A stretch of 39,371 nt of DNA, taken from the IMG/VR virus record IMGVR_UViG_3300042288_001356, positions 1 to 39,371 of that record. The stretch is one strand, 5' to 3'. The notes under the pieces are model-generated. The model was not told the DNA's origin. It ran no database searches and was given only the letters and a program-made list of their open reading frames with translations. Position 1 is the stretch's first letter; every line of letters begins with the position of its first letter. Positions 1 through 39,371 of the stretch are shown here, one piece after another. Source of the stretch: a virus. Both the position numbers and the translations under genes were made by a program.

Positions 1-25
1 CAGAGATTGACGTAGCTGAGACCAC
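1..25. repeat. left copy of 25-bp terminal direct repeat
   Basis: These bases are identical to 39347-39371. The reading frame of the gene interrupted by the ends is preserved when the copies are merged, so this is an assembly overlap of a circular or circularly permuted genome. It is not evidence for a biological terminal repeat. Confidence 0.9.
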
Positions 26-149
26 CGGCGGCAAGGCCCACCCCGAGGTTATTGAGTCTTCCGTGGCGGTTGCGGCCAAGGCGATCAAGTCGCTGCAAGC
101 CGTCCTCGCCCACCCCCTCGCCCCGAAGTACGTCAGGAGAGACGAATGA
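1..149 (+). CDS. small hypothetical protein, C-terminal part (gene crosses the contig join)
   Basis: The reading frame that starts at 39172 continues here. With the 25-bp terminal repeat merged, the gene is 324 nt (107 residues) and ends at a TGA at 147-149. The open frame runs from window position 3. The visible C-terminal half is alanine- and valine-rich and ends in basic and acidic residues (VRRDE). The stop overlaps the ATG of the next gene (ATGA at 146-149), the coupling used throughout this operon. The N-terminal half looks like an alpha-helical coiled coil. No family is recognised. Confidence 0.8.
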   Translation, partial: EIDVAETTGGKAHPEVIESSVAVAAKAIKSLQAVLAHPLAPKYVRRDE

Positions 150-346
150 AAAAGCTCAGAGACAACCTCATCGCGTGTGTCATGGTGGCCGTAATCCTCG
201 CGGGCATCGGTGGGGTGCTGATGGTTCAGCCGTACATGGAATCCCGCACGTACAACAAGCTCACGGGCGCGAACACGACCGCGTGGGATGCGTTGTGGGT
301 CGAACTTCGGGTTCAGGACCAGCCGCGAAAGGAGACGCAGGAATGA
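146..346 (+). CDS. small single-pass membrane protein, 66 aa
   Basis: A short basic N-terminus (MKKLRDN) is followed by one hydrophobic stretch at about residues 8-27 and a polar tail. This suggests an inner-membrane protein with its N-terminus inside, or an uncleaved signal anchor. Both ends overlap neighbours by four bases (ATGA), so it is translationally coupled within the run of small genes. No homologous family is recognised. It could be a superinfection-exclusion or other membrane accessory protein, but nothing in the sequence decides this. Confidence 0.75.
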   Translation: MKKLRDNLIACVMVAVILAGIGGVLMVQPYMESRTYNKLTGANTTAWDALWVELRVQDQPRKETQE

Positions 347-663
347 CCACCCCCCCTCTGACCGCATCCGAGTTGTTTGACATCGTGAAGGACTGTCCGG
401 AGGTGTACGAGAAGCACTTGTACATGCAGCCTCGCCTTGGATGGCGACAGGCTGGCACCAACTGGAGAATTCCCGACGACATCGCCACCCTCACGCTCCT
501 CGCGCTCTTCACCCTCGCGGCTGAGTGCGGGGTGGAGCCCGCGTCCAACGGTCAATTCATGGCGTTCTGCTACGCACCCGATCACGACTCGGTTTGGGCC
601 GACCACCCTCTCCGCGCCGCCAAGGCCGCGTACAAGAAGAAAGGAGCCTCACATGGCGGATAA
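343..663 (+). CDS. hypothetical protein, 106 aa
   Basis: The start is the ATG at 343, inside the stop of the previous gene, with GGAG upstream. The protein is soluble and mixed alpha/beta. It has a tryptophan/arginine-rich patch near residues 28-40 (RLGWRQAGTNWRIPDD) and a hydrophobic helix after it. It ends in a lysine-rich tail (AYKKKGASHGG), in which the K-G-A is encoded by the Shine-Dalgarno sequence of the next gene. A longer in-frame extension upstream exists but lacks a ribosome-binding site and would overlap two genes. Function unknown. Confidence 0.75.
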   Translation: MTTPPLTASELFDIVKDCPEVYEKHLYMQPRLGWRQAGTNWRIPDDIATLTLLALFTLAAECGVEPASNGQFMAFCYAPDHDSVWADHPLRAAKAAYKKKGASHGG

Positions 664-868
664 AAAGGTCAAGGCGTGGGCGGTGGTGCGGAACAACGGA
701 GAAGTCATCGAAACCTACTGCAACGTGGGAGCCCCGTTTGTTCGATCCGTGGCTCGGTCAATCACTCGCGACGAGTTGTCACTGGGACGAAGCGGCACAT
801 ACAAGGCCGTCCCCTGCACGATCACGCTGCACATGCCGAAGAAGAAAGGAGCCGAGCGTGGAGTTTGA
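653..868 (+). CDS. small hypothetical protein, 71 aa
   Basis: The ATG at 653 has a strong AAAGGAG seven bases upstream. The protein begins with a lysine-rich stretch (MADKKVKAW), shows alternating beta-strand-like hydrophobic residues, and ends in PKKKGAERGV. The same junction sequence (GAAAGGAGCC) lies before both this gene and the next, so the C-terminal K-G-A is shared with neighbouring proteins. It overlaps the previous and next genes slightly. No family is recognised. Confidence 0.75.
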   Translation: MADKKVKAWAVVRNNGEVIETYCNVGAPFVRSVARSITRDELSLGRSGTYKAVPCTITLHMPKKKGAERGV

Positions 869-1232
869 GAAGATGGCAGAAAAGTTGTTGCGAACGATCG
901 TCAAGAACTGTGGCGGCGATTTTGCATCCACGAACGACATGAACCTGCTTGCAGACGCCCTCCGCGCCGCCGCCACCGTGCCCGCAGGCATGGTCAGGGT
1001 GGGGACGGAGGACATGAGGCTGCTCGGGACGTTGCCGGTGACGAAGGATCGGTGCGTGTACGGCTTTGGATACCCGACGTGCTGGCTCCCTTCGCTTCGC
1101 GGAGGAGCCTACATGGTCCACACAACGCACAACGGCGAGGGAGGCGGGCACTTCCCGAAGGATGTCTACTCCACCCGCGAGGCAGCCGAAGCCGCCGCCC
1201 AAGCCGCACGCGAGAGGGGAGGGGAGGGATGA
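858..1232 (+). CDS. hypothetical protein, 124 aa (GTG start)
   Basis: The GTG at 858 lies six bases after GAAAGGAG, ideal spacing. The next ATG (873) is 21 bases from it, so GTG is preferred. The N-terminal half is helical. The middle contains an aromatic, glycine-rich segment (CVYGFGYPTCW) and the C-terminus is alanine/arginine-rich and helical (STREAAEAAAQAARERGG). It resembles small phage proteins with an AEAAA-type helix near the end that are common in early regions, but no function can be assigned. The stop overlaps the next ATG. Confidence 0.7.
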   Translation: MEFEKMAEKLLRTIVKNCGGDFASTNDMNLLADALRAAATVPAGMVRVGTEDMRLLGTLPVTKDRCVYGFGYPTCWLPSLRGGAYMVHTTHNGEGGGHFPKDVYSTREAAEAAAQAARERGGEG

Positions 1233-1483
1233 GCAAATGCGAAGAGCCCGACCTTGGCTACATGCAGTGGCACGCGGACGCCGAGCGACGGCACAGGGCG
1301 GGCGAGCGTCAACTGTGGTGCGGCATGTGCGGCAAATGGATCTGGGAAGCGCACATCTCGGAGGAGCATCGGCCGCGATGCATGACCAAGCAGGAGTTCG
1401 ACCAGTTCGTGAAGAAGAGTCAGAGAATGGCGGACGCGATGGACCGTGCGTATCGCCCGAAAGGAGCCCCCGATGGGAAGTAA
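1229..1483 (+). CDS. small putative zinc-binding protein, 84 aa
   Basis: An ATG overlaps the upstream stop and a purine-rich GGGGAGGG precedes it. Residues near the middle carry C-x2-C (CGMCGK), then a histidine-containing segment (HISEEHRP) and a further cysteine (RC), which fits a short zinc-finger or zinc-knuckle fold. The rest is charged and helical. It ends in PKGAPDGK, again encoded by the next gene's ribosome-binding junction. Nucleic-acid or protein binding is plausible. The exact role is unknown. Confidence 0.7.
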   Translation: MSKCEEPDLGYMQWHADAERRHRAGERQLWCGMCGKWIWEAHISEEHRPRCMTKQEFDQFVKKSQRMADAMDRAYRPKGAPDGK

Positions 1484-1799
1484 GCAGAAACGTCGCATCG
1501 CACGGGCCGAACGGCTCGCGCAGCACGCCAAGGCCAAGGAAGCCAAGGCACAGGCCCGCATCGACACGCTAGAGCGACAGGCCCGGCGAGCACTGGACGA
1601 GCGGGACGAGCTTCGCCGCGTGCTGGGCGTCACCGAGCGAATCGACTACGCCCGTCCCGAGTTGTTGTCGTTCACCGTTCACTTTGACCGAGAAGCCCTT
1701 GGGCAGATGAAGAACGATCCGGCCAACTTCATCCACACGGCGATCGAGGGCCATCTTATCAAGGCCGGTTTACGGAAAGGAGCCCGCGATGGGAAGTGA
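1473..1799 (+). CDS. coiled-coil protein, 108 aa
   Basis: The ATG at 1473 follows GAAAGGAG. Residues 1-60 are very rich in K, R, A and E with a heptad-like pattern (RAERLAQHAKAKEAKAQARI), predicting a basic coiled coil. The C-terminal part is a small mixed domain ending in RKGARDGK. The first codons (MGSK) and the DNA before them are nearly the same as those of the next gene (MGSE), suggesting duplication or recombination at the junction. Function unknown. Confidence 0.7.
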   Translation: MGSKQKRRIARAERLAQHAKAKEAKAQARIDTLERQARRALDERDELRRVLGVTERIDYARPELLSFTVHFDREALGQMKNDPANFIHTAIEGHLIKAGLRKGARDGK

Positions 1800-2370
1800 A
1801 AAGAACCCCACCCCCGCCACTGTCGTAGAGACGCATAGGCCGGAGGTGCCGAGCCATCACGCCCGAATGGAGAAGCTGCGATGGATGGCGTCCGAGTTTG
1901 ATCGACAGTGCTTCAACCCCAACAAGCAGCAACTTCAAGGCGCGACCGACGCCTTGTTCGGCACGCTCATGGCTATGGAGCAACGTATTCACGCGGTCGA
2001 AAGCCGCATCCCCGGAGAACCCCCATGCTCAGACGAATCTGGTTCTGGATCGACAGAGTCCTCGAAACCGTCAACATCATCGGCATCTTCGGAATCACCG
2101 TCCTCCTGCTCTACTGGCTCGTCACCCGTTAAGCCCCCCGCGCAGGCGTGCGATGGGAGCGGTAAGACGCGAACCCATTCGGGCATGTTGGGAATCGACA
2201 TCGAGGACCCCTGCCCCGGCTGCTCTCGGTGCAAGCCCGCCAAGCCCGACGACGCCGCGTTCAGGGAGAAGGTGCGCATCATGTGCCGAGTCGCTATCGA
2301 GACGACCGACAGCAACAGGTCCGTTCACATCCTGGCCCGCGAAGTCCTGACGATGTTGCAAAGCACCTGA
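1789..2370 (+). CDS. hypothetical protein with serine-rich middle overprinted by a membrane mini-gene, 193 aa
   Basis: The ATG at 1789 is preceded by AAAGGAG. Residues 1-78 are helical (MEKLRWMASEFDRQ). Residues 79-115 are an abrupt serine run, and residues about 133-193 hold a CPGCSRC cysteine cluster and a helical end. In the serine-rich middle the codons are A/T-ending, unlike the G/C-ending codons on both sides, while a different frame (2025-2132) has normal G/C-ending codons. The true arrangement could therefore be two separate genes plus the mini-gene, now read through because no stop lies in this frame. An ATG at 2185 could start the C-terminal part. Confidence 0.55.
   Translation: MGSEKNPTPATVVETHRPEVPSHHARMEKLRWMASEFDRQCFNPNKQQLQGATDALFGTLMAMEQRIHAVESRIPGEPPCSDESGSGSTESSKPSTSSASSESPSSCSTGSSPVKPPAQACDGSGKTRTHSGMLGIDIEDPCPGCSRCKPAKPDDAAFREKVRIMCRVAIETTDSNRSVHILAREVLTMLQST
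2025..2132 (+). CDS. 35-residue membrane mini-protein nested in another gene
   Basis: The start is an ATG with GGAG eight bases upstream (2014-2017), and the stop is TAA. The product has basic and aromatic residues at the start (MLRRIWFWID) and then one hydrophobic helix to the end (IIGIFGITVLLLYWL), a convincing single-pass membrane peptide. Third codon positions are mostly C or G here, whereas the overlapping larger frame gives atypical codons. This favours the mini-gene as the selected frame in this stretch. Tiny membrane proteins of this kind occur in phage early regions. Its role is unknown. Confidence 0.6.
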   Translation: MLRRIWFWIDRVLETVNIIGIFGITVLLLYWLVTR

Positions 2371-2387
2371 TACGATCGGAGCACTTG

Positions 2388-3050
2388 ATGCCACGGACGG
2401 CACCATCGGGTTCGTACCCCGCGATCCGGCTCGTCGGACTCACGACCAAGCCCCGTCGCAGTGGCCGCGTCGAGAACGCGAGCGTCTACCTGACCGGCGG
2501 CGGCATCGGCGATGCGGTCCGCGCGAAGGCCAAGCCCAACACGCGAAAGCGGATCGTCGATGTCGAAGTCGCCCGTGCGCTGGCACGCGCGAGGGAAGCG
2601 TGGGTCGCCACCGAGGACCCCGACGACCGGGCTCATTCGGTGTTCCAAGGCGACGACCTGGTTCCGGCGCGTGAACTGCCCGAAGGCCAGAAAGCCACGC
2701 CCCGGCGATACCCGGCGGCGATCATGGTCGAAGTGCTCGTCAAGGGCCGCATCCGCCGGTACTCGCCCGACGCCGCCTGCGAACTGCTCGGGGAGCGCGT
2801 CGCGGCGCTCGCCCGCGAAGGCGTGAACGTCGGGTACATCGGGAGCGTTACCGGCGCGATTTCCAGCCGAAGCCGCCACGGCGCCGAAGGGCCGGCGGAT
2901 CTTGGCACGGTCCACGCCCAGCTCGGCGACGAGGGGTTCCGGAGCCTGACCCGGCAGAAGACCCGCCAAAGCCGCATGACCGAGGACGAGCGGCGGCTCA
3001 CGCGCGAGGCGTCGGCGATGCTCGAAGCGGCCAAGGGGAAAGCCCGGTGA
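2388..3050 (+). CDS. hypothetical protein upstream of the terminase, 220 aa
   Basis: The ATG at 2388 has GGAG at 2378-2381. The protein is basic. Its N-terminal third has beta-like segments (AIRLVGLTTK), the middle is helical, and the C-terminal third is rich in R/K and A (RQKTRQSRMTEDERRLTREA). It overlaps the small-terminase start by GTGA. Its place directly before TerS suggests a role in DNA packaging, transcription or regulation of late genes, but no motif proves this. I do not recognise the family. Confidence 0.7.
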   Translation: MPRTAPSGSYPAIRLVGLTTKPRRSGRVENASVYLTGGGIGDAVRAKAKPNTRKRIVDVEVARALARAREAWVATEDPDDRAHSVFQGDDLVPARELPEGQKATPRRYPAAIMVEVLVKGRIRRYSPDAACELLGERVAALAREGVNVGYIGSVTGAISSRSRHGAEGPADLGTVHAQLGDEGFRSLTRQKTRQSRMTEDERRLTREASAMLEAAKGKAR

Positions 3051-3589
3051 GCGACGACGGCACTATCTCGCAGGTCGAGCTCGCCAAGGTGCTCGGCGTC
3101 ACCCGGCAGATGGTCGGGAAGTACGCCCGGCTCGGGATGCCCACCGCGGGCCGGGGCCGCTTTGACCGTGACGCGGCCGTTGCGTGGGTTCAGGCGGAGA
3201 TCAGCGACCACGGCCACGGCGGCAAGGGACGCGGCGGCGGGCGGCCCGCGGGCAAGCCTGGCCGGACACCCAAGCCAAAGCCGCCGGCCGAAGCCGAGGG
3301 GTACCGCAAGGCCAACACCCGGCGGATCGAAGCCCAGACCCAGCTCGCGGAACTCGAGATTAGCAAGATCGCCGGGAAGCTCTTGGACCGCGAATCGACG
3401 CTCACGGCGATCCGGGGCCATCTCGTCGTGGTCCGCCAGACGATCGAGCGGCAAGGGGCGGCCATCGCCAAAGCCATTGCGGCGGAGTTCGGGCTCGACA
3501 CGGACAAGGCCGCGCGGGCAAAAGCGATCGTCCGCGAGGGGCACGCGAAAGCGTTCAGCCGGATCGCGGCAAACCCGATGGAACTCTGA
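3047..3589 (+). CDS. terS: phage terminase small subunit (Nu1-like)
   Basis: The 180-residue protein starts at GTG 3047, coupled to the upstream stop. Residues 5-50 form a winged-helix/MerR-type DNA-binding domain (QVELAKVLGVTRQMVGKYA, then GRFDRDAAVAWVQ), as in lambda Nu1, which recognises the packaging site. A Gly/Pro/Lys-rich linker (about 56-85) is followed by helical segments for oligomerisation and TerL contact (TQLAELEISKIAGKLLDRES). The length matches Nu1 (about 180 residues). Its position two genes before TerL supports the call. It should bind the phage cos/pac site and deliver it to TerL. Confidence 0.85.
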   Translation: MSDDGTISQVELAKVLGVTRQMVGKYARLGMPTAGRGRFDRDAAVAWVQAEISDHGHGGKGRGGGRPAGKPGRTPKPKPPAEAEGYRKANTRRIEAQTQLAELEISKIAGKLLDRESTLTAIRGHLVVVRQTIERQGAAIAKAIAAEFGLDTDKAARAKAIVREGHAKAFSRIAANPMEL

Positions 3590-3608
3590 CCGCTACCGGG
3601 GGTGAACC

Positions 3609-3968
3609 GTGGAAAAGTCTGCACGCCGGACGGAATCCGCGAAGGCCGGGGCGGGGCTTGAAAAACAGGCCCGGCGCGGGCGGTGCGCCGTCGCGGCGGG
3701 ATGTTCCTACCGGACAGTCCGGGTAGTTCGTATGGAGGCTCGCCAGATCGTCCGCGACGAGGTCAAGGCTTGCACCCGCGGGCTGGTCGCTCGCAAGGTG
3801 CGTGCGGTTGACGCCGCGCTCTTCGACGATCGGCAGCCGTCGCTCAGGGAGATCGCCCGGACTCACCGGCTCCCTAGTTCGACCGTCCACGACCTGATCG
3901 GCCGCGTCAAGGCCCGACTGCAGACCCGCCTCACATGCCCGCATTCGCCCCGAAGCAACCCGCGATAG
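3609..3968 (+). CDS. small HTH protein between TerS and TerL, 119 aa
   Basis: The GTG at 3609 follows a weak GGGGGTGA site. The N-terminal half is strongly basic. Residues about 75-105 form a clear helix-turn-helix (PSLREIARTHRLPSSTVHDL) similar to homeodomain-like or sigma region-4-like HTHs. Codon third positions are G/C-rich, supporting a real gene. It overlaps the TerL start by 34 bases. A second DNA-binding protein inside the terminase pair could be an accessory packaging factor or a late-gene regulator. The terminal residues are proline-rich, and the gene could be shorter if a downstream start is used. Confidence 0.6.
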   Translation: MEKSARRTESAKAGAGLEKQARRGRCAVAAGCSYRTVRVVRMEARQIVRDEVKACTRGLVARKVRAVDAALFDDRQPSLREIARTHRLPSSTVHDLIGRVKARLQTRLTCPHSPRSNPR

Positions 3969-6016
3969 TCGCCTTCACGCTCGCCGCGCTTGGCGCGATG
4001 ATGACCGAGGTGTGGACCGTTCGCGAGCCGATTTGGGCGGACCAGTGGGCCCAGCAGCGTCGGCGTATCCCCGCACGCGGCAACGCCGAGCCGGGCCCGT
4101 GGGACAACGAGCGGACCCCCTACAACGCCGAGCCCATGCGGGCGTGCTCAGACCCGAGCCTGACGCAGGTCTCGATGATGAAAGCGTCCCAGCTCGGTGC
4201 GACGGACTCCCTGATCTTCAACACGCTCGGATGGGCGATCGACGAAAGCCCCGGCCCCGAGCTCATCATCATGCCGTCGGACCGGCTCGCAAAGCGGACG
4301 GTCAAGATGCGGCTGATCCCGTCGATCAAGGCTTCGCCGACGCTGAGGGCCAAGTACGCCAGCGGCAAGGCTGAGAGCACGACCGAGGTCCTCGTCTTCT
4401 CGACGATGGACGTGGTTCTGGCCGGGTCGAACAGCGCGACGAACGTCCGATCGACGCCGTTCCGCAGGGTCAAGATCGACGACTTCGACCTGTGCGAGCC
4501 GTCAACAAAGGAAGAAGCGACGCAGCGAATGGCGTCGTTTGAGAACGATTCGACGATGCTGGTGTGTGTTGGCACGCCGTCTTACGCGGACACCGGCATT
4601 CACGCAGAGTATGAGGCGGGCGACCGGCGGCGGTATCTGTGCCCGTGCCCGCACTGCGGGACGTTCCACGAGTGGATCTTCGACAACCTCGTCTGGTCGG
4701 GCGGAATCAACGCCGACCCCGGCAAGGTGCTGACGGCCGCGTACATGCGGTGCCCATCGTGCCTGTGCCGGATCGAGAACAACGTCAAGCCCTGGTGCCT
4801 CCACTGGGGATGCTGGCAGCCTGACGGCGTGAACGTCGAGCCACCGGCTGGAATCGCAAACGAGCCCGGAGCGTTCCGGGAGTGGACGAAGACGAAGGAA
4901 GCCCGCGACTTGCACGAAGTCGGCTTCCCGCACCCGGCGTACCGGATCACGGGCGAGGCGGACCACCCGGCCGAGCGGCATCGGTCCTACCGGATCAGCT
5001 CGCTTTACTCGCCGTTCAAGCCGTTCGGATGGGTGGCTGAGGCGTTCATCCGCTCCGGCGGCAGACCGGAACGCGACTGGCGAAACGGCAAGCTCGGACT
5101 CCCCGAGCGCGGCCGCGGCGAAGATGTCTCGCTCGAAGCCGTCCGGGCCCTGTGCATTCCGGAGGATCAGGGCGGGTACAAGAGCGGCACGGTCCCGGCC
5201 GACATTGTGGTGCTGGTGACCGCGATCGACGTGGGCGCGGATCACTGCCACGTCCTGACCGTCGGCTACACAAACAAGATGCAGGCCGCAGCGTGGATCG
5301 ACGCCCGACGCATCGAAGCCCCGCGCGGGATGCTCAAGGCGATTGCCCCCGAGCTCCAGGCCCTGAGCTTCGAGCACGGCGCGGGCGGCAAGATGAGGCC
5401 GGTGCTGTTCTTCCCCGACTCGCGCCACAGAACCGGCGAGGTCTACGACCTGTGCCTCGCGCTCGGTGCTCACCACGCATACCCGATCCTCGGTGTGGCG
5501 ACCAAGAGCGGCGATCCCGTGACGGCCCACACGTTCAGCAAGGGCCCCGACGGCGAGGCACTGCCCGGAACCCTCCAGCGGTACCGGGTCGATACGAACC
5601 ACTGGTCCGAAGAAGTCTGGGCCCGGATCTACAACGCCGCCGGGCTCGACCGCGACGAGAAGGTTGCGATCGACACGACGGGCGCAAAGACGCTTCGGAT
5701 GCCCGAGAACGTCGAAGAGGCCCACCTGCGGATGTTCACCTCCGAGCACTGCGTCAAGGGCGTTTGGGAGAAGAAGCCCGGCCGCGAAGATAACCACCTC
5801 GTTGACTGCCTGCGGTACGCGGAGGCGGGCCTGTTCAAGAGCGGCGGGATGCTCATTACGCCTGAGTACACGAGAGAGATCCACGGGTGGGAGTTCTGGG
5901 GATGGACGCCGCCGGAAGGCACGCCGCCGCCCGCGATCGTCCGAGCACAGCGAGCGTTCAAACAGACCGACGACCCGCTTGTCCGCCGGGTGCAGAACCG
6001 CACGCGGCCAAGCTGA
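3935..6016 (+). CDS. terL: terminase large subunit, lambda gpA family
   Basis: At 693 residues this is close to the size of lambda gpA. The ATPase half has a Walker A-like loop at 83-92 (KASQLGATDS) and a Walker B-like segment at 179-186 (VKIDDFDL). Cysteine pairs at C238-x2-C241 and C273-x2-C276 match the zinc-binding insertion seen in gpA. The nuclease half has the RNase H-fold acidic residues D432 (AIDVGAD), D495 (FFPDSRHR) and D624 (HLVDCLRYA). It would cut concatemers and pump DNA into proheads through the portal. The start at 3935 has a poor ribosome-binding site, and ATGs near residues 22-23 are an alternative. The gpA family suggests cos-type packaging. Confidence 0.93.
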   Translation: MPAFAPKQPAIVAFTLAALGAMMTEVWTVREPIWADQWAQQRRRIPARGNAEPGPWDNERTPYNAEPMRACSDPSLTQVSMMKASQLGATDSLIFNTLGWAIDESPGPELIIMPSDRLAKRTVKMRLIPSIKASPTLRAKYASGKAESTTEVLVFSTMDVVLAGSNSATNVRSTPFRRVKIDDFDLCEPSTKEEATQRMASFENDSTMLVCVGTPSYADTGIHAEYEAGDRRRYLCPCPHCGTFHEWIFDNLVWSGGINADPGKVLTAAYMRCPSCLCRIENNVKPWCLHWGCWQPDGVNVEPPAGIANEPGAFREWTKTKEARDLHEVGFPHPAYRITGEADHPAERHRSYRISSLYSPFKPFGWVAEAFIRSGGRPERDWRNGKLGLPERGRGEDVSLEAVRALCIPEDQGGYKSGTVPADIVVLVTAIDVGADHCHVLTVGYTNKMQAAAWIDARRIEAPRGMLKAIAPELQALSFEHGAGGKMRPVLFFPDSRHRTGEVYDLCLALGAHHAYPILGVATKSGDPVTAHTFSKGPDGEALPGTLQRYRVDTNHWSEEVWARIYNAAGLDRDEKVAIDTTGAKTLRMPENVEEAHLRMFTSEHCVKGVWEKKPGREDNHLVDCLRYAEAGLFKSGGMLITPEYTREIHGWEFWGWTPPEGTPPPAIVRAQRAFKQTDDPLVRRVQNRTRPS

Positions 6017-6027
6017 AGGAACCACTC

Positions 6028-6270
6028 ATGCCCAGCGCCCTCGAAACCGCCGCCGCCAAGGCGACGCAGAAGCCGTCCGCCAAGCCCGACGCGGCGAAGA
6101 AGCCCGACCTTCAGCAGCTCCACGCCGCGCTCATGGCCGCGAACCGGCACGTCGCCGAACTGCGGACCAAGCACGCTGAGCAGACCGAGCAGATGGACAA
6201 GGAAGCACGCGAAGCCGAACGCGCGGCCCAGCGTGCGCACGACGCATACCACGCCGCCCGACGCGGCTGA
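6028..6270 (+). CDS. coiled-coil protein between terminase and portal, 80 aa
   Basis: The ATG at 6028 follows AAGGA. The protein is almost entirely charged helix (HAALMAANRHVAELRTKHAE and following), predicting a long coiled coil. It sits between TerL and a second small gene before the portal, where lambda carries only gpW. It could assist head completion or be a minor scaffold. I do not recognise its family. Confidence 0.75.
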   Translation: MPSALETAAAKATQKPSAKPDAAKKPDLQQLHAALMAANRHVAELRTKHAEQTEQMDKEAREAERAAQRAHDAYHAARRG

Positions 6271-6280
6271 AAGGTGACTG

Positions 6281-6550
6281 ATGGCCGCCCACTCATGGAC
6301 ATACGGCGACTGGCGGTCGCAGACGACGCAGGCCGCGAAGCGCGACCGGCTGGCGCTGCACCTCCAAGAGATCGAGGAGCGCAAAGACGCGATCAGCGCG
6401 TCCGGCGGTCAGATGTCCGCCGCGTACGAAGGGCTCGAAGCCAAGCTCGCGCGGCTTGAGCCGATGTTCGACGAACTCGACAAGCAGGTCCGCGACTCCC
6501 AGTCCGGCGGCCCGATGCTGGTGATCCGCCCGCGTCGCCGCCCATTCTGA
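6281..6550 (+). CDS. small protein at the gpW (head-tail joining) position, 89 aa
   Basis: The ATG at 6281 has AAGGTGA upstream. The protein is short, with a helical core (RLALHLQEIEERKDAISASG, then EAKLARLEPMFDELDKQV) and a basic C-terminus (IRPRRRPF). Its size, its position between TerL and portal, and its helical make-up parallel lambda gpW, which binds below the portal after packaging to let tails attach. Sequence similarity is too low for me to call this firmly by eye, so the role is an inference from gene order. Confidence 0.65.
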   Translation: MAAHSWTYGDWRSQTTQAAKRDRLALHLQEIEERKDAISASGGQMSAAYEGLEAKLARLEPMFDELDKQVRDSQSGGPMLVIRPRRRPF

Positions 6551-6556
6551 GCACCC

Positions 6557-8182
6557 ATGACCAAAGCAGCCCGCAAACCCAAGCCGACGCCGCTCGCGCG
6601 TCAGGTCCAGGACGCACAGGACCGGCTCAAGCTCCACGCGCTGAACGCTCAGCTTGCGCTCGTGGAACGCTCCGGCCCCGGCGATCGGATCCCGCGCCGC
6701 AACACGCCGCCTGCGGGCGGTGGCCCGGCGTACAAGATCGTCAACGCGAAGGGCCTGTCCCAGTCCTACACGGCCACGCGCCGCGACCGGCTCAAGGGCG
6801 AGACGGCGGAGATCCTCGCCCCGGCTGATTCGCACCTCGATCAGTATTCGCTCGACAAGCTCCGGCGCGACTCGCACCACCTCTACCGGAACAGCCCGCT
6901 CGCCCGCGCGGTGATCGGCGCGGTGAGCAACGCGATCAACGGCCCGCAGGGTCCGAACCTCTCGTTCGGCTCCGAGGACCGGGACTTCGCCCAGCAGGCC
7001 GGGGACTGGTTCTGGGCATGGGCGAACAACGAAGACGGCCCGCAAGGCAAGTTCGACAGCCTGGGCCGGCAGACGCTCATGCAGGCCGTGCGGTCGGCCC
7101 CCGGCTCATGGCTCATCGACGGCGACTTCGCCGAGGTGCGGCTGACGGACGGATCGGTCCGGCTGTTCGAAGCGTCTGAGATCCGCTCCCCGTCCGGGCT
7201 CATGCTGACCGATGGCCGCACCGTCGCCAACGGGATCGAGTACGACCGCCGCGGCGCCCCGATCGCCATGCACGTCATGCCGTGGAAGCCCGGCCAACGC
7301 AACGGCCCGAGCATGCGCATCCCGTGGGACGCGGTGACGCTGCTTTCCAACCCCGTCCACCGCCGACTGAACCAGACCCGCGGCGAGCCCGGACTCGCGG
7401 CACTCGCCCACTACATCGAGCTCATCGACGACTCGATGGATTCGACGGTCCTCGCTCACCGGATGTCAACGTACGCCTCGCTGGTCCTGACGCTGAAGGA
7501 CCCGGCGGCGACCCGGGCGGCAGCGATCGCCCAGACGGCCGCGATCGACGGTGGCATGGCCAACCCCTCGCCGACCGGCGCACCGCAGGAAGTGGAATGG
7601 AACCCGGGTTCCCTGCTGACGCTCAAGGAAGGCGAGAGCGCGATGCAGGTCAAACCCGAGCACCCGGGCGGCAACATCGAGAGCTTCCTCCGCTTTCTGA
7701 TCCGGTTCGCCCTGTCGGACGTTGGATGCCCGAGCGAGCTTGCGATCCTCGATGCGACCGAGACGAATTACCACGGCTTCAAGTCTGCCGTCGGCAACGC
7801 CTACCGCGGGTTCTCTTGGCAGCAGTACGTGCTCTCGGAATGGCTGGTCAAGCTCACGACGTGGCGTGTCGGTCTGTGGATCCTCGACGGCTCGCTCAGC
7901 GCCCCGGACGACTGGAACAAGATCGAATGGCGGTTCGCCGGTCCGCCGGTGATCGACCCCGTGCAAGAGATCATGGCCGCGACCCGCGCGTGGGACGGCA
8001 AGGTGAAGACCCGCACGCAGATCCTTGGCGATCTCGGGTACACCGGCAGTTACCGCGACTTCAACACGCAGCTCGCCGCCGAACAGCAGGACCTCAAAGA
8101 CAAGCAGATCGACGTGAAGAACGCGGTCGGCATCAACGACCAGCCCCAGCAGACTTCCAAGCCCGCCGCACAGACGGCGTGA
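6557..8182 (+). CDS. phage portal protein, lambda gpB family
   Basis: The 541-residue protein matches the lambda-type portal layout (lambda gpB is 533). An arginine-rich N-terminal zone precedes LYRNSPLARAVIGAVSNAIN. A central HVMPWKPGQRNGP segment corresponds to the family's RPGQ-rGvP motif. A clip/stem region is followed by NYHGFKSAVGNAYRGFSWQQ, the family's N-Y-S-S-x-R-like motif. It would form the 12-subunit ring at one head vertex, through which TerL packages DNA and on which neck proteins assemble. It follows the gpW-position gene and precedes the capsid genes, as expected. Confidence 0.92.
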   Translation: MTKAARKPKPTPLARQVQDAQDRLKLHALNAQLALVERSGPGDRIPRRNTPPAGGGPAYKIVNAKGLSQSYTATRRDRLKGETAEILAPADSHLDQYSLDKLRRDSHHLYRNSPLARAVIGAVSNAINGPQGPNLSFGSEDRDFAQQAGDWFWAWANNEDGPQGKFDSLGRQTLMQAVRSAPGSWLIDGDFAEVRLTDGSVRLFEASEIRSPSGLMLTDGRTVANGIEYDRRGAPIAMHVMPWKPGQRNGPSMRIPWDAVTLLSNPVHRRLNQTRGEPGLAALAHYIELIDDSMDSTVLAHRMSTYASLVLTLKDPAATRAAAIAQTAAIDGGMANPSPTGAPQEVEWNPGSLLTLKEGESAMQVKPEHPGGNIESFLRFLIRFALSDVGCPSELAILDATETNYHGFKSAVGNAYRGFSWQQYVLSEWLVKLTTWRVGLWILDGSLSAPDDWNKIEWRFAGPPVIDPVQEIMAATRAWDGKVKTRTQILGDLGYTGSYRDFNTQLAAEQQDLKDKQIDVKNAVGINDQPQQTSKPAAQTA

Positions 8183-8207
8183 TCTTCCACACCTTCAGGA
8201 GCCTTCC

Positions 8208-8978
8208 ATGCACTCGACCGAGAATCAGCTCGACGACCTCAAGCCGCTGCGGCGGACCACGCTGCTCGCCCCGGACATCCGCGACGGGATCACCGGCGGC
8301 ACGCAGTTCCAGGAGCTTCCCGCTGCGACCACGGTCGCCGCCGGTTCGGACAACCTGACCGTCACCACGGGCACGGGTACCGAGGTGACTGGCCGCGACA
8401 GCAAGGGCCGCGCGAACTTCAAGAGCCAGGCCACCACGCCCGCCGACAACGACAACGTTCTGCTTGTCCCGGCGAACACCACGAACATCCTGAACCAAGC
8501 CGTCAGCGCCACGGCCGAATGGCGGTTCAACGCTCAGGTCACGATCAACACGATCACCGCCCTGTTCTTCTCGATCGGCCCCAACGAAAACATCACCGAC
8601 GCGGACCCGACCGGAACCGCCGGCGACGGCGCGATGTTTTTCTTCTGCCCGACGAACGCCGCGACCGAGATGGCGGTTGATCCGGGTCTGGCAACCGCCG
8701 CGTACGCGAACTGGGCCCTCGCTCACAAGGTCGCCGGCGCGGACACTTTCGCCGCGACGAGCATTCCGGTTGTCGCTGGCCGCGAGTACTTCCTCCAGTG
8801 GGTGCTCGGCACCGACCGCAAGGTCCGCTTCTACATCGACGGCACGCTCGTCGGCATCGGCCCGGCGCTCACTGACGCGGCAGCCCTTCGCTTCATGGCG
8901 GGCCTCGAGCTCACCGCGACGCCGGGCGGCCAGAAGGACTTCTCCGTTCGCGGCATCAGCGTCTTCCGTCCCTCCTAA
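8208..8978 (+). CDS. virion protein with a jelly-roll (concanavalin/LamG-like) C-terminal domain, 256 aa
   Basis: The ATG at 8208 follows AGGAG. Residues 1-90 are Thr/Ala-rich beta segments. Residues about 90-256 read as a lectin-like beta-sandwich: alternating strands ending in a typical LamG-type hairpin (DRKVRFYIDGTLVGIGPAL) and a last strand FSVRGISVFRP. Such domains bind glycans or decorate capsids. Its place between portal and protease is unusual, since lambda has no gene there, so a head fibre or capsid-surface adhesin is plausible. The leader carries the phased CTTC motifs. The fold call is by eye. Confidence 0.65.
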   Translation: MHSTENQLDDLKPLRRTTLLAPDIRDGITGGTQFQELPAATTVAAGSDNLTVTTGTGTEVTGRDSKGRANFKSQATTPADNDNVLLVPANTTNILNQAVSATAEWRFNAQVTINTITALFFSIGPNENITDADPTGTAGDGAMFFFCPTNAATEMAVDPGLATAAYANWALAHKVAGADTFAATSIPVVAGREYFLQWVLGTDRKVRFYIDGTLVGIGPALTDAAALRFMAGLELTATPGGQKDFSVRGISVFRPS

Positions 8979-9043
8979 ACCATCCGCCGCCCGCGCCCCG
9001 GGCCTTCCCACCTTCACAGGCTACACCCACCGGAATCCCCTTT

Positions 9044-10477
9044 ATGCACCACTACATGCTCCACGCGACCGACCTCGTGCTCACGCCCGAGGGTCGCGCT
9101 ACGGCAGAGCGCAATCGGGAAGCCGTCTTCAGCCAAGGATCCCGGGCGCGCGGCGGACGGCTGGCATCGTTCACGGGTCAGATCGGCGGCGTCTCCGGAC
9201 GGATGCACGACCGCGAGAAGCTGACCACGCGATTCGGTAACGTCGCTGTCCTGGACATCAACGGGGCGCTCTGCTCGGGTGACAACGACCTGATCTGCTG
9301 GATGCTCGGCGGCGTGCCGTCCCAGTGGATCGAGGAAGACGCCAAGAGCCTCGCGGCCGACGAATCGGTCCGGTCCGTCATTGTCCGGCTCAACACCCCC
9401 GGCGGTGCAGTGGCCCGGTTCTCCGCCGTGGCTGCCGCACTCCGGGCGCTCGGTGACGCGAAGGAACTCATCGCCGTGGTGGACGACGCCGCGTATTCGA
9501 TGGGTGCCGTGCTCTCAGCCCTGTGCTCCAAGGTGTACGTCACCCCGTCAGGCGGCATGGGCAACATCGGCGTGATCGCGGGCCCGTTCATCGACCAGAC
9601 CAAGGCCCAACAAGCGGCCGGCGTCGAAGTCTTCTACGCCTGTGCCCCCGACGGCAAGGCCAGCGGCAACTACGGCACGGCTCTCCCCGACGAGTTTCGC
9701 ACGAACATGAACGCCGCGGCCCGGCGCTGGTACGAGACGTTCGCCGGGTACTTCGAGCGTCGCGGCCTGAGCATCGCGGACATCGACGGCATGAACGGCG
9801 CGGTGTACGCGGCCGAGGATGCCGTGACGATGGGCCTCGCCGACGGCGTGGCGACGTTCGACGAAGTGATCCTCCCGCTCATCACCGGCGAGATGCCGGA
9901 ACGAACCAACCAGATTCAACCGGCGGAGCCCCGTGGCAGGGTTTCGCTTTCCAACATCGCCACGAAGGAACAGACCATGAAGCTGACCGCCCCCCAGTGG
10001 GCCGGACTCACGGCGGAAGCGATCCGCGAGCACCGGCCGGAACTCCTCGAAGCCATCGCCGCGACCGGCAAGGCCGCCGAACCCGAGCCCGCCGGGCTTG
10101 CGGAACTCGAGACGGCCTTCAAGGGTGAATCGACGTTCATCCTCGACGTGCTCCGCGCGAAGGAAACGATGCCGCAGGCTCACGCCCGCTTTGCCGGGGT
10201 GCTCGCCGACCGCCTGACCGCCGCGAACGCTCGCATCGCCGAGCTGGACAAGTCCAAGCCCGCCGAGGGCAAGGGCGTCGCGACGGCCGCCCAGAAGGTC
10301 GCCGAGGTCAGCGTGGTCGATCCGGCCAAGCTCGAAGCGAGCGGCACGGTGGCCGACCCGAACACCCCCAAGGACAAGGAAGCCGCGATCGAGGCCATGC
10401 GGAAGGAGCACCGCACGACCTACGCCCAGGCCGCGATCAAGGCCCGCGCCAAGTGGCCCGCGCTCTTCGCCGCCTGA
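9044..10477 (+). CDS. S49-family prohead protease with scaffold domain (lambda C/Nu3 type)
   Basis: The 477-residue protein has an SppA-like N-terminal half. Strand VAVLDINGAL (about 67-76) is followed by VIVRLNTPGGAV (112-123), a likely nucleophile Ser152 in DDAAYSMGAVLSAL, and a likely base Lys205 in PDGKASGNYG, consistent with the Ser-Lys dyad of the S49 family. Residues 312-477 are helical, charged and scaffold-like. An internal ATG at 9977 with AAGGA just upstream would make the scaffold alone, exactly as Nu3 is nested in lambda C. The protein should guide prohead assembly and then remove the scaffold. The annotated ATG has a poor ribosome-binding site, and M5 is an alternative. Confidence 0.87.
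   Translation: MHHYMLHATDLVLTPEGRATAERNREAVFSQGSRARGGRLASFTGQIGGVSGRMHDREKLTTRFGNVAVLDINGALCSGDNDLICWMLGGVPSQWIEEDAKSLAADESVRSVIVRLNTPGGAVARFSAVAAALRALGDAKELIAVVDDAAYSMGAVLSALCSKVYVTPSGGMGNIGVIAGPFIDQTKAQQAAGVEVFYACAPDGKASGNYGTALPDEFRTNMNAAARRWYETFAGYFERRGLSIADIDGMNGAVYAAEDAVTMGLADGVATFDEVILPLITGEMPERTNQIQPAEPRGRVSLSNIATKEQTMKLTAPQWAGLTAEAIREHRPELLEAIAATGKAAEPEPAGLAELETAFKGESTFILDVLRAKETMPQAHARFAGVLADRLTAANARIAELDKSKPAEGKGVATAAQKVAEVSVVDPAKLEASGTVADPNTPKDKEAAIEAMRKEHRTTYAQAAIKARAKWPALFAA
9977..10477 (+). CDS. nested in-frame scaffold protein (Nu3-like), 166 aa
   Basis: This is the same reading frame as the protease, starting at an internal ATG (9977) that has GAAGGAA at 9963-9969, an excellent ribosome-binding site with seven-base spacing and much better than that of the full-length gene. 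The product (MKLTAPQWAGLTAEAIREHR onward) is helical with a coiled-coil segment (ADRLTAANARIAELDKSK) and a basic C-terminus (AIKARAKWPALFAA), as scaffolds have to bind the coat protein. Lambda and relatives use this arrangement, which supports the call. Confidence 0.75.
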   Translation: MKLTAPQWAGLTAEAIREHRPELLEAIAATGKAAEPEPAGLAELETAFKGESTFILDVLRAKETMPQAHARFAGVLADRLTAANARIAELDKSKPAEGKGVATAAQKVAEVSVVDPAKLEASGTVADPNTPKDKEAAIEAMRKEHRTTYAQAAIKARAKWPALFAA

Positions 10478-10540
10478 TTCCTCCCGTCCGCACTTCACGC
10501 ACTTCCACCACTTCACCCAACTTCAGAAGGACAGACTCAC
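10478..10540 (+). promoter_or_regulatory. leader of decoration gene with four tandem 9-bp CACTTC repeats
   Basis: CACTTCACG, CACTTCCAC, CACTTCACC and CAACTTCAG lie head to tail at 10491-10526, followed by AAGGACAG and the start codon. The stretch is pyrimidine/adenine-rich and almost free of G, so the mRNA leader should be unstructured. Similar motifs precede several other virion genes. Confidence 0.65.
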
Positions 10541-10927
10541 ATGGCAACTGGCATGAACAACATCGACGGCGGTCCGATCACCGTGTACAACGGGACGGGC
10601 TCGGACATTGCGATGGGCGCTCGTCTCACCCTCGCCGTTCCGACCGCGGTTGGCGCAGCTCAGTTCGGCGTCAGCCTGACCGGCAACTCGGCGACCTTCG
10701 ACGCCGTGGCGCTCGAACCGATCGCCAACGGCGAGAACGGCGCGGCCAAGCTCCGCAACGAGCCGGGCTTCCACATCTGCATCGCGTCGCAGGCGATCGC
10801 GTTCGGCGCGTCGGTCACGGCTGCCGCATCCGGCAAGGTCAACACGGGCGGCGGCACTGCGGAGGGCGTCGCGTTCTCTGCTGCCGGCGCTGACGGCGAC
10901 CTGATCCTCGTTCGCCCGGCCCTCTAA
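10541..10927 (+). CDS. capsid decoration protein (DUF2190/gpD-like), 128 aa
   Basis: The small beta-rich, Gly/Ala-rich protein sits directly before the major capsid gene, the usual place of head decoration proteins. It shows the typical pattern of a short N-terminal arm, then VYNGTGSDIAMGARLTL, VALEPIANGENGAAKLRNEP, AFGASVTAAASGK and a last strand DGDLILVRPAL, resembling the DUF2190 capsid-cement family. It would bind the expanded capsid and stabilise it. The start is the ATG after AGAAGGACAGACTCAC. The leader has four tandem 9-bp CACTTC-type repeats. Confidence 0.8.
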   Translation: MATGMNNIDGGPITVYNGTGSDIAMGARLTLAVPTAVGAAQFGVSLTGNSATFDAVALEPIANGENGAAKLRNEPGFHICIASQAIAFGASVTAAASGKVNTGGGTAEGVAFSAAGADGDLILVRPAL

Positions 10928-10994
10928 GCGGCTCGGCTGATCTCCTCTTCACCCACCTTCCAGCACTTCAGAACCACTTCATCAAGGAGTCTTC
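10928..10994 (+). promoter_or_regulatory. leader of major capsid gene with phased CTTC motifs
   Basis: CTTC occurs at 10947, 10957, 10966, 10977 and 10991, spaced 9-14 bases, ending with AAGGAGTCTTC before the start codon. This resembles the leader of the decoration gene and suggests a shared control or translation-enhancing element for the two most abundant virion proteins. Confidence 0.6.
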
Positions 10995-11996
10995 ATGTAC
11001 GCTTCAACCGCGGGCCGTCGGCCCCGTCAGGACCTCAACTCCGCCCTCGCCAACTTCGTGCAGGGCGGACACGTCGCCACGCAGATCCTGCCCGTCATGG
11101 GCACGGCCGAGCAGGGGTTCCAGTACGCACGGATCAACAACGGCGACGCGATGCGGATCGTGAAGACCCGCCGCGCTCCCAAGGCGAAGGCCACTCGCGT
11201 CGAAACCTCCTACGACTACGCCTCCGGCTACTGCGAAGAGCGGGCGGCCGAGGAAGCCGTTGACGTGACCGTCGCGGCCCGCGTCGGCGGGAACTTCGAG
11301 GCGTCCGAGGTTGCGGCCAACACCGCCGCCGCGACCGTCGCCAACGACCTCGAAAACGACGTGTTCTCGACGATCTTCAACGAGTCGAACTACCCCGTCA
11401 GCGGTACGACCGGCCTCACCCCCGGAGCCCTCTGGACTGACGCGGCGTCGTGCGATCCCGTGGCTGACGTGAACGCGGTCAAGGCGTTCCTCGAAGCCCA
11501 GGGCACGCCCGGAAACGCGATGGTGATCAACAAGCTCCGGGCCCGCACGCTCTGGAACTCGGACCGCATCAAGAACCGCCTGACGCAGATGTACGGCCGG
11601 GTCATCCCCGGGGAGCCCGACGTTGCGGCGCTCAGCCAGATCTTCGAGCTGGAAGTGATCGTCGCCAGCGCGATGAAGAACACGGCCAACCCCGGCGCGA
11701 CGAACGCCTTCGACTACATCGCCAGTTCGAACTACTGCGGCGTCTTCCGCAAGAGCACGGACATGGCCCTCCGCGACCCGCGTCTCGGCAACATCTTCGT
11801 GTGGACGAACGCCTACGCGAAGAGCAACGCGGACATCCTGCCGGTCCCGGCGCAGATGCCGAGCAACATCATGGAGTTCGCCCGCGTCGAGACGTACGAC
11901 GAGCCCGCGATTTCGTCCGAGGTCGTCAGCGTGAAGACCTTCACCGACGAGCTGCTCATCACCTCGAACGCCTTCAAGCTCATCAAGATCGCCTAA
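10995..11996 (+). CDS. major capsid protein, 333 aa
   Basis: The ATG at 10995 has AAGGAG eight bases upstream and a CTTC-rich leader. The protein has the order expected of an HK97-fold coat. There is an N-terminal arm (residues 1-40), then an E-loop-like basic segment (MRIVKTRRAPKAKATR), then a long spine-like helix zone (EVAANTAAATVANDLENDVF) and P/A-domain strands to FTDELLITSNAFKLIKIA. The length agrees with gpE-type coats (about 340). It lies after protease, scaffold and decoration genes. The call rests on gene order and general architecture, not on a diagnostic motif. Confidence 0.85.
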   Translation: MYASTAGRRPRQDLNSALANFVQGGHVATQILPVMGTAEQGFQYARINNGDAMRIVKTRRAPKAKATRVETSYDYASGYCEERAAEEAVDVTVAARVGGNFEASEVAANTAAATVANDLENDVFSTIFNESNYPVSGTTGLTPGALWTDAASCDPVADVNAVKAFLEAQGTPGNAMVINKLRARTLWNSDRIKNRLTQMYGRVIPGEPDVAALSQIFELEVIVASAMKNTANPGATNAFDYIASSNYCGVFRKSTDMALRDPRLGNIFVWTNAYAKSNADILPVPAQMPSNIMEFARVETYDEPAISSEVVSVKTFTDELLITSNAFKLIKIA

Positions 11997-12075
11997 GCGG
12001 TCGGCGGCACCTTTCGGGGGCGCGACGGGCAAGGGCACGCGCGCCTCTCTTCCACCACATTCCGGAGAACACTTC

Positions 12076-12651
12076 ATGGCGCAGACGGGAAACCTCGAAT
12101 CCTCGGGGCAGTTGCTGTACCTATCGAGCAACAGCACGCAGGCGGCATTCTCGCTGACCGAGGGCCGGGCCGCGATGGCGTCCCCCCCGGCGAGTCCGCT
12201 CAACTTCCTTTCGATGGGCCCGGCGTCAGGCAAGCGCTACCGGAGCGTGATGATTACGTTCTTCGGCGCGGGCAGCGCGACGCAGACGTTCGACTACAAG
12301 GTCTGGTCGATCCGCCGCGGTTTCTCGTCCCCCGACGGCGTGCCTCTCGATTACGAGAAACTCCTCTGGTGCTCGGGAACGGCCACGCTTGGTAGCACGG
12401 CGGGCGCGGTGTCGAGCGGCGGCATTCGGACGACGGACCTGATCGCCGACACACTGACGGTCACGGTGTCCGCGTACGCCACGAAGACCGTGGCGGCATA
12501 TGGCGGTGTGGCACCAAGCGTTCACAGTCCCGGCTCCAACGGCATCGCCCGTCTTTACATCCCCGATCTTGGCAACTCCAGCGACATCATCGTCGAGTTC
12601 GACATGACCGGCGCGACTTCGGGCAACTGCCTGATTGAGCGGGGGACCTGA
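12076..12651 (+). CDS. hypothetical beta-rich structural protein, 191 aa
   Basis: The ATG at 12076 follows CGGAGAACACTTC. The protein is rich in Ser/Thr/Ala/Gly with many beta strands (YRSVMITFFGAGSATQTFDY, then TLTVTVSAYATKTVAAY, then DIIVEFDMTGATSGNC), suggesting a beta-sandwich virion protein. Its stop overlaps the ATG of the SGNH-hydrolase-like gene by one base, so the two are probably made together. It may be a decoration, head-fibre or adaptor protein for that hydrolase. I recognise no family. Confidence 0.7.
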   Translation: MAQTGNLESSGQLLYLSSNSTQAAFSLTEGRAAMASPPASPLNFLSMGPASGKRYRSVMITFFGAGSATQTFDYKVWSIRRGFSSPDGVPLDYEKLLWCSGTATLGSTAGAVSSGGIRTTDLIADTLTVTVSAYATKTVAAYGGVAPSVHSPGSNGIARLYIPDLGNSSDIIVEFDMTGATSGNCLIERGT

Positions 12652-14630
12652 TGGCACGCAACACGCTTCAATCCATCCTGAACTTCTGCGGCTCGTCTAC
12701 GGGCGGGCGCGCGGTGCTCGAAACGTTCGGCGACTCAACCGCCGAGCGTAACGGAAACGGCTGGTCCTACGGCTTTCAGGCCGCGTTCTCGCAGATTGTT
12801 CCGTGTGCCGGCATTCTGTGTCCGCCCAACCACAACAGCGGTTCGTCCGAGACTCACGGGTACTGGCAGATGCGGCGGCTCGGCAACGGCGCGACAATGA
12901 CCGCCCAGGTCGGTTGCGTCAACCCCGTTGACATCGACAGCCAAGGCGGGTATCAGACCACGTTCAAGCAGTACGGGTATCAGGTCCCGCTTCGTGCGGG
13001 CTGGCAGGGTCCTCAGTGTGCGTTCTTTGCACACACGACGCTATCAGGCGCAATCAATACAGCTGTCACGACAATTCCCGTGACGGACGGCACGATCTTC
13101 TCAAACGGTGCGGGTGCGTCTAAGCGGGCGTACATCTTCGACGGCACGAACACCGAGTGCATCCTCTACACGAACACCGCGACATCGACGCAGATCACAA
13201 GCGTTACGCGGAACAGCTTCACGGCATTGGCGACGGGCGGGGCCGGTGCTGGTAACCCGCAATCGTTCTCTTCGGGCGCGATCATCGCCCAGATGGACAA
13301 CAGCAATTCGAGCGGCTTCCGGTTCTGGCCGTCTCACCCGTTGGACGGGTCCGCCGACCTTGTTTCCGCCGCGTGGTCAATGAGCACGTACGCGACGGCG
13401 GCAACGTCTCCGGCTGGTTCGTTCGTGATGCAGACGGTTTCGACCGTGACCCCGCCCGTCACCGATACGACGTGGACCACGGTTGTTGCGGCTGGTTCGC
13501 CGCTCAACAAGACCGGTACCGCTCTTGGAACGCTGTCGAAGAACACCCAGACGATTACTCGCGGCTCGCGTGAGTCTGTGTCGATCACGGTCCCGCTGGC
13601 GACGGGAAACGCCCTTGGTCCGATCGGCCCGAACTGCATTCTGTACTACGGGTGTTTCGCGTCCGATCGTCCTTACGGGTTCATTCCGTCGATGGGCATT
13701 TCGCAGGGCAGCAAGCGGCTGAACGAGATGCTTCTCGACCTTCGGCAGTACCACACGCCGACGGGCATCGTCCACTTTGACACGGGCATGGTCGCTCGGT
13801 TCAAGGTCTACATTGACGCGGCTTCGGCTGGCGTCGGCGGCAACGGTCGGGCGGGGTTCGTCGGTGTCTACGCTGGCGGGCACAACGATTCGGGCGGCGG
13901 CAACTACAACGCCATTCCCACGCCGTCGGTGCCGTGGACCGTGAACACCACGCTGACGGGATCGACGGTCACCTCTGGCGCGACCTCGATTACCGTGACC
14001 TCAACCGCCGGGCTCAACGCAGGCGGCGGAACGATCCGGTGGGAAAACGAACTGATGACGTATACGGGCTTCACGGCCAACACGTCGATCAACGGCGTCA
14101 CCCGTGGGCAGTTCGGCACTGTGGCGGCGGCTCACGACACGGCGCAACCGATCTACGTCGGCTATCCGCTCCAGCATCCTCGCGGCTTCTTGGCCGACAT
14201 GCTTTGGTATTACCTGCACCTGAAATCTCTGTGGGTCTCGGCGGGTGGAAATGCGGACTACTTCTGGTTCGTGTGGCCGCGTCCGATCCCGACGAGTGCT
14301 TCTCCGGTGTCGGTGGCGGACTCGACTGCCATCGCCAACAACAACGAACGCGAGTTCAAACTTCAGCGGTACTGGCAAGAGTTCGAAAACCTGCTCCAGA
14401 ACCAATACGACGGTCTGGTTGGCATCAACACCGCCGACACAGGCATTTGGGGCGGTTCGGAAGCGGAGACGCTCGACTACTCAGACGCGGGCGATCCGGT
14501 CCACCACAAGCGCCACGGTTACGCGCTGTCGGTCGGTAAGGCAATCCGGCGCGAGGCCGGACTGGTCGGGTTTAGCGGTGAAGCGGGCGGCATTGTTCTG
14601 ACGAACAGCAACCTGCGAGGGAGGGGCTGA
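12651..14630 (+). CDS. SGNH/GDSL-hydrolase-like virion enzyme with two inserted beta domains, 659 aa
   Basis: Residues 27-32 (GDSTAE) fit SGNH block I, with nucleophile Ser29. Residues 409-413 (GGHND) fit the block III G-x-N-D. D615-x2-H618 (AGDPVHHKRHGY) fits block V, and all lie in the right order. The hydrolase core is split by long insertions. Two of them (about 129-215 and 432-505) look like copies of one module: a TTL-G start, an Ile/Glu-containing strand pair, then an N/V-TR segment (SVTRNSFT and GVTRGQFGT). SGNH enzymes de-esterify glycans, so this could deacetylate host surface polysaccharide. Neighbouring small membrane proteins follow directly. The enzyme class is an inference from spaced motifs. 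Confidence 0.72.
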   Translation: MARNTLQSILNFCGSSTGGRAVLETFGDSTAERNGNGWSYGFQAAFSQIVPCAGILCPPNHNSGSSETHGYWQMRRLGNGATMTAQVGCVNPVDIDSQGGYQTTFKQYGYQVPLRAGWQGPQCAFFAHTTLSGAINTAVTTIPVTDGTIFSNGAGASKRAYIFDGTNTECILYTNTATSTQITSVTRNSFTALATGGAGAGNPQSFSSGAIIAQMDNSNSSGFRFWPSHPLDGSADLVSAAWSMSTYATAATSPAGSFVMQTVSTVTPPVTDTTWTTVVAAGSPLNKTGTALGTLSKNTQTITRGSRESVSITVPLATGNALGPIGPNCILYYGCFASDRPYGFIPSMGISQGSKRLNEMLLDLRQYHTPTGIVHFDTGMVARFKVYIDAASAGVGGNGRAGFVGVYAGGHNDSGGGNYNAIPTPSVPWTVNTTLTGSTVTSGATSITVTSTAGLNAGGGTIRWENELMTYTGFTANTSINGVTRGQFGTVAAAHDTAQPIYVGYPLQHPRGFLADMLWYYLHLKSLWVSAGGNADYFWFVWPRPIPTSASPVSVADSTAIANNNEREFKLQRYWQEFENLLQNQYDGLVGINTADTGIWGGSEAETLDYSDAGDPVHHKRHGYALSVGKAIRREAGLVGFSGEAGGIVLTNSNLRGRG

Positions 14631-14914
14631 TGATCTACACACTGGCGGCGGAAGTCGAAACCTTGCTCAGCCCGTCGCTCCTCAAGGACTGGGGAACCGC
14701 CGGGATCATCATCGCGGTTCTGGTCTTCGGAGCGGTCTACATCCTCCCCAGACTTGTCATCATCGGCAAGGACTTCAACCAAGCGTCCGAGCGGCTTGCC
14801 TCTGTGCTCGGCCGCGCTGAGGTGGTGGTGAGGCGGGCCGAGGAGATGTACCCGGCACCCAAGATCAAGACGAAGTACCAGGACGGCGACCCGCGAGGGG
14901 TCACCGAAAGCTGA
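14630..14914 (+). CDS. single-pass membrane protein, 94 aa
   Basis: The ATG at 14630 overlaps the previous stop by one base. One hydrophobic helix lies at about residues 23-45 (GIIIAVLVFGAVYILPRLVI). It is followed by a helical, charged cytoplasmic or periplasmic tail (FNQASERLASVLGRAEVVVR). The topology and size, plus the second membrane protein and the possible hydrolase that follow, fit a holin/antiholin-type lysis block, but tail-fibre chaperone or anchoring roles are not excluded. Confidence 0.7.
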   Translation: MIYTLAAEVETLLSPSLLKDWGTAGIIIAVLVFGAVYILPRLVIIGKDFNQASERLASVLGRAEVVVRRAEEMYPAPKIKTKYQDGDPRGVTES

Positions 14915-14925
14915 AGGGATCACCC

Positions 14926-15249
14926 ATGAGCGCAATTACCGCCATCATCGCCAGTCCGGACGTGCGGTCCACCGTTCGCAAGGTGATCCTGATCGGCGCG
15001 GCGTACGTCTGTGCGAAGATCGGTATGAACGCCGAAGCGACCGCCGCCGTGATGGGGCTCGTCGCGTCGGTGCTCCAAGCCTGGTCGCACTACGACGACG
15101 GGAAGATCGGAGCCAAGGCCGCCAAGGAAGTGGCCGTCGCGTTCAGCCTTCCGGCACAGGTTCAGCAGGAAGCCAAGCCCGCGCCGACCGAGCCCCAGTC
15201 CACCAGCCGCATCGGTCCCGCCGACACCACGGAGAAGCCGGGAACGTGA
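14926..15249 (+). CDS. small membrane protein, possible holin, 107 aa
   Basis: The ATG at 14926 has AAGGGA upstream. Two moderately hydrophobic segments (about 18-32, VRKVILIGAAYVCAKIG, and 38-53, ATAAVMGLVASVLQAW) are separated by a short turn. A polar, proline-rich tail ends in EKPGT. This layout resembles two-helix (class II) holins. It overlaps the next gene, a possible hydrolase, by GTGA. The pair would make sense as holin plus endolysin, but neither call is backed by a diagnostic motif. Confidence 0.6.
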   Translation: MSAITAIIASPDVRSTVRKVILIGAAYVCAKIGMNAEATAAVMGLVASVLQAWSHYDDGKIGAKAAKEVAVAFSLPAQVQQEAKPAPTEPQSTSRIGPADTTEKPGT

Positions 15250-16106
15250 AACGCACGCTCTACCTCTCGCTCTCGGCTGGCGGCGAGCACACCGCCGCAC
15301 TGGGCAGGCTCGACGCCCGCTTCGCGTCATACCGCCGGGCGATCGTGGTCGGTGAGCACTTCGTCTGCGCGGACAAGGTGCAGGGGCCTGATCGGATCCT
15401 GACCGTCGATGAAAGCCTCCTCGCGGCCGAGCTTGCCCGGCTCGCCCCGCGCGTCAGGCCCGGCGACGTGCTCGTCGCCAACATGGAGGACGGGCACCCG
15501 TACTACGGGAAGGACTACGCGGAGGCGTGCGGGACCTTCGCCAAGGCCGTGCGATCGTTCGAGACACCCAAGGGCGTACCGATCGGCTCGGGCTGCTACG
15601 GCGTGTTCAAGGCGAACCAGAGCGCAACCGGGAACGTGGTGTACCACTCGAAGCCCCCGTACCGCTCGCCGATGGTGGACTTTGACCGGCCGGCGGACAT
15701 GCTCACGCGCGAGGATGCGTACATCGTCGGCGAGTTCTACCTCGCCAACGTCTCGACCACCGACGGCGCGACGCCCCAGCCGGGCCGCGTCAGGCTCTCT
15801 GATCAGCAGGCATGGATCCGCCGGGACCTGCAGCGCCTGCGGTACTACGCGAACGGTCGCCCGGTGCTTGCGATGGTCAACCCGCTCTACAGCGGATCGC
15901 ACAGCCGCAAGGGGCAACCGCTCACCGCCCGCGATGTTCGCCTGCTCTGCGATGAGATCGCGGCAACCCCGACGGCGATCCCGGTTCTGTGGATGCACTT
16001 GGATAAGGACAACTCGGACGAGGCGTCGGTCGTCCAGGCCGTGACGCTCTGGACCCGTGAATGGTCGATCGCACTCGGACGGCTGCCGACGGCCGCCGCA
16101 CTTTGA
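15246..16106 (+). CDS. putative TIM-barrel-like hydrolase, possible endolysin, 286 aa
   Basis: The start is GTG 15246, coupled to the putative holin. The sequence alternates strands and helices: TLYLSLSAGG near the start, then DVLVANMEDGHPYYG (about 74-88) with acidic residues E81/D82 at a strand end, then VGEFYLANVS, RPVLAMVNPLYSG and IPVLWMHLD late in the protein. This beta/alpha repetition with acidic or aromatic residues after strands is typical of glycoside-hydrolase TIM barrels. Its position after a holin-like protein suggests host cell-wall degradation. I do not recognise a named family, so the enzyme activity is a guess. Confidence 0.5.
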   Translation: MKRTLYLSLSAGGEHTAALGRLDARFASYRRAIVVGEHFVCADKVQGPDRILTVDESLLAAELARLAPRVRPGDVLVANMEDGHPYYGKDYAEACGTFAKAVRSFETPKGVPIGSGCYGVFKANQSATGNVVYHSKPPYRSPMVDFDRPADMLTREDAYIVGEFYLANVSTTDGATPQPGRVRLSDQQAWIRRDLQRLRYYANGRPVLAMVNPLYSGSHSRKGQPLTARDVRLLCDEIAATPTAIPVLWMHLDKDNSDEASVVQAVTLWTREWSIALGRLPTAAAL

Positions 16107-16117
16107 AAGGGACCCCG

Positions 16118-16729
16118 ATGAACGCACACACTCGCCGTGAACCCCTCGAACTCGGCTTCGGCTGGCTCGTCTACCCGGTGCTCGGGATCGTCGCCGTGAT
16201 CCTCGCGCTCAGCCTCTTCGGCTGCTCGGGCTCGCAGGTCGGGCCGTCATGGGAGAAGGACCCCACCGGCGCGGTCACGTCCCGGAGCACGGACGCCCCT
16301 AACCGCGTCAGCCTGTCCAAAGCGGGCGAGACGTGGGACACCGAAAGCTCGGTGCCCGGCTCCTACGTCGAGATGTTCGACGAGAACGGGAACGCCGTGG
16401 CTTCGCTTGGCCCCAAATCCCGCGTGATGATCTTCCCCTTCTTCGGGAAGGAAGCCAAGATCGCCAGCGACACCGACGTGACCTTCACCGTGAAGAAGGC
16501 GATCATGCCGGACGGGACGCAGCTCGAAGGGTTCACCTTCTCGACGCTGGCTTCCCCGGTGGTCAAGGCTCAGAACGAAGTCTGGGACCGCCTCGGCCCG
16601 ATCCTGATCGCGCGTGATGCTCGGGCGGCGGAAACCCTGCTCTCGGACAACGAAGCCGTCGCCAAGATCGTCGAAGCCGTCGGGCCGGGCGTGATCGACG
16701 TGCTCAAGCTCATCGCCGGGGGGTTCTAA
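16118..16729 (+). CDS. putative lipoprotein, 203 aa
   Basis: The ATG at 16118 follows AAAGGG. A basic N-terminus is followed by a hydrophobic segment (WLVYPVLGIVAVILALSLFG) and Cys36 in SLFGC, matching a signal-peptidase II lipobox. The mature part has beta segments and a C-terminal amphipathic helix (AKIVEAVGPGVIDVLKLIAG). A phage lipoprotein beside holin-like proteins could act as a spanin-like or exclusion protein at the membrane. It lies just before the neck genes and its TAA overlaps the next ATG. The family is not recognised. Confidence 0.7.
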   Translation: MNAHTRREPLELGFGWLVYPVLGIVAVILALSLFGCSGSQVGPSWEKDPTGAVTSRSTDAPNRVSLSKAGETWDTESSVPGSYVEMFDENGNAVASLGPKSRVMIFPFFGKEAKIASDTDVTFTVKKAIMPDGTQLEGFTFSTLASPVVKAQNEVWDRLGPILIARDARAAETLLSDNEAVAKIVEAVGPGVIDVLKLIAGGF

Positions 16730-17097
16730 TGACGGCCCTCCCGGATGTCCGGAGCATGATGGGCGACGTGATCGGCCTGCTCGGTCGATCCATCACCTAC
16801 CGCCGCATCGTGCCCGGCGCGTACAACACGACGACCCTCGCCCAAGCCATCACCGCGACGGACTGGACGGTCAACGCCGTCCGCAACCCGTCAGCCACCC
16901 GCACCGGCGGGCCCAAAGACGCTCTCTCACACGAATTCATCATCCGCGCGACGGACCTCAACACAGCCGCGGGCTCCACGTATACCCCGGACGCGAACGA
17001 CCGCATCGTTGACGACGCAACCGTCTTCAAGATCACGCGGGCCGAACGCTCGGCCGACGGGCTCGCGTGGGTCATCTCCGCCCAAACCCTGAAGTGA
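16729..17097 (+). CDS. putative head-tail (neck) connector protein, 122 aa
   Basis: The ATG at 16729 overlaps the preceding TAA. The protein is a compact beta-rich domain: DVIGLLGRSITYRRIVPGAY, then strands HEFIIRATDL, DRIVDDATVFKITRAE and WVISAQTLK. Small beta-barrel proteins of this size between capsid and tail tube act as stopper/connector proteins in siphoviruses (gpFII/gp16-like). The segment containing DRIVDDATVFKITR resembles such stoppers, which sense a threshold parameter and then a conversion strand. Identity is inferred from gene order and fold pattern. Confidence 0.65.
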   Translation: MTALPDVRSMMGDVIGLLGRSITYRRIVPGAYNTTTLAQAITATDWTVNAVRNPSATRTGGPKDALSHEFIIRATDLNTAAGSTYTPDANDRIVDDATVFKITRAERSADGLAWVISAQTLK

Positions 17098-17101
17098 ACC
17101 C

Positions 17102-17602
17102 ATGCCAGTATCCGGCACCGTACATATCGACCTTGTGATCGTCCTGCGGATGTTCGCCGCGCGTCTGGCGACGGTCGCAAACGTGACGATGCTCCACCTC
17201 GGGCTCGCGCCGGCCGAGTCCGGCGACAGCACGCAGGTTGTCCGCGTCCAGAACATGACGCTCGACTGGGCAGACGGCCGGTCGATGGACGGCATGGAGG
17301 AATCGGCAACGCTCGGCATGGAACTGACGTTCATCGGCACCAAGGACGCGGAGGGCGGCGGGCTGAACACCGTCGCGATGATGTTCAACAGGATCAAACA
17401 GGCCCTTGACCGCGAACCGCTGACCGACGCAACGACCTCGCACCGGGCCGACGTGCAGATCGGAAACCTCACGATCATCGACGACGCGACGGCCGAGACT
17501 GACGGCGGCGGCGATCACGGCGCTCTGCGGTGCTCCTGCACGCTCCGGGCCCGCGTCATTCGGACCAACTCGACCGCTCTCGAGACTTCACCGCCGGTCT
17601 GA
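17102..17602 (+). CDS. putative tail terminator/tail completion protein, 166 aa
   Basis: The ATG at 17102 follows the previous stop within four bases, but a good ribosome-binding site is lacking (TGAACCCATGCC; the same string precedes the start at 25716). An N-terminal helix (VIVLRMFAARLATVA) is followed by beta strands and a C-terminal half with a strand-rich core (ALRCSCTLRARVIRT). The size and place between the stopper-like gene and the tail-tube gene match gpU-like terminators, which cap the tail and join it to the head. This is an inference from gene order. Confidence 0.6.
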   Translation: MPVSGTVHIDLVIVLRMFAARLATVANVTMLHLGLAPAESGDSTQVVRVQNMTLDWADGRSMDGMEESATLGMELTFIGTKDAEGGGLNTVAMMFNRIKQALDREPLTDATTSHRADVQIGNLTIIDDATAETDGGGDHGALRCSCTLRARVIRTNSTALETSPPV

Positions 17603-17637
17603 CCCGGCATCTTCACCACCTTCGAGGACTACAACAC

Positions 17638-18123
17638 ATGGCCGCGATCAATGCCAACAACGAGCAGCAGATTTCCTTTGCGCAGGACGGGGCAACCGTC
17701 GAAGTGACCATCGGCGCCGACACCGTGACGCTCCTGCGCCCGGTGCCCGGCGGCGGCGGGATCTCTTGGACCTACGGCGGGCGCGAATCCCGGACCGACT
17801 CGGATCAGGGCGTGCTTCAGCCGCCGCTGATGGGCAACAACCGCCCGACGATGCTGACCGGCAAGTTTCGCTTTACCTCGGACACCACCGCTCAGGCGAT
17901 CGAGGCGATCCTGCTCACGGAGGGGTCTGGCGGGCTGGTTCAGGAATACACCTGGGTCATCCGCAACCCGACGACCCGCGGCGGCGCGGCGGGCATCATC
18001 CACACCTTCGCAACGTGCTCGCTGGTCCCCGGGTCGCTCAAGGTGACGGCGGGCGAGCAGTTCGACGACATCGAGTTCGAGCTCTACTGCCGCGCGACCA
18101 AGCCGACGAAGGCCACGTACTGA
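17638..18123 (+). CDS. major tail (tube) protein, 161 aa
   Basis: The ATG at 17638 follows GAGGA. The protein is beta-rich and glycine-containing: VEVTIGADTVTLLRPVPGG, GGISWTYGGRESRTDS, GKFRFTSDTTAQAIEAILL and a final strand DDIEFELYCRATKPTK. Tube subunits are of this size, with a helix between two beta sheets, and lie just before the chaperone and tape-measure genes, as here. It would polymerise around the tape measure to form the tail tube. The leader has two CTTC motifs spaced nine bases apart. Confidence 0.75.
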   Translation: MAAINANNEQQISFAQDGATVEVTIGADTVTLLRPVPGGGGISWTYGGRESRTDSDQGVLQPPLMGNNRPTMLTGKFRFTSDTTAQAIEAILLTEGSGGLVQEYTWVIRNPTTRGGAAGIIHTFATCSLVPGSLKVTAGEQFDDIEFELYCRATKPTKATY

Positions 18124-18139
18124 ACACCGGAAGGAATCC

Positions 18140-18805
18140 ATGAAGAGTTGGTCCAAGCAAGTCATCACGCTGCCCCCGCTTCACGAAGGCGAGCCGACGC
18201 GATCCATCACCCTGCGCCCGCTGTGGGCCATCGAAACCGACGCGATCGACGAGGCGTATCCGCGCCCCGTCCCGCCGATGGTAAAGAACCCCGCGGCCGG
18301 AAGCCTCGCCCCGAAGGTGGCCGACGAAGCAGATCCCACGCACCAGCGAGAACTCCGCAAGTGGCTGAAGTGGGTGAAGCGGGCTCAGGTGTCCGTTTCG
18401 ATGCAAGCCACCGAGGAATGGACCGGCGACAAGGTGAAGGCGCTGGCAGAAAGGGCAGCGAAGTCGTTCACAAACGATGAGATCGAGCTGCTCTGGGTTC
18501 GGCTGCGAGAGCTTTCCACTGGCGAGATGATCCGGAACGCCATGACCATCATCATCTCGCCGAGCGCCGACGGCGGCGAGTCCGACAAGGGCGATTCAGT
18601 TCAGGTCCCGGAGGCGTATGCGATCACCGAGGATGGATTGATGATGCGGGCGGCAGAGCGGTTCGGGCAGAACCCCGCGACGTGGCCGAAGACGCTCAGC
18701 CCCGAAGAGCGGGCCCTGACTCTCGCAAACGAGTTGGTCCGCCGCAAGGAAGAGAACGAGCGAATGGACGCGATCCGCGCGGCCTTGGGGATGATGGGTG
18801 TATGA
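18140..18805 (+). CDS. putative tail assembly chaperone, 221 aa
   Basis: The ATG at 18140 follows GAAGGAATCC. The N-terminus is beta-rich (RSITLRPLWAIETDAID). The rest is helical and charged (RELRKWLKWVKRAQVSVSMQ, then RAALGMMGV at the end), typical of gpG-like chaperones that bind the tape measure before tube assembly. It lies between tube and later tail genes. An overlapping -1 frame is open at its end, but I see no obvious slippery heptamer, so a gpG/gpGT-style frameshift is not claimed. The ATG of the next gene overlaps its stop. Confidence 0.6.
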   Translation: MKSWSKQVITLPPLHEGEPTRSITLRPLWAIETDAIDEAYPRPVPPMVKNPAAGSLAPKVADEADPTHQRELRKWLKWVKRAQVSVSMQATEEWTGDKVKALAERAAKSFTNDEIELLWVRLRELSTGEMIRNAMTIIISPSADGGESDKGDSVQVPEAYAITEDGLMMRAAERFGQNPATWPKTLSPEERALTLANELVRRKEENERMDAIRAALGMMGV

Positions 18806-19542
18806 CCGTCTCAATGACCGTGAACACCAGACCACTGAAGGCGGCACTGGCCAAGGCTCGCCAAGCCGTTCCGGCGGTGCGCAAGGAAACGCTTATCGCC
18901 ATCGCCAACGTCTACGGAAAGATCGTCATGGAGACGGCTCCGATCGACACCGGAAGGTTCATCGCCGGAGAAGCCCAGGGACTGAATGAAGCTGGGGCCG
19001 GTCCGTTCCCGGTCCAGAAGGTCAAGGCGGCGGGCTACTCGCAGAAGCGGCGCGACGAGATCACGCGGATGCTTGAGGCTCAGCTTGAATGGTGGCGATA
19101 CCAGAAGAACCGACTCGAAGCAAGAGGCGTCCGATCAATCGCTACGGGCAAGCAGTCGAAGGACTACACGCTGGCAGTCAAGAACTATCAGCGGTGCATC
19201 AAGTATCTGGCGGAGTGGCGAGCCTCCGAGGGCACCGGAGCGGTCATCGGGCTCCAGTTCTGGCAGCGTTTGAAAGAGGCCAAGCGTCGGAAAGACCAGA
19301 ACCCGGACATGGTGCTGACTCGCGCGTACTCAAGGGTTTACGGAGGCAAGGGCCGACTCATCCAGTACAACGGTCGGGAGGTGCTTTCGCTTCGCAACCT
19401 CGAACCCCATGCCTACATCGTGGAGCACAACACGCGGGTTCGGGCCAACGCACTTAGGGCTATGGCGGGAACGGTAAAAAAGGTTTCTCAGGCGTATACA
19501 AAGCAGATGGCAGCTGCTTCGGGATTGAGCGTCACGGGCTAG
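18802..19542 (+). CDS. HK97 gp10-like minor tail/head-tail protein, 246 aa
   Basis: The ATG at 18802 overlaps the previous stop. The N-terminal part (MTVNTRPLKAALAKARQAVP, then PIDTGRF at about 50-56) shows the helix plus P-x-D-T-G-x pattern of the gp10/gpZ-like family that caps or completes tails. A long charged insertion follows (residues about 90-190), and the end has another conserved-looking HAYIVEHNTRVRANAL segment. The usual place of this gene is before the tube gene. Here it comes after the chaperone-like gene. Its 3' end overlaps the reverse-strand gene by 11 bases. Confidence 0.62.
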   Translation: MTVSMTVNTRPLKAALAKARQAVPAVRKETLIAIANVYGKIVMETAPIDTGRFIAGEAQGLNEAGAGPFPVQKVKAAGYSQKRRDEITRMLEAQLEWWRYQKNRLEARGVRSIATGKQSKDYTLAVKNYQRCIKYLAEWRASEGTGAVIGLQFWQRLKEAKRRKDQNPDMVLTRAYSRVYGGKGRLIQYNGREVLSLRNLEPHAYIVEHNTRVRANALRAMAGTVKKVSQAYTKQMAAASGLSVTG

Positions 19543-19972
19543 GCGTCAAAGTTGGGGATTTGAGTTCGATCCTCTGTCTCTCCAAATCGCGTTCAATCAG
19601 CGTGGTTGCACCGCGAACGATCGCCACAAGGACCCATGCGATGAGTGCCGCCCAAAGCGCTCCCGACAGGACGCCGTTTCTGATGGTCTTCCGCAGGCTA
19701 GATCGCGGCATGGTGTCAGCAAGAACAGACATCTGCCTTTCAAGCGATTGAGACAGGTTGTTCAAGTAAATCGAAGTGCGCTCGCTCGCTTCAGTGCTGC
19801 GATCAACAGCGGCGATCAAGTCAGGGTCAGCAGGAACAAAATGGTTCACGTCCCAGACCGTCCAACCTTGCGACTTCAGCTCCGAGGCGGCCTGCTCCGG
19901 AGTGTCGGCATAGATCGTCTGCCAGTGAGCTTTCGTCTGGCGGTTTGAAATCTCGGCGATCCACTTTTTCAC
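19532..19972 (-). CDS. reverse-strand membrane protein (cargo/moron gene), 146 aa
   Basis: This gene runs against the tail operon. The GTG at 19972 has GGAGG seven bases upstream, an excellent ribosome-binding site. Residues 1-45 resemble the N-terminal domain of GspF-type secretion proteins and relatives (QTIYADTPEQAASELKSQGW then TVWDV). Residues 50-95 are helical. One membrane helix lies at about 100-120 (VLSGALWAALIAWVLVAIVR), followed by a charged tail. Independent orientation, its own likely promoter and a lower GC look mark it as a moron gene expressed from the prophage, for example for superinfection exclusion. Its function is not known. Confidence 0.72.
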   Translation of the reverse strand: MKKWIAEISNRQTKAHWQTIYADTPEQAASELKSQGWTVWDVNHFVPADPDLIAAVDRSTEASERTSIYLNNLSQSLERQMSVLADTMPRSSLRKTIRNGVLSGALWAALIAWVLVAIVRGATTLIERDLERQRIELKSPTLTPSP

Positions 19973-20000
19973 GAGTATCCCTCCGGCCCATCCCCGATCG

Positions 20001-20029
20001 AGCGTAACCGACCCGGCTGCCAAAGCCAA
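20001..20029 (-). promoter_or_regulatory. possible sigma-70-type promoter for the reverse-strand gene
   Basis: On the minus strand, TTGGCT (20024-20029) and TACGCT (20001-20006) are separated by exactly 17 bases and point at the GTG start 28 bases away. The match is moderate at -35 (4/6) and weak at -10 (3/6), so this is only a candidate. A private promoter would fit a cargo gene inside an opposing operon. Confidence 0.3.
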
Positions 20030-20043
20030 GGGAAATCGTCCAC

Positions 20044-21144
20044 ATGCCCGACCTTCATACTAACCTGATCCTGAACGACAAGCAGTTTTCGGACGGCCTT
20101 CGCCGTGCGGAAAGCGGGCTTGGGAGGTTCGCATCCCAAGTCAAAGGGTTCTCCGGCGGGTTGAAGTCTGCTCTGGGGTTGGCCGGTATCGGAACCACAA
20201 TCGGAGCGGTGGTCGATGCGTTCTCGAAGATGAAGGACGCGCAGACCCGCGTGAACGCCGGCGTCGGCTCGTTCGAAGACAAGTGGACGACCTCGCGCGG
20301 AGCAGTGTCGAACATCCTCGCAGAACTCCCCCTCATCGGCCAGATGCTTGACCGCATTGACCGTTCGTGGGGTGGGTTTGAAGAGGGCCGAGTCCGCGAT
20401 GACGCGACGAACCGCGGGCGTTCGGTAATGTCCGGGCTAAATGAACAGCTTGAAATTGCCCGCGCTCAAACCGACGAACGGCGCGAACAGATCCGGTTGC
20501 AACAGGAAGACCGGCAAATCGTCTCCGAGATTGTGCAGATTGAGAAGGCCTCGGGGGAGTATCAGGGCAAGCTTCGTTCTGTCTCTTACGAGCTGTTCAA
20601 CCTTCGCATGAAGGATCTTCAGATCCGGCAACAGGCCGCCGCGATTGAGAAGCAAGCCGCCGCTGACCTCAAGATTCAGGCCCTAGAGAAAGCGAAGCTC
20701 AACTCGGAAGTCGGGTTTCAGGAAAGCATGTTTTCCGAACAGACTTCGATTTTGCGAGAACTCGGAAAGACCGACGAGGCCGACCGCCGCGAGATTGAGC
20801 AGCGCCGCCGCCAGATGCTGCGAAACATCTGGAACGACCCAACGCTTGAGCCGTACTCCGACGAAGTACGCCGGCGTTCAGACGAGGTGAACCGCATCGC
20901 TGCCGAAAGGCTTCAGATCCTCAATGAGAAGTCGGTCAAAGACCAGTACGCGCGAAGCGTTTCTGGTGCGGGCTTGGATTCTGGAACCTTGGGGCAGATG
21001 TTTTTCAGTCGAACGTCAGATTCGCAGGCAATCGCCAAGCGGGCGGCAGAGGCCGCCGAACGCCAGGCGAAGGAATCGGCAAGGCATACGGACATGCTTC
21101 GACAAATCGAGAGGAACACAGCAAGGAACAACGGTTACGCTTGA
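20044..21144 (+). CDS. tail tape measure protein (short), 366 aa
   Basis: The ATG at 20044 begins MPDLHTNLILNDKQFSDGLR. The N-terminal 60 residues match the pattern at the start of many tape measures (a short strand, an F-x-x-G-L/R helix, then a glycine-rich hydrophobic segment GGLKSALGLAGIGTTIGAVV). The remainder is long alpha-helix with coiled-coil character (QTDERREQIRLQQEDRQIVS and beyond). Tape length sets tail length. At about 0.15-0.18 nm per residue it predicts a tail of only about 55-65 nm. It is shorter than most siphovirus tape measures, and the tail genes around it fit. Confidence 0.8.
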   Translation: MPDLHTNLILNDKQFSDGLRRAESGLGRFASQVKGFSGGLKSALGLAGIGTTIGAVVDAFSKMKDAQTRVNAGVGSFEDKWTTSRGAVSNILAELPLIGQMLDRIDRSWGGFEEGRVRDDATNRGRSVMSGLNEQLEIARAQTDERREQIRLQQEDRQIVSEIVQIEKASGEYQGKLRSVSYELFNLRMKDLQIRQQAAAIEKQAAADLKIQALEKAKLNSEVGFQESMFSEQTSILRELGKTDEADRREIEQRRRQMLRNIWNDPTLEPYSDEVRRRSDEVNRIAAERLQILNEKSVKDQYARSVSGAGLDSGTLGQMFFSRTSDSQAIAKRAAEAAERQAKESARHTDMLRQIERNTARNNGYA

Positions 21145-21210
21145 CCCGGCGATCCCGGTGCTGGCCGGATTCCTCTACCCCTCACTTCTTCGACTACGGA
21201 AACACGCGCG

Positions 21211-22071
21211 ATGCCGATCCAAGCCTTCGAGGTTGACGACGCCGACCACGCATCCACGCTCTCGCTCGGGCGTGAGGGACGCACCGGGCGGCGCTGGTTC
21301 CGCGTCAACACCGGGCGCGTCAAGGAAGCCGCCACCGCTACGGGCATCCCGAACATCGGGGACCAGTGGGAGACGGTCGGGCCGCTCTCCAACCTGCTCG
21401 TCACGAACATCGGGCCGGTCGATGTCTGGTCGCACAAGGCCGGAGCGACGGACGACACCCGCGGCTGGTCCTACGTGCCCGTGGACTACGCCGAGCCTTC
21501 GGTGCTCGGATCCGCCGGCACGATGACGCCGCCGATCGGGGCCGCGATCAACTACACGCTGTACCGCCGCTCGCTGAACACGGTGACCGTCGGTCGCGGC
21601 CTGAAGTTCGACGCCAACGACCCCAGCCCGACGGCGATGCCCGCATGGTCTGGCATCACGGTAGAGGCCGACACAAACGGCGCTCTCCGCGTGGCGCTCG
21701 GCGACGGGATGCCCAAGCAGGTCGCGGTACGAACCGCCGAGGTGCATCTCTTCAGGCCGCTGGTCAACCCGTTCGACGAAGACGCTCTTGATGCCCTTGC
21801 GGACGACACCGCCGTCAACTCCGACACCGTGGTTCTGCCCCCGGTCTACCCCTCCGCGCGGACCCGCTCGTTCACGAAGGGCCGGCTGCTGTTCCTCGGA
21901 TACGACCTCAGCTTCGAGAAAGACCTCTGGCACGCGACCCTTCAGTTTGAGATCGGGCAGAATCACTTCTACTACTGGGCGAACGTGGACGAGAACGGCG
22001 TGCCGGAGGGCCAGAAGGTCTACGCATCCAAGCGGTACCGTAACGCGGCCATGACGGGGATACTCGCATGA
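21211..22071 (+). CDS. tail-tip structural protein, 286 aa
   Basis: The ATG at 21211 follows a weak CGGAAACACGCGCG site. The protein is beta-rich with aromatic strands (NHFYYWANVDENGVPEGQKV near the end) and lies directly after the tape measure, where distal-tail and tail-tip hub proteins are encoded. The stop overlaps the next ATG. I recognise no named family. A distal tail or baseplate-wedge function is inferred from position only. Confidence 0.65.
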   Translation: MPIQAFEVDDADHASTLSLGREGRTGRRWFRVNTGRVKEAATATGIPNIGDQWETVGPLSNLLVTNIGPVDVWSHKAGATDDTRGWSYVPVDYAEPSVLGSAGTMTPPIGAAINYTLYRRSLNTVTVGRGLKFDANDPSPTAMPAWSGITVEADTNGALRVALGDGMPKQVAVRTAEVHLFRPLVNPFDEDALDALADDTAVNSDTVVLPPVYPSARTRSFTKGRLLFLGYDLSFEKDLWHATLQFEIGQNHFYYWANVDENGVPEGQKVYASKRYRNAAMTGILA

Positions 22072-22601
22072 CGATGACACCGCCAAAACGAGTGCGCCCG
22101 AACGATCCGGTCCGCGCCGAGGATCATAACTCGATCGTGGAGTACCTTGAACAGCTCACCCGGCTTCGGCTGGGCACGGGCCTGTCCGGCCGCTTCGACG
22201 CGCAAGGCGGCTTGCAGCTCGCTCTCGCGTTCAATTCCCTCGCGTCGAACGTTCACCCCGCGATCATTCTTCGCGTCAACGGATCAGCCACGACGCCGAC
22301 GGGACCGATCGTCGCAAGCGGCGTGGTCTATACCGCAGGCGTCATCGGCCGGTTCAGCGAGCCAAGCCCAGGCGTCTTCACGGGGCAGGTTCTGAGCGAC
22401 GTACTGCCCGCCTACGGCCGCCAGGTCAAAGGCCCCGAAGCCGATGTCCTCATGGTCCGCCCGGCCGAGGTGGGATCCTTCTGCCTCATCATCACCACCA
22501 TGCGACCCGAGGGCGAGGGCAACCCCGTCGGCGAGCTCTGCCTGATCCCCGGCGGCACCCGCGGCGAGACGCCGTACGCCGAATCCTGCTCCGCTTCCTG
22601 A
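22068..22601 (+). CDS. tail-tip/baseplate-associated protein, 177 aa
   Basis: The ATG at 22068 overlaps the previous stop (ATGA). The N-terminus begins MTMTPPKRVRPNDPVRAEDH, then a short helix and beta segments (HPAIILRVNGSATTPTGPIV). A cysteine-containing C-terminus ends in YAESCSAS. Proteins opening with a proline-rich R-P-x-D/P segment and a helix occur near the tip of tails as trimerisation or attachment modules, but I cannot name the family. It is coupled to the tip genes on both sides. Confidence 0.65.
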   Translation: MTMTPPKRVRPNDPVRAEDHNSIVEYLEQLTRLRLGTGLSGRFDAQGGLQLALAFNSLASNVHPAIILRVNGSATTPTGPIVASGVVYTAGVIGRFSEPSPGVFTGQVLSDVLPAYGRQVKGPEADVLMVRPAEVGSFCLIITTMRPEGEGNPVGELCLIPGGTRGETPYAESCSAS

Positions 22602-22609
22602 GCTACACC

Positions 22610-23071
22610 ATGCCAACGCTCGTGAACCGCAAAGAGACCGTGACCGGGAACTTCCGGCTCGACAACACCGTCGGGCGGCTGCTGATCCCCGTGACGGGCG
22701 CCGACGGCGTGATCGTCACCGCGTCTCGAGAGTTTGGCTCCGCGTGGTCCACGGTCGTCCTCTCGGTCAAGCGCGTCTCCGGCATCGGCAACGTCTCGCG
22801 GGACTTCGCCACGCCCAGGACCATCGCGGCGGGCGGCGGACAGGTCAGCCTGACGCCGGACGACCTCGCAGGCGTGGATTGGATCGAGGTGGCGTACTCG
22901 TCGGGCGCGGCGGAAGCGTCCGGCACGACCGCCATGATCGGGGTTGCGACGAACGTCATGCTCGACGGGCACGTTTCGCCCCCGCCGCCGGCAGAGTCTT
23001 CCAGTTCATCGTCCGGTATGACCTTTGACGAGGTCGCTTCCCTTGCGGCCTTCGCCGGAGACTTCGCATGA
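22610..23071 (+). CDS. tail-fibre-module protein, paralog of the gene at 24406, 153 aa
   Basis: This protein and the one encoded at 24406-24861 share an aligned core of about 75 residues: REFGSAWSTVVLSVKR here against REFGSSWGTFVLSVKR there, then TPRTIAAGGG against TPRTIPAGGG, then SSGAAEASGTTA against SSGSAEASGTTA. They flank the glycine-rich adhesin. The core is beta-rich. This copy then has a PPPP-ESSSSSS linker and a short helical C-terminus (TFDEVASLAAFAGDFA), whose last codons overlap the adhesin start. A paired scaffold or shaft role around the adhesin is likely. Confidence 0.75.
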   Translation: MPTLVNRKETVTGNFRLDNTVGRLLIPVTGADGVIVTASREFGSAWSTVVLSVKRVSGIGNVSRDFATPRTIAAGGGQVSLTPDDLAGVDWIEVAYSSGAAEASGTTAMIGVATNVMLDGHVSPPPPAESSSSSSGMTFDEVASLAAFAGDFA

Positions 23072-24402
23072 TCCTGGCTTCCACCTCTGACCTGATCCAG
23101 CTCATAACCTCCGCCAGCGCGGACATCGCCGTTCAGGCGTCGTGGTCCGACAAAACCGCCACCTCTCTGACCCCGGGCCGAACCAACACGGCCATCGCGT
23201 CAGCCACGACGACGACAGTTGTCGGCTCCCCGGGCAGCTCCACTCAACGGGCGGTGACATCGCTCAAGGTGTCGAACGTGCACGCCTCGACCGCGAACAC
23301 CGTGACGATCACACACACCGACGGGACAACCGCGGTGCAGGCGTGGAAAGGCGTGCTCGCGGCGGGTGAATCGGTGGTCTACGACGGCCGCACGTTCATC
23401 GTCTTCAACTCGGCCGGTCGGCCCGTGCAGCCTCTCGGCGGCGGGCCCGGTGATATCCAGAGCTCGACCACGCCGGGGGCCGGAACCTGGACGAAGCCGA
23501 CGCACTTTACCCCAACATGGGTCATGGTGATCGCGTACGGCGCGGGCGGGGGGGGCGGCGGCGGAGCATCGCAGACGGGCGCTGTGGTCCGAACCGGAGG
23601 GTGCGGCGGCGGCGGCGGATGCCGTGTGGTCGGCCAGTATCGAGCTTCGGACCTTGGAACGACGGAGCCCTTCACGGTCGGCACTGGCGGCCTCGCTGGA
23701 ACGGCGGGCGCAAGCGGGGCCGACGGCGGCGCAGGCGGCATCGGCGGATCGACGACCTTCTCTTCGGGCGTAAACCTCCTCACGGCGTTCGGCGGCGGCG
23801 GCGGGGCGCTCGGCGACAACGCTGCTTCGGCTTCGTCCGGCGGATCCGGCGGCGGGTCTTCGGCGGCCGGCATCACGGGAACCACGGCGGCACAGTCAGG
23901 CGGCGGCCCCGGAGCCCCGGCAACCCCGAACGGCACCTGCGGGGCCAACAGCCTCAACACGGCCGGGCAGCCCGTCTGTGCCGAGTTTGGCGGGGGAGCG
24001 GGCGGCGGGCATACGAACGTTCCCGCCAACGGCATCGGGGGCGGGTCGCTCTTTGGCGGGACGGGGGGAGGGTGTGGAGCTGGGGCGACGGTCGCTCCGG
24101 CGCTCATCAACGCCACGGCGGGCGGGCCTCACGCGATCACCGGATCCGGCGCGGGTGCGGCGGGAACCTCTGGCGCGGCACCGACGGCTGGCACGGCCGG
24201 CACCGCGGGCACCATGTACGTCGGCGGGCTGGGCGGCGGCGGAGGCGGCGGGACGATCACTGCCAACACCAACGGAGCGGCCGGCGGGGCCGGTGGCCTC
24301 GGCGGAGGCGGAGGCGGCGGGGGCGGCGTGGGCTCCAACACGGGCACGGGCGGGCCCGGAGGCGTCGGCGGCTCGGGCGCGATCTACATCATTACGTGGT
24401 AA
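23068..24402 (+). CDS. glycine-rich tail adhesin, 444 aa
   Basis: Residues 1-125 form a beta-rich shaft/attachment domain (TVTITHTDGTTAVQAW, VYDGRTFIVFNSAGRPV) of a kind common in phage tail proteins. From about residue 135 a glycine-rich domain begins with the typical GTWTKP then VMVIAYGAGGGGGGGAS, followed by many runs of 4-9 Gly separated by Ala, Ser and Thr, ending IYIITW. Such domains fold as packed polyglycine-II helices and bear the receptor-binding loops in phage adhesins such as S16 gp38. It is the prime host-range candidate. Long Gly runs probably also promote recombination. Confidence 0.83.
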   Translation: MILASTSDLIQLITSASADIAVQASWSDKTATSLTPGRTNTAIASATTTTVVGSPGSSTQRAVTSLKVSNVHASTANTVTITHTDGTTAVQAWKGVLAAGESVVYDGRTFIVFNSAGRPVQPLGGGPGDIQSSTTPGAGTWTKPTHFTPTWVMVIAYGAGGGGGGGASQTGAVVRTGGCGGGGGCRVVGQYRASDLGTTEPFTVGTGGLAGTAGASGADGGAGGIGGSTTFSSGVNLLTAFGGGGGALGDNAASASSGGSGGGSSAAGITGTTAAQSGGGPGAPATPNGTCGANSLNTAGQPVCAEFGGGAGGGHTNVPANGIGGGSLFGGTGGGCGAGATVAPALINATAGGPHAITGSGAGAAGTSGAAPTAGTAGTAGTMYVGGLGGGGGGGTITANTNGAAGGAGGLGGGGGGGGGVGSNTGTGGPGGVGGSGAIYIITW

Positions 24403-24405
24403 GCC

Positions 24406-24861
24406 ATGAACACCCTCAACCGCTCAGACATCTCCGCATCGCTCTCGCTCTCCTCGGTGACATCGAGGCTGGTGCTCAACACGCGCGACGCGAACGCCGT
24501 CACGATCTACGCCGACAGGGAGTTCGGATCGTCCTGGGGGACGTTCGTGCTCTCGGTCAAGCGTCTGGCGGCCCTCGCACCGGCCGCGGTGGACTTCGAC
24601 ACCCCGCGAACCATCCCCGCAGGCGGCGGCGTTGTGACGATCGGCCCGTTCGAGATGCTCGGGGTTGAGCGCATCGAGCTCGCATGGTCCTCCGGGTCCG
24701 CCGAAGCCTCAGGAACGACCGCCCGCATCATCGCCACGATCGAGACACGCAACGGCCCGGCGACGCCCGGACAGACCGCCGCGGCCCCCAGCATCGGCGT
24801 GAGGCAGCTCACACTCGGGGACCCGATGACCGACTCGCCCGACCCCGGCGGCGAAAGCTGA
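24406..24861 (+). CDS. tail-fibre-module protein, paralog of the gene at 22610, 151 aa
   Basis: Residues about 40-120 are clearly homologous to the protein encoded at 22610-23071, but the C-terminal tail differs: this copy ends with a Pro/Ala-rich and acidic segment (DPMTDSPDPGGES) and lacks the serine run. It lies four bases after the adhesin stop, so the order is paralog, adhesin, paralog. A local duplication followed by acquisition of the adhesin between the copies is a reasonable history. Likely a structural shaft, collar or chaperone protein. Confidence 0.75.
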   Translation: MNTLNRSDISASLSLSSVTSRLVLNTRDANAVTIYADREFGSSWGTFVLSVKRLAALAPAAVDFDTPRTIPAGGGVVTIGPFEMLGVERIELAWSSGSAEASGTTARIIATIETRNGPATPGQTAAAPSIGVRQLTLGDPMTDSPDPGGES

Positions 24862-24913
24862 GCCACACTTACCCATACAGACCCACACTTACCCACACTT
24901 CTGAGGACTACGC

Positions 24914-25711
24914 ATGGCAACCTTCAACAACGACGTGATCTCCACGAACCTCCTGACCGCCATCGGCGGCGTTGCGCCCTCCGCCGGCGACGAGGTGGTT
25001 CTCCGCCAGTACGACATCGACTACACCGCGGGCCTGACCTTCGCCAACGACCTGCTCTTGATGCACCTCCGCCCCGAGTGGAAGGGCAGCATCCCGACGA
25101 CCGACCTGATCTTCACCGCCAACCGCACGGGCGCAGGCAAGGTGATCGTCGAATGGTCCGGGCGGCTGGTCCGCATGGCCTCTGCCGCCGCGGCGAACGT
25201 CTGGGGCACGCTGGATTGGAACCCGGTCGGCGGCGGGACGGGCCTCATCTCGACCGTCACGCCCACCCTGACGTTCTGCCGCTCGGGCACGCTGATCTTC
25301 GCCGACACGGTGATCCCAGGCACGGTCCGCGTCTTCGGCGGCCAGATGGAGCTCCGCGAATCGGCCTCGAACACGTTCACGAGCCTGATCTGCTCGGGTG
25401 GCGTGACCAAGATCCAGCGCGACGGGACGACCTTCGAGGTGAACGGAACGGGCCTGGCCGAGATCGACTCCACCGCCTTCAGCCCCGCCAACACGTACAT
25501 CCGCGGCGGGACCGCCCGCTACCGCAACGCCGGGGCGTCCGGGGGCAACCTCTACGCCTACGCCGGGGTCATCGACTTCACCGGGTGCGCGTCGGCCATC
25601 ACCTTCGGCGGCGGCGAGCTGCACCCTGGAGCGACGATCCTGAAACGCAAGAACGTCTCGATCGACCTCAGCGCCTGCACCGACTACGGCGCGAAGATCA
25701 TTCAGAACTGA
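24914..25711 (+). CDS. beta-rich tail fibre/tailspike-like protein, 265 aa
   Basis: The ATG at 24914 follows GAGGA. The sequence is dominated by short regular beta strands separated by glycine- or asparagine-containing turns (GTLIFADTVIPGTVRVFGGQ, TFEVNGTGLAEIDSTAF, GVIDFTGCASAITFGGG), the pattern of a right-handed beta-helix or a beta-prism fibre. It sits among the receptor-binding genes, so it is probably part of the fibre or a tail-tip spike. No catalytic residues are evident. Confidence 0.68.
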   Translation: MATFNNDVISTNLLTAIGGVAPSAGDEVVLRQYDIDYTAGLTFANDLLLMHLRPEWKGSIPTTDLIFTANRTGAGKVIVEWSGRLVRMASAAAANVWGTLDWNPVGGGTGLISTVTPTLTFCRSGTLIFADTVIPGTVRVFGGQMELRESASNTFTSLICSGGVTKIQRDGTTFEVNGTGLAEIDSTAFSPANTYIRGGTARYRNAGASGGNLYAYAGVIDFTGCASAITFGGGELHPGATILKRKNVSIDLSACTDYGAKIIQN

Positions 25712-25715
25712 ACCC

Positions 25716-26756
25716 ATGCCACGCGGTCACCTCATCCGCCCGTCCGGGGCGTTCGGCATCCTGAGCACCGGAGCCTTCGCCGTCACGGGCGAGGGCGGGG
25801 TATGCCCTGAATGCTGTGGGGAGCCCGACGGAGGGCCGAGCGGGGCGTGCGGGTGCTTTCCGGTGGTGCACGCAGGAGGAGCTGGTGGGGCTGGTGGGGG
25901 AACGTGTGGCGTGCCGACGTTTGCGTCGGGGCTGGCGTGGTCGATCAGGATCGTCGGGAGTGTCACGTACTCAGAGCGTGAAGAGAACCTCACGCAGGGG
26001 CGGGTGCTCTCGGATGTGCCCGAGCAGGTGAGGGCGTTTGACGTGACGACGCTGGTGACGGGGGGCGCGTGCCAGTCGCAGGGGTCGGCGCCGCGGGACC
26101 TGGGCACGCCGATCACGTTCGTGCAGAACGCGCCAGCGGGGCCGGGGCGGCGGCCGCAGCCGACGCTGAGGGTGAGCGCCTTGGCGGGCAACTTCTCGCC
26201 GTCGGAGCGGCAGGGGTGGAGCTTGTCGGCGTTGCAGCAGTCGACGTTCGGAAGGGTCGGGCCCTCGTCCTACCTCGCGCCCGCGCAGAACCATGTCGCC
26301 ATGACGGCCCTCGAACGGTTCACGCAGGGGCTTGCGATGAACGGGATCTCGCCCGTCGTCGACACGATGGCGGCGGTGTGGCTCGGTGGGCAGGATGGGG
26401 CGGGCGAGGCCGTCGCGCAGGCGTTTGTCGAGAGCACAAGGTCCATGCAGGAGCTCGCCGGCAACTACTACGTCGCGTTCGCGGGCAGCGGCGGCGATGG
26501 AACGCTCTCGCGATCACGCGAGGGGTGTCTGTATGTCGCGAGGCGGACGTTCGCGGTCGGGTTTGTCGGACGGCTCGGCGCAAGCGAGATCGTCGAGCGC
26601 AGGATGAACTATGCCGGGGGGTGGAGCGTGGAAATGCAGCTGGTGCGGTGCGTCGCTGGCGGCTCTCTGAGGGGCAGCACCGGCCCAGAGGACCCCAGAG
26701 TCATCGACGCCGCAGAGAGGCTCCTGCGGGGCTGCAAAGGGTGCGGGGAGAGGTAG
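25716..26756 (+). CDS. cysteine-rich N-terminus tail-module protein, 346 aa
   Basis: The ATG at 25716 has no clear ribosome-binding site but follows the previous stop directly. The N-terminus carries many cysteines in a compact stretch (residues about 30-48: CPECCGEPDGG then GACGCFP) and another at the end (CKGCGER), suggesting disulphide or zinc binding. The middle is beta-rich. This is the last gene of the tail operon and ends two bases before the converging leftward gene. Location suggests a fibre tip or adhesion protein. I recognise no family. Confidence 0.68.
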   Translation: MPRGHLIRPSGAFGILSTGAFAVTGEGGVCPECCGEPDGGPSGACGCFPVVHAGGAGGAGGGTCGVPTFASGLAWSIRIVGSVTYSEREENLTQGRVLSDVPEQVRAFDVTTLVTGGACQSQGSAPRDLGTPITFVQNAPAGPGRRPQPTLRVSALAGNFSPSERQGWSLSALQQSTFGRVGPSSYLAPAQNHVAMTALERFTQGLAMNGISPVVDTMAAVWLGGQDGAGEAVAQAFVESTRSMQELAGNYYVAFAGSGGDGTLSRSREGCLYVARRTFAVGFVGRLGASEIVERRMNYAGGWSVEMQLVRCVAGGSLRGSTGPEDPRVIDAAERLLRGCKGCGER

Positions 26757-26758
26757 GC

Positions 26759-27232
26759 TCAGCCCGCCCGCTTGCGACCTGCTTTGCACAGACGCGCCAT
26801 GGCAAGATTCGTCAGCCCCACCAGATGCGAGGCCGTGATGCGGAAGGGGCCCACTTCCCCGTTCCCGAACACCACCAGCCCAACGGGGTCGATATCCACA
26901 CCCGCAAGCCGAGGGGAGAGCACTGGCATCCCGGTCATGGTGAAGCACGCGAGCGCCAAGGCAAGGTCACCCGGGGGCAGAACACGGTCGATGTGCACCG
27001 TGGCAACATACTCAAGCCACGCCAAGGCATCTTCAGGGGTCATCCCGGGCCTGCCGCGCCCGTACGTGAAGTCGGGCACGGAGCCCAAAGGCTGGCGCTG
27101 GAAGAACTCCTCGTAAGCCCTCGACACGGACGCAAACCAGTGGGTGAGCTTGATCTCCCGATGCTCAGACGCATCGGAGAGGTCAGGAGCACACCCAATG
27201 AGCAGGGAGAACGCGGGAGCGGCTCTAGTCAT
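26759..27232 (-). CDS. leftward hypothetical protein beside the control region, 157 aa
   Basis: The ATG at 27232 (minus strand) begins MTRAAPAFSLLIGCAP. The rest is mixed helical and beta with no HTH that I can see, and a basic C-terminus (MARLCKAGRKRAG). It is read away from the early rightward genes, which is the usual arrangement for a repressor or lysogeny gene, but the sequence does not identify one. There is no ribosome-binding site. TATGAT eight bases upstream would make the transcript leaderless. A longer upstream extension in the same frame lacks support. Confidence 0.6.
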   Translation of the reverse strand: MTRAAPAFSLLIGCAPDLSDASEHREIKLTHWFASVSRAYEEFFQRQPLGSVPDFTYGRGRPGMTPEDALAWLEYVATVHIDRVLPPGDLALALACFTMTGMPVLSPRLAGVDIDPVGLVVFGNGEVGPFRITASHLVGLTNLAMARLCKAGRKRAG

Positions 27233-27238
27233 GGACGG

Positions 27239-27244
27239 ATCATA
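27239..27244 (-). promoter_or_regulatory. possible -10 element of a leftward, leaderless promoter
   Basis: The minus strand reads TATGAT (5/6 match to TATAAT) ending seven bases before the ATG at 27232. Transcription would start at or next to the A of the start codon. No -35 match lies at the usual distance, and the 11-bp tandem repeat occupies that position instead. This suggests activator or operator control. Candidate only. Confidence 0.35.
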
Positions 27245-27271
27245 CCGCAAGTAAGCCGCAAGTAAGCCGCA
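27245..27271. repeat. 2.5 tandem copies of an 11-bp unit, candidate operator
   Basis: The unit CCGCAAGTAAG occurs at 27245-27255 and 27256-27266, followed by CCGCA at 27267-27271. Eleven base pairs is one DNA turn, so a protein could bind adjacent copies on the same face. The array directly upstream of the leftward -10 element is a natural operator position. Confidence 0.6.
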
Positions 27272-27316
27272 CGTCGCATGCCTGAGAGGCTGTGCGAGAA
27301 GCGGTGAAGGAACCCG

Positions 27317-27388
27317 GACAACGGCGGAAGTCAACCCCGACAAGGGCGGACAACGGCAGACAAAGACGGACAAGGACGTACAAAGCGC
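27317..27388. repeat. iteron-like array of 10-bp GACAA repeats
   Basis: Units GACAAGGGCG, GACAACGGCA, GACAAAGACG, GACAAGGACG and TACAAAGCGC lie head to tail from 27339 to 27388, with one more copy (GACAACGGCG) at 27317-27326. The first five bases hardly change. Period 10 is not a multiple of three and equals one helical turn, arguing for protein binding rather than coding. It could be an operator or a replication iteron cluster. Confidence 0.7.
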
Positions 27389-27598
27389 ACGGGCGTTCGG
27401 CATGCGACACCCCGCGTCTGAGTGCCTGTACGGGACGTGACACCCCCCCCCGGCAAAGGTACTCCCCTGACCCGGGGACGACCCGCAGCATTGCGTGTCT
27501 CGGATTTGCGAGTGTGTGCCGATTTTCCGCTTGGTTTCGGCCGGCGGCGAGCGTTTCAGGCGGCGATGGTCACCGGAATCTGTCGCGGGGGGTGCTGT

Positions 27599-27712
27599 AT
27601 GTGGGACGAGGACGACTCGGACGCACAGGAAGCCATGCGGCAGGAGGTTGTTCCCGGGGTATGGATACCTCGTGACTCCAGCGACGACGAACCAGAAGAG
27701 GAAGCGCCATGA
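27599..27712 (+). CDS. very acidic micro-protein, 37 aa
   Basis: The ATG at 27599 opens MWDEDDSDAQEAMRQ and ends in DSSDDEPEEEAP, so over a third of residues are Asp or Glu. Its stop overlaps the ATG of the phosphoesterase gene (27709), which supports translation as the first gene of the rightward operon. An upstream in-frame ATG (27566) would add 11 residues with three cysteines. Highly acidic small phage proteins sometimes mimic DNA or bind host enzymes. That is speculation here. Confidence 0.5.
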   Translation: MWDEDDSDAQEAMRQEVVPGVWIPRDSSDDEPEEEAP

Positions 27713-28575
27713 CGGCACCGCCCTTCACCGTGGAAGCCAAGAACCCGCAGGTCGTGACCGTCCGGTGCAAGCCGAGCGGCAAGGACTGGTGTCAATGGTT
27801 CCTGCTCCGAACCGACGCCCACCATGACAACCCGCACACGGACCAGGACCTCGAGCGCAAGCACCTACAGGAAGCAGTCGAACGGGGCGCTGGGGTGGTC
27901 TGTGCAGGCGACTTGCATTGTGCGATGCAGGGGAAGTGGGACAAAAGGGCTGACAAGTCATGCCTGAGGGAAGAACACCAATGCGGGGACTACCTGGACG
28001 CGCTCGTGCGAACCGCATCGGAGTTCTACGCGCCCTATGCAAAGAACTGGATCGTCATGGGGCGTGGGAACCACGAGTCGAGCATCAAGAACCGGCACGA
28101 GACGGACCTGACCGAGCGGACGATCGAGCGGATTCAGATGCTCACGGGCACGCGGATCCCGAGCGGCGGTTACACGGGCTGGGTGCGGATCCTGCTTGAG
28201 CGTGGGAACCACCGAGCGAGCGTGCGCCTTTGGTACTGCCACGGGTGGGGCGGCGGCGGCGCCGTGACGATGAACATGATCCAAGCGGCGAACCGGATGC
28301 CGATGATGGTGGACGGGGCGGACGTGATCTTCACCGGGCACGTGCATGAGGCGTGGGTGGCCGAGAAAGTGCGGGTCGGCCTGTCGGACATGGGAGAGAT
28401 TCGGCAGCGGACCCTGCACGTCTGCCAAGGGGCGACGTACAAGGACGAGTACGGCGACGGCCGCGGCGGGTGGCACGTAGAGACGGGCAAGCCCCCGAAG
28501 CCGGTGGGTGCGTGGTGGATGAAGGTTGAGCACATCGCGGGCGAGCCGGTCGTTTCGTTTGAGCGGGCGAAGTGA
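27709..28575 (+). CDS. calcineurin-like metallophosphoesterase, 288 aa
   Basis: All canonical motifs are visible: D36-x-H38 (TDAHHD), G67-D68 (AGDLHC), G120-N121-H122-E123 (GRGNHES), H178 (YCHGWGG) and G210-H211-x-H213 (FTGHVHEA). These bind two metal ions and hydrolyse phosphoester bonds. In phages, relatives act as DNA nucleases/phosphatases or RNA end-processing enzymes. It opens the early operon, coupled to the acidic micro-protein and upstream of the integrase. The substrate cannot be told from sequence. DNA metabolism or counter-defence (cyclic-nucleotide cleavage) are possibilities. Confidence 0.88.
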   Translation: MTAPPFTVEAKNPQVVTVRCKPSGKDWCQWFLLRTDAHHDNPHTDQDLERKHLQEAVERGAGVVCAGDLHCAMQGKWDKRADKSCLREEHQCGDYLDALVRTASEFYAPYAKNWIVMGRGNHESSIKNRHETDLTERTIERIQMLTGTRIPSGGYTGWVRILLERGNHRASVRLWYCHGWGGGGAVTMNMIQAANRMPMMVDGADVIFTGHVHEAWVAEKVRVGLSDMGEIRQRTLHVCQGATYKDEYGDGRGGWHVETGKPPKPVGAWWMKVEHIAGEPVVSFERAK

Positions 28576-28716
28576 ACAACCAGGTCTGACACCTCCCGGA
28601 GCAATCCGGCCGACGCCCTAGGCCACGCGCCCGGGGCGTTTCTCTTTGCGCTGAAGAATCCTTCACGCGGCCTCAACGAACGCCGCTGCATCGCCGCTTG
28701 CTCTGTCCGGGCAGCC
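28576..28716. terminator. intergenic gap with a weak terminator-like hairpin
   Basis: The gap between phosphoesterase and integrase carries ACGCCC near 28613-28618 pairing with GGGCGT about 16 bases on, followed directly by TTTCTCTTT. A GC stem plus a T-rich run is terminator-like, but the stem is short and the loop long. Read-through to the integrase, or a separate integrase promoter further on, are both possible. Confidence 0.3.
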
Positions 28717-30222
28717 GTGGAACCGCTTCGCGTCGAAACCTGCGCGTCCGATACCCGCGTGGAAGTCCGAATATACCGGGGAAACCACGAGGTAGCGTCA
28801 TTTTCCTTCGGGGATTCGGGCGGGGCGGGCATGATGGGGTCCATGCGACCCCAACAACCCGTTTCGTACCCGGCCCCGGCGCTGTCCATTGCGCAGGCAA
28901 ATCCGCTTTCGACCGCGCTTGCGAGCTGGCAAGCGGATATGGACCGCAGGGGCGTCGGCGAACGCGGCTCGGGGATGTTCGTCAAGCGGGTCCGCGTCGC
29001 GGCTGCGGCGTGCGGGTGGAGCTCGCCGGCGGATATGCGGTACGACCAGGCGGCCGAGTACCTCGCGGCGACGCGGAAGGAACGCGGCTGGGCCGGCAAC
29101 ACCACCGACGGCGTGGTCTCGGCGCTGCGGTGCTTCTCGAGGTTCTGCCACGCGGCGGGGCTGGTCGGCATGGACCCGTTTCTCCAGCTCAACCGATCGG
29201 GCGAGCAGGGCGGCCCGGGCGACCGGGCGCTCACCGTCGCGGAGGTGCGTTCCCTCATCACCGTGGCAGCGGCAACGACGGCGCGGGATCGGCGCTCAAA
29301 GTGCCCGCGTGGGCTGTACTACGGCTTCCTCGCGCTCACCGGGCTTCGCACGATCGAGGCCGAGAAATGCACATGGGGCGACGTGGACCTAGACGCGGAG
29401 ATCCCGTCGATCTGGTCCGATCCGTCGTGGTCGAAGAACGGCCAGCGGCAGCGTGTGTGCTTGTGCCCCGAGATTGTCGAGAAGCTCCGCGAGTGGCGGC
29501 GCTGCGTGCCGAACGGCCGGAAGGACCTTGTATTTCCGCAGGTCCCGAACCGGGCAACGTGGATCAAGGATCGTGTCGCGGCGGAGATCCCCGAGGTTGA
29601 CGCACGCGGGCGACGGGCCGGAATGCACGGGCTCCGCAAGGCGTTTGCGACGTGGCTGTACGAGACAGGCGCGAGTGATGCGACCATCTCGCGGCTGCTC
29701 CGGCACGGGGCGACGCTCGCACAGAAAACGTACGTGGACCCCGCCCCGACCTTGGAAGTCGAAGCCGTGAACAGGTTGCCGAAGATTTTTGACGGAGTGC
29801 AAGTGTCGGTGTACGCGGGACTTACGCCGACCATGCCGAAAAATGAGAACAAAGCCGCTTGCGTGAACGCGGAGAAGCCGATAAGGTCTATCAGCGACCC
29901 CGTTTCACGCACAGCTCATCCAGCCGAAAACAACCCTCCTGTTCGCCAAACGAATGGGGTCGCTTCCAGAGGTTCGCCTCCGGGGGGGTTGTTTTCGGTG
30001 GATGGGGAACCCGCCCGGGAAAGCTCGGCGGCTAGGCGGGAGTCGCGGTCAAGCGGCTCTCGGGATCAGAACAGGCCACGTTTGCAGCCTTCGAATGGGT
30101 ATTCACGGGCTGAAAATGACGCTGTTCTGATCTTCGCCGAAGCCGTCGCCCGACTGGGCCGGATGCTGGAGCGAAGGCATGGCACAGGATCAGACACCGG
30201 CGACGACGACCAAGGCGATTGA
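28717..30222 (+). CDS. int: tyrosine integrase with long C-terminal extension
   Basis: The catalytic set of tyrosine recombinases is complete: R211 (TGLRTIEA), K240 (SWSKNGQ), H304-x2-R307 (MHGLRKAF), H330 (LLRHGAT) and nucleophile Y339 (KTYVDP). Residues about 63-160 are the SAM-like core-binding domain. It integrates and excises the phage genome, so the phage is temperate. After residue 350 there is an atypical tail of 150 residues, disordered then helical (AVLIFAEAVARLGRMLERRH). Its DNA holds a long inverted repeat. The GTG at 28717 is the longest start. ATGs at 28831, 28834 and 28843 are alternatives. Confidence 0.92.
   Translation: MEPLRVETCASDTRVEVRIYRGNHEVASFSFGDSGGAGMMGSMRPQQPVSYPAPALSIAQANPLSTALASWQADMDRRGVGERGSGMFVKRVRVAAAACGWSSPADMRYDQAAEYLAATRKERGWAGNTTDGVVSALRCFSRFCHAAGLVGMDPFLQLNRSGEQGGPGDRALTVAEVRSLITVAAATTARDRRSKCPRGLYYGFLALTGLRTIEAEKCTWGDVDLDAEIPSIWSDPSWSKNGQRQRVCLCPEIVEKLREWRRCVPNGRKDLVFPQVPNRATWIKDRVAAEIPEVDARGRRAGMHGLRKAFATWLYETGASDATISRLLRHGATLAQKTYVDPAPTLEVEAVNRLPKIFDGVQVSVYAGLTPTMPKNENKAACVNAEKPIRSISDPVSRTAHPAENNPPVRQTNGVASRGSPPGGLFSVDGEPARESSAARRESRSSGSRDQNRPRLQPSNGYSRAENDAVLIFAEAVARLGRMLERRHGTGSDTGDDDQGD
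29924..29998. repeat. 16-bp inverted repeat with UUCG hairpin inside the integrase gene
   Basis: CCGAAAACAACCCTCC (29924-29939) pairs with GGGGGGTTGTTTTCGG (29983-29998), 15 of 16 positions. Inside the 43-nt loop lies GAGG-TTCG-CCTC, a stable UUCG tetraloop stem, just before the G/T-rich arm. The element is noticeably AT-richer than its surroundings. It could be an attP core or arm region, a regulatory structure, or the remains of a terminator. Confidence 0.65.
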
Positions 30223-30466
30223 GGACGGTGGACCGGCGTTTCCCCTTTCGTACCTTGCGGCCATGAACGGTGCCGTGGTGGACTTTGGAGCCACGGGCGG
30301 CATGGCCCTCCGCGACTACTTCGCGGCACAGGTGATGACGGGGCTGCTCGCCAACCCTGACGAAGTGTCGGCCGACTCTCCCGGCGGAGTTGCCGCCTAC
30401 CTCGCTCGTTGGTCCTACACGCTCGCCGACGCCATGCTGCTCGCCCGCAAAGGCGGTGTCGCGTGA
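30179..30466 (+). CDS. conserved small phage protein (GGPAFP/LRDYFA type), 95 aa
   Basis: The ATG at 30179 lies inside the integrase 3' end with GGAG/AAGG upstream. The sequence carries IEDGGPAFPLS, then GGMALRDYFAAQVMTGLLAN and a C-terminal ARWSYTLADAMLLAR. This combination is a widespread small phage protein family (a G-G-x-A-F-P start, then a GM-x-LRDYFA-x-x-M segment, then a helix with ADAML), found in many siphovirus early regions. Its function is not established. It overlaps the next gene by GTGA. Confidence 0.78.
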   Translation: MAQDQTPATTTKAIEDGGPAFPLSYLAAMNGAVVDFGATGGMALRDYFAAQVMTGLLANPDEVSADSPGGVAAYLARWSYTLADAMLLARKGGVA

Positions 30467-30954
30467 ACAACCACGTACACCCCGTCTTCGCCCAGATCCT
30501 GAACGAGCACGGCCCGAAGTCCGTCGCGGCTCACACGCTCGCGGCCGCGATCGACAACGCCGAGATCCACGCCGCCAAGCACGACGCCCACTTCGGCCCG
30601 GTGCTCCGCGAGGACGACGGCTCCGCGATCGACGCGGCGCTGCGTGGCCCGGACAAGCCCAAGCTCCGCGCGGAGATTGAGCGGCTTGAACGGCACCATC
30701 GCGGCATCGCAAAGCTCGACCTGCCCGACTCGCAATCCGGCGCGACGCTCCGGCAGATCGCGGCGAGCATCGCCAAGCTCAAGGCCCACCTCGCGGCCGC
30801 GATCGTCGCCGGGGCCCTGGTCTTCGCTGCCGCGTTCCCCGCCGGCTCGCCTTCGACCGACGCGACATTCCCGATCGCTCCGCACGAAGCGAAGCAGGCC
30901 CCTCTCACACCGAGCGTCATGGACGACGCTTGGGGGCTGACGTCCTGGTCCTGA
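30463..30954 (+). CDS. coiled-coil membrane protein, 163 aa
   Basis: The GTG at 30463 overlaps the previous stop, and CAAAGG precedes it. Residues 1-105 are largely helical (ERLERHHRGIAKLD, then LRQIAASIAKLKAHL). One hydrophobic helix follows at about 108-128 (AHLAAAIVAGALVFAAAFPA), then a polar tail. This predicts a cytoplasmic coiled coil anchored by one helix. The stop begins the intergenic hairpin region at 30955. No family is recognised. Confidence 0.7.
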   Translation: MNNHVHPVFAQILNEHGPKSVAAHTLAAAIDNAEIHAAKHDAHFGPVLREDDGSAIDAALRGPDKPKLRAEIERLERHHRGIAKLDLPDSQSGATLRQIAASIAKLKAHLAAAIVAGALVFAAAFPAGSPSTDATFPIAPHEAKQAPLTPSVMDDAWGLTSWS

Positions 30955-30964
30955 TCCCCCTCCA

Positions 30965-30993
30965 GCCGGGGCGCGGCTTGTGCTGCCCCCGGC
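30965..30993 (+). ncRNA. strong intergenic hairpin 1
   Basis: GCCGGGG (30965-30971) pairs with CCCCGGC (30987-30993), and GCGGC (73-77) with GCTGC (82-86), leaving a TTGT loop and one bulged C. There are twelve pairs, including one G-U. It is not followed by a T-run, so it is less likely a terminator than an mRNA stability or processing element. The TGATCCC-YCTCCAGCC leading into it recurs before hairpin 2. Confidence 0.6.
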
Positions 30994-31031
30994 AATTCGG
31001 CGACGGAAGGTAAGAACCGCCCGTCGCCTTT

Positions 31032-31271
31032 ATGAAAGCAACAGCCCCCACAACCGAGCCGACGGCGGATGAACTGCGGTGGATCCGCGAACGCGTGCGG
31101 TGCCAGCAGTCTCGGTACCGCCGGTGGATCCTCGAGACGTTCTGCCCGCGCGGTGGATGCGAGGGCGTGATGGAACCTGCGGAGCCCTACGCGGCCGAGC
31201 CGGATGTCGGGCTGAAGGCGTTCGCAGGCGGGCATCGTTGCACCGATTGCGGTTTCGAAGTTGAGGACTGA
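31032..31271 (+). CDS. small zinc-ribbon-like protein, 79 aa
   Basis: The ATG at 31032 has no obvious ribosome-binding site. After a charged helix (ELRWIRERVRCQQSRYRRWI) come CPRGGC (residues 38-43) and CTDC (70-73), forming a likely two-pair zinc ribbon, with an acidic end (GFEVED). It lies at the head of the recombination gene cluster and is followed by another small gene. It probably binds nucleic acid or a protein partner. Confidence 0.65.
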   Translation: MKATAPTTEPTADELRWIRERVRCQQSRYRRWILETFCPRGGCEGVMEPAEPYAAEPDVGLKAFAGGHRCTDCGFEVED

Positions 31272-31276
31272 AAGGG

Positions 31277-31501
31277 ATGAACATGACGACGATGCGGACG
31301 ATCAATCAGCTCGCAGGAACGAACATCGTGGCAGCGGCGATGCTTGCCAAAGCTCCCACGCCCGCACCATCCCCCGAACTCATCGACCTCGCCGACTACA
31401 TCGGCTGCCTGCGGATAGGCGTCTCGCCGCCGCCCGCGATGCGCGACCGCGTGGCCGTGGTGCTCGCCCGTGTGTCGGCTTGGAAGGCGGCGAACCAGTG
31501 A
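31277..31501 (+). CDS. small hypothetical protein, 74 aa
   Basis: The ATG at 31277 has AAAGGG upstream. The protein has a basic, threonine-rich start (MNMTTMRTINQLAGTN), a proline-rich segment (APTPAPSPEL) and a helical end (RDRVAVVLARVSAWKAANQ). Its stop overlaps the GTG start of the exonuclease gene, so it is co-translated with the recombination enzymes. Role unknown. Confidence 0.65.
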   Translation: MNMTTMRTINQLAGTNIVAAAMLAKAPTPAPSPELIDLADYIGCLRIGVSPPPAMRDRVAVVLARVSAWKAANQ

Positions 31502-32499
31502 CCCAGATCCACGACTACGCCACCCCCGCCGACCGCGACGCCTTCGCCAAGGGCACGCCCGGGATCTACGTGAACGTCCCGTTCTTCGTGTACCTCAAGC
31601 ACCCGGCGATGTCCCGCTCGGCGGTGATGACGGTCCTCAATGAAACGCTCGCGCACTTCAAGCACGAGCGCGACAACCCGGACCACAGCTTCAGCGAGGC
31701 GTTCCTGTGGGGCTCGGCGGTGCACTGCCGACTTCAGGAGCCCGACGAGTTCGCTCGGCGGTATCGGCGGGCACCGGAGAACCTGAAGACGGGGCAGCAG
31801 TTCGGCGCGGCGTCCAAGGCGTTCGCCGAAGCCCTCGAAGAAGCCCGCGCCGACGGCTGCGAGCTGTACCTTGACTCGTGGAACCTGGACGCGATCTGCG
31901 ACGCGATCCGCACGCACCCCGACACGCGGCGGATCCTCGAAGGCCGCCCGCTCATCGAAGCGACGGTCATCTGGACGGACGAGGAGAGCGGCCTGCTGTG
32001 CAAGGCCCGGCCGGACAACCTGAACATCGCGGCGGGCATCTTCTGCGACGTGAAGACCGCCGAATCCGCGAACCCCGCGAAGTTCATGCAGTCCGCGTGC
32101 GAGTACGGGTACTTCGACCAGGTGGCTCACTACGCGAACGGGCTGAAGGCTGTGTTTGGGCGCGAGTTCGACGGCTACCTGATCCCTGTCGAGAAGAAGC
32201 CGTACCACGCCGTCGGGTGCTACGCGGTCACGATGGACGAACCGCGCGAGAACGAAGGCGACGAGCCGACGCTGATGGTCGCCCGCGAGCGCGTGGCCTG
32301 GGCGCTCAAGCAGATCGCCAAGGCCGAGAAGCTGAATCAGTGGCCGGGATATCGCGAGCAGGTCCTGAGCGGGACCGCGCGGTACCGCAACAGCCTGAAG
32401 TGGCGGAAGCAGCGAGAGCCCGGCGCGGGGTTCGACAAGGTGGTAGAGGAACCGAGTTTCATGGGAGGACCTGACGATGGCACAGATTTCAACTTCTGA
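31498..32499 (+). CDS. PD-(D/E)XK exonuclease, RecE/VIII-like, 333 aa
   Basis: The start is GTG 31498. Residues match the RecE-type exodeoxyribonuclease layout (DUF3799-like). H76 sits in WGSAVHC, E154 in LIEATVIW, D173 in KARPDNL, and D184-x-K186 in FCDVKTAES. Q208-x3-Y212 (DQVAHY) is the RecB-family QxxxY box. These form the metal site of the nuclease fold. It would resect double-stranded DNA 5' to 3', giving single strands for the RecT-like partner encoded next (23-base overlap). The pair gives the phage its own homologous recombination. Confidence 0.85.
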   Translation: MTQIHDYATPADRDAFAKGTPGIYVNVPFFVYLKHPAMSRSAVMTVLNETLAHFKHERDNPDHSFSEAFLWGSAVHCRLQEPDEFARRYRRAPENLKTGQQFGAASKAFAEALEEARADGCELYLDSWNLDAICDAIRTHPDTRRILEGRPLIEATVIWTDEESGLLCKARPDNLNIAAGIFCDVKTAESANPAKFMQSACEYGYFDQVAHYANGLKAVFGREFDGYLIPVEKKPYHAVGCYAVTMDEPRENEGDEPTLMVARERVAWALKQIAKAEKLNQWPGYREQVLSGTARYRNSLKWRKQREPGAGFDKVVEEPSFMGGPDDGTDFNF

Positions 32500-33253
32500 G
32501 ATCGACAAAGCGTTCGCGGCCGTAGACGCCCAGCCGCCACAGGAACCGGGCAAGCTCGCAACGGTGGTTGAGCAGCCCAAGCAGCTCTCAAAGACGCCGA
32601 TCCGCATCGAAGCCGGAAAGCTCGTCCCGGCCAACTTCGAGGAGGTCGGCCGGATTGCGACCATGATGGTTCGCGGGAACACCATCCCGCCGTCGTACTG
32701 GGGCAGCAACAGCAAGCCCCGCAACTACGACGAATGTCTCGCCGCCGTCACGATGGCGATCTTCAAGGGGATGCGTCAGAACATGGACCCGTTCGAGGCG
32801 GTCCAGAACCAGTACGTCGTCAACAACGTACCGCGGTTCTGGGGCAAGGCCGTGCCGGGCATCGTCAAGGGCAAGCTCTACCAGCGTGGCGAGCGGGCGA
32901 TCGAGACGCTCACGTACAAGGGCGAGGGCGAGGCCCGCGTCTGCACGATGAAGGTCGTCCACGAAACGGCGGATGGTCGCAAGCTCGGCGAGATCGAACG
33001 CTCGTTCTCGATGGCAAACGCCAAGGCGCAGGGGCTTCTCGGCAAAGACACTTGGAAGCACTCGGCCGACCGGATGCTCATGCACCGCGCCCGCACGTAT
33101 TGCTACGACGACCTCTTCCCGGACCTGATGATGGGCATCGAGGTTGCCGAAGTTGCCGACGACATCGTGACCATCGAACAGCAGGCCGAGCGCAAGTCCC
33201 TCGACCAGCGTCTCGCCGAAACGAAGCAGACGGCGGAAACGCCCCAGACCTGA
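32477..33253 (+). CDS. recT: RecT-like single-strand annealing protein, 258 aa
   Basis: The ATG at 32477 follows GGGAGGACC. The core reads like RecT: Pro-containing VRGNTIPPSYWGSNSK, repeated small/hydrophobic helix segments (ECLAAVTMAIFKGMRQNMDP), VNNVPRFWGKAVPGIVK, and the C-terminal WKHSADRMLMHRARTYCYDD. This is followed by the FPDL-x-GI segment, which resembles the RecT superfamily's core end. It overlaps the exonuclease gene, as RecE/RecT and similar pairs do. It should coat and anneal single-stranded DNA made by the exonuclease. Assigning it to RecT rather than Erf or Sak is by eye. Confidence 0.72.
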   Translation: MAQISTSEIDKAFAAVDAQPPQEPGKLATVVEQPKQLSKTPIRIEAGKLVPANFEEVGRIATMMVRGNTIPPSYWGSNSKPRNYDECLAAVTMAIFKGMRQNMDPFEAVQNQYVVNNVPRFWGKAVPGIVKGKLYQRGERAIETLTYKGEGEARVCTMKVVHETADGRKLGEIERSFSMANAKAQGLLGKDTWKHSADRMLMHRARTYCYDDLFPDLMMGIEVAEVADDIVTIEQQAERKSLDQRLAETKQTAETPQT

Positions 33254-33264
33254 TCCCTCTCCAG

Positions 33265-33296
33265 CCCGTCCGCGACCGCGAAGGCGGCGCGGCGGG
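33265..33296 (+). ncRNA. strong intergenic hairpin 2
   Basis: CCCG-T-CCGCG-A-CCGC pairs with GCGG-CGCGG-CGGG around a GAAG loop, giving 13 pairs interrupted by two bulged bases. It begins eleven bases after the recT stop and is followed by TTT. It is preceded by TGATCCCTCTCCAGCC, almost the same as before hairpin 1. Together with hairpins 1 and 3 it marks a repeated kind of intergenic element. Confidence 0.6.
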
Positions 33297-33379
33297 TTTG
33301 CCCCCTCCCCGGCAACCCCGGGGCCAACGCCCGCCGCGTTCCACGAGTGCGCGGCGTGCATTCGAAAGGAGTCCACCCG

Positions 33380-34321
33380 ATGGCAAAGAAGTCGAAGAAG
33401 TCCGAACCCGCTCCGAAGGGCAAGCCCGCCGCGAAGGAGGCCGCAAAGCCCGAGCCCAAGCCGATCCAACCCGCCCCGAAAGTCGTCTTCAATATCGACT
33501 CTGCCGGTGCGGAAAAGCTCGAGCGTCTCACCTCGTTCATGGGCACGATTTACCTCCGCAAGCAGAAGTACACCACCGATCGCAAGGCGGCATTCGAGAA
33601 CCGTGACGCGACGCAGAAGGAACTCGCCGCTCTTGGCCTTGAGGCGCAGGAGGCACGCACGCCCGAGTACCTCAAGCTCCGCGCGGACCTGGGCGAGACG
33701 CTCGACTCGATTGCCACGCTCGATGCGCTCATCAAGGCGTGCAACAACTCCTACGACAAGCTCGCGGGGGAATGCTCGGAAGGCAAGTTCGCTTTCGCCG
33801 AGCTGACCATCGACGAACTGCTCGAAGATGCGTCGAAGAAGTCCGGCCAAATGACGCTCGCGGACCTCAAGGGCAACGGCACCCTCCCCGGCCCGGGCTC
33901 GTCGTGGAAGAAGATCCACGCCGCACGCCCGGACCTGTTCGGCGGGCGCGAGTGGTCGGCGGTCCACAAGTTCACGGCGAAGCTCGAAGACCTCCGCGCG
34001 GGGGCGATCCCGTGCGACAACCCGCTCGTTCTGGCGAACTACCTCGTCCAGAAGTTCAACGAGCCGGACCTCACGACCAAGGACCGCGAGAGCGTGCTCC
34101 CGGCGGCTCCCGCGTGGTTCCATCAGGCTCTGCGTGCGGTCATGGCCGAAGCCGCCGAAGGCAATCTCGGTTCCCCGGACAGCGAAGAGCACGCGACCGA
34201 CGCCGAGTCGATGCTCAATCGCTTCGAGCGATGCGCGGACGCGGACCCGGATGCGTGGCTTGCGATCGCGGGCGGCGCTGACGGGGCCATGAACAAGCTG
34301 ATCCTCGCGGCGGCCGAATGA
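33380..34321 (+). CDS. hypothetical protein in the recombination cluster, 313 aa
   Basis: The ATG at 33380 has GAAAGGAG upstream, the same kind of junction as in the small-gene region. The N-terminal 45 residues are Lys/Pro-rich and disordered. The rest is helical with coiled-coil character (QKYTTDRKAAFENRDATQKE and beyond), a mixed central zone, and an acidic/alanine C-terminus (GGADGAMNKLILAAAE). It sits between the annealing protein and the RuvC-like resolvase, so a role in recombination or replication is likely, but the family is unknown to me. Confidence 0.72.
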   Translation: MAKKSKKSEPAPKGKPAAKEAAKPEPKPIQPAPKVVFNIDSAGAEKLERLTSFMGTIYLRKQKYTTDRKAAFENRDATQKELAALGLEAQEARTPEYLKLRADLGETLDSIATLDALIKACNNSYDKLAGECSEGKFAFAELTIDELLEDASKKSGQMTLADLKGNGTLPGPGSSWKKIHAARPDLFGGREWSAVHKFTAKLEDLRAGAIPCDNPLVLANYLVQKFNEPDLTTKDRESVLPAAPAWFHQALRAVMAEAAEGNLGSPDSEEHATDAESMLNRFERCADADPDAWLAIAGGADGAMNKLILAAAE

Positions 34322-34347
34322 ATCTCTCCTGTCGGTCGGGTCGTCTT

Positions 34348-34373
34348 CCCCGGCCGGCTCTCCTCTACCGGGG
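34348..34373 (+). ncRNA. intergenic hairpin 3
   Basis: CCCCGG (34348-34353) pairs with CCGGGG (34368-34373) around a 14-nt loop in the 79-to-88-base gap after the gene ending at 34321. It is shorter than hairpins 1 and 2 but sits in the same position relative to a stop codon, in a C/T-rich sequence. No T-run follows. Confidence 0.45.
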
Positions 34374-34409
34374 CTCGTTGCAACACGGCGGGCCCCGGAT
34401 TTGAACACC

Positions 34410-34610
34410 ATGAACACCCTCCACCACGGCGACAAGATGCCCACCTGCCACCGATGCCAGCGCCCCGCCGGATCGCTGCTGAACCGCTACGGCGAGCCCG
34501 ACGCGATCAGCCCGACGACGGCGCTGGGGCCGCTGGAAACGTGCGAGTGCGGGCGCGTGGTGTGCCCCGAGTGCCGGGATGAATGCTGCGACCGGGAGGT
34601 GAAGCCGTGA
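34410..34610 (+). CDS. small cysteine-rich zinc-binding protein, 66 aa
   Basis: The chosen start is the ATG at 34410. A TTG at 34401 in the same frame would add three residues. The protein has C-x2-C (CHRCQRP) and a dense C-terminal cluster CECGRVVCPECRDECC, enough for two zinc sites. It ends in DREVKP, overlapping the resolvase GTG. Small zinc ribbons of this kind next to resolvases may be accessory DNA-binding proteins. Function unknown. Confidence 0.68.
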   Translation: MNTLHHGDKMPTCHRCQRPAGSLLNRYGEPDAISPTTALGPLETCECGRVVCPECRDECCDREVKP

Positions 34611-35125
34611 TCCTCGGCATCGACCCCGGCTCCAACTGCGGCTGGTGCGTCATGGCCGACGACGGCGCGGTCGTCGCGTGCGGGACGTGGGCGCTCAACA
34701 CGCCCCCGAGCCGGTTCCGCGGAACGCTCTTCGTGCGGCTGCAATCGCACCTCGAAACGGCGCTCGCTGGCGCACCGTGCACGCTGATCGTTCACGAGCG
34801 CGTCTTCCAGAACACCAGCGAGGCTCAGGACCGCATCTACGGCGGGATCGTCGGCATGATCGAGACGGTGGCCGCGTCGTGGGAGATCCCGACGGCGGCG
34901 GTGGCGGTGGCGACGGCGAAGAAGCACGCGACCGGCGACGGCCGCGCGGAGAAGCCCGCGATGCTCGCGGCGGCGCGTGCCCGCTGGGGCGACAAGGTAC
35001 AGACGCACGACCAGGCCGACGCCTGCTGGCTGGCGGACGCGGCGCGGCTCGGCTTGCACACGCGGATCGCGGAGGCCAAGGCGGCGAAGAAGAAGCGGGC
35101 GAAGCGGGCCCGGCTCACGAAGTAG
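34607..35125 (+). CDS. RuvC-like Holliday-junction resolvase, 172 aa
   Basis: The start is GTG 34607 with GGGAGGTGA upstream, an excellent site. The RNase H-fold catalytic residues are in order: D6 (ILGIDPGSN), E64 (IVHERVFQ), then D135-x2-D138 in HDQADACWLADA. Length and motifs match the RuvC crossover-junction endonuclease family. It would cut four-way junctions formed by replication and recombination before packaging. The very basic C-terminus (AKAAKKKRAKRARLTK) should help DNA binding. It lies with the exonuclease and annealing protein. Confidence 0.87.
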   Translation: MILGIDPGSNCGWCVMADDGAVVACGTWALNTPPSRFRGTLFVRLQSHLETALAGAPCTLIVHERVFQNTSEAQDRIYGGIVGMIETVAASWEIPTAAVAVATAKKHATGDGRAEKPAMLAAARARWGDKVQTHDQADACWLADAARLGLHTRIAEAKAAKKKRAKRARLTK

Positions 35126-35360
35126 GTCGCAAAGCCCCCGCAACGTCGAGAGGCGCGGCGGGGCGTTGAAAACTGGCGTTTCCTATGTGGAAAACCGCTG
35201 CATTCAAGGCGAGGTAAGCATGATTCTGGTAGACTGCACGCACTTCCCCATGCAACCTAATTCCGCCACAACGGGCCGCCCCTGTTCCGATGCCATGCTT
35301 TCTCGCATGGGGAAGTCTTCGGATGCGGGGGCGGCTCGCGTTGGTGGGAAAAGGATTGCC

Positions 35361-35912
35361 ATGAACCCTCGCAATATCAGCAACCGTGTTCGGTGGGAAG
35401 TCATCAAGCGGGACGGTTTCAAATGCTCGTACTGCGGAGCATCCGGAGTCCAGCTCGTCGTGGATCATGCTCGGAGCGTTGCGGACGGTGGCGGGAACCG
35501 TCTTGTCAATCTCCGCGCGGCCTGCCTGCCCTGCAACATCGGGAAAGGGCGGCAAAGCATCCCTTTCACGCCGGGTCCTCCGAAGCTGCTGAGCATGAAT
35601 CGTCGGGAGTACGTCGGTGCTGTTCGTACGTTCCGTGACGCTTTCTATGGGTGGCGAGAGATCACGCGGTCCAGGGTCGAGGAGTTGAAGTCTGCCGCTT
35701 ATGGGTGCCCGTGCGTCTGCCGCTCGTATGAACTGAACTGCGCCGAGGAAATCATCCAAGGCGAGTACGGTGGGATCAAGCTGCTGGAAACGTGGATCGG
35801 GTTGGCGGCAAAGGCAAGGGTCCCGGAACGTGACTGCTTTGTGTACGTGTGGCAGTGTTTCCGTGAGTACGAGATTCATATGGACGAAACGGGGGCGATT
35901 GATGGCCGGTGA
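35361..35912 (+). CDS. HNH endonuclease-like protein, 183 aa
   Basis: The HNH core lies near the N-terminus. C22-x2-C25 (FKCSYCGAS) and C55-x2-C58 form a zinc pair, and D35-H36 (VVDHARS), N50 and N59-x2-K62 (CNIGKGR) give the His-metal motif. A C-terminal extension of about 110 residues with three clustered cysteines (YGCPCVCRSYELNC) is unusual. The ATG at 35361 has AAGGA five bases away. Another start at 35220, also with GAGG, would give 230 residues. It could be a homing-type nuclease or an accessory packaging nuclease. Confidence 0.8.
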   Translation: MNPRNISNRVRWEVIKRDGFKCSYCGASGVQLVVDHARSVADGGGNRLVNLRAACLPCNIGKGRQSIPFTPGPPKLLSMNRREYVGAVRTFRDAFYGWREITRSRVEELKSAAYGCPCVCRSYELNCAEEIIQGEYGGIKLLETWIGLAAKARVPERDCFVYVWQCFREYEIHMDETGAIDGR

Positions 35913-36738
35913 TTGGACTCCACTTCGAGACAACATCCACGACGACCCGGACGTGTACGCGCTCGCGGCGGCGCTCAAGGTCAAGGACTCGGACCTGATC
36001 GTCGGGAAGCTGACGCGGTTCTGGGCGTGGGCATCGCAGCACACGCAGGACGGTCGGCTGCCCGGTGCGACGTTCGACCTGATCGACCGGGTGAGCCACC
36101 TCAAGGGCTTCGGGCGGGCGATGGTGTCGGTCGGCTGGCTGGTCGAAGTGAGCGGCGGGATGGAGGTTCCGAGGTTTGATCGGTGGATGTCGAGGGGGGC
36201 AAAGGCCCGGCTCGGCGAGACGAAGAGGAAGCAAATGCAGCGCGGATCTGTCCCGGAATCTTCCGGACAGAACCCGGAGTTTGTCCCGAAAATGTCCGGA
36301 CAAAAACGGGACTACAGGACAGGACAGGACAGGACAGAAGAGAACACCACTGCCCCTCCCGTTGTTTCTGCGCCCACTCCGCCGCCGAACCCGACGCCCC
36401 CGAGTGTGAGAGATGCGATCGGATCGGCTGGCCGATTCCTCGCAAACCGGCAGATCGCAACCGGGAACGCCCCCGAGGGGTTCGCGGCGTTCGTCAAGGC
36501 GTACCCGACCGGGCTCGCCCTGGACGACGACGGGATGCTCGCGATCTGGCGGGCGAAGGGGCTGGAGGAGATCCGCGACGAGGTGCTGGCCGGGCTTGCG
36601 CGGTGGAACGCGAGCGAGAAGTTCCAGACGGGGCACGCGCCGGCCGCGACGACGTTCCTGACCCGTGGCGACTGGGCGAAGGCCCCGCCGCCACCGAAAC
36701 CTGTGGCAGCGCCGAGATACGGCGGAGGTGCGTTTTGA
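35902..36738 (+). CDS. replication-initiator-like protein (lambda O type), 278 aa
   Basis: The ATG at 35902 overlaps the HNH gene end. Residues 1-100 form a helical domain (DPDVYALAAALKVKDSDLIV, then FWAWASQHTQDGRL and VSVGWLVEVSGGM) with features of winged-helix initiator N-termini. A low-complexity linker (about 110-165) contains the in-frame repeats described separately. The C-terminal domain (GFAAFVKAYPTGLALDDDGM, then GDWAKAP) resembles DnaD/DnaT-like helicase-loading ends. The order winged-helix, repeat-encoding linker, C-terminal domain parallels lambda O. The call is by architecture, not by a diagnostic motif. Confidence 0.65.
   Translation: MAGDWTPLRDNIHDDPDVYALAAALKVKDSDLIVGKLTRFWAWASQHTQDGRLPGATFDLIDRVSHLKGFGRAMVSVGWLVEVSGGMEVPRFDRWMSRGAKARLGETKRKQMQRGSVPESSGQNPEFVPKMSGQKRDYRTGQDRTEENTTAPPVVSAPTPPPNPTPPSVRDAIGSAGRFLANRQIATGNAPEGFAAFVKAYPTGLALDDDGMLAIWRAKGLEEIRDEVLAGLARWNASEKFQTGHAPAATTFLTRGDWAKAPPPPKPVAAPRYGGGAF
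36249..36336. repeat. GGACA/TGTCC repeat cluster, candidate replication origin
   Basis: Nine copies of GGACA or its complement TGTCC lie within 88 bases: TGTCC at 36249, 36282 and 36293; GGACA at 36265, 36298, 36317, 36322, 36327 and 36332. This includes the palindrome TGTCCGGACA (36293-36302) and four tandem AGGAC units (36316-36335). They occupy the low-complexity linker of the initiator-like gene, as lambda's ori iterons lie within gene O. Confidence 0.62.
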
Positions 36739-37403
36739 ACACGATCGACGACGTACTGAGCGGGCGGGCGAAGTGGTGCGTGGTCACGGGGGATTGCCTG
36801 GACGTTCTCCGCACCATCCCGGCGGGGAGCGTGGATGCGGTGGTGACGGACCCGCCGTATGGGATCAACTACGAGGCGTCTCGATACCCCCATTCTTCGT
36901 TCAAGGGTGTGATTGTTGGCGACGACGCCCCATTCGACCCGTCGCCGATACTTGCCTTGGGACTGCCCTCGATCATGTGGGGCGCGAACAACTATGCAGA
37001 ATCGCTTCCGAGAGGCGGTTGGCTGTGTTGGGACAAACGGGAACACGAAGCCGCAGACAAAATTCTCGGTTCTCCGTTTGAGTTGGCGTGGTGTTCCGTT
37101 CCAACCAAGTTCGCAATGGTGCGGTGCTTGCATTGCGGGGCAGTAAACGCTGATGGTGCGGGACCAAGGCATCATCCGACAATGAAGCCTCAGCGCGTGA
37201 TGAAGTGGTGTCTAAGCGTTCTTGCGATTGACGAGAACGCCATCGTTCTCGATCCCTACGCCGGTTCCGGTTCAACAGGCGTCGCTTGCGTCCAAACGGG
37301 CCGCCGCTTCATCGGCATCGAAATCGACGAGGGGTACGCCACCATCGCCCGCCGCCGCATCGCCGAGGCCGCGAACCACCTGTTCGCAGGGAGCAACGCA
37401 TGA
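36735..37403 (+). CDS. DNA methyltransferase (N6-adenine/N4-cytosine, beta class), 222 aa
   Basis: The start is TTG 36735, six bases after GGAGG. No ATG or GTG in this frame has comparable support. Motif IV is D39-P-P-Y42 (TDPPYGINY), the catalytic site, and motif I is D172-P-Y-A-G-S-G-S (LDPYAGSGSTG), the AdoMet pocket. The order DPPY first is typical of the beta class. A C-x2-C pair (CLHCGA) lies near 130-133. No restriction enzyme is nearby, so it is an orphan methylase that probably protects phage DNA from host restriction or regulates expression. Confidence 0.88.
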   Translation: MNTIDDVLSGRAKWCVVTGDCLDVLRTIPAGSVDAVVTDPPYGINYEASRYPHSSFKGVIVGDDAPFDPSPILALGLPSIMWGANNYAESLPRGGWLCWDKREHEAADKILGSPFELAWCSVPTKFAMVRCLHCGAVNADGAGPRHHPTMKPQRVMKWCLSVLAIDENAIVLDPYAGSGSTGVACVQTGRRFIGIEIDEGYATIARRRIAEAANHLFAGSNA

Positions 37404-38017
37404 CCCCCCTCGAAGCCGACCGCGTGATCGCGGCCATCACCGCCCGCCTCACCCGCCTGACCTGGACGCCCGAAGTCTGGGCCGACTTCCGCGAGGCCAT
37501 GATCCGCGTCAAGATCGACGGCGAGCAGGGCGTGGCCGCCGTGAAGAATCTGCTTCTCGGCATGAAGGTCGCGCCGACGCCCGCCCACTTCCTCGAAGCA
37601 TTCCGGGCTGCTCAGCCGGTCAAGGCCGGGCCGACGACCGCCGCCCCGACCACCGGCGAGCGCGGCGAGTTCTTCGCCCCGGGCGCTCTGCGGATCGTCG
37701 CGGGCTGGCAGTGGGCGTGGCAGTCCCCGGCGTGGCCGATCATCATCGACTCCCTCCCGCTGTTCGAGCGGACGCACGGCTGGGCGGTCCCGTGGGAGGA
37801 GCTGATTGACTCGCTCAAGGCTCAGGGGCTGGTCAGCCGCCTCAGCAACGAGCAGGTGAAGGACCTCGGCCTGTGGCTGTACGACCTCAAACCCAAGGCC
37901 CGGACGCTCGAGCGCGAGGGCGTCGGCAAGTGGGAGCGGGACCAGCAGGCGAAGGCGGCATGGAAGAGCAAGGCACTGGCGGACCTGCGGAAGCGGGCGA
38001 AGGGAGTGAAGGCATGA
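37400..38017 (+). CDS. hypothetical protein after the methyltransferase, 205 aa
   Basis: The ATG at 37400 overlaps the previous stop, with GGGAG upstream. N-terminal helices (EADRVIAAITARLTRLTWTP, then FREAMIRVKIDGEQGVAAVK) are followed by a Thr/Pro linker. A C-terminal half with aromatic residues (AGWQWAWQSPAWPIIIDSLP) comes next, ending basic (ADLRKRAKGVKA). Position after the initiator and methyltransferase would fit a helicase loader, but the sequence does not show an ATPase motif. Unknown. Confidence 0.7.
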   Translation: MTPLEADRVIAAITARLTRLTWTPEVWADFREAMIRVKIDGEQGVAAVKNLLLGMKVAPTPAHFLEAFRAAQPVKAGPTTAAPTTGERGEFFAPGALRIVAGWQWAWQSPAWPIIIDSLPLFERTHGWAVPWEELIDSLKAQGLVSRLSNEQVKDLGLWLYDLKPKARTLEREGVGKWERDQQAKAAWKSKALADLRKRAKGVKA

Positions 38018-38268
38018 CACGTCGAAGGAACCCAAGATCGCCCAGCGTCGGGGAACGCATCGCGTGCCCGACCAAGGCGACGTACACCGAACTGCGAACG
38101 TCCAAACTCCCCGCGTGTGTTCAGGCACGCCAGCTCGCACGCGAGATCGACGCCGTGCTGACCGAGTACCGGGACCGCGAGGATCTGCTGCTGCAAGCGG
38201 CGCGCGAGAAGGACGAGGCCAAGCGGGGCGACATCTACGAGCAGCTTCTCGGGAGGCGGAAGCCATGA
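38014..38268 (+). CDS. small basic coiled-coil protein, 84 aa
   Basis: The ATG at 38014 overlaps the previous stop, with GGGAGTGAAGGC upstream. The N-terminus is very basic (MTRRRNPRSPSVGER). The remainder is charged helix (QLAREIDAVLTEYRDREDLL, then KDEAKRGDIYEQLLGRRKP). It is directly coupled to the sigma-like gene that follows (ATGA), so it could be a cofactor of transcription, but no motif shows this. Confidence 0.68.
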   Translation: MTRRRNPRSPSVGERIACPTKATYTELRTSKLPACVQARQLAREIDAVLTEYRDREDLLLQAAREKDEAKRGDIYEQLLGRRKP

Positions 38269-38924
38269 AGACCACCGGGAAGAAACAGCCGACCGCCAGG
38301 TTTATCGCCGAACTGCCGATCGTTCTGGCCGCGAGGCGGCGGGAGCCGGATGCCGTGCTCGCCCTGTGGCTTCAGTACGCGCCGCTGTGGTTCAAGCAGA
38401 TCCGGACGGTCACGAACTCCGAACCCGAGGAATACATGGGTGTCGCGTTCGAGAGCTTCCTGCGGGCCGTGGACAAGTACGACGAGACGATGAACGTGCA
38501 GTTCTCGTCCTACTGCTGCCGCGTGATTCGGAACACGCTGATGACCGAGCATGTACGCGGGCGAGCGCCGGTGGTGATCCCGAAGAACGTCTGGGACAAG
38601 AAGGGCAGCGAGCACACACGCGGCGCAATCAGCCGTGCGAGCCGATCACGCCCGATCGAGGCCGTGGACTGGAACGCCCGCGCCAAGGGCTCCGATCCGT
38701 CGGCGGCGATGATCCGCGCGGAGGAGATGGAGGAGGTCCAGGCCGCGATGCGGAAGATCGGGCTCACGACCGAGGTCGATACGCTGCTGGCGCTGATCGG
38801 CGGCGAGTCTCGCCGGGGTCTTGCAAAGGCGTCCGGGTGCTCGCATACCGCGGTGCGTTTCCGAGCCGGCAGAGCGAGGGACAGGATCATTCGTGAGATC
38901 ATGGCGGAAAGGCGGACGGCATGA
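38265..38924 (+). CDS. sigma-70-family-like factor, 219 aa
   Basis: The ATG at 38265 has GGGAGG upstream. Residues about 57-100 resemble sigma region 2 (AFESFLRAVDKYDETMNVQF then SSYCCRVIRNTLMTEHVRGR), which binds core RNA polymerase and the -10 element. Residues about 170-215 hold a region-4-like HTH (LAKASGCSHTAVRFRAGRAR) for -35 contact. The spacer between them (about 105-160) is basic and acidic and less conserved. A phage-encoded sigma factor would redirect host polymerase to middle or late promoters. It lies ahead of the small-gene run and packaging genes. Confidence 0.78.
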   Translation: MKTTGKKQPTARFIAELPIVLAARRREPDAVLALWLQYAPLWFKQIRTVTNSEPEEYMGVAFESFLRAVDKYDETMNVQFSSYCCRVIRNTLMTEHVRGRAPVVIPKNVWDKKGSEHTRGAISRASRSRPIEAVDWNARAKGSDPSAAMIRAEEMEEVQAAMRKIGLTTEVDTLLALIGGESRRGLAKASGCSHTAVRFRAGRARDRIIREIMAERRTA

Positions 38925-39175
38925 CCACCCTCCTCCTCTGCCTCGTCGCGGTCCTCGAATCCGTCGTCATGCTCTGGCGGATCCGCGCGGGCGTCGGCGG
39001 CTCGGCGTTCCAAGCCGGGGCGAGCGCGTCGGCGATGTGCGCGACGCGGGTCCTGTGGCTGAATCTGGGAGTGGCGGCGGCGCTCGAGGGTCGGGCGCTG
39101 GTGGCTGGGCTCGCGTACTGCCTGTCGGCGGGCGCGGCGACTTGGATGGTGCATGGAATGAAAGGGAAGCGATGA
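38921..39175 (+). CDS. small membrane protein, 84 aa
   Basis: The ATG at 38921 overlaps the sigma-like gene stop. Hydrophobic segments occur at about 1-18 (MTTLLLCLVAVLESVVML) and 55-78 (LEGRALVAGLAYCLSAGAAT), with a glycine/alanine-rich stretch between, giving two or three membrane passes. The end is basic (GMKGKR). Its stop overlaps the gene that crosses the contig join. Unknown role. Confidence 0.72.
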   Translation: MTTLLLCLVAVLESVVMLWRIRAGVGGSAFQAGASASAMCATRVLWLNLGVAAALEGRALVAGLAYCLSAGAATWMVHGMKGKR

Positions 39176-39371
39176 GCGACAGCGTGGACATGCTGAACCG
39201 GACCGAACTGGACAAGGCACGCTCCGAGATTGAGCGGTTGAAGGCCGACAACAAGGCACTCGCGGCGGAGGCGGACGGGTTGGAGGAAGTGGCGAAGGTG
39301 CTGGGCAGGTCGCTTCAAGACCAACTTCGTTCTGCCGACCTTCGGACAGAGATTGACGTAGCTGAGACCAC
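39172..39371 (+). CDS. small coiled-coil protein, N-terminal part (gene crosses the contig join)
   Basis: This is the first part of the gene that finishes at window position 149. The ATG overlaps the previous stop. The visible residues are strongly helical and charged (TELDKARSEIERLKADNKAL, then EAADGLEEVAKVLGRSLQDQ in pattern), predicting a coiled coil. Reading through the 25-bp terminal repeat into the window start keeps the frame open, which confirms that the two ends are contiguous in the real molecule. Total predicted length is 107 residues. Confidence 0.8.
   Translation, partial: MSDSVDMLNRTELDKARSEIERLKADNKALAAEADGLEEVAKVLGRSLQDQLRSADLRTEIDVAET
39347..39371. repeat. right copy of 25-bp terminal direct repeat
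   Basis: Identical to positions 1-25 (CAGAGATTGA at the start of both). It lies within a coding sequence, which argues that the contig break is arbitrary and not a cos end. Confidence 0.9.

Follow-up and report, generated by a model that had tools for sequence, protein, structure and literature searches.

Three consecutive hairpins in the C-terminal extension of a phage integrase gene, a candidate control element at the boundary with the next early gene

In phage lambda, attP and sib are both located behind int. Lambda int is retroregulated by RNase III at a hairpin (cited in PMC5371410). The mycobacteriophages of the BPs/Brujita type show integration-dependent immunity, in which integration trims the C-terminus of the repressor and removes a degradation tag (PMC4557955, PMC7194413); a C-terminus is also trimmed by integration in Weirdo19ES (PMC7194413). 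The 'suicidal' integrases of the archaeal SSV viruses have attP inside int, and integration splits and inactivates the gene (PMC8371274). Palindromic sequences fused in frame to ORFs have also been described, including the Rickettsia palindromic elements and bacterial MITEs (PMC2229807). The window analysed here is the whole 39,371-nucleotide IMG/VR record IMGVR_UViG_3300042288_001356. Its int gene shares some features, observed or hypothetical, with these systems, and carries three long hairpins inside the open frame behind the catalytic domain (Table 1).

The phage genome and its integrase

The first and last 25 bp of the window are identical (1-25 and 39347-39371) and form a 25-bp direct terminal repeat. 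A 107-codon gene spans the joined ends, with a purine-rich RBS-like site and coding-like codon usage on both sides. Together, the terminal identity and this 107-aa gene make it very probable that the record represents the whole genome of a temperate tailed phage in its free, circular form, with a length of 39,346 bp. Its genes include terminase, portal, protease and capsid, as well as int, RecE, RecT, a RuvC-like resolvase and rep. A host among the Planctomycetota is conceivable. Iteron-like repeats (GGACAGGACAGG..., TGTCCGGACA) were found inside the rep gene at 36226-36375, and by analogy with lambda O they are probably the origin. A phage protein encoded at 38064-38924 matched sigma-70 region 2 (PF04542, E 2.5e-5), and is possibly a late-gene sigma factor. 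Two strong G+C hairpins, the second followed by TTTAT, are located in the gap before the ORF at 31032 (30901-31050). Another long hairpin (35211-35350) lies upstream of an HNH endonuclease ORF (35361-35912); its perfect 12-bp inverted repeat (35242-35253/35305-35316) competes with a longer stem, which might represent a leader of alternative structures.

The real start of int is likely the ATG at 28843 (459 aa), and an inverted repeat (GGGGTC-CATGC-GACCCC, 28833-28856) lies across this codon. The Pfam domain PF00589 was matched at residues 172-341 (E 1.5e-12). The R...HxxR...H...Y pattern of the tyrosine recombinases was found in Int, including an HGLR motif; the residues R211, R307, H330 and Y339 are invariant in the alignment. 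In an AlphaFold2 model based on 18-19 aligned sequences, residues 1-56 are disordered, the core-binding domain begins at about residue 55, and the catalytic domain continues to about residue 358; no lambda-type arm-binding domain is present at the N-terminus. The best Foldseek matches of the model, with modest TM-scores, were XerA (5hxy, E 2.7e-9), the Brujita integrase (5vfz, E 9.6e-9) and an integron integrase. The model has the two-domain, arm-less architecture of the Brujita-like simple integrases. Int thus looks arm-less, with core-binding and catalytic domains only, similar to Xer, Brujita Int and IntI.

The integrase relatives found were only 20-34% identical and had no comparable extension. 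Among the distant relatives, most stop no more than a few residues from position 360, and one extends 34 residues further; the extension is therefore exceptional among the relatives found. An IS-associated Xer and an integrase of a different type were also considered, and were rejected as close kin. The preliminary description placed the end of the recombinase domain near residue 350, followed by an extension of 150 residues. The domain does end before the tail, but its fold ends nearer residue 361; the extension exists, with a length of about 140 residues, since the distant relatives stop near position 360. Its division into a disordered part and a final helix was reproduced by the AlphaFold2 model, with pLDDT values of about 31 in the former and about 81-87 in the latter. 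The terminal helix is amphipathic (P 0.03).

Table 1. Positions of the int features, the hairpins and the neighbouring regions in the window
Feature	Position	Strand	Details
Candidate alternative attP or control region	27121-27600		Longest non-coding-like run of the window
Candidate alternative attP region	28576-28842		Non-coding-like gap from the phosphoesterase gene to the int ATG
int ORF	28717-30222	+	501 aa; tyrosine recombinase without arm-binding domain
Catalytic domain	29230-29799	+	Residues ~172-361; R211, R307, H330, Y339
C-terminal extension	29800-30222	+	~140 aa; disordered 363-456, helix 464-489 (predicted)
HP1	29856-29915		Imperfect palindrome over full length; 22 matched positions, ~30-nt arms
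HP2	29915-30006		24-bp stem with one bulge; contains the 16-bp inverted repeat; z -5.5
Left arm of the 16-bp inverted repeat	29924-29939	+	
GAGG-UUCG-CCUC hairpin within HP2	29969-29980	+	G-C closing pair
Right arm of the 16-bp inverted repeat	29983-29998	-	15/16
HP3	30063-30132		Imperfect palindrome; the outer arms, 30064-30074/30122-30132, pair perfectly over 11 bp
Codons of the terminal amphipathic helix	30106-30183	+	Residues 464-489 (predicted)
Next gene	30179-30466	+	phrog_2201, E 1.3e-20; GGAG 6 nt before ATG

Hairpins and coding status of the extension

The 16-bp inverted repeat noted earlier in this DNA was recovered with 15 of 16 positions matched and a gap of 43 bp, and the UUCG-loop hairpin enclosed by it was also confirmed. 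The closing pair of this small hairpin is G-C, and therefore it is not of the extra-stable C(UUCG)G type. The repeat is the middle one of three consecutive long hairpins that fill 29856-30132. In both HP1 and HP3 the palindrome spans the whole hairpin and decays symmetrically, and the stems of HP3 are interrupted by internal loops.

The perfect 13-bp core alone could arise by chance in a window of 39 kb, as shuffled windows scored 12-15 versus 13. The 311 nt with all three hairpins gave folding z-scores of -6.6 on the plus strand and -7.9 on the minus strand against dinucleotide shuffles, and none of the 100 shuffles was as low. The two lowest summed z-scores among the 523 windows scanned also fall on this segment; across both strands, no other part of the window is as highly structured. 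When synonymous codons were permuted, with the protein and the codon set kept, the z-scores were -5.2 and -5.7 (0/150 on the sense strand), so the protein sequence does not account for the palindromes. Chance occurrence of one inverted repeat was likewise ruled out, since the three adjacent hairpins beat all of these controls. Against codons drawn from the G+C-rich usage of the phage itself, z was -1.6 on the sense strand and +1.2 on the other; this smaller or absent excess indicates that part of the signal is the unusual codons of the segment. If an RNA of the sense strand were functional, G-U pairs would be expected in excess over A-C mismatches in the stems. The two were about equal in the arms (7 versus 5), and HP1 folds better as antisense; the strand test speaks neither for nor against an RNA. 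No family in Rfam matched the hairpins, so a known RNA family was rejected as their identity.

The codon score was +0.14 at 29797-29853, and then fell to -0.19, -0.47 and -0.29 in HP1, HP2 and HP3, respectively; the 5th percentile of 40-codon stretches in the phage's own genes is +0.10. The coding-like codon usage of int stops at 29853, where the hairpins begin. The int frame nevertheless remains open through the whole extension to 30222 (0.8% chance in shuffles), and overlaps the first 14 codons of the gene at 30179, which is genuine and on the same strand as int. The tail segment looks like a spacer between int and the next gene that is read through by the int frame. The open frame through the hairpins and the terminal amphipathic helix suggest that the tail segment is probably translated.

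Control element, attachment site and other explanations

Our tentative preference is for a cis-acting nucleic-acid control element that occupies 29854-30135, where int meets the next early gene (30179), and most likely works at the RNA level in a manner similar to sib; this is possible rather than probable. The segment would be retained for its three hairpins, and the disordered protein tail would be a by-product of read-through from int. The gene order suggests an early transcript carrying int and the downstream genes, which would fold into the three hairpins. It might then be cut by an RNase III-type enzyme or opened to decay at the hairpins, and the presumed outcome of such processing would be a low yield of Int compared with the downstream proteins, a parallel to the effect of sib on lambda int. 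The control element is consistent with structure far beyond the dinucleotide shuffles and the synonymous permutations, with codon scores in all three hairpins below the 5th percentile of the phage genes, and with a position between int and a genuine gene of the same strand. The 24-bp stem of HP2 and the loop-broken stems of HP3 are in the range that RNase III can cut, and other hairpins of the early region (30901-31050 and 35211-35350) are also located at gene boundaries. However, the stems show no strand preference, and Rfam gave no match. Moreover, the open frame and the amphipathic helix suggest translation, which would melt RNA hairpins.

The tail might also contain attP, as the preliminary description proposed; we consider this possible but doubtful. 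Integration would then cut int between the catalytic domain and the terminal helix. It is similarly doubtful that the prophage Int would gain a host-encoded C-terminus, with the phage tail or helix tuning activity or stability. As the genome is a complete circle with int in its interior, attP should be intact in the record. The tail is one of few stretches near int that are non-coding-like, yet it is open, and it coincides with a local G+C dip (29751-29950 ranks 9th of 1567 200-bp windows); these two features make it a plausible attP site. Arm-less phage integrases with attP in an ORF are known (PMC7194413, PMC4557955), as are the SSV integrases with attP inside int (PMC8371274), and Int here looks arm-less.

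Several observations argue against attP in the tail. In the core site of an arm-less integrase, only a few bases separate two short inverted arms, whereas the repeat arms here are 43 bp apart, which is far too wide; arm sites of the lambda type are not expected for an Int without an arm-binding domain. Therefore, the repeat arms belong to neither type of site. No attB, lysogen junction, host sequence, or relative with the extension or the hairpins was found in the phages, plasmids, IMG/VR and genomes reached, and a scan of genome contigs and 398 Pseudomonadota genomes revealed nothing close to this int. A tRNA-derived attP was ruled out: there is no tRNA in the window, and no T-arm or tRNA 3' end in the tail or, by T-arm scan, in the gap upstream of int. 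Two other non-coding-like regions upstream (Table 1) are also candidates for attP. The longer one adjoins a leftward ORF (26759-27718), part of which is possibly a real gene, and is a candidate immunity or early promoter region. For each of the 8-mers GCGACCCC and AACAACCC, all three genomic copies are confined to HP1/HP2 and the start of int (28845-28860). They were dropped as Int sites, because they were noticed post hoc and the int start did not stand out in a gapped alignment scan.

RNA-level control of int and attP in the tail can, by analogy with lambda, coexist. In a more speculative combination, which we regard as quite unlikely, an arm-less Int would have attP in its own disordered tail, and integration would swap the terminal helix for host-encoded sequence and switch the activity or stability of Int, while the hairpins would control the free-phage form. 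This would be the BPs trick applied to int rather than to the repressor.

It is unlikely that small palindromic repeats (MITE-like) were inserted in frame and tolerated in the disordered tail without any phage function, although the full-length palindromes of HP1 and HP3 with their symmetric decay, the foreign codon usage and the disorder of the tail agree with such insertions, and in-frame cases in protein genes are documented (PMC2229807). The three hairpins are dissimilar, with no convincing mutual similarity, and no second copy was found in the window or in the phage and plasmid collections; copies of such an element would be expected in the host genome. Nine IMG/VR sequences matched the 16-mer arm, all without the partner arm, and a single IMG/VR sequence, in an unrelated tail gene, had both HP2 arms arranged as a hairpin. 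On these IMG/VR matches, a dispersed hairpin family was rejected.

A role of the hairpins in folded DNA, as cruciform or as single strand, is improbable, whether as a replication or packaging signal or as a folded recombination site of the IntI/CTX type. The segment does fold equally on both strands and as ssDNA (z -5.8), and the Int model resembles XerA, Brujita Int and the integron integrase. However, the boxes of integron attC sites (RYYYAAC...GTTRRRY) are absent, read by eye, from the hairpin ends, and the likely origin is elsewhere, at the iterons in rep. We know of no ssDNA stage for such a phage.

Comparison with known integration systems

If the hairpins control Int, they would represent a compact post-transcriptional control packed inside the ORF. 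If attP is in the tail, this would be a bacterial virus whose integrase is itself switched by integration; the cases described so far concern repressors (BPs, Weirdo19ES) or split the gene altogether (SSV). Once a host is known, both mechanisms could be tested on one segment of about 300 bp.

The locus resembles the int-attP-sib arrangement of lambda, in that strong hairpins come immediately after the catalytic domain of int, on the same strand as int. Unlike sib, the three hairpins are inside the open int frame, not past the stop; Int here lacks an arm-binding domain, and the processing and attP position known for lambda are putative here. As in BPs and Brujita, there is an arm-less simple tyrosine integrase and an ORF whose 3' end might be exchangeable by integration; whereas their attP is in the repressor gene, the candidate ORF here is int itself, and attP is only putative. 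The likeness to SSV, attP inside the integrase gene, is hypothetical here, and an exchange would affect only the disordered tail that follows the catalytic domain. Palindromes in an ORF that add unstructured residues are also typical of the Rickettsia palindromic elements; those here differ in being three dissimilar tandem palindromes, with no repeat family seen.
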